A DNA stretch of 64,000 nt from Kiloniellaceae bacterium (GTDB taxonomy: Bacteria; Pseudomonadota; Alphaproteobacteria; Kiloniellales; J153). The stretch lies in NCBI GenBank assembly GCA_021776115.1, contig JAJFGN010000035.1, positions 1 to 64,000 of the forward strand, in the 5' to 3' direction. The notes below the pieces were generated by a model. That model was not told the origin of the DNA. It made no database searches and was given only the letters and a program-made list of their open reading frames with translations. The position numbers were made by a program, and so were the translations under genes. Below are positions 1 to 64,000 of the stretch, piece by piece. Each line of letters starts with the position of its first letter. Position 1 is the stretch's first letter.

Positions 1-354
1 GTGATGAGGCTCTGATCGAGGAATCCTGAATTCAGGGATTTCAGGTTCGGAGGGCGCATTCGGCGTACGACAAACCGGAGGCGTGCCTACATCGTCGGCT
101 GTGATTTTAAGGAAAAACCATTCACCCTCTTTGTATTCAAAACCCCAGTGAGTGGGGCCGTGCGGTCCCGCTTGCAGGCGGAGCCATGTAACGTAAAATT
201 CCGATGTCCTTTGCGGGAACAGCGGGTACGGATAGGCGAGGGCTTCCAGGACATGGGCGGCGAAGCGGGACGATCCGTTACCATCAACGGGAAGACGGTT
301 CCGGTCTGGGCGCCGCTGGAGCCCCCGGTGGCGCGTGAGGCCCTGCCGCGCCAC
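1..354 (-). CDS. Unrecognised open frame running off the left edge
   Basis: On the minus strand a frame stays open from a possible GTG at 354 to the window edge, about 118 codons. It covers exactly the part where a glutathione reductase FAD domain should lie on the other strand. The middle and end of the translation look protein-like, with segments such as YPYPLFPQRTSEFY, THWGFEYKEGEWFFL and ITADDVGTPP. The first 25 or so codons overlap genuine gor sequence in antisense, so the real start is probably internal or missing. I do not recognise the family. It may be a fragment joined to gor by rearrangement, or a chance frame in GC-rich DNA. Confidence 0.3.
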   Translation of the reverse strand, partial: MARQGLTRHRGLQRRPDRNRLPVDGNGSSRFAAHVLEALAYPYPLFPQRTSEFYVTWLRLQAGPHGPTHWGFEYKEGEWFFLKITADDVGTPPVCRTPNAPSEPEIPEFRIPRSEPHH

Positions 355-1224
355 ATCGCGGTCTACGGCGGTGGTTACATAGCCTGCGAATTTTCCAGCA
401 TTTTCAATGGGCTGGGTGCGAAGGTCACTCAGATATACAGAGGCCCTCAAATCCTGCGCGGATTCGACGAGGACGTGCGCGAGACTCTGGCTGCCGAGAT
501 GGTCAAGAAGGGCGTGGACTTGCGTGTCGAATCGACCATCGACCGCATCGATAAAAAGGGCAAGAAGCTGACCCTGCATCTTTCCGATGGCGAAACTTTG
601 GAAACCGGCTTGGTCATGGCGGCGACTGGCCGCCGGCCGAATACCCAAAACCTGGGGCTCGAAGCTGCTGAGGTCGAGCTGACGGACAAAGGCGCGGTCA
701 AGGTGGATGCGTACTCGCGCACCGCCCAGGAGAATATTTACGCCGTAGGCGATGTGACCGACCGGATCGCGCTGACGCCGGTCGCGATCCAAGAGGCGAT
801 GGCCTTCGTCGATACCGTGTTTCGCGGGACGCCGCGCGCGATGGATCACGCCAATGTGCCGAACGCGGTCTTCTCTCATCCCACGGTGTCGACCGTGGGT
901 CTGAGCGAGCATCAGGCAAGGGAGAAATTCGGCGACGTGGACACCTACCGCTCGGCCTTCCGGCCGCTCAAGCACACGCTTTCGGGCCGGGACGAAAGCA
1001 GCATGATGAAGCTGGTCGTCGATCGAGCGAGTCAGAAAGTCGTCGGTGCCCACATGGTCGGCGCGGACGCGCCGGAGATCATCCAAGGCGTTGCCATTGC
1101 TATCAAGGCTGGCGCGACCAAGCAAATATTCGATGCAACCGTGGGGATTCATCCAACCGCCGCCGAAGAGTTTGTCACGATGCGCGAGCCGGTGCCAGAG
1201 CCGGAAAGGAAAGCTGCAGAGTAA
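148..1224 (+). pseudogene. gor: Glutathione-disulfide reductase, 5'-truncated (NADPH and interface domains only)
   Basis: From about base 331 the translation is a clear glutathione reductase. It has the NADPH-binding glycine motif GGGYIACEF, the MAATGRRPN segment, the second FAD contact IYAVGDVTD, and the C-terminal catalytic motif GIHPTAAEEF with the His-Glu pair. The family is usually about 450-460 residues and begins with an FAD domain carrying the redox CxxxxC pair. None of that is present. The roughly 60 codons from the GTG at 148 to 331 do not resemble the family. A flavoenzyme without this domain cannot reduce glutathione disulfide, so I call it broken. The 3' half shows no stops or frameshifts, which suggests a recent break or an assembly join. 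Confidence 0.8.
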
Positions 1225-1232
1225 GCGTTGCC

Positions 1233-2939
1233 TTAGCGCTCCTGGCGGCGCCAGCGTTCGACGACATCGGCCACGAAGTCCTGGCCCTTCTCGTTGGCCT
1301 GCCAGGCGCTTGAGAAAGAGGCCGTGCCGCTGTGCGGTCTCGCGTCTTCAGGCATGAGATCGAACATCATGCGGGCCGGAATTGGCACACCTTCGCCGAC
1401 CGCGACGGCCTCGCCCGTGCGCAGGGTGGGTAGGACATCGATCAAGCCGATGGTCGATTCGGACAGGGTCGCGCGGACGAAGTCCTGATCTTTCCGGTTG
1501 CTCATGCGCATGGCGAAAATCGTGTTGCATTGGGACAGGATTTCAACCGCCAGGTCGGCCGGCCTCTGACTGACCAGACCCAGGGATACGCCGTATTTCC
1601 GGCCCTCCTTGGCGATTCGGGCCAAGGCGCGTTTGGTTGGCTCAAAGCCTTGAGATGTGTCTTGGCCCATATAGCGCTGCGCCTCCTCGCAAACCAACAG
1701 GATCGGCACCGCGCGGTCGCTCCATAGCGCGAAATCGAAGGTTAGCCGGCACAGCAGGGAGATGACGACATTCATAATCTCTGAAGGGACGCCGGAGAGG
1801 TCGAGGATGGTGATCGGCTTGCCATCGACCGGGACGCGGAAGATGCGCGACAAGATGGCCGCCATCGAATCGCGCACGGTGACCCCCGGAAACATGAAGG
1901 CATAACGCGTGTCGCTTTGAAGCGCGCTTAAACGCTCTTTCAAGCGCAGATAAGGTATGGAGTCGGTTGCTTTATCCATCTTGCCCAGGGCGTCGTCGAC
2001 TTGACGAACGACGTCCGACAGACGGTAGGGGATCGGCGTATCCGCCGTGACGTAGGCACCTTTGTCGGCGGCATCCTGGCCCTTGAGTTTCGCTTGTAGG
2101 ATCGCGTCCTTCAGGATCGCGAAATCGGCTTCCCGGTCGCGCCGGCCGCTGCCGACGACGATCTCACCCATTTCCTCGAAGTTCAGCAACCAGTAGGGCA
2201 ATTCGAGGTTGCCGGAGTGCAGGACCTCGGCGCAGTCGTGGAACGATTGCGTATACTCGTTGTGCACATCCAATAGAACGATGTGACCGGACTTATTCTG
2301 CGCTAAGATCGCGCGTAAGATCATCGCCACAGCGCAGGATTTACCCGATCCGGTGGTCCCCAGAATCGCGAAGTGCTTGCCTAGAAGTTCGTCGACAGTG
2401 ACATAGGCAGGCAGAGTCTGGTCCTGACAGATCGTGCCGAGCCGCACGCAGGGTGTATCGGGTTGGGCGTAGATGGCCTTCAAGTCGTCCTGGGTGGCCG
2501 TGAAGACCTCATCCCCCAAGGCAGGATGAAACGAAATACCACGTTGGAATTTTGGTTTACTGGCGCCGGGCTGCGTGATCGATTCGCCGATTAGGTCCAA
2601 CTCCATGAGGCGCATTTCGGGTGTGCTGCCGTCATGACTTGGTGCTGGAATATTTTGGCGGCTCACGATACCGAACACCGTCGACCGCGCTGTTTTCATG
2701 CGCACCAAAGCCCCTATCTGGGGTATGTCCGGGCTGGCGGACTGGCCTCCGCCGGGCCGCTGATCGATCTGCACTGCAGCCTGGGCGCCCGACACCGAAA
2801 CCAGTCGTCCCAGACGACCCTGCGGCTTCACCGCTGGCGCGGCTTTACCATTACTTTGCGGCGGCGCAACTTTTGGGGCGGCCTGGCCGTTTCCGGCTGG
2901 CGCGGGGGTCGGACCTGTTGTGTCAGACACGTCACTCAT
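1233..2939 (-). CDS. HerA-type (DUF87) hexameric ATPase
   Basis: A 568-residue P-loop ATPase of the HerA/FtsK superfamily. Walker A GTTGSGKS lies at residues 194-201, a Walker B-like VPILLVCEE at 411-419, and VSQRPADL at 456-463 is the HerA sensor region. Residues 1-40 are a Pro/Ala/Gln-rich disordered head, and 41-150 form a beta-rich HAS-barrel-like N-terminal domain. HerA proteins are DNA translocases that usually work with the nuclease NurA in archaea or with other partners in bacteria. No nuclease is adjacent, so the process served is not evident. It lies 162 bp downstream of the TPR gene on the same strand. Its stop is 8 bp from the convergent gor remnant. Confidence 0.85.
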   Translation of the reverse strand: MSDVSDTTGPTPAPAGNGQAAPKVAPPQSNGKAAPAVKPQGRLGRLVSVSGAQAAVQIDQRPGGGQSASPDIPQIGALVRMKTARSTVFGIVSRQNIPAPSHDGSTPEMRLMELDLIGESITQPGASKPKFQRGISFHPALGDEVFTATQDDLKAIYAQPDTPCVRLGTICQDQTLPAYVTVDELLGKHFAILGTTGSGKSCAVAMILRAILAQNKSGHIVLLDVHNEYTQSFHDCAEVLHSGNLELPYWLLNFEEMGEIVVGSGRRDREADFAILKDAILQAKLKGQDAADKGAYVTADTPIPYRLSDVVRQVDDALGKMDKATDSIPYLRLKERLSALQSDTRYAFMFPGVTVRDSMAAILSRIFRVPVDGKPITILDLSGVPSEIMNVVISLLCRLTFDFALWSDRAVPILLVCEEAQRYMGQDTSQGFEPTKRALARIAKEGRKYGVSLGLVSQRPADLAVEILSQCNTIFAMRMSNRKDQDFVRATLSESTIGLIDVLPTLRTGEAVAVGEGVPIPARMMFDLMPEDARPHSGTASFSSAWQANEKGQDFVADVVERWRRQER

Positions 2940-3101
2940 GATCCCTTGCCGTTATGCCGTTACCGCGCGTTGCGGCTCGGTCCAAAAACCTTGGGGTTAT
3001 TCTTGGATTGTCCGGCAGGCTAGCTTCGGGCGACTCAAGGAAGGGTTAAGGAACAGCAAGGATTTGACACAGAATTGCTCTTAACGCGGCTGAGGTCCGC
3101 A

Positions 3102-4484
3102 TTATGCGGTGGCAACCGCCTCGACTTGCCTGGTTGCGGCGGCTGCGGCGTCGGGCTCGCCCAGGCCGTGCAGGACTTTCGCGTATTTGCGCCAGCTGGG
3201 CAGACTTGTGGGCTTTAGGAGGGTCCGCTCCGACATCAACGCCCGGGCGAGCGTCAGGCGCCCGGCGCGTATTGCCGCTTCGATCAGGAATTGATGGAAG
3301 ATGTCGCGCTGGGCGTGGCTGGCGCCGACCCGAATGAAGTCGGGACGCAGAGGCAGAAGAAGATCGGCCGCGCGCCCGTACTCACCCTGAGCGAAGGCCA
3401 GAATCGCCATGCTCACGGGGATTGCGACCGGGCGCATGACTTTGGCGCAGCTATCGCCGGGCGTCGCGGCGAAGGTCTCAAGCGAGGCAAGCAGGCGCAC
3501 GGCATCGTCGTGGCGCCCGGTTGCGCCCAGGGCCATCATCGCGTGGGTGTCGGTGAAGGCGAGGACGTGGTCGTCCAAGCGTGTCTCGACATGATCCGCC
3601 AGCTCGGCCCAACGCTCGCCCACATTCGCGCCGGCGAATTCGAGACGGGCGAGCAGGGCCGCCGCGTTCTGGATGTCGAGATAGAAATCCGATTTCTCGG
3701 AGCGGATGGAACGATCGTAGAGAGCCAGGACGGCATCGTACTCGCCGCGCTCATACAAGAACAAAGCACGGTGCCACCAAAGATGGCCGCGAAAGGGATT
3801 GCGATCGTCCCAGGCATCGGCCGGAAAATCGAGCCAGGCAAGACCTTCTTTCAGGCGTCCCTGCATTTCCAGAACATGGGCGACCGCGTGCAGCGCCCAG
3901 AGGTCCTCCGCGTCGATCTCAATCGCCCGCCGCCCGGCCGCTTCGGCTTCCGCATAGGCGCCGCACTCCTCGTGCCCGAAAGCCAACATGCCGAGCACAT
4001 TGCCGTAACCGGGTAGGCTTTCGTCCCAAGCGTGCAGAACCCGCGCCGGACCGCCGCGCAGATCGGCGCTCCGGCCCAGCCAGAATAAGGCGAAGTGTTG
4101 GAGCCGCACGGCGAGCAGATCGCGCGGGTGCGCGACCATGATCTCTTCCCATAGGGTGCAGGTCTTTTCCGTGTCGCCGGTTAGCCAGGCCGTCAGGGCC
4201 GCGATGTGGGCGTTCTCGCGCTCACTCGCACTTTTCGCGGCGGCTTGGGCCTTCTCCAGGGCCCCGCGTGCATGACCGTGAAACGCGGTCGAGCCGAATA
4301 ACATGAAGAGGTAACCGCGAAGGCAATGTCCAAACGCGAAATCGGGGTCGGCTTCGATCGCCGCCTTGGCGCGCTTACCCGCGCTGATCCGATACTGGAA
4401 ATAATCGTCAATGGCGGCGTTGAAGTGCCCGGCCGCTTCCTCGCTGCGGGTCGAAAGGCGCAGGCCACGCGAATCCGTGAACAT
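3102..4484 (-). CDS. TTC38-like tetratricopeptide repeat protein
   Basis: This 460-residue soluble protein has no signal peptide and is rich in paired helices with TPR spacing. Examples are the repeats around DFAFGHCLRGYLFMLF, HEECGAYAEAEAAGRRA and EDLWALHAVAHVLEMQGR. Length and layout match the TTC38 family of TPR proteins, found in bacteria and animals and of unknown biochemical role; scaffolding is inferred from the fold only. The ATG at 4484 has a purine-rich stretch (aggaa) shortly upstream on the minus strand. It is followed by the HerA-type ATPase gene and preceded 22 bp upstream by a VOC gene on the same strand, so these may be cotranscribed with the ridA-like gene. Confidence 0.8.
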   Translation of the reverse strand: MFTDSRGLRLSTRSEEAAGHFNAAIDDYFQYRISAGKRAKAAIEADPDFAFGHCLRGYLFMLFGSTAFHGHARGALEKAQAAAKSASERENAHIAALTAWLTGDTEKTCTLWEEIMVAHPRDLLAVRLQHFALFWLGRSADLRGGPARVLHAWDESLPGYGNVLGMLAFGHEECGAYAEAEAAGRRAIEIDAEDLWALHAVAHVLEMQGRLKEGLAWLDFPADAWDDRNPFRGHLWWHRALFLYERGEYDAVLALYDRSIRSEKSDFYLDIQNAAALLARLEFAGANVGERWAELADHVETRLDDHVLAFTDTHAMMALGATGRHDDAVRLLASLETFAATPGDSCAKVMRPVAIPVSMAILAFAQGEYGRAADLLLPLRPDFIRVGASHAQRDIFHQFLIEAAIRAGRLTLARALMSERTLLKPTSLPSWRKYAKVLHGLGEPDAAAAATRQVEAVATA

Positions 4485-4506
4485 TCTCGATCTTCCTTTT
4501 TTGTCC

Positions 4507-4893
4507 TCAGGCCTGCGGCGGGCCTTTCAATTCGACCGTGTTGCCGTCTGGGTCGGTTATATACATGGACGGGCCCAGACCTTGCGCGCCGTAGCGTCTC
4601 GCGACTTCGCCGATCTCGACGCCCGACGCGCTCAGGTGCGCTCGCAAGGCCGCCTCGTCGAAGGGCTCGATGTTAAGCGCGAAATGATCCATGTTGCGCG
4701 CGCCCGCGCCGAAAGGGCCAGTGGCCGGCTCCAAATCGATCAGCGACACGCCCGCGCGCAGTTGGACCAGGCCGATACTCTCGACCCGCCGCTCCTCTTG
4801 GCAACCCAGGACCTCGCAATAAAAGCGAATCGCGCGCTCCATGTCGGCAACGCGCAATACAACGTGATCGAGGCCCTTGATTGCAAAGGTCAT
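4507..4893 (-). CDS. VOC-superfamily protein (glyoxalase/extradiol dioxygenase fold)
   Basis: A 128-residue single-chain VOC protein. The first beta-alpha-beta-beta-beta module begins with LDHVVLRVADMERAIRFY and the second ends with the typical DPDGNTVEL. The family binds a divalent metal with a His/Glu set, and here the His of LDHVVLRV, the His of MDHFAL and the Glu of TVELKG are present. VOC members include glyoxalase I, ring-cleavage dioxygenases and fosfomycin-resistance enzymes, and this short form cannot be assigned to a substrate. It sits 9 bp downstream of a ridA-like gene on the same strand, so the two are probably one transcript. Confidence 0.85.
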   Translation of the reverse strand: MTFAIKGLDHVVLRVADMERAIRFYCEVLGCQEERRVESIGLVQLRAGVSLIDLEPATGPFGAGARNMDHFALNIEPFDEAALRAHLSASGVEIGEVARRYGAQGLGPSMYITDPDGNTVELKGPPQA

Positions 4894-4902
4894 CGCTTGG
4901 TC

Positions 4903-5298
4903 CTAGGGCCGTCGGGCGATCAGGTCGATCTCGACCAAGGCATCGCGGGCCAGGCCGGTCACGCCGACACAAGTCCGTGCGGGCAGGCGTTCGGCCGGAA
5001 AGTAGGATTTGTAGACCGCGTTCATGGCCGCGTAGTCGCGCTTGAATTCGGTCAGGAAGGCCCGAACCGCGACGACATGCTCCAGGCCTAGGTCGAGCCC
5101 GCCCAGGACGATCCTCAGGTTATCCATGACCCGGCGGGTTTGCGCCTCCACACCCTCCGGCAGGGGGGCGGGATCGTCATCGGGATTGGTCGGCATCTGG
5201 CCGGTCAGGAAGATCCAGCCGTCTGCCTCGACCGCGTGGCTGAAGGGTGCGACCGGCGCCGGGCCGCCGGAGATCATGTGGAACAGAGGAACGCTCAT
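4903..5298 (-). CDS. RidA/YjgF/UK114-family enamine/imine deaminase
   Basis: A 131-residue protein of the Rid superfamily, which form trimers and hydrolyse reactive enamine or imine intermediates released by PLP enzymes. Family features include APFSHAVEADGWIFLTGQ near the N-terminus, the central RRVMDNLRIVL helix, and the C-terminal RTCVGVTGLARDALVEIDL. The Arg of PARTCVGV is at the position that binds the carboxylate in active members. It is first in a probable leftward transcript with the VOC gene. The 239 bp separating it from the divergent DAHP synthase would hold both promoters. A precise Rid subgroup is not assigned. Confidence 0.85.
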   Translation of the reverse strand: MSVPLFHMISGGPAPVAPFSHAVEADGWIFLTGQMPTNPDDDPAPLPEGVEAQTRRVMDNLRIVLGGLDLGLEHVVAVRAFLTEFKRDYAAMNAVYKSYFPAERLPARTCVGVTGLARDALVEIDLIARRP

Positions 5299-5537
5299 CG
5301 GGGACCGTATCCTTGCATCGTGGGCGTCTAGGGGTGGGGTCTAAAGGCGCGGTTTCGATCATAACGCCTTGTAAGTCCAGCCGGTACCCCCGACAGAACA
5401 TGGCTGAGCCCCGCCGGGCGCTGCTTGGCACCCAAGCTTTCCTGTGGAAAACTATCGGTAAGCAGATTAGAAACACGGCCAATTGCGGCGCGCGGACGGG
5501 GGCGCGGAAGCCGTGAGCGGGTACGAGTGAGGGTAAG

Positions 5538-6923
5538 ATGACGAAGAAGTGGACGCCGGATTCCTGGCGCGGCAAGAAAATCCAGCAGGTTCCGACCTAT
5601 CCGGACCCGGCGGCGGTCGAGGCCGTGGAACGAGACTTGGCAAGCTATCCCCCGCTGGTCTTCGCGGGCGAGGCGCGCCGGCTGAAGGAACAGCTTGGCA
5701 GGGTCGCCGAAGGTAAGGCATTTCTGCTCCAGGGCGGCGACTGCGCGGAAAGCTTCGCCGAGTTCAAGGCCGACAACATCCGCGATACCTTTAAGGTCAT
5801 GCTGCAGATGGCGGTGGTCCTGACCTTTGGCGCGGCCTGCCCGGTGGTCAAGGTGGGCCGCATGGCCGGGCAATTCGCCAAGCCGCGTTCCGCACCCATG
5901 GAGGTGCAGGGCGGGGTCGAACTGCCCAGCTACCGCGGCGACATCGTCAATGGCATTGAATTCGAAGAAGCGGCGCGGCAGCCCGACCCGCATCGCCTGA
6001 TCCGCGCCTACAATCAGGCGGCGGCGACCCTCAACCTGCTGCGCGCCTTCGCTCAGGGCGGTTTCGCCGATCTGCACAAGGTCCATCAGTGGAACTTGCA
6101 GTTCATCTCCGGCAGCCCACAGGGCAAGCGTTACGAGGAGGTAGCGAACCGGATCGAAGAGACGCTGGATTTCATGAAGGCCTGCGGCGTCACGCCCGAG
6201 GATGTGAATCAACTGCGTGAGACGGATTTCTACACCAGCCATGAGGCCCTGCTGCTCAATTACGAGCAGGCGCTGACGCGCATCGATAGCCTGACCGGGC
6301 AGTGGTACGATTGCTCGGCGCACTTCCTATGGGTCGGCGATCGGACTCGGCAACCGGATAGCGCGCATATGGAATTCCTGCGCGGGGTCCAGAATCCGCT
6401 CGGGATAAAGTGCGGACCCAGCCTGGATCCCGACGAATTGATCCGCGTGATCGAGTTACTTAACCCTAAGAACGAGCCGGGCCGCCTGACTTTGATCGCG
6501 CGCATGGGCTCCGACAAGGTCGAGACCGCTTTGCCGCCCCTGGTGCGGGCGGTTAAACGCTCCGGGCAGAAGGTTGTCTGGGCTTGCGATCCCATGCATG
6601 GCAACACGATAAAATCATCGACCGGCTACAAGACTCGCCCGTTCGACCGTATCTTGGCTGAGGTGCGTGGCTTCTTCGCAGTGCATCAGGCCGAAGGGAC
6701 TTATGCCGGCGGCGTCCATTTCGAGATGACCGGGCAAAACGTGACCGAGTGCATCGGCGGTGCGCAGGCGATTAGCGAGGCGAGTTTGGGCGATCGTTAT
6801 CACACCCATTGCGACCCGCGCTTGAATGCCGATCAAGCCCTGGAGCTTGCCTTCCTGATTTCGGAGCAGCTCAAAACCGACCGCCAGGCGCGCAACAACG
6901 GCCGCGTGGCGGCCGCCTTGTAG
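5538..6923 (+). CDS. Class II 3-deoxy-7-phosphoheptulonate (DAHP) synthase
   Basis: This 461-residue enzyme condenses phosphoenolpyruvate and erythrose 4-phosphate in the first step of the shikimate pathway. It is the class II (plant/mycobacterial) type, shown by the opening [19 protein letters not shown], the metal-ligand GGDCAESF (Cys69), [10 protein letters not shown] and [15 protein letters not shown]. Class II enzymes are about 450-470 residues, so this is full length. The ATG at 5538 is preceded by gagggtaag, a weak ribosome-binding site. pncB follows 55 bp downstream and could be cotranscribed, although the pathways are unrelated. No leader peptide or attenuator was seen in the 239-bp upstream gap. 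Confidence 0.95.
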
Positions 6924-6978
6924 AACCCGCGTCCCGTGGCAGGTTTGCGGCGGGCGGGAGAGCAGATGGAGACCGGGT

Positions 6979-8145
6979 ATGCCCGCTGATGGTGCCCGAA
7001 TCGATGCCCTGTCGAAATGCGTCTGGCCGGCCGAGGAGGCGGATATCGCCGCTTGGACCGATCACTACTTTCTGCGGACCAAACAGGCCGTGGAACGCTT
7101 CGGCGATGCCCAGGTCACCTACGCGGTCTTCATGCGCCGCCCGGTGGTCGCGGCCCCGCGCCTGGCTGTTGCCTGGCTGGAGGCGGTGGGGCTTAAACGC
7201 AAGACCGAGTTCAAAATAGATCTACGCTATGAGGAGGGCCGCTGGGTCGGGGCCGGTGAGCCGATCATGTACGTGACCGGTTCTATGAAGCATCTGGCCG
7301 ATCTGGAAACCCTGCTGCTGCAGAAGTTGGGTCCGCCCTGTGTCGCCGCCTACAACGCCTACACCATGTGCGCCGATTTACCGCTGGTCGCCTTCCTGGC
7401 GATGGACGCGCGCCACTGCGCGGGCACGCAAATGGCGGAGATCATGGCCTACGCCGCCGCTGTCGGGTCCGCGCGCGCCAAGCGCAAGGTCGGCGCCGCC
7501 GGTTTCATTGGCAACGCCACCGACGCGACCGCTCACTACTTTGGTCAGGACCGGGGCCTGGGCACCATGCCGCACGCCATGGTCGGATATGCCGGCTCGA
7601 CCCTGCGCGCGGCCGAGATGTTCGATACCTGCTTTCAGGACGAGGCCATGACCGTGCTGGTCGATTACTTCGCGCGCGAGGTAACGGACGCCCTGACCGT
7701 GTGCCGGCGCTTCGCCAAGCGCGCCGCGGAGGGTCGGTTGTCGATCCGCCTCGATACACCGGGCAGCCGCTTTATCGAAGGGCTCGACCCGCCGGCCTCC
7801 TACGAGGTGCTGGAGCGCAACAGCCATGCCGCCGTGCGCGGCTATCGCACCGAGACGGAATTGCGCTACCTGGTTGGGCCCGGTGTCTCCGCCGCCGCGA
7901 TCTGGTCCCTGCGTGAGGCGCTCAACGCCGAAGGCTTCGACCGGGTGAAGATCGTCGCTTCCTCCGGATTCGGTCCTGCCAAGTGCAAGCTGATGGCCGA
8001 GGCGAACGCGCCCATCGATGTGATCGGCACTGGCAGCTACCTGCCGGAGATTTGGTCCGAGACCTACGCCACCGCCGACATCGTGGAATACGACGGCCAG
8101 CCGCGCGTCAAGGTTGGCCGCGAGTTCCTGCTGCGGGAGAAATAG
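6979..8145 (+). CDS. pncB: Nicotinate phosphoribosyltransferase
   Basis: A 388-residue enzyme that makes nicotinate mononucleotide from nicotinate and PRPP in the NAD salvage (Preiss-Handler) pathway. Family motifs include HYFLRTKQAVERFGD at residues 29-43, GTMPHAMVGY with the probable phosphorylated His at 199, and the PRPP/phosphate-binding VIGTGSYLPE near the C-terminus. It is somewhat shorter than the E. coli enzyme and closer to the short bacterial/archaeal type. The nadE gene of the same pathway lies about 2.3 kb downstream on the same strand, but with an MFS/AraC pair in between. Confidence 0.88.
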   Translation: MPADGARIDALSKCVWPAEEADIAAWTDHYFLRTKQAVERFGDAQVTYAVFMRRPVVAAPRLAVAWLEAVGLKRKTEFKIDLRYEEGRWVGAGEPIMYVTGSMKHLADLETLLLQKLGPPCVAAYNAYTMCADLPLVAFLAMDARHCAGTQMAEIMAYAAAVGSARAKRKVGAAGFIGNATDATAHYFGQDRGLGTMPHAMVGYAGSTLRAAEMFDTCFQDEAMTVLVDYFAREVTDALTVCRRFAKRAAEGRLSIRLDTPGSRFIEGLDPPASYEVLERNSHAAVRGYRTETELRYLVGPGVSAAAIWSLREALNAEGFDRVKIVASSGFGPAKCKLMAEANAPIDVIGTGSYLPEIWSETYATADIVEYDGQPRVKVGREFLLREK

Positions 8146-8158
8146 CGCTAGCCCGCGT

Positions 8159-8256
8159 CGTCATCCCGGCCGAGCGTGAGCGAGAGCCGGGATCTTCGTG
8201 ACGGCCACGCTCCGAAGATCCCGGATAAACGCCTGATGGCGCTTTCCGGGATGACG
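8159..8256. repeat. REP-like nested palindromic element
   Basis: Two nested inverted repeats fill the gap between pncB and the convergent MFS gene. The outer arms are CGTCATCCCGG (8159-8169) and CCGGGATGACG (8246-8256). The inner arms are CCGGGATCTTCG (8187-8198) and CGAAGATCCCGG (8213-8224), a perfect 12-bp stem with a 14-nt loop. The CGTCATCCCGG core resembles dispersed intergenic repeats known from many alphaproteobacteria. Lying between two convergent 3' ends, it may also act as a bidirectional transcription block, but there is no T-run. Confidence 0.75.
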
Positions 8257-8284
8257 AGAGTTGTTTGAGTTGTGCTCGCAGGCC

Positions 8285-9535
8285 TCACTCAGCCGGTTGC
8301 GGCGCGGGCTTGCTTAGAAGGGTTTCGCGCCCCAGTGTCGGAGCTGCGGGAATAAGCTGGCTCAGGATCAGCGAACAGACGGCGAAACCGGTACCGGTCA
8401 GGAACACCGCCGCCGGGTTGACCAGCCACAGCAGGCCCAGCGCCGCAGGCAAGACGACGGCGGCGATATGGCTGATGGTGAAAGAGACAGCGGCCGTGGG
8501 CGCGATGTCGCGCGGGTCGGAAATCTTCTGAAAGTAAGTCTTGATCGCGATCGCCATGGCGAAGAATAGGTGATCGATAACGTAGAGCGCGGCTGCGAGG
8601 TTGGCGTTCTCGACGAAAGCGTAGGTCGTGAAGACGACAATCAGCCCCAGGTATTCGAAGGTCAGCGCGCGCCGCTCGCCCCAATGCTTGATCAAGCGGC
8701 CGATCGCTGGGGCCAGCCAGATGTTGGCGGCGTAGTTGATCAGGAACAGCAGCGTGATGTCGCCGACCGAGTAGCCGAATTTCTCGACCATCATGAAACC
8801 GGCGAAGACAATGAAGATCTGCCGCCGCGCACCGGAGATAAATACCAGCGCGTAGTAGAGCCAATAGCGCTTGCGCAAGATCAGCGTCTTGTGCTGCTCG
8901 ACTTTTCCCGGAACCCGCGGATAGGCGATCCAAGCGAAGAGGGCCGCGCCGACCGTTACACCGCCACCGATCAGGTAGACCGGCAGATAGCCCATACCGA
9001 ACACGTTGAAGGCCGCCCAGATCAGGCCGTAGCCGACCAGCGCCGCTGCGCTGGCCGCCGCGATCACACGCCCCAGCACAATCGGGGCCCGGTCCTGGCC
9101 GACCCATTGCAGAGCCAAGCTCTGCTGCAACGTCTCGTAGTAGTGGAAGCCTATCGACATCAACACCGTGGTCGAGATCAAGCCGATCACGCTGGGGAAG
9201 AAACCGGTCAGTGCTGTGCCCAAACCGAGCAGCGCGAGTGCCAAAATCGCGAAGGTCTGCTCGCGCAGGATCAGCAAAACGAAGACCGCAGTGAAGGCGA
9301 GGAAGCCCGGAACCTCGCGCAGGCTCTGCAGCACCCCCATTTCGGCCCCGGTGAAGGCCGCGCGCTCGACCGCGAAGTTATTGAGCAGGGCCATCCAGGT
9401 CGCGAAGGACAGCGATCCCGCCGCCCCGAACAGCAGCAACAGGGCCTCGGGCGATCGCCAACCGTGGCGGTGCAGGCTATTTCCTATTTCGGCGAGGCGT
9501 TTCAGCACGGCGATGTTCCTAAGCAATGGCGCCAA
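8285..9535 (-). CDS. MFS transporter
   Basis: A 416-residue integral membrane protein with about 12 hydrophobic helices in two six-helix halves joined near RVPGKVEQHKTLILRKRYW, the pattern of the major facilitator superfamily. Residues 1-30 are a short cytosolic head. No substrate signature is recognised. Head-to-head with an AraC-family gene across only 42 bp, it is a likely regulatory target of that gene, and efflux of a small compound is a reasonable guess. The ATG at 9535 leaves little room for a promoter, so the true start could lie a few codons inside. Confidence 0.85.
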   Translation of the reverse strand: MAPLLRNIAVLKRLAEIGNSLHRHGWRSPEALLLLFGAAGSLSFATWMALLNNFAVERAAFTGAEMGVLQSLREVPGFLAFTAVFVLLILREQTFAILALALLGLGTALTGFFPSVIGLISTTVLMSIGFHYYETLQQSLALQWVGQDRAPIVLGRVIAAASAAALVGYGLIWAAFNVFGMGYLPVYLIGGGVTVGAALFAWIAYPRVPGKVEQHKTLILRKRYWLYYALVFISGARRQIFIVFAGFMMVEKFGYSVGDITLLFLINYAANIWLAPAIGRLIKHWGERRALTFEYLGLIVVFTTYAFVENANLAAALYVIDHLFFAMAIAIKTYFQKISDPRDIAPTAAVSFTISHIAAVVLPAALGLLWLVNPAAVFLTGTGFAVCSLILSQLIPAAPTLGRETLLSKPAPQPAE

Positions 9536-9564
9536 GATAAGGCTAGGCGCTTTGTCAATCTATC

Positions 9565-9581
9565 GGCATAATGCCATATGG
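9565..9581. promoter_or_regulatory. Candidate AraC-family operator in the MFS/AraC divergent gap
   Basis: Two overlapping palindromes lie in this short gap: GGCAT-A-ATGCC at 9565-9575 and CCATATGG at 9574-9581, the latter covering the ATG of the AraC gene. The gap is AT-richer than its surroundings. This fits an autoregulatory site that could also control the divergent exporter. Function is inferred. Confidence 0.4.
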
Positions 9582-10396
9582 TATCGCAAATCGGACAAAT
9601 CTCTCTGGATCCTCAGGGTCGGCCGCTGCCCGACCCGGGTCACCCGGTGGTGGGCTATGCCCGGACCTATCCGGATGGCCATGTGGTCGAGCCCCACGAT
9701 CATGCGCACGCTCAACTGCTTTACGCGCTCGGCGGTCTGATGCGGGTCGAGACCGGGGTTGGCGTCTGGGTGGTGCCGCCGCAACGGGCGGTCTGGATCC
9801 CAGCCCACATGGGGCACCAAGTCTCCATGGTGGGCGCGGTCGAGATGCGCTCGCTCTATGTCCTGGAGGGCCTGGAAGGGCTTCCAGAGGCCTGTCAGGT
9901 CATATCCGTCTCGCCCCTGCTGCGCGAGATGATTGCGGCCTTCACGACCGCCAGGCTCGATTATGCGACCCAGGGGCCGGAATCCCGTCTGGCATCGGTT
10001 ATCCTGGATCAGTTGCGCGCGCCGGTTCTGGCGACACTGCATCTGCCGATGCCCGGGGCGGCGCGGCTGCGTCCGATCGTGGAGGCGATCCTGGCCGATC
10101 CGGCGGATGGGCGCGGCCTGCGCGACTGGGCCCGGACCGCCGGGGCCAGTGCCCGCACCCTGGCCCGCCTGTTCGAAGCGGAGACCGGGCTGGGCTTTCG
10201 GGCCTGGCGCCAACAGGTCCGCCTGCACGCGGCGCTGGCCCGCCTCAGCGCGGGGGAGGCGGTGACCAGCGTGGCCTTCGCCGTGGGTTACGATAGCCCC
10301 TCCGCCTTCATCGCCATGTTCCGGCGCGCTCTGGGGTCCAGCCCGCAGAAATACCTTAGAGAGAGTAACTTGCCACCTGAGAGCTTGGACGTTTAA
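9578..10396 (+). CDS. AraC-family transcriptional regulator with N-terminal cupin
   Basis: A 272-residue regulator. Residues about 20-100 form a cupin-like sensor, seen in HDHAHAQLLYALGG, GVWVVPPQRAVWIPAHMGHQV. The last 100 residues carry two AraC-type helix-turn-helix motifs: DWARTAGASARTLARLFEAETG, then AVTSVAFAVGYDSPSAFIAMFRRALG followed by the conserved SPQKYLR. This layout (cupin_2 plus HTH_18) is typical of AraC regulators that control an adjacent efflux pump. The ATG at 9578 has no good Shine-Dalgarno and overlaps a palindrome, so leaderless translation or a later start is possible. It ends 9 bp before nadE. Confidence 0.9.
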   Translation: MVSQIGQISLDPQGRPLPDPGHPVVGYARTYPDGHVVEPHDHAHAQLLYALGGLMRVETGVGVWVVPPQRAVWIPAHMGHQVSMVGAVEMRSLYVLEGLEGLPEACQVISVSPLLREMIAAFTTARLDYATQGPESRLASVILDQLRAPVLATLHLPMPGAARLRPIVEAILADPADGRGLRDWARTAGASARTLARLFEAETGLGFRAWRQQVRLHAALARLSAGEAVTSVAFAVGYDSPSAFIAMFRRALGSSPQKYLRESNLPPESLDV

Positions 10397-10405
10397 GTAC
10401 CGGCC

Positions 10406-12094
10406 ATGACCGATTCTCTTCGTATCGCATTGGCGCAGCTCAACCCGACAGTTGGCGATATTTCCGGCAACGTCGCGCTGATCCGCAAGCGCCGCGCTCA
10501 GGCGGCGGCGCTCGGCGCCGACCTCTTGGCCGCGACCGAGTTGGTCGTCGCCGGCTACCCGCCCGAGGACTTGGTTTTGAAGCCGGCCTTCCTGGAAGAG
10601 GTGCGCCGGGCGGTCGAAAGCCTGGCGGCGGAGACGAGGGACGGCGGGCCTGGCCTGCTCCTCGGCGCGCCTTGGCTCGAGGAGGGCGAGGGGGCGGGAC
10701 CCTTGCGCCGCCATGTCACCAACTCCGCCCTATTGCTCGACGGCGGCGAAATCGTGGCCCGGCGCGACAAGCACGATCTGCCGAATTACGGCGTCTTCGA
10801 TGAGGCACGCGTGTTCAAGCCGGGCCCCATGCCGGGGCCGGTCAATTTTCGCGGCGTGCGCCTGGGCATTCCCATCTGCGAGGACATCTGGACCGGTGAC
10901 GTGTGCGAGTGCCTGGCCGAATCCGGGGCCGAGATACTCGTTGTCCCAAACGGCAGTCCCTATGAAATGGGCAAGTTCGACCAGCGCATCCAGCTCGCCG
11001 TCTCGCGGGTCACCGAAACCGGCCTGCCGCTTATCTACATCAACCAGGTCGGCGGCCAGGACGAACTCGTCTTCGACGGCGCTTCCTTCGTGCTCGACGC
11101 GGCGTGCAACCTGCGCGCCCAGCTGCCCGCCTTCCGCGAGGCCTTGTCGGTCACCGAATGGCGGCGCGGCGGAGACGGAACCTGGACCTGCGCCGACGCC
11201 CAGCGCGAGGCGCCGGACACGGGCATGGAGCCGCTCTACGGCGCGCTCATGCTGGGCCTGCGCGACTACGTCAACAAGAACGGTTTCAAGGGCATTATCC
11301 TGGGCCTCTCCGGCGGTATCGATTCGGCCCTCTCCGCCGCGATCGCCGCCGACGCCCTGGGGCCAGATCGGGTTCACTGCGTCATGATGCCTTCGCCCTA
11401 TACCAGCCAGGAAAGCCTGGGCGACGCGGCGCAGTGCGCCGAGTTGCTCGGCATGCGCCTGGACACCGTGGGGATCGAGCCGGCTATGCACGCCTTCGAC
11501 GGCATGCTGGCGCCGGTCTTCGACGCCCTGGCGCCCGACACCACGGAGGAAAACATCCAGGCCCGTTCGCGCATGATCACGCTGATGGCGATCAGCAACA
11601 AGCTTGGCCACATGGTGCTCTCGACCGGCAACAAGTCGGAAATGTCGGTTGGTTACGCGACCCTCTACGGCGACATGGCGGGCGGCTACAACGTGCTGAA
11701 AGATGTCTACAAGACGACCGTCTTTGCGCTGTCGCGCTGGCGCAACCAGTCGTTACCGCGTGGGGCGCTGGGGCCGGGCGGGCGCGTCATCCCGGAGCGT
11801 ATCATCACCAAACCGCCGAGCGCCGAGTTGAAACCCAACCAGACCGATCAGGACAGCCTGCCGCCCTACGATAAACTCGACGATATCCTGGAATGCTTGA
11901 TCGAGAAGGAAATGGGCGTTGACGAAATTTCCGCGCGGGGCCACGACCGCGCGACCGTGCGGCGCGTCTGGCACATGCTGGAAGCGGCCGAGTACAAACG
12001 CCGACAGGCGGCGCCGGGAGTCAAAATCAGCCGCCGCGCCTTCGGCCGCGACCGACGCTATCCGATTGTGAACAGGTTTCGAGGACCGGAGTGA
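10406..12094 (+). CDS. nadE: Glutamine-dependent NAD+ synthetase
   Basis: A 562-residue two-domain enzyme that amidates deamido-NAD with glutamine nitrogen, the last step of NAD synthesis. Residues 1-260 are a nitrilase-type glutaminase with the triad Glu45 (ATELVVAGY), Lys122 (RRDKHDLPNYGVFDE) and Cys158 (GIPICEDIW). Residues 275-562 are the ATP-pyrophosphatase synthetase domain with the P-loop SGGIDS at 302-307 and STGNKSEMSVGY further on. It starts 9 bp after the AraC gene with no obvious strong ribosome-binding site. The pncB gene 2.3 kb upstream serves the same cofactor. Confidence 0.96.
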   Translation: MTDSLRIALAQLNPTVGDISGNVALIRKRRAQAAALGADLLAATELVVAGYPPEDLVLKPAFLEEVRRAVESLAAETRDGGPGLLLGAPWLEEGEGAGPLRRHVTNSALLLDGGEIVARRDKHDLPNYGVFDEARVFKPGPMPGPVNFRGVRLGIPICEDIWTGDVCECLAESGAEILVVPNGSPYEMGKFDQRIQLAVSRVTETGLPLIYINQVGGQDELVFDGASFVLDAACNLRAQLPAFREALSVTEWRRGGDGTWTCADAQREAPDTGMEPLYGALMLGLRDYVNKNGFKGIILGLSGGIDSALSAAIAADALGPDRVHCVMMPSPYTSQESLGDAAQCAELLGMRLDTVGIEPAMHAFDGMLAPVFDALAPDTTEENIQARSRMITLMAISNKLGHMVLSTGNKSEMSVGYATLYGDMAGGYNVLKDVYKTTVFALSRWRNQSLPRGALGPGGRVIPERIITKPPSAELKPNQTDQDSLPPYDKLDDILECLIEKEMGVDEISARGHDRATVRRVWHMLEAAEYKRRQAAPGVKISRRAFGRDRRYPIVNRFRGPE

Positions 12095-12143
12095 ACCGCC
12101 GACGCACGCCAAACTTTGGACGAGATTTTTTTGCTTGGTTTGC

Positions 12144-12170
12144 GATCCTTCGACAGGCTCAGGATGAGGG
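12144..12170. repeat. Dispersed intergenic repeat, 'cttcgacaggctcaggatga' type
   Basis: The 174-bp gap between nadE and cysS contains gatccttcgacaggctcagg followed by atgaggg. This repeat type is common in GC-rich proteobacterial intergenic DNA, where its antisense translation gives spurious PEPVEG peptides. A related copy lies between purQ and purS. The rest of the gap shows nothing recognisable. Confidence 0.6.
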
Positions 12171-12268
12171 GGTCCCCAGCTTCCTTCGTGCCGGGTCTCC
12201 AGGGTTGGAGCGTGTAGCGAGACGAAGTACAAGATCATTCCCGCCAGAATTGGACAACTCAGAATCCC

Positions 12269-13645
12269 GTGACTCTTCGACTTCACAACACCCTGACCCG
12301 CAGGAAGCAGGTCTTTGAACCGCTCGACGCCGAGAACGTGCGTATGTATGTCTGCGGGCCGACGGTCTACGACCTGGCGCATATCGGCAACGCGCGGCCG
12401 GTGGTCGTCTTTGACGTTCTGTTCCGCCTGCTGCGCCAGGTCTACGGCGCGGATCATGTGACCTATGCGCGCAACATCACCGATGTCGAAGACAAGATCA
12501 TTGCTCGGGCCAAAGAGACCGGCGAAGCGATCGAGTCGGTAACCTCGCGGACGACCCAGGCTTATCACGACGACATGGCCGCGCTGGGTGCGCTACAGCC
12601 AAGCGTTGAGCCGCGCGCAACCGATCACATCGCGCAAATGATCGCCATGATCGAGTGCCTGATCGAGCGCGGCCATGCCTATGTCGCCGACGGGCATGTC
12701 TTGTTCTCGGTCCTCTCCATGCCGGACTACGGGCGGCTCTCCGGGCACAGCCGGGACGAGCTGATCGCCGGGGCGCGGGTCGATGTCGCGCCCTACAAGA
12801 AGGACCCGGCCGACTTCGTGTTGTGGAAGCCGAGTACCGCCGAGCAACCGGGCTGGGACAGCCCCTGGGGTCGGGGGCGCCCGGGCTGGCACATCGAATG
12901 CTCGGCGATGAGCGAGGAGCACCTGGGCGAGCATTTCGACATTCACGGCGGCGGTCAGGATCTCATCTTTCCGCATCACGAGAACGAACTGGCACAATCG
13001 CTCTGCGCCCATGAGGGACGGCCTTTCGTCAATGTGTGGATGCACAACGGCTATGTCGTGGTCGAGGGCGAGAAGATGTCGAAGTCGCTCGGCAATTTCT
13101 TCACCGTGCGCCAGTTGCTCGAAGAAGGTTGGCCGGGCGAGGCGATCCGCCTGGCCCTCTTATCCGGGCACTATCGCCAACCGCTGGACATCACCCGCGA
13201 CAAGATCAAAGAGTCCAAGGTGCAGTTGGACCGGTTTTACGGCGCACTGCGCGCGACGGCGGATATCGCGCCGTCGGATGCGGCGCCACCGGAAGGCGTT
13301 GTCGCGGCCCTATCCGACGATCTCAACACGCCCGAGGCCTTGGCCGAGATGCACAGAATCGGCACGGCGCTCAACAAGGCGGGCAACGCGATAGAGCAGG
13401 GGCGGCTCAAGGGGGCTCTCTTGGCGGCGGGCCGCCTCATGGGTCTCCTGGGGCAGGACCCGGAGGACTGGTTTAAAGGCGGCTCCGGCGGCGAAGCCGA
13501 AGAGATAGAGCGGTTGATCGCGGCCCGTATCGCCGCGCGCAAGGCTAAGAATTTCGCTGAGGCCGACCGCATTCGCGACGAACTCGCCGCACGCGGTATC
13601 GTTCTAGAGGACGGCCCCCAGGGGACCACTTGGCGCCTGGCGTGA
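12269..13645 (+). CDS. cysS: Cysteinyl-tRNA synthetase
   Basis: A class I aminoacyl-tRNA synthetase of 458 residues, within the family's usual 450-480. The HIGH motif is HIGN at 38-41 and the KMSKS loop is at 269-273. The catalytic zinc ligands are visible as Cys29 (YVCGPTVYD), Cys211 (HIECSAM), His236 and Glu240 (FPHHENE). The C-terminal part is the helical anticodon-binding domain. The start is GTG at 12269, chosen because [13 protein letters not shown] matches the usual family N-terminus. Confidence 0.96.
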
Positions 13646-13659
13646 CCAAAATAATTCGC

Positions 13660-13753
13660 ACCACAGAGACACAGAGAAGGTTTTGTGCCAAGCGCGGCGG
13701 GGCGGTACTCAATTTAAAGGACTTGGTCCTCTGTGCCTCTGTGTCTCTGTGGT
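13660..13753. repeat. Long inverted repeat between cysS and cimA
   Basis: The arms ACCACAGAGACACAGAG (13660-13676) and CTCTGTGTCTCTGTGGT (13737-13753) are perfect 17-bp inverted copies separated by 60 bp. A further degenerate unit, cttcgtgtcttcgtgg, follows at 13775-13790. This 'cacagagacacagag' sequence is a known class of dispersed repeat in diverse bacteria. It could form a stem between the two genes, but no T-run is present. Confidence 0.7.
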
Positions 13754-13840
13754 AAAGCCTTGAGTTCCTAGTATCTTCGTGTCTTCGTGGCTTAAACCTT
13801 TCCCCGCGCCTCTCATGCCTCTGTGATAAGCAATCCAATC

Positions 13841-15460
13841 ATGACCGACGACAAACGCGTATATCTCTTCGATTCGACCCTGCGCGACGGGGCGCAAACC
13901 CAGGGCGTCGACTTTAGCGCGACCGATAAGGCGACTATCGCCCGGGCGCTCGATTCGCTGGGCGTCGATTACGTAGAAGGGGGCTGGCCGGGGGCGAACC
14001 CGACCGACGATGCTTTTTTCGCCGAGCCGCCGGCGCTTAAGCGCGCGCGGCTGGTCGCTTTCGGCATGACCCGCCGGCCGGGGCGCAGCGCGGCGAACGA
14101 TCCCGGTCAGGCGGCGCTGATCAACTCCAAGGCCCAAGCGATTTGCTTGTTCGGTAAGTCTTGGGACTTTCAGATCGATGTGGCGTTGGGAATCCCGCAG
14201 GCCGAGAATATCGACATGATCGCCGACAGCGTCGCCAATGCCCTCAAACACAAGGCCGAGGTCATGTTCGATGCCGAGCACTTCTTCGACGGCTACAAGG
14301 CGAACAAGGTCTATACCCTGGACTGCATCAAGGCTGCACACGAAGCCGGCGCGCGCTGGGTGGTGCTGTGCGATACCAACGGCGGCACCTTGCCGCACGA
14401 GATCGAACGTATCGTTGGCGAGGTGACGGCAGTCATTCCCGGAAACCGTCTGGGCATACACTGCCATAACGATACCGAAAACGCGGTGGCCAACTCGCTG
14501 GCCGCGCTCAAGGCGGGCGCGCGTCAAGTGCAGGGCACGCTGAACGGTCTTGGCGAGCGCTGTGGCAACGCCAACCTTGTCTCGCTGATCCCGACTCTCA
14601 AACTCAAGACCGATTTCGAGATCGGCGTTTCCGACGAACAGCTAAGCAAGCTCACTGGGGCGTCCCGCTTGCTGGATGAGTTGCTGAACCGGGCGCCGGT
14701 GCGCAACGCCGCCTACGTTGGCGATAGCGCCTTTGCGCATAAGGGCGGGGTTCATGTGTCCGCGGTCGAAAAGGATCCGCGCACCTATGAACATATCGAA
14801 CCGGCCCTGGTCGGCAACCGGCGTCATTTCGTGGTTTCGGACCAGGCCGGCCGGGCCAACGTGTTGGCGCGATTCCGCGAACTGGATATCGATGTCGCGG
14901 TCGACGACAAACGGCTCAACGCGCTGATCGACCAGGTCAAGGCGCGTGAATTCGAAGGCTATGCTTATGACGGCGCGGACGCGAGCTTCGAGCTTCTGGC
15001 CCGGCGCGCGCTCGGCGGTGTGCCCGGCTACTTTAGTTTGACCCGCTTTCGGATCATGGATGACCGGCGCTGGAACGCGCGCGGCGAACTGGTCACGGAA
15101 TCAGAGGCGACTGTCCAACTCGATGTCGCCGGTCATCAGCGCATGGAAGTCGCCACCGGCAACGGCCCGGTGAACGCCCTGGATATCGCGATCCGAAAGG
15201 CGCTTCTGCCAATTTATCCGGCGCTCGCGGATATGCGGCTGGCGGACTACAAGGTGCGCATTCTCACGCCGCAGGCGGGTACCGGCGCCGTCACACGCGT
15301 CATGATCGAAAGTGCCGACAAGGACGGCCGGCGCTGGACCACGGTTGGCGTGTCGCCCAACATCATCGACGCCTCCTTCAACGCCCTGCACGACGGCATA
15401 ACCTGGAAGCTGATACAGGAAGACGCGCCGGCGGGCGGAAGCCTAACTGACCCCGCCTGA
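13841..15460 (+). CDS. cimA: (R)-citramalate synthase
   Basis: This 539-residue protein of the isopropylmalate synthase-like family condenses acetyl-CoA and pyruvate to citramalate, opening a threonine-independent route to 2-oxobutyrate and isoleucine. The N-terminal HMGL TIM barrel begins with FDSTLRDGAQ and has the metal-binding GIHCHNDTENAVANSL. The C-terminal part is a LeuA-type allosteric domain. The motifs DYVEGGWPGANPTD and GERCGNANL mark the CimA branch rather than LeuA. I prefer the ATG at 13841 over an in-frame GTG at 13823, because the latter falls in the intergenic repeat tail. trmJ follows 10 bp later. Confidence 0.92.
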   Translation: MTDDKRVYLFDSTLRDGAQTQGVDFSATDKATIARALDSLGVDYVEGGWPGANPTDDAFFAEPPALKRARLVAFGMTRRPGRSAANDPGQAALINSKAQAICLFGKSWDFQIDVALGIPQAENIDMIADSVANALKHKAEVMFDAEHFFDGYKANKVYTLDCIKAAHEAGARWVVLCDTNGGTLPHEIERIVGEVTAVIPGNRLGIHCHNDTENAVANSLAALKAGARQVQGTLNGLGERCGNANLVSLIPTLKLKTDFEIGVSDEQLSKLTGASRLLDELLNRAPVRNAAYVGDSAFAHKGGVHVSAVEKDPRTYEHIEPALVGNRRHFVVSDQAGRANVLARFRELDIDVAVDDKRLNALIDQVKAREFEGYAYDGADASFELLARRALGGVPGYFSLTRFRIMDDRRWNARGELVTESEATVQLDVAGHQRMEVATGNGPVNALDIAIRKALLPIYPALADMRLADYKVRILTPQAGTGAVTRVMIESADKDGRRWTTVGVSPNIIDASFNALHDGITWKLIQEDAPAGGSLTDPA

Positions 15461-15470
15461 TTCTTGACTC

Positions 15471-16241
15471 ATGGCTGGCACCGATAAGTCGAAAGCGGTA
15501 ACCCAAGGCGGCCCGGCGGTCATCCTTGTCGATCCGCAGCTTGGCGAGAACATCGGTATGGTGGCGCGCGCCATGCTGAACTGCGGTCTGGGCGATCTGC
15601 GCTTGGTTCGTCCGCGCGATGGCTGGCCCAATCCGGCCGCCGAAAGCGCCGCCTCCGGCGCGGACGCGGTGCTGGAGCGGGCGCGCCTGTTCTACACGCT
15701 TGGCGACGCCATCGCGGATCTTGACCGGAGATATGCGGCGACGGCGCGCTCACGCGACATGACCAAGCCCGTTGTGACCCCCCGCCAGGCCGCGCTCGAG
15801 GTGCGCGAAGCGGAGGCGGCGGGCCGGGAAGTCGGGCTGCTGTTTGGGCCGGAGCGCTCCGGCTTGACCAGTGACGATGTCGCCCTCGCCGATGCGATCG
15901 TGCAGGTGCCCCTTAATCCCGCGTTCTCATCCTTAAACCTGGCGCAGGCAGTGTTGCTGATCGGCTACGAGTGGTACCAGACAGAGGTTGAGATCCCGGC
16001 GCGCAGCTTGTCGATGGCAAACACCCGCCCGGCCACGAAGGAAGAGCTGATCAATTTCTTCGAGCGGTTGGAGGCGACCCTAGAGGATACCGGGTTTCTG
16101 CGCCCTCCCGAGCGCCGCCCGGCGATGGTGCGCAATTTGCGCAGTCTCTTCACCCGCGCGGATTTAACCGACCAGGAGGTGCGCAGCCTGCATGGTATCG
16201 TCAGTGCCCTGATCGGTAAAAAACGGCCCAAATCCGACTAG
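15471..16241 (+). CDS. trmJ: TrmJ-type tRNA (Cm32/Um32) methyltransferase
   Basis: A 256-residue SPOUT methyltransferase of the TrmH family. Motif 1 is the N-terminal PQLGENIGMVARAMLNCGL, motif 2 is GLLFGPERSGLT, and motif 3 is VPLNPAFSSLNLAQAV; together they build the trefoil-knot SAM site. The C-terminal extension ending in the LRSLFTRADLT region is typical of TrmJ, which 2'-O-methylates position 32 of tRNAs. It lies 10 bp after cimA on the same strand and is probably cotranscribed with it. Confidence 0.9.
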   Translation: MAGTDKSKAVTQGGPAVILVDPQLGENIGMVARAMLNCGLGDLRLVRPRDGWPNPAAESAASGADAVLERARLFYTLGDAIADLDRRYAATARSRDMTKPVVTPRQAALEVREAEAAGREVGLLFGPERSGLTSDDVALADAIVQVPLNPAFSSLNLAQAVLLIGYEWYQTEVEIPARSLSMANTRPATKEELINFFERLEATLEDTGFLRPPERRPAMVRNLRSLFTRADLTDQEVRSLHGIVSALIGKKRPKSD

Positions 16242-16502
16242 AATGGCGTGGCCACGGGTCCCAAGAGGCCTGGCTTAGCGGAAAGTTTACCAGCGGACGC
16301 CCACTCTTGCGGCCATCGCCCCGCCTCTTCGATCGGACCGCTGAGTGAGCCAAGTTATACCAAGTCTCATTGATTCCAATCCACTTCACAGCCAAGGCTT
16401 TATCTCTTGGTTAGGCGCGGGGTGCGCCGTGGTGCGAGCACCACACGCAGCACGCAACGACGCCGAAAGACAAAAGATGGCGGCCTTCGGTGGGGTGGCG
16501 CC

Positions 16503-16820
16503 ATGATCATCAACATCGGCTTGTTCACTCTCTATGTCCTGGTCAGTTCCTTCGGGTTGTTCAAATTGAAGAGCGCGAGCGGTTTTCTGTCACCCGATTT
16601 TTTGTTGGGCTTTGCGTTTTATGGATTCGGTTTTCTGATTTGGTACAGCGTATTGACCAGGCTGCCGCTTTCCGTTGTTTTTCCGATCGCGGCGGGCAGC
16701 CTAGTCATCGCGACACAAGTTGTCGGCTATCTGTTTCTGGGCGAGACAATACGCTTGGTTCACGCAAGCGGTATCGCCCTGATCCTAGGCGGCATCGTTC
16801 TAATTTTCGTTCGCGTGTAG
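16503..16820 (+). CDS. Four-helix SMR/EamA-like membrane protein
   Basis: A 105-residue protein with four predicted membrane segments, at about residues 3-19, 27-47, 52-72 and 82-103. The closing segment HASGIALILGGIVLIFVRV is typical of the small multidrug resistance and ArnE/ArnF-like families. I start it at the ATG at 16503 because the in-frame sequence back to 16407 is Arg-rich and unlike a membrane protein. It converges with a membrane-anchored GT2 gene only 6 bp away. Such small proteins often form dimers that export drugs or flip lipid-linked sugars, and the neighbour favours the latter. The 261 bp between trmJ and this gene holds nothing else recognisable. Confidence 0.75.
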   Translation: MIINIGLFTLYVLVSSFGLFKLKSASGFLSPDFLLGFAFYGFGFLIWYSVLTRLPLSVVFPIAAGSLVIATQVVGYLFLGETIRLVHASGIALILGGIVLIFVRV

Positions 16821-16826
16821 GGGGCG

Positions 16827-17828
16827 CTAGGGCAGCATCCGCGAGGCGCGCAACCGCGCCTGCATCGCCGCGACGGGGGATTCTGCAACAGATTGTGGGC
16901 GCGGCTCGCTTTGTTCGCGGACGATGTAGCTTGGCCGGCCTTTGACCTCGAGGAGCACCTTGCCCAGATACTCACCCAGTATACCGAGCATGAGCAGCTG
17001 GATGCCCCCGAAGGTCATGATCCCGACCAACAGCGAGGCCCAGCCCGATATCGCGGAGTCGGCGAACAGCCTTAGGATCAAGGCGTAGCCCGCATAGACC
17101 GTACCCAGGCCGGCCATGATCACGCCCAGGTATGTTGAAAGCCGCAAGGGGCGGGTGCTGGACGACGTGATCCCGTCCAGTGCCAGCAGCAGCATGCGTC
17201 GGAGATTGTATTTCGAATCCCCTTGAGCGCGCGCTTCCGGAGGGTACTCGATGTCGCACTGGCGAAAACCGAGCCAGGGCAGCGTGCCACGCAGAAACAG
17301 GGTGCGTTCCTCGAAGGTCGCCAGGGCATCGACAACGCACCGGTCCAGCAAACGGAAGTCGGCGGCGCCGGGGCGGATCTCGAAATCGCTGATCGCGTTT
17401 ATAAGCCGATAGAACAGTTTCGATGTCAGGCGCTTGAAGGCCGGGGTGCGGGGGTCGTCCCGGCGCACCATACTTACAATCTCGAATCCATCCCGCCAGC
17501 GTTCGACCATCTCGGCGATGTATTCGGGAGGGTGCTGCATGTCTGCGTCCAGAGAGATGACGCAGTCGCCGGTTGCGCGATCGAGACCGGCCTTCAGCGC
17601 GCTTTGGTGTCCGAAATTACGCGATAGCGAGAGGAAGCGAATACGCGCATCCGCGGCCGCGTAGTCGCGCAGAATTTTGACGGTGCGATCTTGGCTACCG
17701 TCGTCGACGATCAGGATCTCGTAGTCGTCGAATTGACTAAGGGCACGCGTGAGCCGATCCTTCAGCAGCGGCAGATTGTCCGCTTCATTGAAGGCCGGAA
17801 CGACGACACTGATTTTGCCCTCGCTCAT
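16827..17828 (-). CDS. Membrane-anchored GT2 glycosyltransferase (GtrB/ArnC/DPM1-like)
   Basis: A 333-residue protein with an N-terminal GT-A domain opening with ISVVVPAFNEADNLPLL and carrying the metal-binding ISLDADMQHPP segment. Two C-terminal transmembrane helices follow, at about residues 225-250 and 262-290. This architecture matches polyprenyl-phosphate glycosyltransferases (ArnC, GtrB, dolichol-P-mannose synthase-like), which charge undecaprenyl phosphate with one sugar at the inner membrane. The small SMR-like gene converges on it and could be the matching flippase. No third, acceptor-modifying GT-C enzyme is visible nearby, so the final acceptor is unknown. Confidence 0.9.
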   Translation of the reverse strand: MSEGKISVVVPAFNEADNLPLLKDRLTRALSQFDDYEILIVDDGSQDRTVKILRDYAAADARIRFLSLSRNFGHQSALKAGLDRATGDCVISLDADMQHPPEYIAEMVERWRDGFEIVSMVRRDDPRTPAFKRLTSKLFYRLINAISDFEIRPGAADFRLLDRCVVDALATFEERTLFLRGTLPWLGFRQCDIEYPPEARAQGDSKYNLRRMLLLALDGITSSSTRPLRLSTYLGVIMAGLGTVYAGYALILRLFADSAISGWASLLVGIMTFGGIQLLMLGILGEYLGKVLLEVKGRPSYIVREQSEPRPQSVAESPVAAMQARLRASRMLP

Positions 17829-17981
17829 GGGTTGGACTACCTGTTTGAGATCGGTCGGGCGGGTCTCGGTCCACCGCCTATCTGCCTAGGCTCCGAGGCC
17901 GTACCTATGAAAGCATGAAGGCTTTAACGCCCTGTTAAGGCGGTCCACCGTCTTGCCCGGCAAAAACACTGTTTCGGGGGG

Positions 17982-18701
17982 TTACGACGTCTGAGCGATG
18001 GGCATGAAGTTTTGATAGAGGCGGCGGGCGTCGCGATTGAAGGTATCCATATGCTGGGCGGCCTCCGCCGCGAAGTGGCCCAGCGCATCGGTCCCAAGGG
18101 TCGCCTCCAGGGCCTGGGCATACGCCGGAACGAAACCCCACTCAGGTACCGTCGCTGGCGTCAGCTCGACATGATATTGCAGGCCCCAGGCACGCTCGCC
18201 GATCCCGATGGCCTGAACCGCGCAGGCGGGAGACCTGACCAGCACTCGTGCCCCTGGCGGTGGCTCCAGCACGGCTGCGCCGTGCCATTGCAGGCATTTA
18301 CCAGTCTCCGGCATCCCGGCGAAAAGCGGGTCGCCGATGTCATCCTCGGTGAGCTGAACGTCGAGGATCCCGACTTCCGCTTCAGCCATGGGACCGACCG
18401 AGCCACCCAGGGCGTCGGCCAGAAGTTGATGGCCCAGGCAGATCCCGAGAAAGGGCATGTTCAACTCTGTGACCGCTCTACGAATTGCCGTCTTCTCTGG
18501 GATCAACCACGGGTGGGCGTCTTCCTCCCAGGTGTCCATGGGTCCGCCCATGACCCAGAGTGCGTCGAAATCCCTGAGCTCTGGGATCGGCTCTCCCTCG
18601 TCCAGCTCCACAGCGGTCCAGCGCACGCCGTCGTCTCGAAAAAAGTCGCGGAAGATTCCTGGGTGTTCGATCGCGATGTGCTGGAAGACGAGGAGGTGCA
18701 T
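17982..18701 (-). CDS. Class I glutamine amidotransferase-like protein
   Basis: A 239-residue protein with the class I glutamine amidotransferase fold of the GMP synthase-like group. The nucleophile elbow GICLGHQLL carries Cys88, and the catalytic His177 and Glu179 lie in GLQYHVE. There is no synthetase domain. Stand-alone members include gamma-glutamyl hydrolases and PuuD-like enzymes, but the substrate here is unknown. Its start lies 4 bp after the stop of a DMT transporter gene on the same strand, so the two are almost certainly cotranscribed. That suggests an imported or exported amide or gamma-glutamyl compound. Confidence 0.85.
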   Translation of the reverse strand: MHLLVFQHIAIEHPGIFRDFFRDDGVRWTAVELDEGEPIPELRDFDALWVMGGPMDTWEEDAHPWLIPEKTAIRRAVTELNMPFLGICLGHQLLADALGGSVGPMAEAEVGILDVQLTEDDIGDPLFAGMPETGKCLQWHGAAVLEPPPGARVLVRSPACAVQAIGIGERAWGLQYHVELTPATVPEWGFVPAYAQALEATLGTDALGHFAAEAAQHMDTFNRDARRLYQNFMPIAQTS

Positions 18702-18705
18702 GGAA

Positions 18706-19608
18706 CTATTCCGGTTCTTGGGCGGTCAGAGGTCCAAGGGCGCGCGCCCGTTGCGCCAGGAGGGTAACCAGTGAGTGCAGGAGTAGGGCGGTCACGACGA
18801 CGGCGCCGCCAGTCAGAGCCCGGGCGCTCGGCGTCTCCTCCAGCACCAACCAAACCCAGAACGGGCCCAGCACGGTCTCCAGGAGCAGGATCAGCGCCAC
18901 CTCCGGCGCCGGCAGGTAGCGGGGGCCCAGGCTGGTTAGGCCGAAGGAGACCGGCAGCACGACCGCGCCAAGGACGAGCAACATCCAAACCTCGCCGGGG
19001 GCGACCGAGAGCGGGGCCGCGAAAGGGATCATGAGCAGGGCGCTCAAGCCACCGCTTAGCGCCATGGCGGGCATCATATTAAGGGCCCTGGCCCGGCGAA
19101 TCATCGACAGGGCGGCGGCCATGCAAGCCGCTGTGCCCAGGGCCGCCAGGTCGCCGGCCATGGTGCCACCGCGCGGACTGTCGGAGGCCAGGACCAAAAT
19201 GCCCGCGAGCGTGGCCAGGATCGCCATCCAGGTCCGCCAGGGCACCGGCTCGGCCAGGAACACCCAACTCAGTATGGCGGCGATCAAGGGCGCGGCGGCC
19301 ACGATTACCAGGGTATTGGCGACACTGGTATTGTGTAGTGCCAGGATGAACAGGACCGAGCTGATCGAAAACAGCGTGGCGACCGCCAGTCCGCTCCATC
19401 CGATCGCCAGGAAACGAGCCAGGGTTTGGCCCCGGTAATAAATCGCGAGCACCGAGGTCAAAACCAGCATCAACAGCAGGCCGCGCCAGAATATCATGGA
19501 CCAGGAGTCCAACCCGATCAGGCGTACCAGAAGGCTGTCTGGGGTCAAGACAAGGACCCCAAATGTCGTGATCAAGAGGCCCTTGATGTGGTCTGGCAAG
19601 TGTCCCAT
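18706..19608 (-). CDS. EamA/DMT-family transporter
   Basis: A 300-residue protein with ten predicted membrane segments in two EamA repeats, the drug/metabolite transporter pattern. The ATG at 19608 begins MGHLPDHIKGLL directly before the first hydrophobic segment. The open frame continues upstream to 19872, but that extension is soluble, Arg/Pro-rich and overlaps the rpsD promoter, so I reject it. The gene is first in a two-gene unit with the amidotransferase. Substrate unknown. Confidence 0.85.
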   Translation of the reverse strand: MGHLPDHIKGLLITTFGVLVLTPDSLLVRLIGLDSWSMIFWRGLLLMLVLTSVLAIYYRGQTLARFLAIGWSGLAVATLFSISSVLFILALHNTSVANTLVIVAAAPLIAAILSWVFLAEPVPWRTWMAILATLAGILVLASDSPRGGTMAGDLAALGTAACMAAALSMIRRARALNMMPAMALSGGLSALLMIPFAAPLSVAPGEVWMLLVLGAVVLPVSFGLTSLGPRYLPAPEVALILLLETVLGPFWVWLVLEETPSARALTGGAVVVTALLLHSLVTLLAQRARALGPLTAQEPE

Positions 19609-19636
19609 GGGCGTTTTCTCACATGGGCCACTAGGT

Positions 19637-19664
19637 TTGACAAGCGCGGCCCCGTCCGTATAGT
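19637..19664 (+). promoter_or_regulatory. Sigma-70 type promoter upstream of rpsD
   Basis: TTGACA (19637-19642) and TATAGT (19659-19664) are separated by 16 bp, close to consensus. It would give rpsD a leader of over 100 nt. The leader contains ggcccttcgggacc-type complementary stretches that could fold; ribosomal protein leaders are often regulatory, but no known S4 target structure was identified. Confidence 0.65.
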
Positions 19665-19786
19665 CCGCCGATTCTTCCCGGGAATGTGGGACGAGGGCAT
19701 CAGCCCCCGCGCCCCGCCCTCTAGGCCCTTCGGGACCTAAGGGACTATCGGGACAACGCTGAAAAAGCCAAAAGGAGATGCCGCTG

Positions 19787-20401
19787 ATGACGAAGCGGAT
19801 CGAGTCCAAGTACAAGATCAACCGGCGCCTGGGCGCCAATCTTTGGGGCCGGCCCAAGAGCCCAGTCAACAAGCGCGACTATCCGCCGGGGCAGCATGGC
19901 CAGCGGCGGCGCAAGGTGTCCGACTTCGGTACCCAGCTTCAGGCCAAGCAAAAACTGAAGGGTTATTACGGGAGCATCGGCGAGCGTCAGTTCCGCCGTT
20001 ATTATCAGGAAGCGGTACGGCGCCGGGGCGATACCGGCCAGAACCTCATCGAACTTTTGGAACGCCGTCTGGATGCGGTTGTCTATCGCGCCAAGTTCGT
20101 GCCGACCGTGTTCGCTGCGCGCCAGTTCGTCAATCATGGCCACATCACGGTCAACGGCAAGCGGGTCAATATCCCATCCTACCGCGTCAAGGACGGCGAC
20201 GAGATTCAGATCAAGGCCAAGAGCCGGGAGCTCGACCTCGTGCTGCAGGGCGTCGAATCGCCCGAGCGCGATACACCTGAGTATCTTGAGGTCAACCACC
20301 AGGACATGAAGACCCGTTTCGTGCGCGGGCCGAAGCTCGAGGACGTGCCCTATCCGGTCAAGATGGAGCCGAACCTGGTCATCGAGTACTACTCGCGCTA
20401 A
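19787..20401 (+). CDS. rpsD: 30S ribosomal protein S4
   Basis: A 204-residue primary 16S rRNA-binding protein, the usual alphaproteobacterial length. The N-terminal part has [21 protein letters not shown], and the S4 RNA-binding domain covers [29 protein letters not shown] choose the ATG at 19787 because the Shine-Dalgarno aaaggag (19771-19777) has correct 9-nt spacing to it and directly abuts the alternative ATG at 19778. It is a single-gene unit with its own promoter and an intrinsic terminator, away from the large ribosomal operons, as is common in this class. Confidence 0.97.
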
Positions 20402-20423
20402 TTGACGCGGCAGGTTTTGTCGA

Positions 20424-20457
20424 GAAAGGCCCGCCACGCGCGGGCCTTTCTTTTTTT
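20424..20457 (+). terminator. Intrinsic terminator of rpsD
   Basis: The perfect 10-bp stem GAAAGGCCCG (20424-20433) / CGGGCCTTTC (20441-20450) has a 7-nt loop and is followed by seven T residues (20451-20457). It lies 23 bp after the rpsD stop and between convergent genes. Confidence 0.92.
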
Positions 20458-20475
20458 CCCGGTCCGAAACGGATG

Positions 20476-21789
20476 CTACCCGCCGGGACTTTCGTCCGGG
20501 TCCGAAGGTTCTTGCGCTTCGTAATCCCCGCCCGTCGATAACTCTCCGCCACGGGCCATGAGCGGCACGTAGGGGGCTTGCTCGTCTAGCGGCAGCGCGA
20601 CGCGCGCGGTCATCCGGTACAGGGTGAAGACACCCAAGGACGCGGTCACGACCGCCAAGTACCAGAAGAACCCGTTCGGTCCACTCAGGTCCATCGCAGC
20701 CGACGCGAGTAGGGGGCCAAAGATGGAGCCGGAGCCGAACAGCACGACCAAGCCGCTGCTGGCCGCGACTAGTTGATCCGGCTTCAGGTAGTCGTTCGTG
20801 TGGGCGACGCTTAGCGAATACACCGGCAAGGCGAGGCCGCCAAAGATACAGCTCGCCGCGATGAGGCCGAATGTGGTGCGGTCCGCCAGAAACCCGGCCG
20901 CCACGCAGGCCAATGCGGCCCCAAAGCTGACCAGGGCGATCACCTGCCTGCGGTCTATGGCATCGGAGAAACGCCCGATCGGCCATTGCAGCAGCGATCC
21001 GCCCAGGGTGACCGCGGCCATGAAGATGGCGACGCCGCCAACATTCATCCCAATCGAGGTCGCGTAAACGGCGCCGAGGCTGAAAAACGCGCCCTGGGTC
21101 AGGCCATTGACCACGGTGGCAACCGCACCCAGCGGCGAAATCCGAATCAGCGCGCGTATGCCCAGTGGCGACGAGACCTCGAAGCTCGGCGCCGGGCGCG
21201 GGCTTAAGAGTATCGGTATCAAGGCGGCGGAGACCACGATCGAGGACAGGATGAACAATACAAAGCCGTTAGGATCGGCGACGGTCAGGAATAGCTGCCC
21301 GATTGCGAGGCCGGCATATTGGGTGAGCATGTATATGGCCAACATGCGCCCACGCGTTTCGTTCCCGCTTCCTGCGTTCAGCCAGCTCTCGGCGACCACG
21401 TAAAGGCCGGCGAAACTGAACCCGGTCAAGGCGCGCATGGCGATCCAACTCACCGGATTGATCCAAAGACTATGAACCAGAGCGGCGATGGAGGCGATCG
21501 AGGCCAAGGCGGCGAAAACCCGGACGTGACCGACGTTCTCGATGACTCGCGGCGTCAGCCAGGTACCCGCGAAAAACCCGGCGAAGTAGCCGGACATGAC
21601 CAGGCCGGTCACGATGTTCGCGAATCCTTCGCTGGTTGCCCGCACACCAAGAAGGCTGACCAGCAGACCATTGCCGACCATGAGCAGGGCCATCCCGGCC
21701 AGCAGCGGCCAATTGGCCACGGTCGCCGCCAGGGTTGGATTCCTAGCTACCACTGTAGAGGAGGCGTGCAACCCTGAATCGATGGGCAT
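20476..21789 (-). CDS. MFS transporter (YcaD-like)
   Basis: A 437-residue protein with 12 predicted membrane helices and the motif-A-like region LQWPIGRFSDAIDRRQV between helices 8 and 9. The layout, including FAGLYVVAESWLNAGSGNETRGRMLAIY, resembles the YcaD/CynX-type MFS group common in alphaproteobacteria. Residues 1-20 and the last 25 are soluble; the tail is Pro/Asp/Glu-rich. No substrate is inferred. It shares the short gap containing the rpsD terminator. Confidence 0.85.
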   Translation of the reverse strand: MPIDSGLHASSTVVARNPTLAATVANWPLLAGMALLMVGNGLLVSLLGVRATSEGFANIVTGLVMSGYFAGFFAGTWLTPRVIENVGHVRVFAALASIASIAALVHSLWINPVSWIAMRALTGFSFAGLYVVAESWLNAGSGNETRGRMLAIYMLTQYAGLAIGQLFLTVADPNGFVLFILSSIVVSAALIPILLSPRPAPSFEVSSPLGIRALIRISPLGAVATVVNGLTQGAFFSLGAVYATSIGMNVGGVAIFMAAVTLGGSLLQWPIGRFSDAIDRRQVIALVSFGAALACVAAGFLADRTTFGLIAASCIFGGLALPVYSLSVAHTNDYLKPDQLVAASSGLVVLFGSGSIFGPLLASAAMDLSGPNGFFWYLAVVTASLGVFTLYRMTARVALPLDEQAPYVPLMARGGELSTGGDYEAQEPSDPDESPGG

Positions 21790-21837
21790 GATTGGCCTAA
21801 ACGTGTGGGTGGGTTGGGGGGAAAGCGCTGGCGCGAC

Positions 21838-22257
21838 TTAACTACGCGCCGGTCGCGGGGTAGGAGGATAATTGCTGAGATCGGCCTCTTCCTCGGCCGC
21901 GAAGGCGATCTCGATATGGTTCCCGCCGGGATCGTGGATGTTGACTTGGCGCAGGTTGAGGCCGGGCACAAGGGAAATTCGGTACGCCACGTCCAGACCA
22001 CGCAGGTGCGCCAAAAAATCGGCCAGACCGACGGCGCGGAACGCGAAGTGCTCGATGCGCGGCTCGCCCGCCCGTGGCGCCTCGGGCACCTCGACCAGAT
22101 GTATCGCCGCCTGGTCGTCGCAATACAGCCAGGCGCCGTCGAACTCGAACGGCGGACGGGCGCCGGGGCGCAGGCCCAGGACCTCGCCATAGAACGCCGT
22201 CATCTCGCTCAAGCGCGCGGTGCGGATATTAACATGGTCGAGAAACTTTAAGGGCAT
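21838..22257 (-). CDS. VOC-superfamily protein
   Basis: A 139-residue VOC protein beginning LKFLDHVNIRTARLSEMTAFYGEVLGL and ending its second module with NIHDPGGNHIEIAF. The metal-ligand pattern (His in DHVNI, His in IEHFAFR, Glu in HIEIAF) is present. It is a different subgroup from the VOC protein at 4.5-4.9 kb. I start at the ATG at 22257, which gives a normal N-terminal strand; the frame is open farther upstream but that part is not VOC-like. It lies 48 bp downstream of the MFS gene start on the same strand, so it is upstream of it in transcription. Confidence 0.85.
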   Translation of the reverse strand: MPLKFLDHVNIRTARLSEMTAFYGEVLGLRPGARPPFEFDGAWLYCDDQAAIHLVEVPEAPRAGEPRIEHFAFRAVGLADFLAHLRGLDVAYRISLVPGLNLRQVNIHDPGGNHIEIAFAAEEEADLSNYPPTPRPARS

Positions 22258-22409
22258 GGCACAACTTCCAAGACCTGCATACTGCCGAGGGTCTGGCGCC
22301 GGAGTAAGCGCCGCACATAGCCGAGCCAAGGCGACCTCGCGAAAACGGGCCGCCACCGTCGCCGGCGCGGCCCGTTCGCATTCCAAAGAGTCGCGATTGC
22401 CCCAGGGAG

Positions 22410-22748
22410 TTAGGAGGCTACCTGTGCCGGGACGCCCTTGTCCTTGAGCAGGACCTCTAACTCGCCGGATTGAAACATCTCGCGCACGATGTCGCAGCCG
22501 CCGACGAACTCGCCCTTTATGTAAAGCTGTGGGACGGTCGGCCAGGAACTGAAGTCCTTCACGCCCTGGCGCAGTCCGGGGTCTTGCAGGACGTCGATGC
22601 CCTTGAATTTGACACCCATGTGAGACAGCACTTGGACCACGGCGGCGGAGAAGCCGCACTGCGGGAATACAGGTGTTCCCTTCATATAAAGCACCACGTC
22701 GCTGGCGCCGATTTCCTGGCGGATGCGTTCCGCAACTAAATTATCCAT
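22410..22748 (-). CDS. grxD: Monothiol glutaredoxin (Grx4 type)
   Basis: A 112-residue CGFS-type glutaredoxin. The motif PQCGFSAAVV has its single active Cys at residue 31, and WPTVPQLYIKGEFVGGCDI is the glutathione-binding part. Proteins of this class bind a [2Fe-2S] cluster across a dimer, or with BolA, and pass clusters to apo-proteins. I start at the ATG at 22748. The bolA gene lies immediately upstream on the same strand, as in many alphaproteobacteria, and the two products are known to form a heterocomplex. Confidence 0.95.
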   Translation of the reverse strand: MDNLVAERIRQEIGASDVVLYMKGTPVFPQCGFSAAVVQVLSHMGVKFKGIDVLQDPGLRQGVKDFSSWPTVPQLYIKGEFVGGCDIVREMFQSGELEVLLKDKGVPAQVAS

Positions 22749-22814
22749 ATCATTCGCGTCCTTGTTTCCTGGGTCGCCCAATCGGGCCTTGCCACCCATC
22801 TGAACTCTGAAGTC

Positions 22815-23054
22815 TTAAGTCTCCGACGGTACGGAGGTCTGTAAGGCGAGGGCATGCAACTCGCCGCCCATGCGTCCCTGTAAGGCCTCATACACCATTT
22901 GATGTTGCTGCACCCTAGTCTTACCTTTGAAGGCAAGGGACACGACGTAGGCCGCGTAATGATCGCCGTCCCCGCGTAGGTCCTCGATACTGACCTGAGC
23001 GCCCGGGATGCCTTGTTTTATCAGATCCTCGATCTCGACCGGCGACATCGGCAT
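22815..23054 (-). CDS. bolA: BolA-family protein
   Basis: A 79-residue BolA/IbaG-like protein with the class II KH-like fold, shown by IEDLRGDGDHYAAYVVS and the helix-turn segment KTRVQQHQMVYEALQGRMGGELHALAL. The conserved His of QQHQ and the second His near the C-terminus are the cluster ligands in BolA-Grx complexes. It is followed by grxD after 66 bp and preceded by purL 41 bp upstream, so the iron-sulfur pair may be transcribed with the purine genes. Confidence 0.92.
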   Translation of the reverse strand: MPMSPVEIEDLIKQGIPGAQVSIEDLRGDGDHYAAYVVSLAFKGKTRVQQHQMVYEALQGRMGGELHALALQTSVPSET

Positions 23055-23095
23055 GCCTAAGTGATCCCTCTTTTTGACTCGTTCCTAAGGTAGGC

Positions 23096-25296
<2,201 letters not shown>

Positions 25297-25300
<4 letters not shown>

Positions 25301-26001
25301 GATAGGGCCTCGACCAGGCCGTCGAACAGCGGGCGTCCGTCGCTGCCGCCCAAGGCTGGATCGGCCAGGCGCTCCGGGTGCGGCATCAGGCCCAGCACGG
25401 TCTTGGTTTCATTGAAGATGCCCGCGATATTGCGCGCCGAGCCATTGGGGTTCGCATCGCTGGTCAAGGTGCCGTCGGGCGCGCAGTACCGGAACGCGAT
25501 CTGACCCCGGTCCTCCATGCGCTCCATTTCCTCGTCGCCGGCGATGTAGTTGCCGTCATGGTGGGCGACGGGAACGCGGATCGTCTGGCCCTCTTCATAG
25601 CGGCCGGTAAACAGGCTCTGGCTGGTCTCGACGCGCAGGTTCACGTCCCGGCAGATGAACTTCAGGTTGGCGTTGCGGATCAGGGCCCCGGGCAAGAGGC
25701 CGGCCTCGGTCAAAATCTGGAAACCGTTGCAGATGCCCATCACCGGCACGCCTCTATTAGCGCGGCGCACGACCTCCTTCATCACCGGGGATTGGGCGGC
25801 CATGGCGCCGCAGCGCAGGTAATCGCCGTAAGAAAACCCACCCGGCAGGACGATAAGCTCGACCTTCTCGAAGTCGGCGTCCTTGTGCCAGACCATGATC
25901 GGGGCGCCGCCCGAGGCATGTCTCGCGGTCGCCTGGGCCAACGCGACCTGCACGTCGCGGTCGCAGTTCGATCCGGGAAAGACAATGACGGCGGCCTTCA
26001 T
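25297..26001 (-). CDS. purQ: Phosphoribosylformylglycinamidine synthase, glutaminase subunit
   Basis: A 234-residue class I glutamine amidotransferase that feeds ammonia to PurL. The opening [12 protein letters not shown] is typical, the nucleophile Cys91 lies in [10 protein letters not shown], and His208/Glu210 lie in GLMPHPE. The purL start overlaps its stop by 4 bp. Upstream, purS is separated by 105 bp that contain a dispersed repeat, so coupling to purS is looser. Confidence 0.97.
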
Positions 26002-26014
26002 TTCGTGCTGACCT

Positions 26015-26069
26015 CGCCCCTCGACGGGCTCAGAGGGAGGTCTTCAGGCCGAGCTTGTCGAAGCATGAT
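26015..26069. repeat. Dispersed intergenic repeat between purS and purQ
   Basis: gcccctcgacgggctcagag and gagcttgtcgaagcatga form two facing half-units of the 'cttcgacaagctcagg' repeat family. It is related to the copy at 12144-12170. It lies inside the likely purS-purQ transcript and may fold into a hairpin in the mRNA. Confidence 0.55.
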
Positions 26070-26106
26070 TGTGGGTTACCCTCGGTGGCCTGGGGTTCTG
26101 GCGGTA

Positions 26107-26349
26107 CTAAGCGTCCAACTCGATGGCGTAGTTCTCGATCACGGTATTGGCCAGCAGCTTTTCGCACATGTCGCGCAGGCTTTCGCGGGCCCGTTCGGGA
26201 TCGGATTCCGATAGCTCAAGCTCGATGACCTTGCCCTGGCGCACCCGCTCTACGGTCTCGAAGCCGAGGCCTGAGAGCGCCTTGTGAATGGCCTTGCCTT
26301 GGGGGTCGAGGACGCCCGGCTTAAGTGTGACGTGAACGCGGGCTTTCAC
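26107..26349 (-). CDS. purS: Phosphoribosylformylglycinamidine synthase subunit PurS
   Basis: An 80-residue PurS, which bridges PurQ and PurL in the three-part FGAM synthase. It begins KARVHVTLKPGVLDPQGKAI and has GFETVERVRQGKVIEL and EKLLANTVIENYAIEL, all typical. Usual length is about 80-85 residues. It is first of the purS-purQ-purL group. purC, often adjacent in alphaproteobacteria, is displaced by about 1.4 kb containing two other genes. Confidence 0.95.
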   Translation of the reverse strand: MKARVHVTLKPGVLDPQGKAIHKALSGLGFETVERVRQGKVIELELSESDPERARESLRDMCEKLLANTVIENYAIELDA

Positions 26350-26440
26350 GGGTCTAGGTCTCCCGAATCGCGGCGGCCCTATGGGGCCGGGGCGCGCAAT
26401 CTAGCCGCCGCCCCGGTACGTGACAAGATCGCCCGCACCG

Positions 26441-27046
26441 TCACTCGAGCGGTTTGGACAGCGTGAAGGCGCCGCGCAACTCGCCGAGCTTGAACCCGGT
26501 CGCCTGGTCTCGCGGGTATTTGGCGCGGATCGCGGCGGCCAGGTCCGGATCGATCTCGGTTCCGTGACAGTTGGTGCAGATCTCGCCCGTGGGGATTGCC
26601 TTCATGTAGCGGTAGCGCCGTTGACCGGCTTCCTCCGTGACCGCTTCGTTGTCCATTTTCGCCAAGTTCTCTCCGGCCTCCGCGCGGGCCAGGAAATCGG
26701 CCAGCACGACTAGCTCCTCGGGCGTCGGCGCGTTGTTTGGGTTGCGCAGCCGGAGCGCGGTGCGGGCGACCCGCCAGCCGCTTTCGGCGCCGAGGGATTG
26801 GGCGATTTGCGGTGCGTCGATCTTGCAGACGCTGATCGCGTGCGTGAAGCCCTGCGCCTCGATCGCGCCCTTTAGCGCGCTCTGAAGCCTCGTGGCGAAC
26901 TGCTTAACGAGGGCGCGAGCCTCTTCTTGGGCGCCGGCGGGCACAGGGCTCGAGGAGTCCGCGTGCGCCGCGGGCACGACGAGACCGGCCACTAGAAGAA
27001 CCCAGGTCAGCCGGTTTATGACCTTTGCGCGCCTTCCAAGCAGCAT
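26441..27046 (-). CDS. Secreted Tll0287-like (DUF3365) haem-binding protein
   Basis: A 201-residue protein with a Sec signal peptide (residues 1-29, positive head LGRRAKVINR, cleavage after AHA). The mature part matches the Tll0287-like/DUF3365 family, a PAS-like fold with one covalently bound c-type haem. The haem motif CTNCH is at 157-161. ISVCKIDAPQIA and RTALRLRNPNNAPTPEE are family signatures. The role is uncertain, with redox sensing or electron transfer in the periplasm proposed for relatives. I start at the ATG at 27046, since the longer frame to 27124 adds a soluble extension before the signal peptide. It separates purS from purC, which is unusual. Confidence 0.85.
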   Translation of the reverse strand: MLLGRRAKVINRLTWVLLVAGLVVPAAHADSSSPVPAGAQEEARALVKQFATRLQSALKGAIEAQGFTHAISVCKIDAPQIAQSLGAESGWRVARTALRLRNPNNAPTPEELVVLADFLARAEAGENLAKMDNEAVTEEAGQRRYRYMKAIPTGEICTNCHGTEIDPDLAAAIRAKYPRDQATGFKLGELRGAFTLSKPLE

Positions 27047-27428
27047 TTCCAATCGTCCCGTTTGTCGTGCCAGAGATTTCGGCGACCAGGGCGAGACACT
27101 AGCGGCGTGGGAGTGGCGCGACATTGTGCTAAATCAAGCGGCGAGGGTTTCGGCCATGGGGGGCGGGTGGTTCCACAGGGCTAAAAATAATATAGGAATA
27201 AAAACATACATAAGAGACAATTAGCCGAATTCCCGCGGATCAATACATTCTCAAACGAACAGAAATATACGTAAAGACTGATGGTTGTAGGTGTTTCTTA
27301 CAGTATTTATCCACAACATCATCCACACGAAAATATTCCTATCACTTGCCAAGCGATGTGTGACCCGCTAATCTCGGCTTTGGTCAAAATTTGATTAAAC
27401 TTCGTTTGGTTAAGGGTCGAGGGAACGG
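27047..27428. other. AT-rich intergenic island with DnaA-box-like sites
   Basis: About 380 bp without a gene. The part from 27185 to 27400 is strikingly AT-rich against a GC-rich background. It holds TTATCCACA (27307-27315), an exact DnaA-box consensus, and a one-mismatch copy TCATCCACA (27319-27327) 12 bp later. No other good boxes or CtrA-type TTAA-N7-TTAA sites were seen. It probably contains the promoter of the small gene at 27429. A replication origin is possible but weakly supported. Confidence 0.4.
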
Positions 27429-27668
27429 GTGGTCAGTCCATATCTGCTTAAGCCGTTGAGGGCGCTGGATGAGGTGCTCAACGTAACCGGCGTTTTGCCA
27501 CCGGCGCGCGAACCGGCGCTACGGCCATTTTCTGCCGACCGCGTGTCCGGCACCGCGGCCGCGATCCTTCGACAGCAGGGCCGGGCCTTCCGGCCGCGCG
27601 TTGTTTGGGTCAACGAGTCCGAAATACCGGAACGGCAGCCCGGTGAGAAACCGCGCAAGAAAGATTGA
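27429..27668 (+). CDS. Small hypothetical protein, 79 aa
   Basis: A 79-residue soluble protein that I do not recognise. The middle is Pro/Ala/Arg-rich (VLPPAREPALRPFSADRVSG), and the C-terminus is basic and charged (PERQPGEKPRKKD). No membrane segment, signal peptide or cysteine is present. The start is GTG at 27429 with a weak upstream gagggaacgg. It is divergent from the haem-protein gene and convergent with purC. Codon use matches its neighbours, so it is plausible, but no family supports it. Confidence 0.5.
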   Translation: MVSPYLLKPLRALDEVLNVTGVLPPAREPALRPFSADRVSGTAAAILRQQGRAFRPRVVWVNESEIPERQPGEKPRKKD

Positions 27669-27714
27669 ACTTCCTGAAATGCCGCGTGCGAAGAGCGTGC
27701 GGGTCGGCCTTATT

Positions 27715-27752
27715 TGACCCCGGCTCTACTTGACCCCGGCTCTACTTGACCA
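27715..27752. repeat. Short tandem repeat overlapping the purC stop
   Basis: Two perfect 16-bp units TTGACCCCGGCTCTAC (27715-27730 and 27731-27746) and a partial third copy (27747-27752). The purC stop codon lies inside the second unit. A similar tttgacccc is found just before the purC start at 28504-28512. Too short and irregular for a CRISPR. Confidence 0.6.
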
Positions 27753-28503
27753 GGGTTGGCCGGCCTCCCTCCGCAGGGATCGAGTCCGGCAATACGCCTA
27801 AGCGGCGGGCCACCTCCTGATACGCTTCCTCGACTCCGCCCAGATCGCGCCGGAAGCGGTCCTTATCCATTTTCTCGTTGGTCTTGGTGTCCCACAGGCG
27901 ACAGGAATCCGGGCTGATCTCGTCGGCCACGACGATACGCATCTCTTCGTCCTCCCAGAGCCGGCCGAATTCGAGCTTGAAGTCGATAAGCTTCAATCCG
28001 ACACCCAGGAACAGTCCCGACAGGAAATCGTTCACGCGCAGTGCCAGCGGCACCATGTCGTCGAGGTCCAGGTTGCTGGCCCAGCCAAACGCGGTGATGT
28101 GCTCCTCCGAGACCATGGGGTCGCCCAACTCGTCTTTCTTGTAATAGTACTCGACGATGGGACGGGGCAGGGGCGAGCCCTCTTCAAGCCCCAGGCGCTT
28201 AGAGATCGACCCAGCGGCCACGTTACGCACCACAACTTCGATCGGAATAATCTCTACTTCGCGAATGAGTTGTTCGCGCATATTAAGGCGGCGCACGAAG
28301 TGGGTCGGTACGCCGATCTCCGCCAGACGAAGCATGAGATATTCAGAAATGGCGTTATTCAGGACGCCCTTGCCGACAATGATGCCGCGCTTCTCGTTGT
28401 TGAACGCGGTCGCATCGTCCTTGAAGTATTGGACCAAAGTGCCGGGCTGCGGGCCCTCGAACAGAACCTTGGCCTTACCTTCGTGGATTCGCCTGCGTCG
28501 CAT
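27742..28503 (-). CDS. purC: Phosphoribosylaminoimidazole-succinocarboxamide synthase
   Basis: A 253-residue SAICAR synthetase (purine step 7, ATP-dependent aspartate addition to CAIR), normal for the bacterial family. Features are [30 protein letters not shown] near the N-terminus, the central [17 protein letters not shown], and [12 protein letters not shown] near the C-terminus. The ATG at 28503 has a strong aggaggggg Shine-Dalgarno. It lies between an NRDE gene and the haem-protein gene, apart from purSQL, so it probably has its own promoter in the 141-bp upstream gap. Confidence 0.97.
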
Positions 28504-28644
28504 TTGACCCCCTCCTGGGAACGGCCGCGCCGGCCAAAGGAAGCACCTAGAGGCGACGGATCGCGGCCATTAAGATATAGCGGTTGGATAGGGTTCGTAC
28601 AATCGCGGCTAGAGGCGCCGGTTCCGCCGGACGCTCGCTTGGCG

Positions 28645-29430
28645 CTAAATAGGGACTTCTTCAAAGGGGGTTCGATCGGGGCGGCCCGGCGCGAACAGCC
28701 AAATCGGCGTTACCGGCTTGGCGCGCACGCTTTGGGGGAGGCCGGGCAGGGCGATAAGAGAGCTCGAGACGGTCTCGAATCCGCTGTCGGTCACCACCGT
28801 CATGGCGCCCTGCGGCCCATCGTCGGGCTGGAAGTGACGGCTGGCCAGGATGCGCTTCCAGGCGCCCCAAGTACCTTTACGAGGGTCCGGTGGCGGCGCC
28901 GCCTCGAAGCGGGGCAAGTAGGTTTGCACCCGCGCGTTCGCGAGGTCGTTGCGATCGTAGGCCGTCAGCATGGACAGCCCCGCCGGTAGTTCGAAGGCTT
29001 CGATTTCCGGGGTACGGTCACCGGACTTCCGAGGCTGGGCGCGGTGGCGCACCCAGTACGCGTTGCGCTGGTCGGCGATGACCATATTGAAGCTGCGGTA
29101 GTTATCTGGAGCAATACGGGTCAGGACCGTCGCCCCGCCCGAGGCGTCGCGGTGATCCAGTGCGGCGAGGACAAGTTCGCCGCGGCTGCGTTTGTCGTCT
29201 TGCGGACCCAGCGACCCGGCCCGATTGAGAATGCCCGCGGCCACGCCCCAATCGTTCACCCCCAACCAGGATCCGCCGCCAAGCACGTCGAGGCCGGCGA
29301 CCGTATGCGGCCGGTCTGGCCAGTGCCGGCCCGGCGGTTGCCAAGGCCGGTCACGCATTTCATCCCGGTTGGCCGCTAGGAGCAGGGGCCAAGGATGTCC
29401 GGGACGGCGCAGGACGACCAGTGTGCACAC
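28645..29430 (-). CDS. NRDE-family (TANGO2-like) protein
   Basis: A 261-residue protein of the transport and Golgi organisation 2 (DUF833) family, named for the N-terminal LLAANRDEMRDRP. The start MCTLVVLRRPGHPWPLLLAANRDE places Cys2 where these NTN-hydrolase-like proteins have a conserved cysteine. GGSWLGVNDWGVAAGILN is also typical. The biochemical role is unsettled; haem trafficking and lipid roles have been proposed for eukaryotic relatives. A link to the nearby haem-protein gene would be speculation. The stop is followed by 141 bp and then purC on the same strand. Confidence 0.88.
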   Translation of the reverse strand: MCTLVVLRRPGHPWPLLLAANRDEMRDRPWQPPGRHWPDRPHTVAGLDVLGGGSWLGVNDWGVAAGILNRAGSLGPQDDKRSRGELVLAALDHRDASGGATVLTRIAPDNYRSFNMVIADQRNAYWVRHRAQPRKSGDRTPEIEAFELPAGLSMLTAYDRNDLANARVQTYLPRFEAAPPPDPRKGTWGAWKRILASRHFQPDDGPQGAMTVVTDSGFETVSSSLIALPGLPQSVRAKPVTPIWLFAPGRPDRTPFEEVPI

Positions 29431-29480
29431 GGCGATTTCCGTTCGATCCAGCCTGGCGGGCGTTGCAGGGGGGCGGTGGT

Positions 29481-29508
29481 TTGCCTATCTCAATGAAGTA
29501 GATATAAC
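29481..29508 (+). promoter_or_regulatory. Promoter upstream of the ATPase zeta gene
   Basis: TTGCCT (29481-29486) and TATAAC (29503-29508) with a 16-bp spacer give a moderate sigma-70 promoter, ending 60 bp before the zeta gene ATG. The position between divergent genes supports it. Confidence 0.5.
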
Positions 29509-29568
29509 GTCATGCATACCGTCTTTGAACGGGCAGGCTGGGAAGGCATTCAGAGGAGGCCCCGCTAT

Positions 29569-29889
29569 ATGACAAGCTTCAACGACCGCGAAAAGGCGTT
29601 CGAGAACAAGTACAAGCACGATCAGGAGCTGCAGTTCAAGGTCGAGGTACGGCGCAATAAGATTTTAGGCCTTTGGGCGGCGGAGTTGCTGGGCTTCGCC
29701 GGTGCCGATGCCGAGGCTTATGCCAAGGAAGTTATCTCGTCCGATTTCGATGAACCCGGTGACGAGGATGTTCTGCGCAAGGTATTGGCCGACTTTGAGG
29801 CCAAGAACGTCGATATGAGCGCGCATCGCCTGCGCAAGAAGATGGACGAACTCACTGAACTCGCCAAAGAGCAGATCATGAACGAATAG
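29569..29889 (+). CDS. ATPase inhibitor subunit zeta (DUF1476)
   Basis: A 106-residue helical protein of the alphaproteobacterial zeta-subunit family. In Paracoccus and relatives this inserts its N-terminal helix into F1-ATPase and blocks ATP hydrolysis, functionally like mitochondrial IF1. The family signature FNDREKAFENKYKHDQELQFKVEVRRNKILGLWAAELLG is in the first 45 residues; the inhibitory segment is the extreme N-terminus. The ATG at 29569 is supported by gaggagg at 29553-29559. It lies between convergent purB and the divergent NRDE gene, with its own promoter. Its presence is a marker for Alphaproteobacteria. Confidence 0.93.
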   Translation: MTSFNDREKAFENKYKHDQELQFKVEVRRNKILGLWAAELLGFAGADAEAYAKEVISSDFDEPGDEDVLRKVLADFEAKNVDMSAHRLRKKMDELTELAKEQIMNE

Positions 29890-29921
29890 ACGGATGACGC
29901 CTTAGTCCGCCGACTGTGCGC

Positions 29922-31217
29922 CTAGTCGCTAAAAACCCGCGCGAAGATCGTCTCGACATGTCGCGTGTGCGTGGCCTCGTCAAAGCACGACTCGAGCGCG
30001 TTTACATCCAGGTGATCAGTAACGCCGGTATCGGCCTTCAGCAGACTTAGGAGGTCGCCGTCTCCGGCCCAGACCTTCATCGCGTTATCTTGCACCGCGC
30101 TGTAGGCCGCCTCCCGGCTCATACCGGCCTGGGTCAGGGCCAGCAGCACGCGCTGCGAATGGACCAGGCCGCCCAGACGGTCCAGGTTGCGGCGCATCGC
30201 CTCGGGATAGACCAACAGCTTCTCGATCACGCCGGCCATGCGGTTGAGCGCGAAATCGAGCGCGATGGTCGCGTCGGGCGCGAAGACGCGCTCGACCGAG
30301 GAATGGGAGATATCGCGCTCGTGCCACAGGGTCACGTTTTCCAATGCTGGCACGACCGCGGCGCGCACAACCCGGGCCAGGCCGGTCAGGTTTTCACTTA
30401 GGACCGGGTTGCGCTTGTGCGGCATGGCCGAAGACCCCTTTTGCCCCGGCGCGAAGAATTCCTCGACCTCCCGCACCTCGGTGCGTTGCAGGTGGCGGAT
30501 TTCGGTCGACAAGTTCTCGATCGAGGCCGCGACCACGCCCAAGGCGGCGAAGAAGGCGGCATGCCGGTCGCGCGGAATGACCTGGGTCGAGATCGGTTCG
30601 ATGCTCAGACCCATCTTCTGTGCCACGTGGCGCTCCACGGCGGGATCGATATTGGCGAAGGTGCCGACGGCGCCGGAGATAGTGCAGGTCGCGATCTCGG
30701 CGCGGGCTTGGACCAAACGGTTGCGGCCGCGCGCGAAGGCGGCGTAGTGGCCGGCCAACTTCAGTCCGAAAGTGGTTGGCTCGGCATGGATACCGTGGCT
30801 GCGCCCGACGCAAAGGGTCAGCTTGTATTCCAGCGCGCGCGCCTTCAAGGCTGCGAGCAACCGGTCCATTCCGGCTAGCAGCAGATCGCTCGCTTGCGCG
30901 AGTTGTACGGCGAGGCAGGTGTCGAGCACATCCGAGGAGGTCATACCCTGGTGCACGAAACGCGCCGGCTCGCCGACGTGTTCGGCCAGGTTGGTCAGAA
31001 AGGCGATGACGTCGTGCCTGGTCTCGCGCTCGATCTCGTCGATCCGCGCGACCTCGAAGGCGCCTTTCTCCCAGACCGCCTTAGCGGCCGCTTCGGGGAT
31101 GACGCCAAGCTCGGCTTGTGCGTCGCAGGCATGCGCTTCGATCTCAAACCAGATACGGAAGCGGTTCTCCGGCTCCCAAATCCGGGTCATTTCAGGTCGG
31201 CTGTAACGCGGGATCAT
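29922..31217 (-). CDS. purB: Adenylosuccinate lyase
   Basis: A 431-residue member of the fumarase/aspartase superfamily that cleaves SAICAR and adenylosuccinate in purine synthesis. Usual length is 430-475. Conserved parts are RYSRPEMTRIWEPENRF at the N-terminus, VGRSHGIHAEPTTFG, and the superfamily signature GSSAMPHKRNPVLSEN carrying the mobile catalytic Ser loop. It is the most upstream gene of the leftward purine region but is separated from purC by the divergent zeta gene, so it is a separate transcript. Confidence 0.97.
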   Translation of the reverse strand: MIPRYSRPEMTRIWEPENRFRIWFEIEAHACDAQAELGVIPEAAAKAVWEKGAFEVARIDEIERETRHDVIAFLTNLAEHVGEPARFVHQGMTSSDVLDTCLAVQLAQASDLLLAGMDRLLAALKARALEYKLTLCVGRSHGIHAEPTTFGLKLAGHYAAFARGRNRLVQARAEIATCTISGAVGTFANIDPAVERHVAQKMGLSIEPISTQVIPRDRHAAFFAALGVVAASIENLSTEIRHLQRTEVREVEEFFAPGQKGSSAMPHKRNPVLSENLTGLARVVRAAVVPALENVTLWHERDISHSSVERVFAPDATIALDFALNRMAGVIEKLLVYPEAMRRNLDRLGGLVHSQRVLLALTQAGMSREAAYSAVQDNAMKVWAGDGDLLSLLKADTGVTDHLDVNALESCFDEATHTRHVETIFARVFSD

Positions 31218-31338
31218 GGCGCCTCGCGGCCTCTAAGAAGGAAACGGGACTCCGGCCGGGGCCAGGCGGCGCAGAGAGCAGAAACAAGCCGGAGGCACCG
31301 GCTAGAGTCAACACCTGGTCCCTCGGTAATTGGAGTAC

Positions 31339-32295
31339 CTAGGCCGGGTCGCGCCGCAAAACGCCGGTCAGGCAGCCGATGGCGCCGGCGGCTTTCCCAA
31401 GCTCGTCGACCTCAACTGCCGTGCAGGTCACACCTAAGCCCTCGTAGAACGTCCGAGTCGTGGGATTGCCCTCCGGCATGAGGATGCGGCCAGGACCAAG
31501 CGTGACAATGTTCAGCGCCTTTCCGGCGCTCGCTTCGGCTTCGTCGGCAAGGAACTCAACCCGGTAGCCCCGCACCCGCAAGGCTTCAACCGCTGCATAG
31601 GGGGTCCGGCGCGGCCAGGCGACGGCAAGATCGCGGTCCAGGATACGCAGCATGCCCATCAGGTGCATGGTCCCGAACGGCATATCGACAGGAATAGCGG
31701 TCACGCCCATCTCGCCGAGCGCGCCGGTGACTTGGCAAATCCCCTCGGCGTTGGTCCGGTGGCCGCGCCCGATCAGCACGGTTTCGGCGTCCAACCACAT
31801 CGCGTCGGCGCCCTCGAAGGTCGCGGTGCCGCGCAAGTTTCGCACGATGGGTATGCCAAGGGCCGCCAGGCGGTGCTGAACCTCCCTTTCCTCACCCGCG
31901 CGCACGCTCGAGGCCGGGCGAGCGAGAATCGCCCCTTCTGGCGTCATGAAGAGGAGGTCGGCCATGAACATTTGATTTGGCCGAACCGGCCCACCGGGTT
32001 CAAGCGCATGAACCACGACCCCGGCGTCACGGTAGGCTTGGGCCATGCGTTCATGCTGCGCCGCCGCGCGTACCCGGTCTGGCGGGGCCAGCATCTGCGC
32101 CGCGTTGGCATCTGTGCCAAGCGTCAATTCCGGGCCCGGGCAGTGGAGCAGGACCTCCCGCAAGGGCCCCCATTCATTGCTCATGCCACACGCCCGCCAA
32201 AGCGATCCGATCTCCTGCCGCGTGGTCGTGTCCCGGCCTGACCATCCGGCCCCGCCATAAGCGGCCGTACCAAACGTGCTGTGAGAGGCGGGCAT
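31339..32295 (-). CDS. Amidinotransferase/dimethylarginine dimethylaminohydrolase-family hydrolase
   Basis: A 318-residue pentein-fold enzyme of the arginine deiminase/DDAH group. The catalytic Cys308 lies in IGCLTGVL near the C-terminus, His211 in FGTMHLMGML, and the guanidine-binding EGAD is at 161-164. RPNQMFMADLLFM at 105-117 lines the substrate pocket. The family hydrolyses arginine or methylated arginine to citrulline, or transfers amidino groups. A nucleophilic Cys favours hydrolase or amidinotransferase activity, but substrate is not determined. The first 37 residues are low in conservation, so a start at the ATG for residue 38 is possible. No arginine-pathway neighbours are seen. Confidence 0.82.
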   Translation of the reverse strand: MPASHSTFGTAAYGGAGWSGRDTTTRQEIGSLWRACGMSNEWGPLREVLLHCPGPELTLGTDANAAQMLAPPDRVRAAAQHERMAQAYRDAGVVVHALEPGGPVRPNQMFMADLLFMTPEGAILARPASSVRAGEEREVQHRLAALGIPIVRNLRGTATFEGADAMWLDAETVLIGRGHRTNAEGICQVTGALGEMGVTAIPVDMPFGTMHLMGMLRILDRDLAVAWPRRTPYAAVEALRVRGYRVEFLADEAEASAGKALNIVTLGPGRILMPEGNPTTRTFYEGLGVTCTAVEVDELGKAAGAIGCLTGVLRRDPA

Positions 32296-32503
32296 GGTCT
32301 ATCTCCTCGTTAGGGAATCGGAGCCTTCCGCCAAGGAAGCCCCATAAGGCTCAATTGGCAAGTCATGGCGCCGCGCTCAGGTATGGAACGGCATCAGGCG
32401 CGCCCCCAGCCCCAGGCCCCTGCAAAAGCGCTATAGGGGGCCGCCAGCCGCCCGGGAAGGGACAGGTTAAAACATCAAGATATGAGCGTAAACCATTATC
32501 ATT

Positions 32504-32519
32504 AGTACATAAATGTACT
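32504..32519. promoter_or_regulatory. Perfect inverted repeat upstream of the deiminase gene
   Basis: AGTACAT-AA-ATGTACT forms a 16-bp operator-like inverted repeat in the 393-bp gap between the divergent deiminase and ArsR-type genes. It is 208 bp upstream of the deiminase start. It could be a regulator site, but the regulator is unknown. The rest of the gap from 32296 to 32500 shows nothing else. Confidence 0.4.
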
Positions 32520-32605
32520 TCTCGTGGGAGAATATCTGGATCGGCTCACAATCCATCTGGGGTTGCCGGCGTATAGCCTCTCGGCCGTGAAAAAGTATCT
32601 TGTGT

Positions 32606-32638
32606 ATATAAAGATATCTTTATATCTTTCAGTATAGT
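32606..32638 (+). promoter_or_regulatory. 20-bp palindromic operator and -10 element before the methionine genes
   Basis: ATATAAAGATATCTTTATAT (32606-32625) is a perfect 20-bp palindrome. It lies 8 bp upstream of TATAGT (32633-32638), a good -10 box, and so covers the -35 region. Size and symmetry fit a dimeric winged-helix repressor such as the ArsR-family protein encoded 50 bp downstream. I infer autoregulation and control of metF-metH, in the way described for the proteobacterial regulator SahR. Confidence 0.7.
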
Positions 32639-32688
32639 ATATTCATCGTGCGGACGCCCGAAAGGGCTTGGCGACGAAGAGCAGGACC

Positions 32689-33642
32689 ATGGAACAACTT
32701 TTAACGGCCTTACGGGCAGTGGCCGAGGTGACGAGGCTCCGTCTTCTGGTGCTGTGTGCACACTGCGATCTGACGGTTTCCGAGCTGACCCAAATTCTGG
32801 GGCAGAGCCAGCCGCGGGTATCGCGCCACCTGCGCTTGCTGTGCGAGGCCGGCCTGCTGGATCGCCGGCGTGAGGGTAGTTGGGCTTACTTCCGCCTGGC
32901 GCAGCGCGGCTCGGGTGCCGAACTGGCGCGCACCCTGGTGGACGAGGTCCCCAGCGACGATTCGACCCTGTCGCTGGATCTGGAGCGCTTGGAGGCGATC
33001 GTCCACGAACGGGCCCGGCGCGCCGCCGAATACTTCCGGCGCAACGCGGCGAAGTGGAACGAGATCCGTTCCCTTTATATCGACGAGCGTGAGGTCGAGA
33101 AGGCCTTGCTGGCGCGTGTTTCCGAGGGCCGGGCGCGCGACGTGATCGACATCGGCACGGGAACCGGACGCATGATCGAAGTTCTCGGTCCACGTGTCGA
33201 GCACGCCGTCGGTGTCGATCTGTCGCAGGATATGTTGATGGTTGCCAGGGCGAACCTTGACCGCGCGCGCTTGCGCAATTGCCTGGTGCGTCAAGGCGAC
33301 ATGTACCAGTTACCGGTGCCCAGCGCGTCTTTCGACGCCGCCGTTATTCACCAGGTCCTGCATTTCGCGGAGTCTCCGGGGGTGGTCATCGGCGAGGCCG
33401 CGCGGGTCTTGCGTCCCGGCGGCAAGCTGATCGTTGCCGACTTCGAATCGCACGACTTGGAATTCCTGCGCGACCAACACCTGCACCGCTGGCTTGGCTT
33501 TCGCAATGACGACATGCGCGCGTGGTGCGAATCTGTGGGGCTGGAGCCGGAAGATCCGGTCTACCTCCCGGGCGATCCCTTGAATGTCGTTATTTGGTGC
33601 GCGGCCCGGAAAGCAGGGGCCGCCCGCCCTCTGGCGAATTAG
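32689..33642 (+). CDS. ArsR-family regulator fused to a SAM-dependent methyltransferase (SahR-like)
   Basis: A 317-residue two-domain protein. Residues 1-85 are an ArsR winged helix (LTALRAVAEVTRLRLLVLC, then the recognition region LTQILGQSQPRVSRHLRLLCEAGLL). Residues 130-300 are a class I methyltransferase with motif I VIDIGTGTGRMIEVLG and FDAAVIHQVLHF. The ArsR metal-binding ELCVCDL motif is absent, pointing to a metabolite ligand. ArsR regulators beside metF/metH in Proteobacteria sense S-adenosylhomocysteine (SahR), and the C-terminal domain is well suited to bind SAH or SAM. I start at the ATG at 32689, with gcagga upstream, rather than the TTG at 32668. metF follows after 53 bp. Confidence 0.88.
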   Translation: MEQLLTALRAVAEVTRLRLLVLCAHCDLTVSELTQILGQSQPRVSRHLRLLCEAGLLDRRREGSWAYFRLAQRGSGAELARTLVDEVPSDDSTLSLDLERLEAIVHERARRAAEYFRRNAAKWNEIRSLYIDEREVEKALLARVSEGRARDVIDIGTGTGRMIEVLGPRVEHAVGVDLSQDMLMVARANLDRARLRNCLVRQGDMYQLPVPSASFDAAVIHQVLHFAESPGVVIGEAARVLRPGGKLIVADFESHDLEFLRDQHLHRWLGFRNDDMRAWCESVGLEPEDPVYLPGDPLNVVIWCAARKAGAARPLAN

Positions 33643-33695
33643 TGCCGGCGCGGGTTTAGAAACGTGAGTAATCAGGACGTGAAGGATTGATGGTT

Positions 33696-34634
33696 ATGGC
33701 AACGCAGGCTCCACGCCAGCATAACGACGACTTGGGATCGGATCTGGCGATCTCCTTCGAGTTCTTTCCGCCCAAGACGGAAGCGATGGAAGGGCGCTTG
33801 TGGGAGACGATCAAGAAGCTTGAGCCGCTCGACCCGCGCTTTGTCTCAGTCACCTACGGTGCCGACGGCAGCACGCGCGAGCGTACCCATGGCACGGTGA
33901 CCCGCATCTTGCGCGAAACCAGCATTTTGCCTGCTGCGCACCTGACCTGCGTGGGTGCAACGCGGGCCGAGATCGACGAGATAGCGCGTGCTTATTGGCA
34001 AGCCGGCGTGCGCCATATCGTCGCGTTGCGCGGCGATCCGCCCGGTGGCGTGCAAGCGCGTTACGAACCGCATCCCGGCGGCTACGCTTACGCCAGTGAG
34101 CTGGTTGCCGGTTTGAAGCGGATCGGCGACTTCGAGATCAGCGTTGCGGCCTTTCCCGAAGTTCACCCCGGCGCCCTCACCGCCGAGGCCGATTTAGACA
34201 ATTTAAAGCGCAAGCTCGACGCGGGTGCATGCCGCGCGATCACGCAGTTCTTTTTCGACCCGACCGATTATCTGCGCTTCCTAGAGCGTGTACGCGCCGC
34301 CGGGATTGAGGCGCCGGTTGTGCCCGGCATTCTGCCGATAACGAACTTCGCGCGCACAGTCGATTTCGCGGCCAAGTGCGGCACCAAGGTGCCCCGCTGG
34401 TTATACGACCTCTTCGAGCATCTCGACGACGATCCCGAGTCGCATAACCTGGTCGCGGCGGCGACCGCGGCCGAGCAGTGCCGCTATCTGCAGGCTTACG
34501 GCGTCAGCGAATTTCACTTCTACACCTTGAACCGGGCGGAACTCACCACCGCGATCTGCCGCATGCTGCGGGCACCGGCGACACCCTGGGCGAACGGGCC
34601 CTTCACCGGTCCGCGGCTGGAGGCAAGTGCTTAG
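33696..34634 (+). CDS. metF: 5,10-Methylenetetrahydrofolate reductase
   Basis: A 312-residue flavoenzyme that reduces methylene-THF to methyl-THF, the methyl donor for MetH. It has the TIM-barrel opening ISFEFFPPKTEAMEGRLWETI with the catalytic Glu, FVSVTYGADGSTRERT, and HIVALRGDPPGG. I choose the ATG at 33696 because gaagga (33681-33686) has 9-nt spacing to it; a TTG at 33687 and an ATG at 33690 are upstream in frame but too close. Its stop lies 1 bp before the metH ATG, showing tight coupling. Confidence 0.95.
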   Translation: MATQAPRQHNDDLGSDLAISFEFFPPKTEAMEGRLWETIKKLEPLDPRFVSVTYGADGSTRERTHGTVTRILRETSILPAAHLTCVGATRAEIDEIARAYWQAGVRHIVALRGDPPGGVQARYEPHPGGYAYASELVAGLKRIGDFEISVAAFPEVHPGALTAEADLDNLKRKLDAGACRAITQFFFDPTDYLRFLERVRAAGIEAPVVPGILPITNFARTVDFAAKCGTKVPRWLYDLFEHLDDDPESHNLVAAATAAEQCRYLQAYGVSEFHFYTLNRAELTTAICRMLRAPATPWANGPFTGPRLEASA

Positions 34635-34635
34635 C

Positions 34636-37600
34636 ATGTCGCGATTCTTGGAAGCACTTTCGCAGCGGGTTCTCTTGTGCGACGGCGCCATGGGCAGCCG
34701 TATTCAGGCGCTCGACCTGGAGGTCGATAAAGACTACTGGGGCAGCGAGAATTGCACCGACATCCTGAATCTCTCGCGCCCCGATGTGATTCTGGATGTT
34801 CATAAGGGTTATTTCGCGGCCGGCGCCGACATGGTCGAGACCAACAGCTTTGGCGGTTCGCCAATCACCTTGGGTGAATTCGGCCTTGAGGACCGGGCCT
34901 TCGAGATCAACAAGCGCGGTGCCGAATTGGCCCGCGAAGCCGCGGAGTCTTTCAAGGGCGACGGCCGTGAGCGCTTCGTGGCGGGCTCCCTAGGGCCGGG
35001 AACCAAACTGCCGTCGCTTGGCCATCTGGATTACGATAGCATCGAATCCGCGCTGGAAGTGCAGTGCGCCGGCCTGATCGACGGCGGCGTCGATACGATC
35101 CTGATCGAAACCTGCCAGGACCCCTTGCAGATCAAGGCGGCGGTCAACGCCGCCAAGGCCGCGCGCGTCAAGGCCGGAAAAGACGACCTACCGATCATCG
35201 TTCAGGTCACGGTAGAGACCACGGGCACCCTTCTGGTTGGCACCGATATCGCGGCCGCGGCGGCCGTGATCGACGCGCTCGACGTTCCCGTCATGGGACT
35301 GAACTGCGCGACCGGCCCACAGGAAATGGCGCCGCATGTGCAGTGGCTGGCGGAAAACTGGCGCGGTCCGATTTCGATTCAACCGAACGCCGGTCTGCCC
35401 GAACTGGTCGAAGGCAAAACGCACTACCCCCTGACGCCGCGCGAGTTGGCCAAATGGCTGGAGCGTTTCTTGAGCGAGGACGGCATTAATCTGATCGGCG
35501 GCTGCTGTGGCACCACGACCGAGCATATCGCCGCCTTGGACGCCATGCTGCGTGAGCGCGGCGGGGCGGCCGCGCGCCCGGCGCCGCGTGAGCGCAAGCC
35601 GGTCTGGGTGCCGGGCATCGCCTCGTTATACGGCCCGGTCGCCTACAGGCAGGAAAACGCTTACCTCTCGATTGGCGAGCGTTGCAACGCGAACGGCAGC
35701 AAGAAATTTCGCCAATTCCAGGAACAGGGCGATTGGGACGGTTGCATCGCCATGGGGGTGGAGCAAGTCAAGGAAGGGTCGCACGGCATCGACGTTTGCA
35801 CCGCGTTTGTCGGGCGCGACGAGACCGCCGAGATGACCGAAGTACTGACCCGCATGCGCGGTTCCGTCAACGCCCCGCTGGTCATCGATTCGACTGAATT
35901 GAATGTGCTCGAGGCCGCCATGAAGCTTTACGGCGGCAAGCCGATCTTGAACTCGATCAACTTCGAGGATGGAGAGGAGCCGGCAGCCAAGCGCCTCGAG
36001 CTGGCGCGAAAGTACGGGAGCGCCGTGATCGCGCTGACCATCGATGAAAGCGGCATGGCCAAGGAGGCCGATCACAAGATCGACGTCGCGCGGCGCCTCT
36101 ACGACGTCGCCTGCAATAAGCATGGCTTGCCACCGCAAGACCTTATCTTCGATCCTCTGACCTTCACGATTTGCACCGGTAACGAGGACGACCGCAAGCT
36201 CGGCCTATGGACCCTCGACGCGATCGGACGCATCGCCGAAGAACTGCCGGAGTGCCAAATCCTGCTCGGCTTGTCGAACATCTCCTTCGGCCTCAATCCG
36301 GCCGCGCGCCACGTGCTCAATTCGGTGTTTCTGGATCACGCCATCAAGCGCGGTCTGACCGGCGCGATCCTGCACATGTCGAAGATCATGCCGCTGCACA
36401 AGATTCCGGAGGAGGAGGCCAAGGCCGCCGAAGACTTGATCTTCGACCGCCGGGCCGAGGGTTACGATCCGTTGCACGCCTTTATCGCGTTGTTCGATGG
36501 CCGGACCGCGCAAGAAACCAAGAAGCAGGAGCGGGCCGCGGATGTCGAGACGCGCCTGAAAGACCGCATTGTCGATGGGGATCGGCAGGGCCTGGAAGCC
36601 GACCTCGATGAGGCGATGGCCAAGCATCCGCCACTCGACATCATCAACGTTCACTTGCTCGATGGCATGAAGGTGGTCGGCGAATTGTTTGGGGCGGGTA
36701 AAATGCAATTGCCCTTCGTCCTGCAATCGGCGGAGACCATGAAGGCGGCGGTCGGGCACCTCGAGCCCCACATGGAAAAGCTCGAAAGCCAGGTAAAAGG
36801 CACGGTCGTGTTGGCGACGGTCAAGGGCGACGTCCATGACATCGGCAAGAACCTGGTCGATATCATCCTCACTAACAACGGCTATCAAGTCGTCAATCTG
36901 GGCATCAAGCAACCGATCGACAACATTCTGGCGGCTGTGGAAGAGCACAAGGCGCATGCGGTGGGTATGAGCGGCTTGCTCGTCAAGTCGACCGTGGTCA
37001 TGCGCGATAACCTCGAGCGCATGAGTAAGGACGGCGTCGATATTCCGGTCATGCTCGGCGGCGCGGCCTTGACCCGGCAGTATGTCGAAGGCGACTGCAC
37101 CAAATCCTATGCCAGCGGCCGGGTTGCTTATGCGCGCGATGCCTTCGATGGCTTGTCGCTCATGGACAAGGTAGTCAACGGCGGTTTCGACGAGCACCTC
37201 GCCGCACGCCAGGTTCAGAACGATGCCCGCCCTAAGAACAGCAAGCGCGAACTCGGCGTCGCCAAGACGGCCGACCTGCGCCCGGTCGATGCGGAGGAAA
37301 CACGTCTGCGGCGGCAGGAGCTGGCCGCGGGCGTCGAGATTCCCGAACCGCCATTCTGGGGTCCACGGGTCATCGCCCGGGTGCCGGTCGAGGCCCTAGT
37401 GCCCTACCTGAACGAGCGGATGGTCTATCAGTTTCATTGGGGCTACCGGAAGGACGGGCGCTCGCTTAAAGATTACATGGCCTGGTCGCGCAAAGAGCTG
37501 CGCCCGATTCTCAAACGCATGCTCGACATCTGTAAGCAACAGGACATTCTGGTGCCGCAAGCGGCGTACGGTTACTGGCCGGCGAATGCCGAGGGTAACG

Positions 37601-38133
37601 ATGTCATCCTTTTCGACCCCGAAGACCGGGACAAAGAGGTCGCGCGCTTCACCCTGCCGCGTCAGGCCCGCGAGGGCGGCCTCTGCATCGCCGACTTCCT
37701 GCGCGATGTCGAAAGCGGCCAGCGCGACGTCTTGGGTCTGCAGGTCGCCACGGTGGGCCAGTACGCCTCCGAGGTTGCGCGCGACTGGTTCGCGGAAAAC
37801 CGCTACCAGGACTATCTCTACCTGCACGGCCTGGGCGTGGAAATGGCGGAGGCCTTGGCCGAATATGTCCACAAGCGTATCCGTGCTGAGCTTGGCTTTG
37901 GCCATGAAGATCTGCGCGACATGGAAAAGATGCTCCAGCAAGGCTATCGCGGTTCGCGCTATTCCTTCGGCTATCCGGCTTGCCCGAACCTGGAGGATCA
38001 GACCCAATTGCTGCCATTGCTGGAGGCCGAAAAGGTTGGGGTCGTGCTGTCCGACGAGTTCCAACTCCATCCCGAGCAGTCGACCAGCGCCATCGTCTTG
38101 CACCACCCGCAGGCGAAGTACTTCTCGGTTTAA
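34636..38133 (+). CDS. metH: Cobalamin-dependent methionine synthase
   Basis: A 1165-residue single-chain MetH that transfers a methyl group from methyl-THF to homocysteine through B12. Modules in order are: homocysteine-binding barrel (1-330) with zinc ligands Cys224, Cys290 and Cys291 (GLNCATG, GGCCGTT); pterin-binding barrel (about 345-600); cap and B12-binding module (about 640-875) with the DVHDIG motif and cobalt-ligand His734; and the SAM-dependent reactivation domain (about 900-1165). The E. coli enzyme is 1227 residues, so this is full length. It overlaps or abuts metF, with a ggagg at 34619-34623. An overlapping GTG at 34627 is an alternative start. No riboswitch is evident. Confidence 0.96.
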   Translation: MSRFLEALSQRVLLCDGAMGSRIQALDLEVDKDYWGSENCTDILNLSRPDVILDVHKGYFAAGADMVETNSFGGSPITLGEFGLEDRAFEINKRGAELAREAAESFKGDGRERFVAGSLGPGTKLPSLGHLDYDSIESALEVQCAGLIDGGVDTILIETCQDPLQIKAAVNAAKAARVKAGKDDLPIIVQVTVETTGTLLVGTDIAAAAAVIDALDVPVMGLNCATGPQEMAPHVQWLAENWRGPISIQPNAGLPELVEGKTHYPLTPRELAKWLERFLSEDGINLIGGCCGTTTEHIAALDAMLRERGGAAARPAPRERKPVWVPGIASLYGPVAYRQENAYLSIGERCNANGSKKFRQFQEQGDWDGCIAMGVEQVKEGSHGIDVCTAFVGRDETAEMTEVLTRMRGSVNAPLVIDSTELNVLEAAMKLYGGKPILNSINFEDGEEPAAKRLELARKYGSAVIALTIDESGMAKEADHKIDVARRLYDVACNKHGLPPQDLIFDPLTFTICTGNEDDRKLGLWTLDAIGRIAEELPECQILLGLSNISFGLNPAARHVLNSVFLDHAIKRGLTGAILHMSKIMPLHKIPEEEAKAAEDLIFDRRAEGYDPLHAFIALFDGRTAQETKKQERAADVETRLKDRIVDGDRQGLEADLDEAMAKHPPLDIINVHLLDGMKVVGELFGAGKMQLPFVLQSAETMKAAVGHLEPHMEKLESQVKGTVVLATVKGDVHDIGKNLVDIILTNNGYQVVNLGIKQPIDNILAAVEEHKAHAVGMSGLLVKSTVVMRDNLERMSKDGVDIPVMLGGAALTRQYVEGDCTKSYASGRVAYARDAFDGLSLMDKVVNGGFDEHLAARQVQNDARPKNSKRELGVAKTADLRPVDAEETRLRRQELAAGVEIPEPPFWGPRVIARVPVEALVPYLNERMVYQFHWGYRKDGRSLKDYMAWSRKELRPILKRMLDICKQQDILVPQAAYGYWPANAEGNDVILFDPEDRDKEVARFTLPRQAREGGLCIADFLRDVESGQRDVLGLQVATVGQYASEVARDWFAENRYQDYLYLHGLGVEMAEALAEYVHKRIRAELGFGHEDLRDMEKMLQQGYRGSRYSFGYPACPNLEDQTQLLPLLEAEKVGVVLSDEFQLHPEQSTSAIVLHHPQAKYFSV

Positions 38134-38160
38134 GGTTTGGTATTTGCCGCGGCGCGGCGC

Positions 38161-38844
38161 CTACAACAACCCCAGGCTCTTGAAGCTGTTATGGCCTGTG
38201 CGTCCGATCACGATGTGATCGTGCACGGCGATACCGAGCTCCGCCGCCGCCGATTGGACTTGGCGGGTAATCGCGATATCCGCTTTCGAGGGGGTCGGGT
38301 CGCCCGAGGGGTGATTGTGCACCATGATCAGGGCGGAGGCGTCCAGCTCCAGGGCCCTCTTCACAACTTCGCGAGGATACACCGGTGTGTGGTTCACAGT
38401 GCCGCGCTGTTGCATTTCGTCGGCGATCAGGCGGTTCTTGGTGTCCAAGAACAGTAAGCGAAATTGTTCGGTTTTCTCGCGTCCGATGGCGATGCGGCAA
38501 TAGGCCAGAACCTGGTTCCAGGAGCTCAGCACAGGGCGGTCGATGATCTCTTCCAGCGCCATGCGGCGGGCCGCCTCGGGGATGATTTTTAGAATCGCGA
38601 TCGAGGTATCGCCGGCGCCGGTCACCGTGGCTAGCTCTCGTGGGCTGGCGCTGAACACGCCTGCCAAGTTGCCAAAGCGAGCGATCAAGGCCTTGGCGAG
38701 AGGTTTCGTATCGCCGCGCGGTCTGGCCCCGAACAGGAGATACTCGAGGATCTCGTGGTCGGCCAGGGACGTCGCGCCCTTATCGAGCAAGCGGCGGCGC
38801 AAGCGCTCCCGGTGACCGTGGTAGTGGGGCTTTATTTGGCCCAT
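38161..38844 (-). CDS. radC: RadC-family JAB-domain protein
   Basis: A 227-residue protein with a short N-terminal helical region (LRRRLLDKGATSLADHEILEYLLFG) and a C-terminal JAMM/MPN metalloprotease-like domain. The metal motif is seen in ALIMVHNHPSGDPTPSKAD, with a preceding Glu in the domain. The old name links it to DNA repair, but this role is not supported for the family and the function is unknown. It converges with metH (27 bp) and follows map on the same strand after 30 bp, so it may share its transcript. Confidence 0.9.
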   Translation of the reverse strand: MGQIKPHYHGHRERLRRRLLDKGATSLADHEILEYLLFGARPRGDTKPLAKALIARFGNLAGVFSASPRELATVTGAGDTSIAILKIIPEAARRMALEEIIDRPVLSSWNQVLAYCRIAIGREKTEQFRLLFLDTKNRLIADEMQQRGTVNHTPVYPREVVKRALELDASALIMVHNHPSGDPTPSKADIAITRQVQSAAAELGIAVHDHIVIGRTGHNSFKSLGLL

Positions 38845-38874
38845 GGGAATGCCGGCGAAGGCCGCCCGGCGCCG

Positions 38875-39702
38875 TCAAGTCCCATAGGGCGGACGGTGCC
38901 AGCCCTTGGGCGAGAGCGTGAATATTTCGAAGCCGTCGGCGGTGACACCGATCGAGTGTTCGAATTGGGCCGAAAGCGAGCGGTCGCGGGTAACTGCGGT
39001 CCAGCCGTCTTCCAGGATCTTCACGTCGAAGCGCCCGGCGTTGATCATTGGCTCGATTGTGAAAAACATGCCTTCTTGCAGCGTCAGGCCTTGGCCCGGG
39101 CGACCGTAATGCAGGACGCTCGGCGCCGAATGGAATATGCGTCCTAGGCCGTGGCCGCAAAAATCCCGAACCACGGAGAAACGCGCGGCTTCCGCAAAGC
39201 TTTGGATTGCGTGCCCGACGTCGCCTAGCGTCGCGCCGGGGCGTACCGCCTCGATCCCGCGCATCATCGCCTCGTAAGTCGTATCCACCAGCCGACGGGC
39301 CTTCACGCTTGTCGCACCAATGAAAAACATGCGGCTGGTGTCGCCGTGCCAACCGTCCAGGATGACGGTCACGTCGATGTTCAAGGTATCGCCGTCGCGC
39401 AGGATTTTCTTGTCGCTCGGGATACCGTGGCAGACCACGTGATTGATCGAGGTGCAGATCGATTTGGGAAAGCCGCGATAGTTGAGGGGCGCCGGTACGG
39501 CCTCGCGTTCGACGATGAAGTCGTGGCACAGGCGGTCGAGCTCTTCCGTGCTTACGCCTGGGGCGACGTGCGGCGTAATGTAATCGAGCGTTTCCGCTGC
39601 CAGATGCCCAGCGCGGCGCATGCCTTCGAAGTCTTGCGCATTGTGGATGACGATGCGGTTGGCCTCGGCATCGAGCTTTTCCGCGGGCAGACCTTGTCCC
39701 AT
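38875..39702 (-). CDS. map: Type I methionine aminopeptidase
   Basis: A 275-residue M24 metalloprotease that removes the initiator Met. The dinuclear-metal ligands are visible: LNIDVTVILDGWHGDTSRMF (two Asp), FCGHGLGRIFHSAP (His), and FFTIEPMI plus FEHSIGVT (Glu). The family is usually about 250-275 residues. It lies between sfsA (20 bp upstream) and radC (30 bp downstream) on one strand, and the three look like a single leftward transcript. Confidence 0.95.
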   Translation of the reverse strand: MGQGLPAEKLDAEANRIVIHNAQDFEGMRRAGHLAAETLDYITPHVAPGVSTEELDRLCHDFIVEREAVPAPLNYRGFPKSICTSINHVVCHGIPSDKKILRDGDTLNIDVTVILDGWHGDTSRMFFIGATSVKARRLVDTTYEAMMRGIEAVRPGATLGDVGHAIQSFAEAARFSVVRDFCGHGLGRIFHSAPSVLHYGRPGQGLTLQEGMFFTIEPMINAGRFDVKILEDGWTAVTRDRSLSAQFEHSIGVTADGFEIFTLSPKGWHRPPYGT

Positions 39703-39722
39703 GACTTGTATGTCCTGTCTTT

Positions 39723-40430
39723 CTAGGTCTGGACCGCGAACGGGAGGCGGCGATCCAGTTCAATGGCGCTGGGGCTTAGGGTGCAACTATAACACAGGAC
39801 CTCGACCCCTTGGGAGAGCGCCATGTGCAAGGCCCTATCGTAGGTGGGGTCTATGTCGGCGGCGATTTCCAGGCGGCTGCAATCGGGTCGCTGTATTAGG
39901 TAAAACATAACCGCCCGGGCCCCGCCTTGGGCCATTTTGGCCAATTCCCCCAGGTGCTTGGTGCCCCGAGCGGTCACGGAATCCGGGAATTCCGCCGCTT
40001 CCGGCTTGCGTTTTAGATGCACGTTCTTGACCTCGACGTAACAGAGCGGCCGTCCTGCGTCTTCCAGCAAGATGTCGATCCGGCTATTCTCGCCATAGCG
40101 AACTTCGCGACGCAGATCCGTGTAACCGGTTAATTCCGGCACCCGGCCAGCCTCGATGGCGGCGGCGACCAAGCCGTTGGGGACGCTGGTGTTGATTCCA
40201 ACCAGGTGTCCGTCGGCGTGTACCAACTCCCAGGAAAATTTGAGCTTTCTGGCTGGATTACGGGCGGGCGATAGCCACACCTCGGCGCCCGGCTCGGCCA
40301 GCCCGATCATCGAGCCTGGATTCGCACAGTGCGCGACCACCGTCTCTCCGGTTTCAAGTTCCACATCGGCCAAAAACCGCTTGTAGCGGCGCAGCAAGCG
40401 GCCGCGCAGAAGGGGATCGGGAAATTCCAT
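39723..40430 (-). CDS. sfsA: SfsA DNA/RNA nuclease-family protein
   Basis: A 235-residue SfsA. The N-terminal OB-like part starts MEFPDPLLRGRLLRRYKRFLADVELETGETVVAHCANPGSM, and the PD-(D/E)XK-type core has DILLEDAGRPLCYVEVKNVHL with the acidic-Lys set. The old name comes from a sugar fermentation phenotype in E. coli; relatives have nuclease activity. It is the first gene of the sfsA-map-radC unit, an order seen in many alphaproteobacteria. Confidence 0.93.
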   Translation of the reverse strand: MEFPDPLLRGRLLRRYKRFLADVELETGETVVAHCANPGSMIGLAEPGAEVWLSPARNPARKLKFSWELVHADGHLVGINTSVPNGLVAAAIEAGRVPELTGYTDLRREVRYGENSRIDILLEDAGRPLCYVEVKNVHLKRKPEAAEFPDSVTARGTKHLGELAKMAQGGARAVMFYLIQRPDCSRLEIAADIDPTYDRALHMALSQGVEVLCYSCTLSPSAIELDRRLPFAVQT

Positions 40431-40587
40431 GGCCTGTAGTTAACGTGCCAATCCCGGACTTTCAATCGTACCTTGAGCTTTGGGTGATGCGGCCATGCTA
40501 AAGGCTTGCAACTTCGGGTTCCACGACGCAGTTTTAGAAGGCCGCGCCGCGGCCGCTTACGGTTTCACGATACCTAGGGCAAGATCC

Positions 40588-41022
40588 TTGACCCGACGCC
40601 AAATCCGACCCCTGAAGGTTCTCCCCATGCTTGCGATAGCCGGATTCGCACTTACGGCCTGCGCGCAAGCTTACCGCCCCAGCGCCGCGCAACCCGCGCC
40701 TGTGGCGGCGCCACCCACCGTCCGTGCGGCCCCAAGCGCGCCGTCCAGCGGCGTCTCCACGCTCGAAAACTCACAATGGGGTAAGCCCGGGGCGACCAAC
40801 GCGCAGTACCGGGCCGACCTCGAATCCTGTTACAACTTCGCGCAGGCTCAGATCGCCCATGACGAGCGCATCGAATCGGATACCGGTGCGGCCTTCGACG
40901 CCTTTCCCAGCGGCATCGGCGTGGCAGAGCTAAAAGGCCGGATGAGCCAGTTCGAGCGTGGCAATCGGCGCGCCAGCCTCTATGGCGAATGCATGCGCGC
41001 CAAAGGCTACAGCCAGAACTGA
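40588..41022 (+). CDS. Small lipoprotein, Pro/Ala-rich linker, unknown function
   Basis: A 144-residue lipoprotein. With the TTG at 40588 the N-terminus is MTRRQIRPLKVLPMLAIAGF, a good positive head and hydrophobic core, ending at the lipobox LTAC. The first in-frame ATG (40627) would leave no positive head, so I prefer the TTG, although its ribosome-binding site is weak. A Pro/Ala-rich linker follows, then a globular part with two cysteines (LESCYNFAQ, YGECMRAKGY) likely to form a disulfide. The ending YGECMRAKGYS recalls small outer-membrane-associated proteins of alphaproteobacteria. Family not recognised. Confidence 0.65.
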   Translation: MTRRQIRPLKVLPMLAIAGFALTACAQAYRPSAAQPAPVAAPPTVRAAPSAPSSGVSTLENSQWGKPGATNAQYRADLESCYNFAQAQIAHDERIESDTGAAFDAFPSGIGVAELKGRMSQFERGNRRASLYGECMRAKGYSQN

Positions 41023-41030
41023 AGCCTGCC

Positions 41031-41807
41031 ATGACGGATAAGCCGGTTACCGCCTGTGTGCTCGTTATCGGCAACGAGATACTCTCTGGGCGCACGCAGG
41101 ACGCCAACCTGTCGTTTCTGGGCCGGCGCCTGAATGAAATCGGCATCCGCCTGACGGAGGCCCGGGTTATTCCGGATATCGAGCCCGTCATCGTGGAAAC
41201 CTTGAACGAGGTGCGGGCGCGCTTCGATTATGTATTCACGACCGGCGGCATCGGTCCCACCCACGATGACATCACCGCCGGTTGCGTCGCCAAGGCTTTT
41301 GGGCATCCCTTGACCCTGAATCCGGAGGCGCGGGCGCGGCTTGAGGCGCATTACCCACCGGGTCAGCTCAACGAAGCCAGACTGCGCATGGCGCATACGC
41401 CGGAGGGCGCGCGGCTGATCGACAATCCGGTCAGCACGGCGCCAGGGTTCCAAGTCGAAAACGTTTTTGTCATGGCCGGTATCCCCGCCATCATGCAAGC
41501 CATGTTCGAGGGAATCGTGCATCGCCTGGTCGGCGGCAAACCGCTGCTCTCGCGCTCTCTCACGATTGCCATCGGGGAAGGAAACATCGCCCAGGACCTC
41601 GGGCGCTTGCAGGATACCTACCCGGACGTCGAAATGGGCAGCTATCCTTTTAACCGCCAGGGCAACATCGGTACCCGCTTGGTCCTGCGCGCAACCGAAC
41701 CGGCACGCCTCGATGCCGCGGCGCGGGAATTGGATGGGATCGTAAAAGCCTTGGGCGGGGCCGGGGAGTGGGACCCGGATCCATCGAAGCCGGGCGGCGC
41801 GGCGTGA
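41031..41807 (+). CDS. CinA-like molybdopterin-binding domain protein
   Basis: A 258-residue protein with a MoaB/Mog-type fold, beginning ACVLVIGNEILSGRTQDANLSFLGRRLNEIG and containing FTTGGIGPTHDDITAG. It is the short form with only the N-terminal competence/damage-inducible CinA domain, lacking the C-terminal nicotinamide mononucleotide deamidase part. The role of this short form is not settled. I start at the ATG at 41031, 8 bp after the lipoprotein gene stop. A small membrane-protein gene overlaps or follows directly. Confidence 0.88.
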   Translation: MTDKPVTACVLVIGNEILSGRTQDANLSFLGRRLNEIGIRLTEARVIPDIEPVIVETLNEVRARFDYVFTTGGIGPTHDDITAGCVAKAFGHPLTLNPEARARLEAHYPPGQLNEARLRMAHTPEGARLIDNPVSTAPGFQVENVFVMAGIPAIMQAMFEGIVHRLVGGKPLLSRSLTIAIGEGNIAQDLGRLQDTYPDVEMGSYPFNRQGNIGTRLVLRATEPARLDAAARELDGIVKALGGAGEWDPDPSKPGGAA

Positions 41808-41839
41808 GCATCCTGCCACGACACGGCGGCCGGAGCGAC

Positions 41840-42073
41840 ATGACCGCGGTGCGGTTCTTGGTCCGGCACCTCACGGTTGGGCTGGGCGCCGCGGTCCTGT
41901 TCGGCGGGTTGCTGATCTTGGCCGACGTGGGTGGCCTGCGCCGCCTGGCCGCCGCCGACGAGAACGGTTGGCTTTATCTCCTGCTGCTGTTCTTCGGCCT
42001 GGCGGTCACCTTCGGCTCGGCCGCTATGGGCGTCAGCGTCATGAACCTGGGCCGCGAGCGCGACGAGCGCTGA
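41840..42073 (+). CDS. Small two-helix membrane protein
   Basis: A 77-residue protein with two hydrophobic segments (LTVGLGAAVLFGGLLILA and WLYLLLLFFGLAVTFGSAAMG). It has a short basic N-terminus and a charged C-terminus, RERDER. The family is not recognised. The start is uncertain: ATG 41840 has a close ggag upstream, while an in-frame GTG at 41804 overlaps the CinA-like stop in a GTGA arrangement that would suggest translational coupling. Confidence 0.6.
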   Translation: MTAVRFLVRHLTVGLGAAVLFGGLLILADVGGLRRLAAADENGWLYLLLLFFGLAVTFGSAAMGVSVMNLGRERDER

Positions 42074-42086
42074 GCGCCCTTTCCAG

Positions 42087-43790
42087 CTACAGGAAATACA
42101 CTAACAGATAGGCCCCGAGCAGTAAGGCAACCCAGAGCACCGTATGGCCGGTCTGCCAGGTTCGGGCCATGATCCCGGCCGGGCCGTGATGACGGTAGAC
42201 CTGCAGGATGAAGCGTTCGAGGCGCCGCTGCGCGCGGGCGGCCGCGCCGCGGCGCATCGCCTCGACGGCATTGCCGAGCCAAAGCAGCAGCACCGGCAAC
42301 GCCTTGCGGTAGATCCAATCGGTGTTGAGATTGGTGGACGGGATCTCTTTAGGATAAAGGCCGGTGCGCACCAGGATCGCGAACGCCAGCATGGCGAACA
42401 GCAGAAGCTGAAGCTGCGACAGCACGTGGCTGACCGTGTAGGGCTGGTAATCAACCGGGAACGGCAGAATCGCGTAGAGCATGTCCGGGTAGACGCCGAT
42501 CGCGACGCTGAGGAAGGCCGCGATCGCCATGGCGATCAGCATGTTGCCCGGCGCCTCCTGGCAGCGCTTACCGCTGTCGTGGGCGAAGAAGGCGAAGTAG
42601 GGGATCTTGATCCCGGAATGTTCCAGCACGCCGGCCGAGGCGAAGACCAGGATCAACCAGGCGACGACGTAACCGCCCTCGGCGGTGGCCGACAGGGTCA
42701 GCGACTTGGCGATGTAGCCGCTGAACAGCGGGAAGGCCGTGATCGAAGCCGCGCCGATGATGCAGAACACGGTTGTGATCGGCATGGAGCGGTAGAGGCC
42801 GCCTAGTTCCGAGGCCTTGATCGTGCCGACCCGGTGCAGGACCGCGCCCATGCTCATGAACAACAGCGACTTGTAGATAATGTGCACGAAGGCGTGGGCG
42901 ACCGCGCCATTCAGCGCCAGTGAGGTGCCGACGCCGATGCCGGCGACCATAAAGCCGACCTGGTTGTTCAGGCTGAAAGCGAGGACGCGGCGAAGGTCGT
43001 TCTCGATCACCGCGAAAAACACCGGGAAGGCGGTCATGACCGCGCCGACGTAAATCAACAGCTCGGTCCCGGCGAAACCACGCGCCAGCACGTAAACCGC
43101 GAGCTTGGTAGTGAAAGCCGATAACACGACGGTGCCGGTCACCGTGGCCTCTGGATAGGCGTCCTGCAGCCAGTTGTGCAGGAACGGAAAGGCCGCCTTA
43201 ATGCCGAAGGCGATCAGGATCAGCCAGCCCGCCAGATCCGTAGTCCCAATATGCTCGAAGGCGATTGAACCGGTCTCCTGGGTCCGCAGGATGATCCCGG
43301 CGAGCAGGATGACGCCGGAGCCGACCTGGATGATCAGGTAACGCATGCCGACCGCGTAGGCCTTGGCCGTGCGCCGCGCCCAGATCAGGAACACCGACGA
43401 GACCGCCGTAATCTCCCAGAAAATGAACAGGGTGATCAGGTCGCCGGCATAGACCGCGCCGATCGCCGCCCCCGCATAAATCGGCGCCGCGACCTGCTGC
43501 ATAGTGTCATTTTCGTGCAGGCTATAGATCGTGTTGTAGAAGCTGGCGATCAGGAAGATCAAGCCAAACACAAAGCTCAGCCTGTCGGCGCGCACGAAGG
43601 TTAGCGTGTAGTCGAAGATCTCGATCTGCCCGTGCAGGCCGTTACTGAGGCCCAGGAGCTGCGCGGCGCCGAGGACCGGCAGGGCAAGCATGAAGAGCTG
43701 GCGCGCCCGGCCGCGGAACAGAGGAATAAGTAAACCGCCGACGATCAGGATCAGGCCGGGGGAGAAGCTAGCGATCATAGTAATCCTCAT
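42087..43790 (-). CDS. Mrp-type antiporter D-like subunit (third copy)
   Basis: A 567-residue membrane protein of the NuoL/M/N-MrpA/D superfamily with about 14 helices plus a C-terminal extension. The proton-conducting core is seen in DLITLFIFWEITAVSSVFLI (essential Glu), AFGIKAAFPFLHNWLQDAYPEATV (Lys), and NNQVGFMVAGIGVG. The C-terminal 120 residues include an amphipathic linker and a final helix LLLGAYLLVYF, longer than in the other two D-type proteins here. It is last in the operon and overlaps the preceding small gene by 23 bp. I infer that it takes the place of the antiporter half of MrpA. Confidence 0.88.
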   Translation of the reverse strand: MRITMIASFSPGLILIVGGLLIPLFRGRARQLFMLALPVLGAAQLLGLSNGLHGQIEIFDYTLTFVRADRLSFVFGLIFLIASFYNTIYSLHENDTMQQVAAPIYAGAAIGAVYAGDLITLFIFWEITAVSSVFLIWARRTAKAYAVGMRYLIIQVGSGVILLAGIILRTQETGSIAFEHIGTTDLAGWLILIAFGIKAAFPFLHNWLQDAYPEATVTGTVVLSAFTTKLAVYVLARGFAGTELLIYVGAVMTAFPVFFAVIENDLRRVLAFSLNNQVGFMVAGIGVGTSLALNGAVAHAFVHIIYKSLLFMSMGAVLHRVGTIKASELGGLYRSMPITTVFCIIGAASITAFPLFSGYIAKSLTLSATAEGGYVVAWLILVFASAGVLEHSGIKIPYFAFFAHDSGKRCQEAPGNMLIAMAIAAFLSVAIGVYPDMLYAILPFPVDYQPYTVSHVLSQLQLLLFAMLAFAILVRTGLYPKEIPSTNLNTDWIYRKALPVLLLWLGNAVEAMRRGAAARAQRRLERFILQVYRHHGPAGIMARTWQTGHTVLWVALLLGAYLLVYFL

Positions 43791-44043
43791 CCCGCATGAT
43801 CAGCTTGCGCAGGCCGATGCCGGCGAACACGATGAATACAAAGGCGACGAAGCCGAAAATGCCGTAGGCCGCCGGGAACTCTTCGAAGGCGAAGGTGCCA
43901 TACCGGGGATAGACGAAATCGGCTAGGACGAGCAGCAGACATAACCCGGCGAGCGCCCAAAACAGGCCGTTTATGGTGCGCCGGCGGTAGAGCCAAGGCG
44001 TCTGCCCACCGTCGCGGTCTCGCTCGTCGCGCGGAGTGCTCAT
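43768..44043 (-). CDS. Small two-helix membrane protein of the antiporter operon
   Basis: A 91-residue protein with a charged head, RRRTINGLFWALAGLCLLLVLADFVYPRYG as the first membrane segment, and GIFGFVAFVFIVFAGIGLRKLI as the second. The tail MRDEDYYDR is acidic. It is not one of the canonical MrpA-G proteins. It lies 10 bp after the second D subunit and overlaps the third by 23 bp, so it is coexpressed with them and probably is an accessory subunit. Similar small proteins occur at this place in some alphaproteobacterial Mrp-like operons. Confidence 0.75.
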   Translation of the reverse strand: MSTPRDERDRDGGQTPWLYRRRTINGLFWALAGLCLLLVLADFVYPRYGTFAFEEFPAAYGIFGFVAFVFIVFAGIGLRKLIMRDEDYYDR

Positions 44044-44053
44044 GGCGCACTCC

Positions 44054-45550
44054 TCATGGTGCTACGATCGGCTCGAGCAGCCGATACAGGGGGGTGGCGA
44101 AGAAGAACAGAAGCACGCAGCCAAGTGCGGTCATGCAGAGTGGCGCGACGCAAAACAGGGGCGCCTCCTGAATCCTCGGCCGGGGCGCGGCCGCCGCGCC
44201 GACCGAGACCGGCTGCGGGGTCGACTGGGGGGCCGGTAGGAAAAAACCGCGCGCGACAATCGGGATTAGGTAGGCCACATTCAAGAGTGAGCTAACCATC
44301 AGCACGGCGATCATGACGACCTGGCTGGCCTCGGCGGCGCCGAGCATCAGGTACCACTTACTCCAAGAGCCACCTAACGGCGGCAAGCCGATGACGCTGA
44401 GTGCGCCGATCAAGAACGCGCCGAAGGTGAATGGCATAACCCGGCCTAGACCGGTCATCTCGCTTATCTCGGTCTTGTGCGTGGCGGTGTAGATGGCTCC
44501 CGCGCAGAAGAACAAGGTGATTTTGCCCATGGCGTGCATGGCGATTTGCATACTGCCGCCGATTACGCTCCAGTCATTGGCGAGTGCCGCGCCGAGCACG
44601 ACGTAGCCGAGTTGGCTGATCGTTGAGTACGCCAATCGAGCTTTGAGGTTGTTCTTGGTCATGGCGACCAGCGAAGCGATCAGGATCGTCGCGGCGGCGA
44701 TATAGGCAAGCCATTGACCGTGCCCGGTGTCGCGCAGCAGGTCCAGGCCGAAGATATAAACGGCGACCTTCATGACCGTGAAGACACCCGCCTTGACTAC
44801 GGCCACTGCATGCAGGAGCGCGCTGACCGGCGTAGGCGCGACCATGGCCGCCGGCAGCCAGCGGTGGAGAGGCATCAGCGCCGCCTTGCCGATACCGTAC
44901 ATATAGAGCAGCAAGAGAATGCCCACGACCGGGCCGGAGGCTTTGCCGCTTAGGATTCCACCGGCGGTAAAGTCCAGCGTGCCGGCGACCTGCCAAGTCC
45001 AAAGTATCGCCAGGAGTTGCAGCCCGATCGAGGTCGACAGCAAAATTCCCAGGTAGGTCCGCCCGCCGCGTTGCGCGTCCTCGTTGCCTTTGTGCGTGAC
45101 CAGCGGATAGGTGCTGAGCGTCAGCACCTCGTAGAACACGAACAGGGTCATCATGTTGCCAGCGAAGGCGATGCCCATGGTGCTGGAAATCGCGATGGCG
45201 AAGCAGACGTAGAAGCGGGTCTGATTCTGCTCATTGTTGGCGCGCATGTAGCCGATGGAATAGACCGAATTGACGATCCAAAGGCCGGAGGCGACCAGGC
45301 CGAAGAGCATACCCAGGGGCTCAACTTCAAAGGCGAGCGGCAGGCCGGGCAGCATTTCAATCAAGGTCGCCTGCGGCCGGCCTCCGCCACTGACCTCCGG
45401 CACCAGGGTCAGGACCACGATGAAAAGCAAACCTGCCGTGCCCAGGGTCATGGCCTCGCGCAGGTTTGGCTGGCGTCCTGTGAGCGCGATCAACACCGCG
45501 CCAACCAAGGGGATGAGAATTGCGAGCAGGATCGCGTTGTCGCCGCTCAT
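44054..45550 (-). CDS. mnhD: Mrp antiporter subunit D-like (second copy)
   Basis: A 498-residue, 14-helix proton-translocating subunit of the NuoN/MrpD type. It has the essential Glu in MMTLFVFYEVLTLSTYPLV, a Lys-bearing helix in GIGKAALMPLHRWLPAAMVAPTPVSALLHAVAVVKAG, and YSTISQLGYVVLGAAL. The HRWLPAAMVAPTPVSALLHAV stretch is the classic signature. It overlaps the first D gene by 4 bp. Relative to the first D copy it is divergent in sequence, which suggests distinct positions in the complex rather than a recent duplication. Confidence 0.93.
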   Translation of the reverse strand: MSGDNAILLAILIPLVGAVLIALTGRQPNLREAMTLGTAGLLFIVVLTLVPEVSGGGRPQATLIEMLPGLPLAFEVEPLGMLFGLVASGLWIVNSVYSIGYMRANNEQNQTRFYVCFAIAISSTMGIAFAGNMMTLFVFYEVLTLSTYPLVTHKGNEDAQRGGRTYLGILLSTSIGLQLLAILWTWQVAGTLDFTAGGILSGKASGPVVGILLLLYMYGIGKAALMPLHRWLPAAMVAPTPVSALLHAVAVVKAGVFTVMKVAVYIFGLDLLRDTGHGQWLAYIAAATILIASLVAMTKNNLKARLAYSTISQLGYVVLGAALANDWSVIGGSMQIAMHAMGKITLFFCAGAIYTATHKTEISEMTGLGRVMPFTFGAFLIGALSVIGLPPLGGSWSKWYLMLGAAEASQVVMIAVLMVSSLLNVAYLIPIVARGFFLPAPQSTPQPVSVGAAAAPRPRIQEAPLFCVAPLCMTALGCVLLFFFATPLYRLLEPIVAP

Positions 45551-47031
45551 CCGGCGACTCCCAACAGGAACCGTGCGGCGGCGCTCGCGACACCGACGTT
45601 AAGTGAGGTTTCGATGCCGAAATAAATACTGGCGCCGATCAGAATCCAGGTCGGGACCAGCATCGACCAGGGTGCCTCTATTCCGCCGGCCGGTGTGCCT
45701 TCTGGCGCCGGGCGCAGGTAGGCGACCTCAACCACCCGCCAGACGTAGATTATCGCGAGCAGGGAGCCGACCAGGATCGCCACCGCGACAAGCCAGTTGT
45801 CCTGCTCGATCGCGGCTTGAACCAGATACCACTTGCTGACGAATCCGGCGGTCAGCGGCACGCCGATCAGACTCAGGCCACCAAGCACGAAACTGAACAT
45901 GGTGAGGGGCATGCGCCGACCCAGGCCGGCCAGATCGTCGAGTTGGCACGATCCAATCCGCAGAACCACACACCCTAGCGCCAGAAACAGGCCGCCCTTT
46001 GTGGCGGCGTGATTAAACAAGTGTACGATGCCCGCGGTCAGGCCGGTCACCGTGTCGAAGCCGATACCGATCATCATGTATCCGATTTGCGCGATGCTGG
46101 AGTAAGCCAGCATGCGTTTCACGTTGCTTTGAAAGATCGCGACCGTGGAACAAACCAGAACCGCGATCACGGCCAGCGGGACGACAAGTCTTTGCAGCGT
46201 GATGTCCTCGGCCGCGAAAGTGGGGCCGAAGATCGTGAAAAAGAATCGCAGCAGAATGTAGATCGAGACCTTGGTTGCCGTGGCGGCCAGGAACGCAGTC
46301 ACCACGGAGGGGGCGTAGGCATAGGCGTTCGGTAGCCAGAAATGCAGCGGGAAGAGAGCCAGCTTGAGTGTCGCTCCAACGGTCAGGAAGGCGAAGGCGG
46401 CTAGAACCGTGCGATTTGCGCCGACGGCGGGGAGGCGCGCGCCCAGATCCGCCATGTTCAAGGTGCCGGTCGCCATATAAAGCAGGCCGATGCCGATGAC
46501 GATAAAGGTCGCCCCGATGGTCCCCATGACCAAGTATTGGAAAGCGGCGGTCAGCGCCCGCCGATCGCGCCCCATGGCGATCAACACGTAGGACGATAGC
46601 GAGGAGATCTCCAGAAATACGAAAAGATTGAACGCATCGCCCGTGATTGCGACGCCGAGCAGGCCCGTGAAGCACAGCAGCAGCGCGGTATAAAACCCAC
46701 CATGTTGGGACTCGGGGATTTCGTGCGCGACGCTGCGCCGCGCGTAAGGCAACACGATCGCGCCAGTCGCGGAGACGATCAGAAGTAAGAAGGCGTTCAA
46801 CACATCGACCCGGTATTCGATGCCCCAAGGCGGGGCCCAGCCGCCGAGTTCATACGAGATCGGGCCGCTCTCAAGGACCTGAGACAACAAGGTCGCGGCG
46901 ATGACCAGCGCCGCCAGGCACACGATCGACGACAAGATCCAGGCCCAGGTGCCCCGGCGCAACAGCAGGCAAAAGGGGGCCGCGACCAGCGGCACCACGA
47001 TCTGCAGTACGGGCAGGTGCGCGGCGATCAT
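45547..47031 (-). CDS. mnhD: Mrp antiporter subunit D-like (first copy)
   Basis: A 494-residue 14-helix D-type subunit. It contains DAFNLFVFLEISSLSSYVLIAMG with the essential Glu, GATLKLALFPLHFWLPNAYAYAPSVVTAFLAATATKV, and YSSIAQIGYMMIGIG. Position directly after the C subunit is where MrpD sits in standard operons, so this is the most likely true MrpD. It overlaps both neighbours by 4 bp (mnhC stop and second D start), showing tight coupling. Confidence 0.93.
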   Translation of the reverse strand: MIAAHLPVLQIVVPLVAAPFCLLLRRGTWAWILSSIVCLAALVIAATLLSQVLESGPISYELGGWAPPWGIEYRVDVLNAFLLLIVSATGAIVLPYARRSVAHEIPESQHGGFYTALLLCFTGLLGVAITGDAFNLFVFLEISSLSSYVLIAMGRDRRALTAAFQYLVMGTIGATFIVIGIGLLYMATGTLNMADLGARLPAVGANRTVLAAFAFLTVGATLKLALFPLHFWLPNAYAYAPSVVTAFLAATATKVSIYILLRFFFTIFGPTFAAEDITLQRLVVPLAVIAVLVCSTVAIFQSNVKRMLAYSSIAQIGYMMIGIGFDTVTGLTAGIVHLFNHAATKGGLFLALGCVVLRIGSCQLDDLAGLGRRMPLTMFSFVLGGLSLIGVPLTAGFVSKWYLVQAAIEQDNWLVAVAILVGSLLAIIYVWRVVEVAYLRPAPEGTPAGGIEAPWSMLVPTWILIGASIYFGIETSLNVGVASAAARFLLGVAG

Positions 47032-47387
47032 GCTGATTCGTCCTTCGCGAAGATCTCGTCTTCCTCGACCGTGCCGTAGGCTTCCTTGATCCGCACGATC
47101 AAGGCCAACCCCAGCGCGGTCGTGGCGATGCCGACGACGATGGCGGTCAGGATCAGGACATGTGGCAACGGGTTCGAATAAATGACGTCGGCACCCTCGA
47201 CTACGATCGGCGCGGTGCCGCCCTCGACCTTGCCCATGGTGATGTAAAGAATGAAGACCGAGGTCTGAAAGATGTTCAGGCCGACGATCTTCTTTACCAG
47301 ATTGCCGCGCGCGATGACGACATAAAAGCCCGTCATCATCAGAACGATGACGATCCAGTAGTTATAGAGGCCTGGGATGTCCATCAT
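47028..47387 (-). CDS. mnhC: Mrp antiporter subunit C (NuoK-like)
   Basis: A 119-residue protein with three membrane helices, homologous to NuoK/MrpC. The middle helix region NLVKKIVGLNIFQTSVFILYI and VLILTAIVVGIATTALGLALIVRI are typical. The C-terminal tail is acidic. It overlaps mnhB by 4 bp upstream and the first D gene by 4 bp downstream. Confidence 0.93.
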   Translation of the reverse strand: MMDIPGLYNYWIVIVLMMTGFYVVIARGNLVKKIVGLNIFQTSVFILYITMGKVEGGTAPIVVEGADVIYSNPLPHVLILTAIVVGIATTALGLALIVRIKEAYGTVEEDEIFAKDESA

Positions 47388-47824
47388 TGTTCTGGCTGGC
47401 TTCGGCGCCGCATCCGGCCGGCGAAACTGAAGAAGACCGTGATCATGGTCGCCGCGACCGTCGTGCCGACGCCGAATTCGACCAGGGTTATACCCAGGTG
47501 CTGGCCGCCGACGGGACTGCTCGACAAGACGTTGTAGTCCAGGAATTCCCCACCCAAGACCATGCCAAGATAGCCGACGCCCAAGTAAAGCAGCAGGCCG
47601 AACGCCATGACGATCCGGATTAGCCAGGGCCGCGCCACCTGTTCCGCGGCTTCAACGCCGTAAATCAGCGCGTAAAGAATAAAGCCCGCGCCGAAGATGA
47701 CGCCGGCTTGGAACCCGCCGCCCGGTCCGAAATCGCCATGGAACTGCACATACAGCGCGAACATCAAAATGAACGGCATCAGCAGTTTGGTGGTGACCCG
47801 CAGGATAAAATGCCGCCGGACCAT
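47384..47824 (-). CDS. mnhB: Mrp antiporter subunit B
   Basis: A 146-residue four-helix protein matching MnhB/MrpB. The signature FHGDFGPGGGFQAGVIFGAGFILYALIYG is clear, and LVEFGVGTTVAATMITVFF lies near the C-terminus. It follows the MbhD/E-type gene by 9 bp and overlaps mnhC by 4 bp. Confidence 0.93.
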   Translation of the reverse strand: MVRRHFILRVTTKLLMPFILMFALYVQFHGDFGPGGGFQAGVIFGAGFILYALIYGVEAAEQVARPWLIRIVMAFGLLLYLGVGYLGMVLGGEFLDYNVLSSSPVGGQHLGITLVEFGVGTTVAATMITVFFSFAGRMRRRSQPEQ

Positions 47825-47833
47825 ACGCGCCCC

Positions 47834-48325
47834 TCAGTCGTCACGCCGGCGGCGCGCGCCCAGGATCAGGATGACCCCGATGCCGGCGGTGAAAATGACG
47901 GTCAGTTCGCCCATGGTGTCGTAGCCGCGGTAGCTGGCCAGGACCGAGGTGACGATGTTCGGAATGCCGGTGGCGCGCGGCGCTTCTTCGATATAGCGCG
48001 GCGCGACGTGCTGATGGATGGGCGCCATGGGGTCGCCGAAGCTCGGCATGTCGAGTGTGCCGTAGATCAGCAGCGCGCCGGTCAAAACGACCACGGCCAA
48101 AGGCAGGATCTGCAGATGGCCTTTACCCGGCTTTTCCGTGTCGCCGGTCAGCGCCAGGGTCGCCAGCATCAGTACGGTCGCGATGCCGCCGCCGACGGAG
48201 GCTTCGGTAAAGGCCACGTCCACGGCGTCCAGGGTGACGAACAGGCTGGCGGAAATCAGGCTATAGATACCGCTGAGCATCACGACCGCGAAAAGGTTGT
48301 CCAGGCGCACGATCCCGATGGCCAT
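47834..48325 (-). CDS. MbhD/MbhE-like protein (split C-terminal part of MrpA)
   Basis: A 163-residue membrane protein. Residues 1-70 match the DUF4040/MbhD module (LFVTLDAVDVAFTEASVGGGIATVLML), and residues 85-163 match MbhE, including RGYDTMGELTVIFTAGIGVILIL. In standard Mrp complexes these modules are the C-terminal end of MrpA. From the ATG at 48325 the first MbhD helix is cut short. In-frame hydrophobic codons continue upstream to about 48358, ending with DIVLLSFLVV just before the Met, but contain no ATG, GTG or TTG. A non-standard start (ATC, ATT or CTG) after ggaga is therefore possible. Confidence 0.85.
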   Translation of the reverse strand: MAIGIVRLDNLFAVVMLSGIYSLISASLFVTLDAVDVAFTEASVGGGIATVLMLATLALTGDTEKPGKGHLQILPLAVVVLTGALLIYGTLDMPSFGDPMAPIHQHVAPRYIEEAPRATGIPNIVTSVLASYRGYDTMGELTVIFTAGIGVILILGARRRRDD

Positions 48326-48363
48326 AACGACCAGGAACGACAGCAGGACAATGTCGACCGCGT

Positions 48364-48717
48364 TTACGATGGCTCGTTCTCCGGCGTCACGGGACTTGGC
48401 GTTTCGGATTCGCGTTTGCCGAGCAGCGGCTGCGGGCCACGGCTATAGGCCGCGTTGGCCAGGGCATAGGTCGACGTCGGGCTGGTATAGAGCAGAAAGA
48501 CCATGATCAGGATCAACTTGACGGTCACCAGCGTGAGGCCGCCCTGGACCATCAGGCCGGCGAGAATCAGTCCGGCGCCCAGCGTGTCGGTGATGCCGCT
48601 GGCGTGCATGCGGCTATAAACGTCGGGAAACCGGATCAGGCCGACCGCCCCGATTAGCGCGAAGCTCGAGCCTGCGATTAAAAGCAGCCAGCTCGCGATG
48701 TCGAGCAGGATTTGCAT
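48364..48717 (-). CDS. mnhG: Mrp antiporter subunit G
   Basis: A 117-residue three-helix protein of the MnhG/PhaG family, with IGAVGLIRFPDVYSRMHASGITDTLGAGLILAGLM as the clear signature. The C-terminal 30 residues are hydrophilic (RESETPSPVTPENEPS). It overlaps mnhF by one base. Its stop is 38 bp before the first ATG of the MbhD/E gene. Confidence 0.93.
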   Translation of the reverse strand: MQILLDIASWLLLIAGSSFALIGAVGLIRFPDVYSRMHASGITDTLGAGLILAGLMVQGGLTLVTVKLILIMVFLLYTSPTSTYALANAAYSRGPQPLLGKRESETPSPVTPENEPS

Positions 48718-49001
48718 TACGGTTTCCGCTCCGCCTGCTGGCCGGTTGTGCCCAGATCGCCGTACTTGAGCAGCTTCAGCACCGCGATGGTGCCGATGAA
48801 GTTAATCAGGGCATAGACCAGGCCGATGTCCAGGAAATCTGGCCGCTCGGTCAAGAAGCCGAGCAGCGCGATCAACAAGACCGTCTTGGTGCCGAAGGTG
48901 TTCACGGCCAGGACCCGGTCGTAAACGGTCGGGCCCAAGAGGGCGCGGGTCAGGGCCAGGGCCATGGTGACCAGAATGGCGAGGGTCGCCGCGAAGAACA
49001 T
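48717..49001 (-). CDS. mnhF: Mrp antiporter subunit F
   Basis: A 94-residue three-helix protein of the MnhF/PhaF family: LGPTVYDRVLAVNTFGTKTVLLIALLGF, then LDIGLVYALINFIGTIAVLKLLKYG. It shares one base with mnhE upstream and one with mnhG downstream, so the three are translationally coupled. Confidence 0.92.
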   Translation of the reverse strand: MFFAATLAILVTMALALTRALLGPTVYDRVLAVNTFGTKTVLLIALLGFLTERPDFLDIGLVYALINFIGTIAVLKLLKYGDLGTTGQQAERKP

Positions 49002-49501
49002 CAGCCCATGTCCTCGAGCCGCCGCGGACCGGGGCCTTCCATCGCGGTCACGCGCCGGTCCATCGCGCCCGACTTAAGATCGTCGGCCAACGCCGTCGCG
49101 ATCGCGTGGACCAGAATGGTATTTTCCGAGACCCGGATCGAAACCGTGCCGGGTGTGAGCGTGATCGAGTTGGCGTAGATGACCTGGCCCAGCTCCGAAC
49201 CCTGGCTCGCCTCGAGGGTGACCATGACCGGATCGATCGGCAACTTGGGGTCGAGAATGCGCCGCGCGACGTCGATGTTGGCCTTGACGATCTCGATCGT
49301 CAGCCACATCCAATACGTGATAGCGCGCCAACCCAGGTGAATTGGGTGGCCCTCGCGATCGACCACATCCATGCGATGGGCGATCCCCACGACGGCCAGG
49401 CAGGACGCGGCGCCCAAGCCCATCAACAGGGGTGTGTAGATCCCGGAAAACAGCAACCAGGTGCCATAGAGGACAATGCCGAGACTAATAGCGTGCAGCA
49501 C
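49001..49501 (-). CDS. mnhE: Mrp antiporter subunit E
   Basis: A 166-residue MnhE with two or three N-terminal helices (LHAISLGIVLYGTWLLFSGIYTPLLMGLG) and a cytosolic domain with SQGSELGQVIYANSITLTPGTVSI and HAIATALADDLKSG. I prefer the GTG at 49501, which gives the typical N-terminus, over an upstream TTG at 49522. It is the first gene of the operon. Mrp antiporters export Na+ or K+ in exchange for protons and support pH and salt tolerance. Confidence 0.9.
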   Translation of the reverse strand: MLHAISLGIVLYGTWLLFSGIYTPLLMGLGAASCLAVVGIAHRMDVVDREGHPIHLGWRAITYWMWLTIEIVKANIDVARRILDPKLPIDPVMVTLEASQGSELGQVIYANSITLTPGTVSIRVSENTILVHAIATALADDLKSGAMDRRVTAMEGPGPRRLEDMG

Positions 49502-49603
49502 CAGCGACCCTTCGCCCCCCAAAGTGTCTCTTGCTTTAGTTCTTGCCGGGTCTTAGCGCCCGCTAGGCTACACTCTATACATATCCGGCTCCGCTGCGGC
49601 AAC

Positions 49604-49783
49604 TCACGGCTGCCGGTTTGGCCACTTGGTTGCGGGCGGTGGCTCGGGCGGGATTTCGTAGGGCGGCGCTGGTGGCACGATAGGCGGAGTGTCTGGTAAA
49701 TCCTGACCGTCGCCGTTGGGCTTGCGAAAGGGCTCGGGCGGCGGGTCCGGCGGCGGTTTGGGAATCTGTGCGAAAGACTCCAT
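49604..49783 (-). CDS. Pro-rich small ORF, 59 aa
   Basis: A 59-codon frame from the ATG at 49783, about 25% proline, with repeated PPP/PPEP units (IPKPPPDPPPEPFRKP, PPAPPYEIPPEPPPA) and the ending KWPNRQP. It lies in the 306-bp gap between the antiporter operon and the ChaN-like gene. There is no good Shine-Dalgarno. It could be a real small disordered protein, but GC-rich DNA easily yields such frames. The remaining gap shows nothing else. Confidence 0.35.
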   Translation of the reverse strand: MESFAQIPKPPPDPPPEPFRKPNGDGQDLPDTPPIVPPAPPYEIPPEPPPATKWPNRQP

Positions 49784-49828
49784 GAATGGAGGTTAGCACA
49801 CTCGGGCCTGCCGGCGCGAGGCCGAGGA

Positions 49829-50863
49829 CTATTGGGACTTATCCTTGTTCTCGTACCGTTCCTTCGCTTTGCGCAACTGGTCGGCAAACCGCTCGCATGC
49901 CGGCTCCCGCTCCGGGTGGGGGGTGAACCAAACGTAGTCGAAGGGTAGCGTTTCGGCGTTAAAGCGCGCTGCGTAAGCCGTGGGGTCGTTGTCGCCCTCC
50001 GCGACTTCGACCATGGCAATGCTGACCGTGCTCCGCCCCGGGGCCAGGCGCTTCAGGTGATACGGCACGGCGTAGTCGCGCCGGGCGTGGCCCTTACCCG
50101 TGATGAGCACGGCGCCATCTCGCCCCTCCAATGCCGCACCGTCGATCAAGGCGCCCGCCATATGGGCATCGCGGGCCTGCATGACCGTGGTCATGGGGCC
50201 GATCATGGATGCGGGAAGTTGATTGCAATGGGCGTCGACGATGTCTCGGCGTAAGGATCTCGTCAGCTCTTCAGGCATCGGCCTATCGAGGGCCAGTTTT
50301 TTCTCTAGGCTCTCGCCCAGGGCCCGGGTGCCTTCCTTGCTGATCGCATTGATCGTCGAGCGCGCCAGGTCGGCCGTCAAGATCGGCGCCCCGGCGTCAA
50401 GCGCCGCCTGCGCAATCGGCTGGTACTGCCGCCAAGCGGGCCAGCCTCGCTGTTCCCAGTCGAGTGCGGGGCCTAACCCGGCGGCGTCGCGCGGCTGGCG
50501 CGCGATTTGGTCGCGCAGCGCATCTGCCTGATCGGCCGTGAACATCTCGAAGGCAATCGCCGGTTGCCGTCCCTGGATAAATAACTGGGCCACGATCCAG
50601 GCTTGGATGCGATGGTGGTCTTCATTGTCGTGTTTTTCACCCAGGAGGACGAAATCAGATTCAGAAATAGTTTCAAGTAGTTGGCGGGAGTTAATGAAGT
50701 TTCCGGTGAGGCGGGACCAGATCCTCCCAGAAAGGGGATGGTCTTGGCGAAGCGCCGAGATCCAGGGCCCGCCGTCTGCTTCAAAAGGCGCGGGTGGCGC
50801 GGCGCAGGCGCTGAGGACGAGAGACAGGAAGATGACGAGAGGGAAGGATAAGATTCGGTTCAT
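49829..50863 (-). CDS. ChaN-family lipoprotein (haem/iron-binding type)
   Basis: A 344-residue lipoprotein starting at the ATG at 50863, with signal peptide and lipobox LSAC (lipidated Cys20). The mature part is the ChaN/Tiki-like domain: FVLLGEKHDNEDHHRIQAWIV, IAFEMFTADQADALRD, PILTADLARSTINAI and VLITGKGHARRDYAVPYHL. The His/Glu-bearing LGEKHDN and TGKGHAR elements are those used for metal or haem binding in relatives such as Campylobacter ChaN. The C-terminus is charged and helical. It is a single gene with an upstream gap of 137 bp before a GT4 gene, in which I see no other feature. Confidence 0.85.
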   Translation of the reverse strand: MNRILSFPLVIFLSLVLSACAAPPAPFEADGGPWISALRQDHPLSGRIWSRLTGNFINSRQLLETISESDFVLLGEKHDNEDHHRIQAWIVAQLFIQGRQPAIAFEMFTADQADALRDQIARQPRDAAGLGPALDWEQRGWPAWRQYQPIAQAALDAGAPILTADLARSTINAISKEGTRALGESLEKKLALDRPMPEELTRSLRRDIVDAHCNQLPASMIGPMTTVMQARDAHMAGALIDGAALEGRDGAVLITGKGHARRDYAVPYHLKRLAPGRSTVSIAMVEVAEGDNDPTAYAARFNAETLPFDYVWFTPHPEREPACERFADQLRKAKERYENKDKSQ

Positions 50864-51000
50864 CGGTTCTCTTCGAGTAGGAAAATTGGCGGCGGGTTCG
50901 CCGCGACGCGGCTCGAGTGTTCCTATATCCAATGAGCGAAACAGCCCGCAGGATCAAGCCCCGAAACGGACCTGGGGCCGATCGGACTCAAAGCGCGCGG

Positions 51001-52176
51001 CTAGGCCTCTTCCGCCAGAATTTTCTTGAATAGCGCGATCTGCCCCTCCGTCGTTTCGTCCCAAGAGAACCTTTCCGCATAGGCCCGGGTGTCGGCCCGG
51101 TCGGGGGGATCGGCGAGCAAGTCCCGGACCGTTTTCGCGATCGCCTCCGGATCGCGTGCTGGAATCAGGCGGCCCGCCGCCGGTTCGGCGACGACTTCGG
51201 GAATGCCCCAGGCATCCGTTGCCGCCGCGGGCGTTCCGCAGGCCATCGCCTCCAGCAGCACGTTCGGCCATCCCTCCCTATCGGACGCCAGGATTAACAC
51301 GTCTGCGGCACTGTATGCTTGGCGCAATTCGTTATGCGGGACCGGGCCCAGAAGCCGCACGCGCGATTCGATTCCCAGAATTCTGGCAAGATTCTGCAGA
51401 TGCTCTTTTTCCGGCCCGTCGCCCGCAATGAGCAGGACAGCATTCGGAATCTTGGGGAGGGCCTTGATAACGAAGTCATGACCTTTTCGCGGAATAAGCC
51501 CGCCGACCGATAGCAGAATCGGTGGTTCGACACCAAGTTCACGCCTGAAATCGTCACCGGTGCAGGGTCTGAATAGTTCGAGGTCGACTCCGTTGCGAAG
51601 GACCCGGATGTGGTTCGGGTCGATGCCCAGATCGATCATGGCATCTTTTAGGGCCTGACATACCGTTATACAGGCCGCCGCCCGGCCAGCAGCCCACCGC
51701 AACATGCGGCGGGGCAGGGGGTATTGCGGAATCAGATTGATGTCGGTCCCACGCGCGGTGATCGTAACCGGCTTCTTGAAGTGCCTGCCCAGCATGGCCG
51801 CCGCGACGCCGTCGGGATAGAAATAGTGGGCGTCGATCAGGTCGAAGTCGTAGCCCGAGTCCAACAACCTTGCTACCGCGGGCTTACTCCAGGCGTACAT
51901 GAGAAGCGGCGCCAGCGACATGCCGAGCTTGGGAATCACGGGATAGCGCGGATGTTCGATGTCGAGGCCGTGGCGGTTCTCGCGCCGGGGCACCGCCGCT
52001 AGCCTAGCATAGCTGCCGAATCGGGGGTTCCGCCACGGGAACCAGGGGACTGGCGCTATGACCTGCGAGGTGACGCGCCCATCGGCGGTCAGATGGCGCA
52101 GCCGGTTCTCGACGAACACCCCATGGTTTGGCTGCGCCGCATTCGGATAGAGGCTCGAAAAAGTCAGGATTTTCAT
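51001..52176 (-). CDS. GT4 glycosyltransferase
   Basis: A 391-residue GT-B enzyme. The N-terminal domain begins MKILTFSSLYPNAAQPNHGVFVENRL and the C-terminal domain has SVGGLIPRKGHDFVIKALPKI and the nucleotide-sugar EX7E motif in SDREGWPNVLLEAMACG. The length is normal for GT4. I start at the ATG at 52176; the frame continues to 52290 with a soluble extension that is not family-like. It is likely a hexose or similar transferase in surface-polysaccharide synthesis, judging from the divergent EPS genes. The donor sugar cannot be inferred. Confidence 0.9.
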   Translation of the reverse strand: MKILTFSSLYPNAAQPNHGVFVENRLRHLTADGRVTSQVIAPVPWFPWRNPRFGSYARLAAVPRRENRHGLDIEHPRYPVIPKLGMSLAPLLMYAWSKPAVARLLDSGYDFDLIDAHYFYPDGVAAAMLGRHFKKPVTITARGTDINLIPQYPLPRRMLRWAAGRAAACITVCQALKDAMIDLGIDPNHIRVLRNGVDLELFRPCTGDDFRRELGVEPPILLSVGGLIPRKGHDFVIKALPKIPNAVLLIAGDGPEKEHLQNLARILGIESRVRLLGPVPHNELRQAYSAADVLILASDREGWPNVLLEAMACGTPAAATDAWGIPEVVAEPAAGRLIPARDPEAIAKTVRDLLADPPDRADTRAYAERFSWDETTEGQIALFKKILAEEA

Positions 52177-52521
52177 TGCGCGGACAGTAGTTGCACGAAA
52201 TGGTTGCTTTTCTGGGAAGGTGTACTTGCGGCTTGCGACGCGTGTCGCGAAATCCGACCAGGGTCGGCTCCTCCCCGGCATTAGTACCACACAACAATGG
52301 AATTAAATGACCGTGGAGACGCCTCCATCCTGCCGGCAGCGGCAAGGCCTCTTGGCGCAGGTTTATTTCGGCAGCTAATACAAATAAAGATTCGTTAACA
52401 TCTGTTATCTATGGTTCCTGGCTGCCATTGGGACTAAGCGGGGCCGCTGCTAGAGGCTGAGATGTGGGGTAGGATGCGGCATGGCGAGTTAGCCGCATTG
52501 GGTAATACAGAGGGAACCCGC
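52177..52521. other. Intergenic control region of the polysaccharide cluster
   Basis: About 345 bp between divergent GT4 genes. It is AT-richer than surrounding DNA around 52370-52420 (taatacaaataaagattcg). It most likely holds both promoters, but no clean -35/-10 pair or palindrome stands out. Confidence 0.5.
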
Positions 52522-52596
52522 GTGAGAATCTTAAACTTTGGAGTAATTTACCCTGCCGCGGTTTCCGAGGTTGGTTGCGAAGGCGCTCGCCGGTGA
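52522..52596 (+). CDS. 24-aa leader ORF or remnant of a glycosyltransferase N-terminus
   Basis: A GTG at 52522 with aggga at 52511-52515 opens a 24-codon frame, MRILNFGVIYPAAVSEVG followed by six more residues. Its stop TGA at 52594-52596 overlaps the GTG start of the GT4 gene at 52593. The first residues look like the usual start of a GT-B glycosyltransferase. It is either a coupled leader peptide or what is left of an earlier gene. Confidence 0.4.
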   Translation: MRILNFGVIYPAAVSEVGCEGARR

Positions 52597-53870
52597 GCCA
52601 AGCGAACGAGGCCGAGGTGGATGGGCGCGGCTTGAGCGCGGAATCGGCCAGCGACGCGGCCGCGCGGGCGCGCATTCCGGAACCCGGCCGGAAGCTGAAG
52701 ATCCTGTACCATCACCGGACGGCCTCGAAGGACGGTCAAGCGGTCCATATCGCTGAACTGACCGAGGCGCTTCGGCGTCGGGGGCATGACCTCGTCTTCG
52801 TTGGCCCGGGGTTTGGCGAGGAACAGGGCTTCGGCGGCGACAGCAAGCTGGTCTCCGTGCTGCGGTCGGCCTTGCCGAGGGCGGTCTTTGAGTTTCTTGA
52901 GTTCTCCTATTCCGTGATCGCCTATCGGCGTTTGGCCAAAGCCTACCGTGAGCATAAGCCAGACGTCCTTTACGAGCGCTTCAATCTGTTCCTGTTGGCG
53001 GGCGGCCTTCTGAAGCGACGTACCGGAATACCGTATTTCTTGGAGGTGAATGCTCCGCTGTTTGACGAACGGGTCAAATTCGGCGGCTTGGCGCTAAAGG
53101 CGCTCGGACATTATACCCAAAAACGGGCCTGGCAGGCGGCGGACCGGGTTTTGCCGGTAACAGAGGTTTTGGCGCAGTATCTGCGCCGCGATGGTGTTTC
53201 CGATGAAAGAATCTCGGTCATTCACAACGGAATCGATCCGGCACAGTTCCTTGGCGATCTCGATCGATCCTCGGCCAAGGCGCGATTTGGCCTCGAGAAC
53301 GATCTGGTCCTGGGCTTCACCGGGTTCCTTCGCGAATGGCATGGCCTAAGCAGCGTGATCGAGCTGCTTGCCGACGCGGCCACCGGTTCCGGCGTCAAGC
53401 TGCTGATTGTCGGCGAAGGCCCGGGCCGCGCCGATTTGGAGGCTCAGACGGCCAGTTTGGGAATTGCTGACAAGGTCCACTTCGCGGGCCTGGTCGATCG
53501 AGAATCGATTCCCGGCGTCGTCTCTGCGTTCGACATCGCCTTGCAACCCGCCGCGACGCCTTATGCCTCGCCTTTGAAGATTTTCGAGTACATGGCGCTC
53601 GGTTGCGCCATCGTTGCACCGCGCCAAGCCAACATCGAAGAAATATTGACCGACAACGAATCCGCGTTGCTATTCAATCCCGGCGACCTAGCGTCCATGC
53701 GCGACTGCGTGGGCCGGTTGTGCGAGGACGCCTCACTGAGACACAGGCTTGGTGAGTCCGCTCGGCAGGTGATCGTCGATCGGGGCATGACGTGGGATGG
53801 CAACGCGAAGCGGATCGAAACCCTGTTCCAGGCCGAGTTGGCCAAACGTCAGTCCCGTGGTGGCGAATGA
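52593..53870 (+). CDS. GT4 glycosyltransferase
   Basis: A 425-residue GT-B enzyme. Residues 1-36 are a disordered Ala/Glu/Arg-rich head, unusual for the family. The Rossmann domain then begins KLKILYHHRTASKDGQAVHIAEL. The C-terminal domain has VLGFTGFLREWHGLSSVIELL, KLLIVGEGPGRADLE and the EX7E region SPLKIFEYMALGCAIVAP. The start is GTG at 52593, overlapping the leader frame; a TTG at 52575 is also in frame. It is first of a rightward run of EPS genes, followed after 106 bp by another glycosyltransferase. Confidence 0.9.
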   Translation: MSQANEAEVDGRGLSAESASDAAARARIPEPGRKLKILYHHRTASKDGQAVHIAELTEALRRRGHDLVFVGPGFGEEQGFGGDSKLVSVLRSALPRAVFEFLEFSYSVIAYRRLAKAYREHKPDVLYERFNLFLLAGGLLKRRTGIPYFLEVNAPLFDERVKFGGLALKALGHYTQKRAWQAADRVLPVTEVLAQYLRRDGVSDERISVIHNGIDPAQFLGDLDRSSAKARFGLENDLVLGFTGFLREWHGLSSVIELLADAATGSGVKLLIVGEGPGRADLEAQTASLGIADKVHFAGLVDRESIPGVVSAFDIALQPAATPYASPLKIFEYMALGCAIVAPRQANIEEILTDNESALLFNPGDLASMRDCVGRLCEDASLRHRLGESARQVIVDRGMTWDGNAKRIETLFQAELAKRQSRGGE

Positions 53871-53976
53871 CGCTCCATGACGCCGCTCGTTGCAATATAA
53901 TGCCTGGCATTCTCCCGGCGAGACGCCGCTTTGTTGCCCGTGATCGAAAAGCCGAATCCGTTAGTGCAAGCATTCC

Positions 53977-55197
53977 ATGAAGATCCTTTATCTTTGCCAC
54001 CGCTTTCCCTTTCCGCCCGATTTCGGCAGCAAGGTACGCGCCTTTCATACAATCAAGCACCTTGGGCTTAGGCATGAGGTGACTGTGGCCGCACCGGTGC
54101 GCTCGTCCAAAGAAGCGCATGCCGGGGAAGGGCTCGAATCCCATTGCCACAAAGTCCTCACGGAGACCATTTCACCGGCGGCGGCGATATCCCGGATGGT
54201 GGCCGGAGCGCCGACGTCCCGGCCGGCCTCCATGGCCTATTTCGACTCGCCGGCGCTCAGACGGCGAATCCGGGAAGAAATCGCGCGCACCGACTTCGAT
54301 CTGATCTTCGTGCATTGCTCATCGGTCGCCCCCTATGTCGAAAATGTTGCCGGCGTGCCAATGATTCTTGATTTTGTGGACATGGATTCACAAAAGTGGC
54401 TGGACTATGCGCGGTTTCACAGTTTTCCGCGATCTTTGGTCTATCGGCTGGAAGGGTTGAAGCTTCAGCGGGCCGAAGCGAAGCTGGCGCGGAGTTTCGA
54501 TTTTTGTACCTGCGCCACGCAGGCAGAGGTCGATACTCTCGAGGGATTCAACACCGAAACACCCGTGGATTGGTTCGCAAATGGTGTGGACCTTGAATAT
54601 TTTTGCCCCGATGGGGCCCAGAACGATGCCTATGACCCCAATACCATCGCATTTGTCGGGCGAATGGATTATTTCCCCAACGTCCAGGCAATGGTCGATT
54701 TTTGCTCCGATGTCCTGCCGAAGATCCAAGCAGGTCATCCCGGCGTAAAGCTGACGATTATCGGTGCTGATCCGACCTCCGCAGTTCAGAATCTGGCCAA
54801 TATCCCTGGCGTCACGGTCACTGGGACGGTACCTGACGTGCGGCCCTACCTTCGCGGTGCCGCGGTTTCCGTTGCCCCGCTCAGCGTGGCTCGCGGAACT
54901 CAGAATAAGATTCTCGAAGCTCTCGCCTTGGGGGTGCCTGTCGTCAGCAGCCAGCTTGCTGGGAGGGGATTCGACGCGGTGCCGGGCGAGCATTTCCTGA
55001 GTGCCGCCACCGCTGAGGATTTCGCCGCGCAAACCTTACGCCTTCTGACCGACGCGGGTGAGCGCCGCCGTTTCGCCGAAGCGGGCCGTGCCCGCATGGA
55101 GAGTCATCACGGATGGGACGTCGCGATGCGGCGCCTGGACGCGATCGTCGATCGCGTTCTAGCGCGGCGCCGAGTGGGCGCGGCTAGGGTCGCATGA
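53977..55197 (+). CDS. Exosortase A/EpsH-associated glycosyltransferase (TIGR03087-like)
   Basis: A 406-residue GT-B enzyme. Its opening ILYLCHRFPFPPDFGSKVRAFHTIKHL, VDMDSQKWLDYA, the central IAFVGRMDYFPNVQAMVDFCSDVLP and SVARGTQNKILEALALGVPVVSS match the TIGR03087 group, defined as sugar transferases that accompany exosortase type A/EpsH systems. Role in assembly of an exopolysaccharide is known for the group by association only. The ATG at 53977 lacks a strong ribosome-binding site. It lies between GT4 and GT2 genes on the same strand. Confidence 0.87.
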   Translation: MKILYLCHRFPFPPDFGSKVRAFHTIKHLGLRHEVTVAAPVRSSKEAHAGEGLESHCHKVLTETISPAAAISRMVAGAPTSRPASMAYFDSPALRRRIREEIARTDFDLIFVHCSSVAPYVENVAGVPMILDFVDMDSQKWLDYARFHSFPRSLVYRLEGLKLQRAEAKLARSFDFCTCATQAEVDTLEGFNTETPVDWFANGVDLEYFCPDGAQNDAYDPNTIAFVGRMDYFPNVQAMVDFCSDVLPKIQAGHPGVKLTIIGADPTSAVQNLANIPGVTVTGTVPDVRPYLRGAAVSVAPLSVARGTQNKILEALALGVPVVSSQLAGRGFDAVPGEHFLSAATAEDFAAQTLRLLTDAGERRRFAEAGRARMESHHGWDVAMRRLDAIVDRVLARRRVGAARVA

Positions 55198-55282
55198 ACG
55201 GAATACAGAAGAACCATTCCATTATAGCGCTGGCGCTAGATGATTCGCGCCGGCTTGCAAGCGCGCAAGGAAGGTTAAGGTC

Positions 55283-56278
55283 TTGAATAAACCTGCCGCG
55301 AAGTCCAACGGGGCCAAGGGGCCCTTAGTCTCCGTCATTATACCGTCATTTAATTCGGAGAAGACGATTTTGCGCGCCCTAAAGTCAGTGCTTTCCCAAA
55401 CACACGGTGACTACGAGATCGTTATTGCCGACGACGCAAGCACGGATGGCACTAGGCGGTGTGTTGAATCTCTGGACGATCCGCGTATCACATTTCTCGA
55501 AAGCGAAGAGACGGTCAACAGGGGTCCGGCTGTGGCGCGCAATAGAGCGCTTGCTGAGTCTCAAGGCGAATATGTCGCGTTTCTAGATTCCGACGATGAA
55601 TGGCTTCCGGAGAAGCTGGCGAAGCAAGTCAAAGTTTTGGACTCGAACCCCGATTGCAGCATTCTTGTCAGCAATGCTTATGATATTTCACCTGAAGGTG
55701 AGATCGTTGGAACCGAGTTCGACTCCCCCTCCCCGTCGCGCGGCCGGGAAGCATGGCGAGACTTGCTGAAACACTCCTTCATCGAAACGTCGAGCGTCAT
55801 GACCCGCAGGGCACTGGTCCGCGAAGTGGGGGCTTTCGACCCCAAACTATTCGTCTCACAGGACCAGGACCTGTGGATCCGCCTTGCGCTGCAAGGCGAA
55901 GTCTGTGTCATAGACGAGGTTCTAGGTAAGATACATATTGTTCCGACCGGCCATATGTCGCGCAACGCACATCGGCAGGTAGAAATTATGTTACCGATGA
56001 TCGAGAAGCACGTTGAACAGCTTGCCTCTAAACTGTCATCGCGCGAAATCGGCGAAATACTGGGGTGGCGCTATCAGGCCGTAGGACGGACACTCTTTTT
56101 GTCCGGAAGCTACGGCGCCGGAATCAAACTTCTCGCCAAGGCCAGCGTGCGCAACGGAAACTGGCTTAGCAATTTTTTCTTTCTCTGCCACGCCAATCCT
56201 GCCGGTGTCTTTTTTAAGAGAACGATCAAAGCCGCGCTGCGCGGTAGTCAAGCCTCACCTAGACAGCAAGGCCTTTGA
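55283..56278 (+). CDS. GT2 glycosyltransferase
   Basis: A 331-residue GT-A enzyme beginning PLVSVIIPSFNSEKTILRALKSVLSQTHGDYEIVIADDAS, with the metal motif FLDSDDEWLPEKL (DxD-like) and SQDQDLWIRLAL. No membrane anchor. The start is TTG at 55283, supported by aaggaagg (55267-55274) with 8-nt spacing. The C-terminal helices end in a basic, amphipathic tail. Its last 24 bp overlap the convergent SGNH hydrolase gene. Base composition is lower in GC than the housekeeping part of the window. Confidence 0.9.
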   Translation: MNKPAAKSNGAKGPLVSVIIPSFNSEKTILRALKSVLSQTHGDYEIVIADDASTDGTRRCVESLDDPRITFLESEETVNRGPAVARNRALAESQGEYVAFLDSDDEWLPEKLAKQVKVLDSNPDCSILVSNAYDISPEGEIVGTEFDSPSPSRGREAWRDLLKHSFIETSSVMTRRALVREVGAFDPKLFVSQDQDLWIRLALQGEVCVIDEVLGKIHIVPTGHMSRNAHRQVEIMLPMIEKHVEQLASKLSSREIGEILGWRYQAVGRTLFLSGSYGAGIKLLAKASVRNGNWLSNFFFLCHANPAGVFFKRTIKAALRGSQASPRQQGL

Positions 56279-57448
56279 TGGATTCCCGCACATGCTTGCT
56301 GCTATCTCCTTACCCGCAGCACTGTGGCCGTCTTTGTTCCAATGGCCCTTACCGATGTTGGGTCCGAAACCATGCAGATAGACGTTTTTCTGCTCGGCGT
56401 ACTCAGCCAAGGGGTCGACCAAGGTTACCACCGGAATATTGTTTTTTTCCGCCAGCCGCCGGATGCGCAAGTCGGGATAACGCAAGTGAGCTACCTGCTT
56501 CCATTGCATGAAAGCTTGTCGAACGGACACGTCGGGATTGACCTGGATGCCGTTGGTCAGAGTGACGATCCATAAGTCGGCCCCCTTCGCGCGGACTTCC
56601 GATGACATGGTGAGGAGCAACGCTTCCGTTACGTCCCATGCCTTGGCCCAGGTTGCGTCCGGTGGTGACGTGTAAATTGCGTGATCGAGACCGTCTTCCA
56701 ATCCCTGCGGAAGATTCCCGCGCGCGAGTGGCGAATCTTCTTCGTTGGGCGATCTGGCGCTCCAGGTCGATAACACTCTGCGAACTTGCTGGACCAGCTG
56801 AACGATGCGAAGGCTATTGAGCCTCCGGTTCAGTTGGTCAAATCCTATGGCAAGTTTAAAATCAAAGCTCGACGTTCGGAAACTTTTGTCCAAGGCGAGT
56901 TTGCCGTTTTTGAGCTCGAAGTACGGGACAGTCGGATTCTTCCTTAACGCCATGGAATTATCCGTGATGTCGTTTCCCGTCAAAAAGGCGAGCAGGACAA
57001 TGTCGGGGTCGTATTTCCAGACGTGCCGACGCAAGGTCAGTAACTCCTGAGCCGTTCCGTACCCACCCACGCCGAAATTGATCACTTCGACCTTACGCCC
57101 TCCCAGGACGTCGCATTTTGCGAGATCGCTCTCAAAGACCTTCCAAAATGCGTGCTCGATCGGCACCTGCTGAGCCTCCGCGTAGGAATCGCCGAGGACC
57201 GCGATCCGCAACGTGTCACCGGGTTTCTCGAGTGAGTGCTCGTCGTCGCGCAAGCCATCGTTATTGATTTTGATGTAGGCTCGCCCCTCGGCTGTCTGCC
57301 AACCCTCGGCGTTTGGGGCCAAGGCAAATCCGCGATCGGGGTCGATTGTCGTGAACACGGGATAGGATATCCCGACGACCCGAAGCATGGCCTCCACGAT
57401 CCCAAGGGACACCAGTATACTACAAGAGAAAAGTAAGAATTTCTTCAT
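56255..57448 (-). CDS. SGNH/GDSL-family hydrolase with signal anchor
   Basis: A 397-residue protein with an N-terminal hydrophobic segment (FLLFSCSILVSLGIVEAML) that acts as a signal or anchor. The SGNH blocks are present: block I LGDSYAEAQQ with the nucleophilic Ser, block II FGVGGYGTAQ, block III LAFLTGND, and block V near the C-terminus as GHWNKDGHSAAG (Asp and His). Such periplasmic proteins often acetylate or deacetylate polysaccharides or lipids. Placed in an EPS cluster, it is probably an O-acetyl esterase or transferase for the polymer; the reaction is inferred. It is transcribed opposite to its neighbours. Confidence 0.85.
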   Translation of the reverse strand: MKKFLLFSCSILVSLGIVEAMLRVVGISYPVFTTIDPDRGFALAPNAEGWQTAEGRAYIKINNDGLRDDEHSLEKPGDTLRIAVLGDSYAEAQQVPIEHAFWKVFESDLAKCDVLGGRKVEVINFGVGGYGTAQELLTLRRHVWKYDPDIVLLAFLTGNDITDNSMALRKNPTVPYFELKNGKLALDKSFRTSSFDFKLAIGFDQLNRRLNSLRIVQLVQQVRRVLSTWSARSPNEEDSPLARGNLPQGLEDGLDHAIYTSPPDATWAKAWDVTEALLLTMSSEVRAKGADLWIVTLTNGIQVNPDVSVRQAFMQWKQVAHLRYPDLRIRRLAEKNNIPVVTLVDPLAEYAEQKNVYLHGFGPNIGKGHWNKDGHSAAGKEIAASMCGNPSKALLSR

Positions 57449-57591
57449 GATTATTGATTTATATGAACCAGTACTAATAAACTTGTGTGGCCCGTTGCGG
57501 ACGACATGGAAGCGCTGGAATTAGAATCAAGCTAGGTTCATAACAAAGTCAGAGCCTTCTGATCCATTTAAACCAGTTGTCCGGCGCTATG

Positions 57592-57616
57592 CCAGCAAGT
57601 ACTTTCAGCTTGCTGG
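57592..57616. repeat. Hairpin in the gap before the small membrane-protein gene
   Basis: CCAGCAAG (57592-57599) and CTTGCTGG (57609-57616) form an 8-bp perfect stem with a 9-nt loop. It lies in the 251-bp gap after the SGNH gene start. No T-run follows, so it is not a typical terminator. Confidence 0.45.
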
Positions 57617-57699
57617 TGAGCTTTAGGAGCTTGTGTCAACCTCGCTAGGATCAGAATTCAGAATGAGTTGGATCATGCGATTTCGGAACGGGGAGATCA

Positions 57700-57861
57700 A
57701 TGGAACCGGTCATTTTTTTTCTCGCTATAGGATGTATCCTTTATATCGTGTACTGGGGCCTTAGGAACGATAAGGCAAAATCTATTTCGGACCAGCAGGG
57801 TTTGATCAGGATGCGGGATCACAGCTCAGCGGACGAAGATAGCGCGCCCAAAGCCCGTTAG
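57700..57861 (+). CDS. 53-aa single-pass membrane protein
   Basis: A 53-residue protein with one N-terminal membrane helix (PVIFFLAIGCILYIVYWGL) followed by a cytosolic tail with alternating basic and acidic patches. The ATG at 57700 is supported by gggag at 57691-57695. There is no signal peptidase site, so it is a signal anchor. Family not recognised. It lies just before the lectin-like and O-ligase-like genes and may be a regulator or small subunit of the polysaccharide machinery. Confidence 0.6.
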   Translation: MEPVIFFLAIGCILYIVYWGLRNDKAKSISDQQGLIRMRDHSSADEDSAPKAR

Positions 57862-58100
57862 CTGCCTTGGAGGCCGAGCTATTGAAGCACAGGTTCAAAA
57901 CCCGTGGACAGGTTATGAACCAAATGGCTAATCCCGCTAAGCTGGCGCCTCCATACCTCACAAAGGCTCGCCGGAATATTTTTTTGACTTTACCTATTGT
58001 ATCTCTAATGCATGCCCAAGAAAATGCGACTGGCCCGGCAACTAATTCGGGACCAGTATTGAGGGTGTTTTCAGGCGCCCAAAGAATCGCCCGAGATCGC

Positions 58101-58676
58101 ATGTCCGCGTGGAAGCCGGCTGTCCAGATAGCGATGAGATGTTTTCGGCCCATTACCCACTTGCTTGCAATTCTGATCTTCACCACCGTTTGGGCGGCGG
58201 CTGCCAGCGCTCAAGTAAAGCGATCCGAGGTTGTGTATCACGAACAATCGAAAAGTTGGTATCAGTTCGTTCAGCACGATGTTACGGATTCGAAGAGTTG
58301 GGATGATGCAAACAAGCTAGCCAGGGGTTTAGCGCACAATGGCATACAGGGCCGGCTGGCCGTGGTCGACGACGCCGAAACCAACGAGTTCCTACGCAAG
58401 ACCTTCAAGCCCGATGTCGACACCTGGATAGGGCTCAGGTATTTTTGTAAATTCCACAAGGTCGTTTGGGTTACGGGCGAAATCCTGGACCGGCAAGGAT
58501 ATCAGCGCTGGGCGGGCCAGTGGTATCGAAGGTCGGAAATAACCTGCGAAAATCAGGCAATGGACTATATGCCTGTGTATTTTACACCTGTCAGCCAAGG
58601 CTTTCGCTGGCAAGCCTCGGGTTTGCTTAAGAAATTCTACGCCTATATCGTGGAGTTTCCGGGCGCGCGAGAGTAA
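58101..58676 (+). CDS. Secreted C-type-lectin-like protein
   Basis: A 191-residue protein with a signal peptide (hydrophobic core THLLAILIFTTVWAAAASAQ). The mature 155 residues look like a C-type lectin-like domain: YHEQSKSWYQFVQHDVTDSKSWDDANKLARGL, GRLAVVDDAETNEFLRKTF, DTWIGLRYF, and the paired WVTGE and WAGQWY. The fold's second Cys pair is partly present (RYFCKF, ITCENQAM). It has no PEP-CTERM tail. The role is probably binding a glycan. Starts at 58101 or 58134 both fit; the frame open from 57867 has no signal-like features. The gap 57862-58100 shows nothing else. Confidence 0.7.
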   Translation: MSAWKPAVQIAMRCFRPITHLLAILIFTTVWAAAASAQVKRSEVVYHEQSKSWYQFVQHDVTDSKSWDDANKLARGLAHNGIQGRLAVVDDAETNEFLRKTFKPDVDTWIGLRYFCKFHKVVWVTGEILDRQGYQRWAGQWYRRSEITCENQAMDYMPVYFTPVSQGFRWQASGLLKKFYAYIVEFPGARE

Positions 58677-58742
58677 GAATTTAGGTAGGTGCGGTTTTTG
58701 CCGACAAGACGGCCAGGCATGCCGTCTTAGGATGAATGGCCT

Positions 58743-60089
58743 ATGCGCGACATCGTAATTTTCGCTTCGATACTCGGCCTGATTCCCGTCGTGCTAATAC
58801 GACCCTATGTCGGAATTCTTCTTTGGGCCTGGATTTCCTATATGAACCCCCACCGGCTTGGCTGGGGATTTACCTTCGACTACCCCTTCGCCATGGTAGT
58901 CGGGGTCGCGACGATATTGGCTTGGGTGATCTCGCGAGAACGTAAAATACCCCCCAGCGATGCGGTAACCGTTCTGATCATCGTTTTGGCGATCTGGGTG
59001 TCGATCACGACCCTATTCGCGGAGGTTCCCGATGAAGCCTTTACGTTCTGGGGCCGGACGATGAAGCTTCTGGTCATGACGGTGGTCGCGATCCTTGTCG
59101 TCAACACACGCGAACGGATCCATGCGCTAATTTGGATTATCGTCATATCGGTCGGTTATTTTGGCGTCAAAGGCGGATTGTTTAGTTTGGTTACCGGCTC
59201 AAAGTATCTGGTCTTGGGGCCGCCCGACAGCTACCTCGAAGATAACAATTCGTTGTCTCTCGCCCTTATCATGATTGTGCCTCTAATACGCTACCTTCAG
59301 CTTCATTCTTCGGTCGTTTGGGTGCGGCTTGGCCTTTATGTAGCCTTGCTTTTGTGCCTGGTCGCCATTGTCGGATCTTACTCACGGGGCGCGCTTCTGG
59401 GCGCCGCGGCTATGCTAGTGGTCATGGTTGTCAAATCGCGCAGGCGCGGACTGATTATCGGCGCCGGTTTGATCATCGCGACCTTTGCCCTTGCGTTTAC
59501 GCCTGAAGGGTGGCTCGCGCGGATGCAGACGATCGGTACGTACGAGGAGGATGAATCGGCCCAAGGGCGTTTCGATGCCTGGAAATTCGCCTACCGACTT
59601 TCGCTTGACCGGCCGATTGTCGGCGGTGGGTTCCGGGTCGAAAACGCCGACGATCTATTCTTGAAATATGTACCGGACGCCCCGCGAGCTCGTTCCTTCC
59701 ACAGCATTATTTTTGAAATGCTTGGTGAACACGGCTGGGTCGGCCTCTCGATATCCATTGCGCTCCTATTCGCGGGTGTGATCCTAGCGCGCTCGGTCGA
59801 GCGCCGGAGTAGAGGGCGGCCCGATCTCCTTTGGGCCAGGGACCTAGCGGCAATGTGCCAAGTGGCCATGGCCGGTTACTTTGTAACGGGCTTGTTTCAG
59901 GACCACGCCTTCTTCGATCTCTACTACCACGTCCTAGCCGTGATCGCCGTAATCTATGGGATAGTAAAAAAGGAAACTGCGGAATTGGAAGCGCCACATC
60001 AAGTAACGCTGGGAACCAGGGCCGAGCAAATCGGCGTGAGTGTTCCTGGCGGCATGAAAATTGGCACCGATCTGCGCAGCATCCGTTAA
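58743..60089 (+). CDS. O-antigen-ligase-like protein, exosortase A-associated (TIGR03097-like)
   Basis: A 448-residue protein with about 10-12 membrane segments, of the Wzy/WaaL superfamily. The opening IPVVLIRPYVGILLWAWISYMNPHRLGWG, the central SYLEDNNSLSLALIMIVPLIRY and the periplasmic loop up to APRARSFHSIIFEMLGEHGWVGL with its conserved His match the TIGR03097 'putative O-glycosylation ligase, exosortase A system-associated' group. In those systems it is thought to transfer a polysaccharide to proteins, though this is not proven. The C-terminal 45 residues are cytosolic. A 283-bp AT-rich gap follows in which I see no gene. Confidence 0.87.
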   Translation: MRDIVIFASILGLIPVVLIRPYVGILLWAWISYMNPHRLGWGFTFDYPFAMVVGVATILAWVISRERKIPPSDAVTVLIIVLAIWVSITTLFAEVPDEAFTFWGRTMKLLVMTVVAILVVNTRERIHALIWIIVISVGYFGVKGGLFSLVTGSKYLVLGPPDSYLEDNNSLSLALIMIVPLIRYLQLHSSVVWVRLGLYVALLLCLVAIVGSYSRGALLGAAAMLVVMVVKSRRRGLIIGAGLIIATFALAFTPEGWLARMQTIGTYEEDESAQGRFDAWKFAYRLSLDRPIVGGGFRVENADDLFLKYVPDAPRARSFHSIIFEMLGEHGWVGLSISIALLFAGVILARSVERRSRGRPDLLWARDLAAMCQVAMAGYFVTGLFQDHAFFDLYYHVLAVIAVIYGIVKKETAELEAPHQVTLGTRAEQIGVSVPGGMKIGTDLRSIR

Positions 60090-60372
60090 TTGCATTGACG
60101 CTTGGCATAAGCGCTATTGCTCACAATACTTCGACTGTGCCGACCATACCAAAAGTCGCGTGCCGAAGTGCCATCCACATCCAATTTGGCCCTAACGCCG
60201 AGGTTGCAACCGAAATATCAAGGAATAAAGTATTGCGTTGTCGGAATTACCATAATTTACATCGCTAATTTTTGGCAATAACTTGGATACATACTGGTAT
60301 GCCTTCTATACTATCATTATTGGTAACTAGGCAGGCCATTTGGGGAAATCCGGTTTGGTGGTAGAGCCTCAA

Positions 60373-61284
60373 ATGGACAAGTGGTGCATCGCAGTCTTTT
60401 GCCGCAATGAGGCACAGACGATCGAAACTTGTCTCACTAAGGTGCGGGAGGCATGTGGCGAGCGCAACTTCGAAGTATTTGTTTTTATCAACGGCTCATC
60501 CGATGCGACTACCCGAATTGTCCAGAAGATGCTCACGGAGAACGGGGATTGGCTTAGAGCATATGAAATCCCATTTCCTGACAAATCAAACGCTTGGAAC
60601 CAATACATTCATGCTATTCGGCCGAACGGCGGAATATATTTTTTCGTCGACGCGTACGCAACGGTTTCTACAGAGTCCTTCGAGAGGCTGTTTCGTGCGC
60701 TAAATAAGAACCCGTCTGCTAACGCCGCAACCGGGGTGCCAACCTCGGGCCGAACTGTGCGGCATCTAATCGATACGATGAAACGCGAAGGCGGTCTTCA
60801 TGGTTCGCTACATGCGCTGTCAGCGGGCTTTGTAGAACGCATCCGAGCGCGAGAGATAAGGCTTCCCGTCCGTTTATACCGGAATGATGGATTAATTGGC
60901 GCTATGGCGATGCACGATTTGGCGCCGATGGAAGTGCCATGGTCTCCTTCAAAGATATTGGTCGTTGAGGAGGCGACCTGGGATCACAGGCGTCTGTCGC
61001 CGTGGCGTTGGGACGACGTTCGGCGTCAGTTAAACCGAATGGTTCAACAGGCACGCGGTCGATACGAGAACCAGGCAATCAAAGAGATCGTTTATTCGAA
61101 AGGCTTTGAAGGTATTCCAGATGTTGCCGACCAAATGATACTTGACCACATTAGTCGTTCAGCCTCGGTTTCACCCGGCCTCTTTTTCAAAGACCCGTTC
61201 GCATTTGTCGCTCTGCGGCGGGTTTGCAATGCTATACCGCCGACCCTAGATCAGCTCACACCACGGCGCTTGTATCCTCTTTGA
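60373..61284 (+). CDS. GT2-like glycosyltransferase with 3' end inside an IS remnant
   Basis: A 303-residue GT-A-type enzyme: CIAVFCRNEAQTIETCL, FEVFVFINGSSDATTRIVQKM, and YFFVDAYATVSTESFERLF, where the usual DxD is replaced by FVDAYA. The ATG at 60373 gives a normal N-terminal strand; an upstream TTG at 60340 is in frame. The final residues DQLTPRRLYPL are coded by DNA that belongs, on the other strand, to a decayed IS5-type transposase (61256 onward). The native C-terminus has therefore probably been replaced. AT content is high compared with the housekeeping genes. Activity is uncertain. Confidence 0.75.
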   Translation: MDKWCIAVFCRNEAQTIETCLTKVREACGERNFEVFVFINGSSDATTRIVQKMLTENGDWLRAYEIPFPDKSNAWNQYIHAIRPNGGIYFFVDAYATVSTESFERLFRALNKNPSANAATGVPTSGRTVRHLIDTMKREGGLHGSLHALSAGFVERIRAREIRLPVRLYRNDGLIGAMAMHDLAPMEVPWSPSKILVVEEATWDHRRLSPWRWDDVRRQLNRMVQQARGRYENQAIKEIVYSKGFEGIPDVADQMILDHISRSASVSPGLFFKDPFAFVALRRVCNAIPPTLDQLTPRRLYPL

Positions 61285-61496
61285 GAATGAAGCTGAAGTT
61301 GTAGCAGGCGATGGCGAGGATGGCGTGGCCGACGCCGCTATCTTGACCCTTGGGTAGCTGTGGCCGCGATAGCCCCCGGATTGGGTTAGGGCCGGGCTCC
61401 ATGCCGACCCGCTTCTCACACTCCTGGCCACAATGGGGGACTGAGGTGTGATTGTCATACTGATCGCCGTGTCGGGCCCTGGCGTCCAGCAGGACT
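61256..61496 (-). pseudogene. Decayed IS5-type transposase fragment
   Basis: On the minus strand the frame LLDARARHGDQYDNHTS (about 61444-61496) matches the transposase segment before the second catalytic Asp. The shifted frame then reads GGYRGHSYPRVKIA (about 61341-61382), which resembles the D-R-G-Y-R-G-H motif. After another shift, GVGHAILAIACYNFSFILK (about 61281-61335) matches the transposase C-terminus, with the stop at 61256. About 50 residues between the last two blocks are missing. Two frameshifts plus the deletion make it inactive. The remaining gap to 61604 shows no terminal repeats that I can identify. Confidence 0.7.
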
Positions 61497-61604
61497 CAGC
61501 TAACAAACGATTTCCGTTGGCGCCTTCCCAGTTCTTGACGGACGGTCTGGGAACAGCTGTCTAATCTCTCGCGACCGGTATTCTACTTCCTTTCAACCTT
61601 GCCC

Positions 61605-61641
61605 GGGATGGAGGCCACGAAAAATCGCAAGTCTCCATCCC
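61605..61641. repeat. Inverted repeat downstream of the large secreted-protein gene
   Basis: GGGATGGAG (61605-61613) and CTCCATCCC (61633-61641) form a 9-10 bp stem with a 19-nt loop, 34 bp after the leftward gene's stop. It may be its terminator, but there is no T-run on the minus strand. It may also be a terminal end of the IS remnant. Confidence 0.4.
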
Positions 61642-61674
61642 GTTTGAAGGCGGGGCAGTCGTACCCTACGACGG

Positions 61675-64000
61675 TTAGGGGATCACAGTCGGTAGTCCGC
61701 CATTCTGGAAGATCATGTAGACGTATTGCAATTCACCCTTGTTGTTGGCCAAGTACAGGTTCCCAGAAGAGGAGTCGAATTGCGTATCGATAAAGTGGCC
61801 AACCTCATTGTCACCGGCAGTGCGCTGAGTGGCCGACCCGTAAACCCCCTTAGTGCCGCGATTGAAGAAGAACTTGGCACGGTCCAGAAGCTGCGTGTCA
61901 CCGGTGAACTTGTAGCCCCACACGAGGGTATTGACCAGTGACGTGGGATACACCGGATCCCAGGAAGTACCGCCGGAGTAGTTGTGCCAAGGCTGGCCAT
62001 CCACGATGCCGAAGATGCTCCCGGTGTAATTGACCGTCGGATCCATTCCGTATTGATCGACAAATTTCGCCATGGCGGTCATGCGAGCTCTGATATCCGC
62101 CCGCCCCGTGACCCGATAAGCCTGCGCGAAGGCTTCGGTGAGTATACCGAGTTGGAAAGTTAAAATGACTCGGTCACCGGAGCTATATGATCCGGCGCCT
62201 AGAGCCTGGTCGGTCTGCCAATCACCCACGAAATACATACCGCGCGCGTCCCAATCCGGCGATGCCATCCATAGTTCGATGAGCTTGTCGCGAAGTGCGA
62301 TCCACCGTGGCTTTTGTGTGGCTTCCGCCACATAGGTCGCCAGGATCAGGTGGCGCGCACCACCACGGAAGCCGTAATACGCCATCTCCCTGCCTGGAAC
62401 GTAGATCGAATCGTTGTATATACCCTCGACCACCGCTGCCAAATTTTCCGCTTCGTCAAGAGCCGCTGTGTCGCCAGTGTACCCGGACCAGTTTACAAGG
62501 CCCCATCCGTACATGTGATCGTTTCCGAAGTTGTCGCGGTCAAAACAGTAGTCCGTATAGCCGCCGTCACATCCTAGGCGGTAGTCGTTCTTGAAATAGT
62601 TCGCCCAGAAAGTCGCGCGATCCAGATAGCCCTGTTCTCCCGTCCGCAGGTACATATGCAGATAGGTCCATAAATCGTCACCCTCGGTTTCGTAATGAAT
62701 ATCAGGTGTCAAGCCAAAGCCTGCATCGCCCGAGAAATTGGGCTCCTGGCTTGCAGACCAGGTCCAGCCCCAACTAGCGTAGGTATCCTTTTCATCCTGC
62801 AGAGTCGGCATCGGGAAACCGCCGAGACTTCCGCCGGGCAAGGGTGGCTGACTCGGGGCCGATACCGTCACGGTAGCGTTCGCGGAAGCGGTTCCGCCAG
62901 CCCCTGCGCATGCCAGCGAGTAGGTCGTTGTCTGCGATGGCGACACGGTTACCGAGCCATTTATCGCCTTAGCTCCCGTCCAGCCGCCGGAGGCGGTGCA
63001 TGCCGTTGCGTTTGTGGACGACCACGTGAGGACGGTCGATTGACCGGAAGTAATAGTACTCTGCGCCGAAGAAAGGGTCGTGGTTGGCGCCGGCGTCGAG
63101 CCACCTCCTGAGCCACCTCCAGCGGCGTGCTTGTACAACGTCACACGACAATTGCTGTTGCCATTGCACGTCGCGAACAGGACCACGCCGTAAGTGCCGA
63201 CCGGCGTTGCAGCAACTCCGTGAATAGGATTGTCGGCCCACACTGTCGTGAAAATCGGCGCGCTGATGTTCTTGTTGGTCCAGCGATCCGCGACCAGGTC
63301 GTAGGTCCAGAACTGTCCGTTGCGAAAGAACACCAGGTATTCGCCGGTGACTGGGTCGACCGTCAGCATGGAAGAATTGATTCCCACATCGTACGGCGCG
63401 GGAGCCAGTGTTTTGACGTTGCCGCTGGCATCCATGCTGTACAGGGCCTTGCTGCCGTTACCACCGCCGAAGACCATGACCTTATGAATCGGGTTGTATT
63501 CGGCCACGTTGTGGTACGGACCCATGGGAAGTCCCCCTGCGATCCGCTGCCAGTTGTTTGTGGAGCGATTCCAGAATGCAACGGCGCCAGTAGTCCCAGT
63601 GTCCGAGCCGGCCCAGAACAGGCCGCCCATTTCTGGGAAGTATTCCAGACCGCCGAGGTTGCCCGGATCCCCATGTACGGAGAACGGGATTGCGGGCAGT
63701 GCACTCCATTGAGATCCGTTCCAGCGACGAATTGTGGCCGACTCCCATGACTTACTGAAGAAATCGCCGGTAGCTGGATCGACCGCCATGTGGTCGTAGC
63801 CGTGGTTGGTCGCCGAGGGCGCCCAGGACGGGGTGCCATTGTCGACCCAAGTGTTATTCGACTCGTTGTATGTAATGAACCTCGTTGCATCCAGGTGATC
63901 GCCGCCGACGTACTCTAGTTGTCGGCGAATCGGGTTCCAGTTCAAATCGTCGGTGAACCCGAAAATTATACCGCTGGCACCGGAAGCCGCTAGGGCTGGG
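61675..64000 (-). CDS. Large secreted-type protein: beta-propeller, Ig-like and alpha/alpha-barrel domains (5' end outside)
   Basis: An open frame of at least 774 residues with no stop up to the right edge; the start lies beyond it. Numbered from the TTG at 63945, residues 1-275 have propeller-like blades (RWNGSQWSALPAIPFS, AFWNRSTNNWQRIAGGLP, FWTYDLVADRWTNKNIS). After a Gly/Ser linker, residues 286-362 form an Ig-like module (SGQSTVLTWSSTNATACTAS, TYSLACAGAGGTAS). Residues 375-756 form a helical repeat fold with YLHMYLRTGEQGYLDRA, HLILATYVAEATQKPRW and WGYKFTGDTQLLDRAKFFFN, like six-hairpin glycosidases or polysaccharide lyases. No PEP-CTERM tail is present. It probably binds and acts on a polysaccharide outside the cell; the substrate is unknown. 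Confidence 0.75.
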   Translation of the reverse strand, partial: PALAASGASGIIFGFTDDLNWNPIRRQLEYVGGDHLDATRFITYNESNNTWVDNGTPSWAPSATNHGYDHMAVDPATGDFFSKSWESATIRRWNGSQWSALPAIPFSVHGDPGNLGGLEYFPEMGGLFWAGSDTGTTGAVAFWNRSTNNWQRIAGGLPMGPYHNVAEYNPIHKVMVFGGGNGSKALYSMDASGNVKTLAPAPYDVGINSSMLTVDPVTGEYLVFFRNGQFWTYDLVADRWTNKNISAPIFTTVWADNPIHGVAATPVGTYGVVLFATCNGNSNCRVTLYKHAAGGGSGGGSTPAPTTTLSSAQSTITSGQSTVLTWSSTNATACTASGGWTGAKAINGSVTVSPSQTTTYSLACAGAGGTASANATVTVSAPSQPPLPGGSLGGFPMPTLQDEKDTYASWGWTWSASQEPNFSGDAGFGLTPDIHYETEGDDLWTYLHMYLRTGEQGYLDRATFWANYFKNDYRLGCDGGYTDYCFDRDNFGNDHMYGWGLVNWSGYTGDTAALDEAENLAAVVEGIYNDSIYVPGREMAYYGFRGGARHLILATYVAEATQKPRWIALRDKLIELWMASPDWDARGMYFVGDWQTDQALGAGSYSSGDRVILTFQLGILTEAFAQAYRVTGRADIRARMTAMAKFVDQYGMDPTVNYTGSIFGIVDGQPWHNYSGGTSWDPVYPTSLVNTLVWGYKFTGDTQLLDRAKFFFNRGTKGVYGSATQRTAGDNEVGHFIDTQFDSSSGNLYLANNKGELQYVYMIFQNGGLPTVIP

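Follow-up and report, generated by a model that had tools for sequence, protein, structure and literature searches.

The locus considered here raises the question of whether a marine bacterium encodes, beside the genes for an exopolysaccharide (EPS), a secreted protein that acts on the resulting polymer. The window (i.e., the whole 64,000-nucleotide stretch of DNA that was analysed) corresponds to positions 1-64000 of contig C29 from the Kiloniellaceae bin G000 (4.3 Mb, 85 contigs). A single uninterrupted frame occupies positions 61675-64000 of its minus strand and encodes the last 774 residues of an open frame that extends further. Since the contig extends 981 bases beyond the window, to 64981, with the frame open throughout, the TTG given as the start codon in the preliminary description is wrong; up to the contig end the frame encodes 1101 residues, with the N-terminus still missing. 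These upstream bases contribute new modules (a PKD-like tail, a Laminin-G-type domain and a Gly/Ser linker), but the contig stops before the N-terminus is reached. Similarly, the protein had been described as a chain of three parts, and all three are present, but the chain begins well before them, and the order of its modules is PKD-like tail, Laminin_G_3, Gly/Ser linker, propeller, Ig-like module and helical domain.

Laminin_G_3 (LamG) was assigned by Pfam to residues 93-244 with an E-value of 1.1e-28. Residues 1-47 have no Pfam match of their own and are called a PKD-like tail owing to their alignment with the PKD regions of congeners. The Gly/Ser-rich linker lies N-terminal to the propeller; a natural linker of the (Gly4Ser) type, at about 64080-64200 of C29 (beyond the window), matches engineered antibody linkers in the PDB. 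No NCBIfam model of a PEP-CTERM sorting signal was matched by the 1101-residue chain up to an E-value of 1, and no such signal was seen at the C-terminus.

The region at 63118-64000 (minus strand; about residues 300-621, the first part lying beyond the window) had been described as a kelch-like propeller, and analysis by AlphaFold2 and Foldseek bears out the propeller. The AlphaFold2 model, built from 6 sequences, is all-beta, with a pTM of 0.63 and a mean pLDDT of 58. Comparison of this model with the PDB by Foldseek gave 617 matches at an E-value up to 0.001. Among the best 50 of these 617, almost all are, judged by title and known fold, propellers or propeller-chain complexes, kelch domains (E about 1e-8) being among the best. 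Pfam yielded sub-threshold matches only. A propeller is thus well supported by the predicted structure, while its assignment to the kelch kind is less certain. The adjoining bacterial Ig-like module (62848-63087, minus strand; about residues 632-711) is recognised from its sequence pattern and because it aligns with the corresponding stretch of a congener's protein (G003); Pfam gave no match up to an E-value of 10.

The adjacent cluster is a polysaccharide locus of the exosortase-A (XrtA) type, as judged from NCBIfam models matched within the window. These include a putative O-glycosylation ligase associated with the exosortase A system (58743-60089, plus strand; TIGR03097, 481 bits against a cut-off of 188) and a PEP-CTERM/XrtA system glycosyltransferase (53977-55197, plus strand; TIGR03087, 450 bits against a cut-off of 317). 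Further, a C-type-lectin-like protein (57867-58676, plus strand; PF00059, 30.5 bits, cut-off 22.6) is encoded, relatives of which occur with the propeller protein at 7 of the 15 places compared (the window, L028-L030 and L052-L062). A glycosyltransferase-2-like protein with only a weak NCBIfam match (60340-61284, plus strand) is the convergent neighbour of the gene, which is transcribed in the direction opposite to the cluster. The stretch between the two (61285-61674) holds a minus-strand fragment that, by eye, resembles the end of a transposase and is possibly the trace of a mobile element. Across the 15 places, four EPS markers were considered, namely an O-antigen-ligase-like protein, an exosortase, the amidotransferase of the G003 locus and the ATPase of the L053 locus. 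At least one of them is present at 12 places (none at L056, L061 and L062), in agreement with the polysaccharide cluster recognised earlier. An exosortase is found beside the relatives in L028, L030, L057 and L059; the window's bin, itself incomplete, gave no PF09721 match, and the exosortase of this genome may lie on a missing piece or may have been lost.

The start of the frame recurs in the three other genomes of the genus that were compared (63-72% identity over 47-66 residues), i.e., the Kiloniellaceae MAGs OFTM267, OFTM138 and OFTM296 (G001, G002 and G003, respectively). According to PMC10732223, the label OFTM denotes MAGs from Oslofjord subsea tunnel biofilms, assembled with Megahit; the window's bin may come from there as well. 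The complete congener proteins have 1462, 2051 and 1299 residues, and by inspection each of their N-termini has a basic segment followed by a hydrophobic stretch and an AxA-like site, a pattern read as a Sec signal peptide. The proposed secretion therefore has an export-signal-like start in three of three congeners in its favour, but the N-terminus of the window's own protein lies beyond the contig end, and its export is predicted by way of these congeners. After the signal-like start, the congener proteins carry a propeller (weak kelch matches only in Pfam), two to three PKD domains, LamG and then a C-terminal end that differs from that of the window's protein. A profile of their N-terminal propeller found matches in 14 of the 190 relatives searched and none in the window's bin, which indicates that the bin lacks the N-terminal piece.

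The PKD and LamG regions of these three proteins belong to the same family as those of the window's protein, and the G003 protein also shares the second propeller and the Ig-like module. Alignment with the latter protein extends over 820 columns with 39% identity, up to the boundary of the helical domain; the common order is PKD tail, LamG, propeller and Ig-like module, followed by a beta-helix-like end in G003 and by the helical domain in the window. The ends of the G001-G003 proteins are beta-helix-like (in G001 by eye only, in G002 and G003 with Pfam scores that stay below the cut-off), whereas that of the window's protein is helical. Proteins of the same order that combine a propeller with a beta-helix or chondroitinase-B-like part (PF13229, PF14592; L052-L055 and L057-L059) likewise have a propeller related to the window's and share the EPS-locus setting, but are without LamG in Pfam scans and end in a different C-terminal fold. 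In L057 (8237-14107) and L058 (562-5877), the relative with propeller and beta-helix has cadherin-like/Big_9 domains and RTX repeats in addition, a sign that these species may use a different export route.

The ends of 15 family proteins were compared (C29, C75, L028-L030, L052-L057, two in L058, L059 and L060), leaving out L061 (weak match to the propeller profile, E 6e-6) and L062 (cut by the contig). Pfam scores for Beta_helix and/or Chondroitinase B attain the cut-off in eight of them (C75, L052, L053, L054, L055, L057, L059 and the first of the two in L058); for L053 and L057 this holds only in a scan restricted to the C-terminal part. Three score below it: the L029 protein with 19.2 bits for Chondroitinase B, and the L030 protein and the second L058 protein with 17.1 and 20.2 bits, respectively, for Beta_helix. 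L028 and L056 match neither model and appear by eye beta-helix-like and jelly-roll-like, respectively, while the protein of L060 is short and consists of about the propeller alone. A helical domain at the end is present in only one of the 15, that of the window (C29), and this pattern suggests that the C-terminal end module has been exchanged in the window's lineage.

The end module of the window's protein (61678-62811, minus strand; residues 724-1101) had been described as a helical-repeat domain rich in W, Y and D. The composition is borne out (D 8.5%, Y 7.4%, W 3.7%), and the repeats exceed chance in part, in hairpins 1 and 5 only. In a leave-one-out test with 500 shuffles per repeat, the score was reached by none of the shuffles for repeat 1 (62587-62682; domain residues 44-75) and by one for repeat 5 (61849-61944; residues 290-321), both being significant. 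Repeats 2 (62422-62517; residues 99-130; 110/500 shuffles) and 4 (62053-62148; residues 222-253; 55/500) are not significant alone, nor is the proposed repeat 3 (62263-62358; residues 152-183; 162/500), which the test placed elsewhere; all five are on the minus strand. A hairpin profile was built from four of the five repeats, leaving out repeat 3, as MAFFT misaligned the five. Against PDB sequences, the profile found 38 distinct matches at an E-value up to 10 (best 6.6e-4). By their known folds, 33 of these are (alpha/alpha)-toroid carbohydrate enzymes (GH9, GH76, GH88, GH127, PL17, AGE-type epimerases and others), many of the 33 being variants of the same few enzymes. Two lie outside the toroid fold (tectonin and Dda helicase), and three are without certain fold placement (5no8, which is the best match, 7eo3 and 6fhj). 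Of two column-permuted controls, one matched 8 PDB sequences, of which seven are Hsp90 and one is Lom (best E 1.2), and the other matched none. Further, the domain alone matches the GH127 model PF07944 with 26.5 bits (E 4e-6), slightly over the cut-off of 24.9, while the whole chain stays under it. The carbohydrate-enzyme fold proposed earlier is supported by this match and by the profile search with its controls, and the domain is likely an (alpha/alpha) toroid, as in many carbohydrate enzymes. The grade is kept at likely because three of the five hairpins fail the repeat test and the single-sequence AlphaFold2 model is unusable (mean pLDDT 33). Neither outcome named in advance as speaking against the proposal, a C-terminal part with a fold outside the carbohydrate-active enzymes or a full N-terminus lacking an export signal, was encountered, with the fold judged from sequence profiles and the export signal from the congeners. 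GH127, GH9, GH76, GH88, PL17 and AGE-type epimerases share the pattern of hairpin repeats, but without a family-level match to the window's domain.

Searches for homologues of the helical domain returned none besides the own genome, either among 57 relatives or among 397 genomes of the phylum. Five weak matches (E 0.009-0.047) were obtained in 384 genomes of the class besides the own; these three samples overlap and are not additive. All five were rejected as chance, three having stop codons, the fourth lying in a depolymerase-like protein that is unrelated by eye and the fifth in a frame of non-coding look. Scans that detect close relatives only were made on GTDB contigs, where 10 stretches fit the pattern and none was confirmed as the helical domain, and on viral contigs, without a homologue. 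Plasmids and phages gave 2 and 8 records at an E-value up to 10 (best E 3 and 4), taken as chance, and PHROGs gave no match. The 78 genomes of another class were also without a match, an empty result that carries no weight there.

The preferred reading, considered about equally likely to be right or wrong, is that of a secreted carbohydrate-active enzyme with an exchanged catalytic module, which trims or modifies the host's own polymer. The protein would be a large secreted component of the Kiloniellaceae exopolysaccharide locus, in which the propeller, PKD and LamG parts would hold it on the extracellular polymer. The helical toroid domain would serve as the catalytic module (a hydrolase, lyase or epimerase), and may cut or modify the polymer of the neighbouring genes by analogy with AlgL, PslG and PelA. 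Exchange of the end module has perhaps accompanied a change in polymer chemistry. AlgL, PslG and PelA are coded in EPS clusters, and the window's gene likewise lies beside an EPS locus; unlike the window's protein, they are not known to carry propeller, PKD and LamG modules. PMC9894940 presents all three as enzymes whose substrate is the polymer of the cluster that encodes them, and PMC9075953 gives a precedent for enzymes of this sort. The own-polymer reading is weakened by the convergent orientation of the gene relative to the cluster, by the missing exosortase in its own bin and by PF07944 falling below the cut-off in the whole chain.

Two other functions have to be weighed, both of them unlikely and to the same extent. 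The protein might be a secreted enzyme that serves to feed on foreign polysaccharides (of algae or of other biofilm members), its place next to the EPS cluster reflecting chance or co-regulation. The fold clue is equally compatible with degradative enzymes, scavenging enzymes often carry LamG, PKD, beta-helix or chondroitinase-B-like ends, and the convergent orientation also fits; nevertheless, EPS markers at 12 of the 15 places across the order are not expected from a chance neighbourhood. Alternatively, the whole chain might be a non-catalytic matrix protein, either an adhesin or a polysaccharide binder with several modules, and the role of the helical domain would then be limited to binding. 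Most of the modules are indeed of binding or spacer types, two relatives have additional RTX and cadherin-like repeats, and no catalytic residue is nameable in the helical domain. Against this, the same slot is occupied by lyase-type beta-helices in 8 of the 15 family proteins compared, and the fold proposed here is mostly enzymatic.

The match to PF07944 brings up, as a further alternative, a GH127 beta-L-arabinofuranosidase, which is very improbable. Although the domain alone exceeds the cut-off, the model scores 19.8 bits in the whole-chain scan, below 24.9, and the match covers only part of the profile and is confined to the hairpin repeats. GH127 enzymes have a catalytic, zinc-binding cysteine pair; the only two cysteines here (domain residues 81 and 89) are non-adjacent and outside the matched stretch, and membership was rejected as the catalytic pair is absent. 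Furthermore, phmmer of the PDB found no GH127 sequence. A separate candidate was a PL5-like alginate lyase, for which an Asn-Asx-His plus Tyr motif is typical. A similar-looking motif is present; the candidate gained no support from Pfam (no alginate lyase match up to an E-value of 10) or from the PDB (no such match for the motif region).

The assembly itself deserves attention, as contigs C29 and C75 have an identical 141 bases at their right ends (in C75, the region is L007, G000:C75, 15915-17289). Beyond these common bases, C75 proceeds from the PKD-like tail directly to a beta-helix, as against LamG, propeller, Ig-like module and helical domain in C29. The largest default k of MEGAHIT is 141, so that the common end is probably a branch of the assembly graph, between two loci in one genome or between two strains. 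Two gene copies are not concluded from it, as such a branch would likewise leave 141 bases. The PKD-LamG order of C29 is the order common to the congeners, two of which have an extra segment between. That an assembly error fused an unrelated helical domain onto a secreted protein, for which the fragmented bin of 85 contigs and the occurrence of the C29 end sequence in C75 may speak, is the least credible alternative of all, given that one open frame crosses the joint and that third-position G+C is similar in the propeller (0.71), the Ig-like module (0.65) and the helical domain (0.66).

Elsewhere in the bin, C75 (L007, 3793-10662) encodes a BTLCP cysteine proteinase (PF06035) beside genes that appear by eye to be for an ABC transporter, an HlyD-like and a TolC-like protein, an arrangement that resembles a locus for LapG-type adhesin release and type I secretion. 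On C36 (L008, 7042-8475), a LamG-containing protein that is 44% identical to the LamG region of the window's protein lies in surroundings that resemble, by eye, a phage-like or gene-transfer-agent-like head cluster.

Overall, the finding is real and somewhat unusual, as it concerns a known kind of protein of which the exchanged end domain is an orphan so far. Literature searches on exosortase, beta-propeller and polysaccharide lyase in exopolysaccharide clusters gave no paper that, by title and the start of the abstract, describes the architecture, and PMC1569441 has no occurrence of lyase, glycosyl hydrolase, beta-helix, kelch, propeller or TIGR03097. At a wider level, it is tentatively proposed, as a possibility held with less confidence than the own-polymer function, that the EPS loci of the order carry a dedicated secreted propeller scaffold, the polysaccharide-active end of which is swapped between unrelated folds (beta-helix, (alpha/alpha) toroid and perhaps the jelly-roll of L056) in step with polymer chemistry. 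In the same proposal, the helical domain of the window would found a new carbohydrate-enzyme family, and two scaffold copies that differ in their ends (C29 and C75) would be present in the genome. Exosortase and glycosyltransferase genes are what this type of EPS locus is chiefly known for. If the present reading is right, the locus would also code for a secreted, polymer-active protein, the variable end of which may be informative about the chemistry of a biofilm polysaccharide that is so far uncharacterised, and module exchange would provide a testable link from gene content to polymer. For its part, the helical domain is an orphan that is probably a carbohydrate enzyme and is a candidate for assay.
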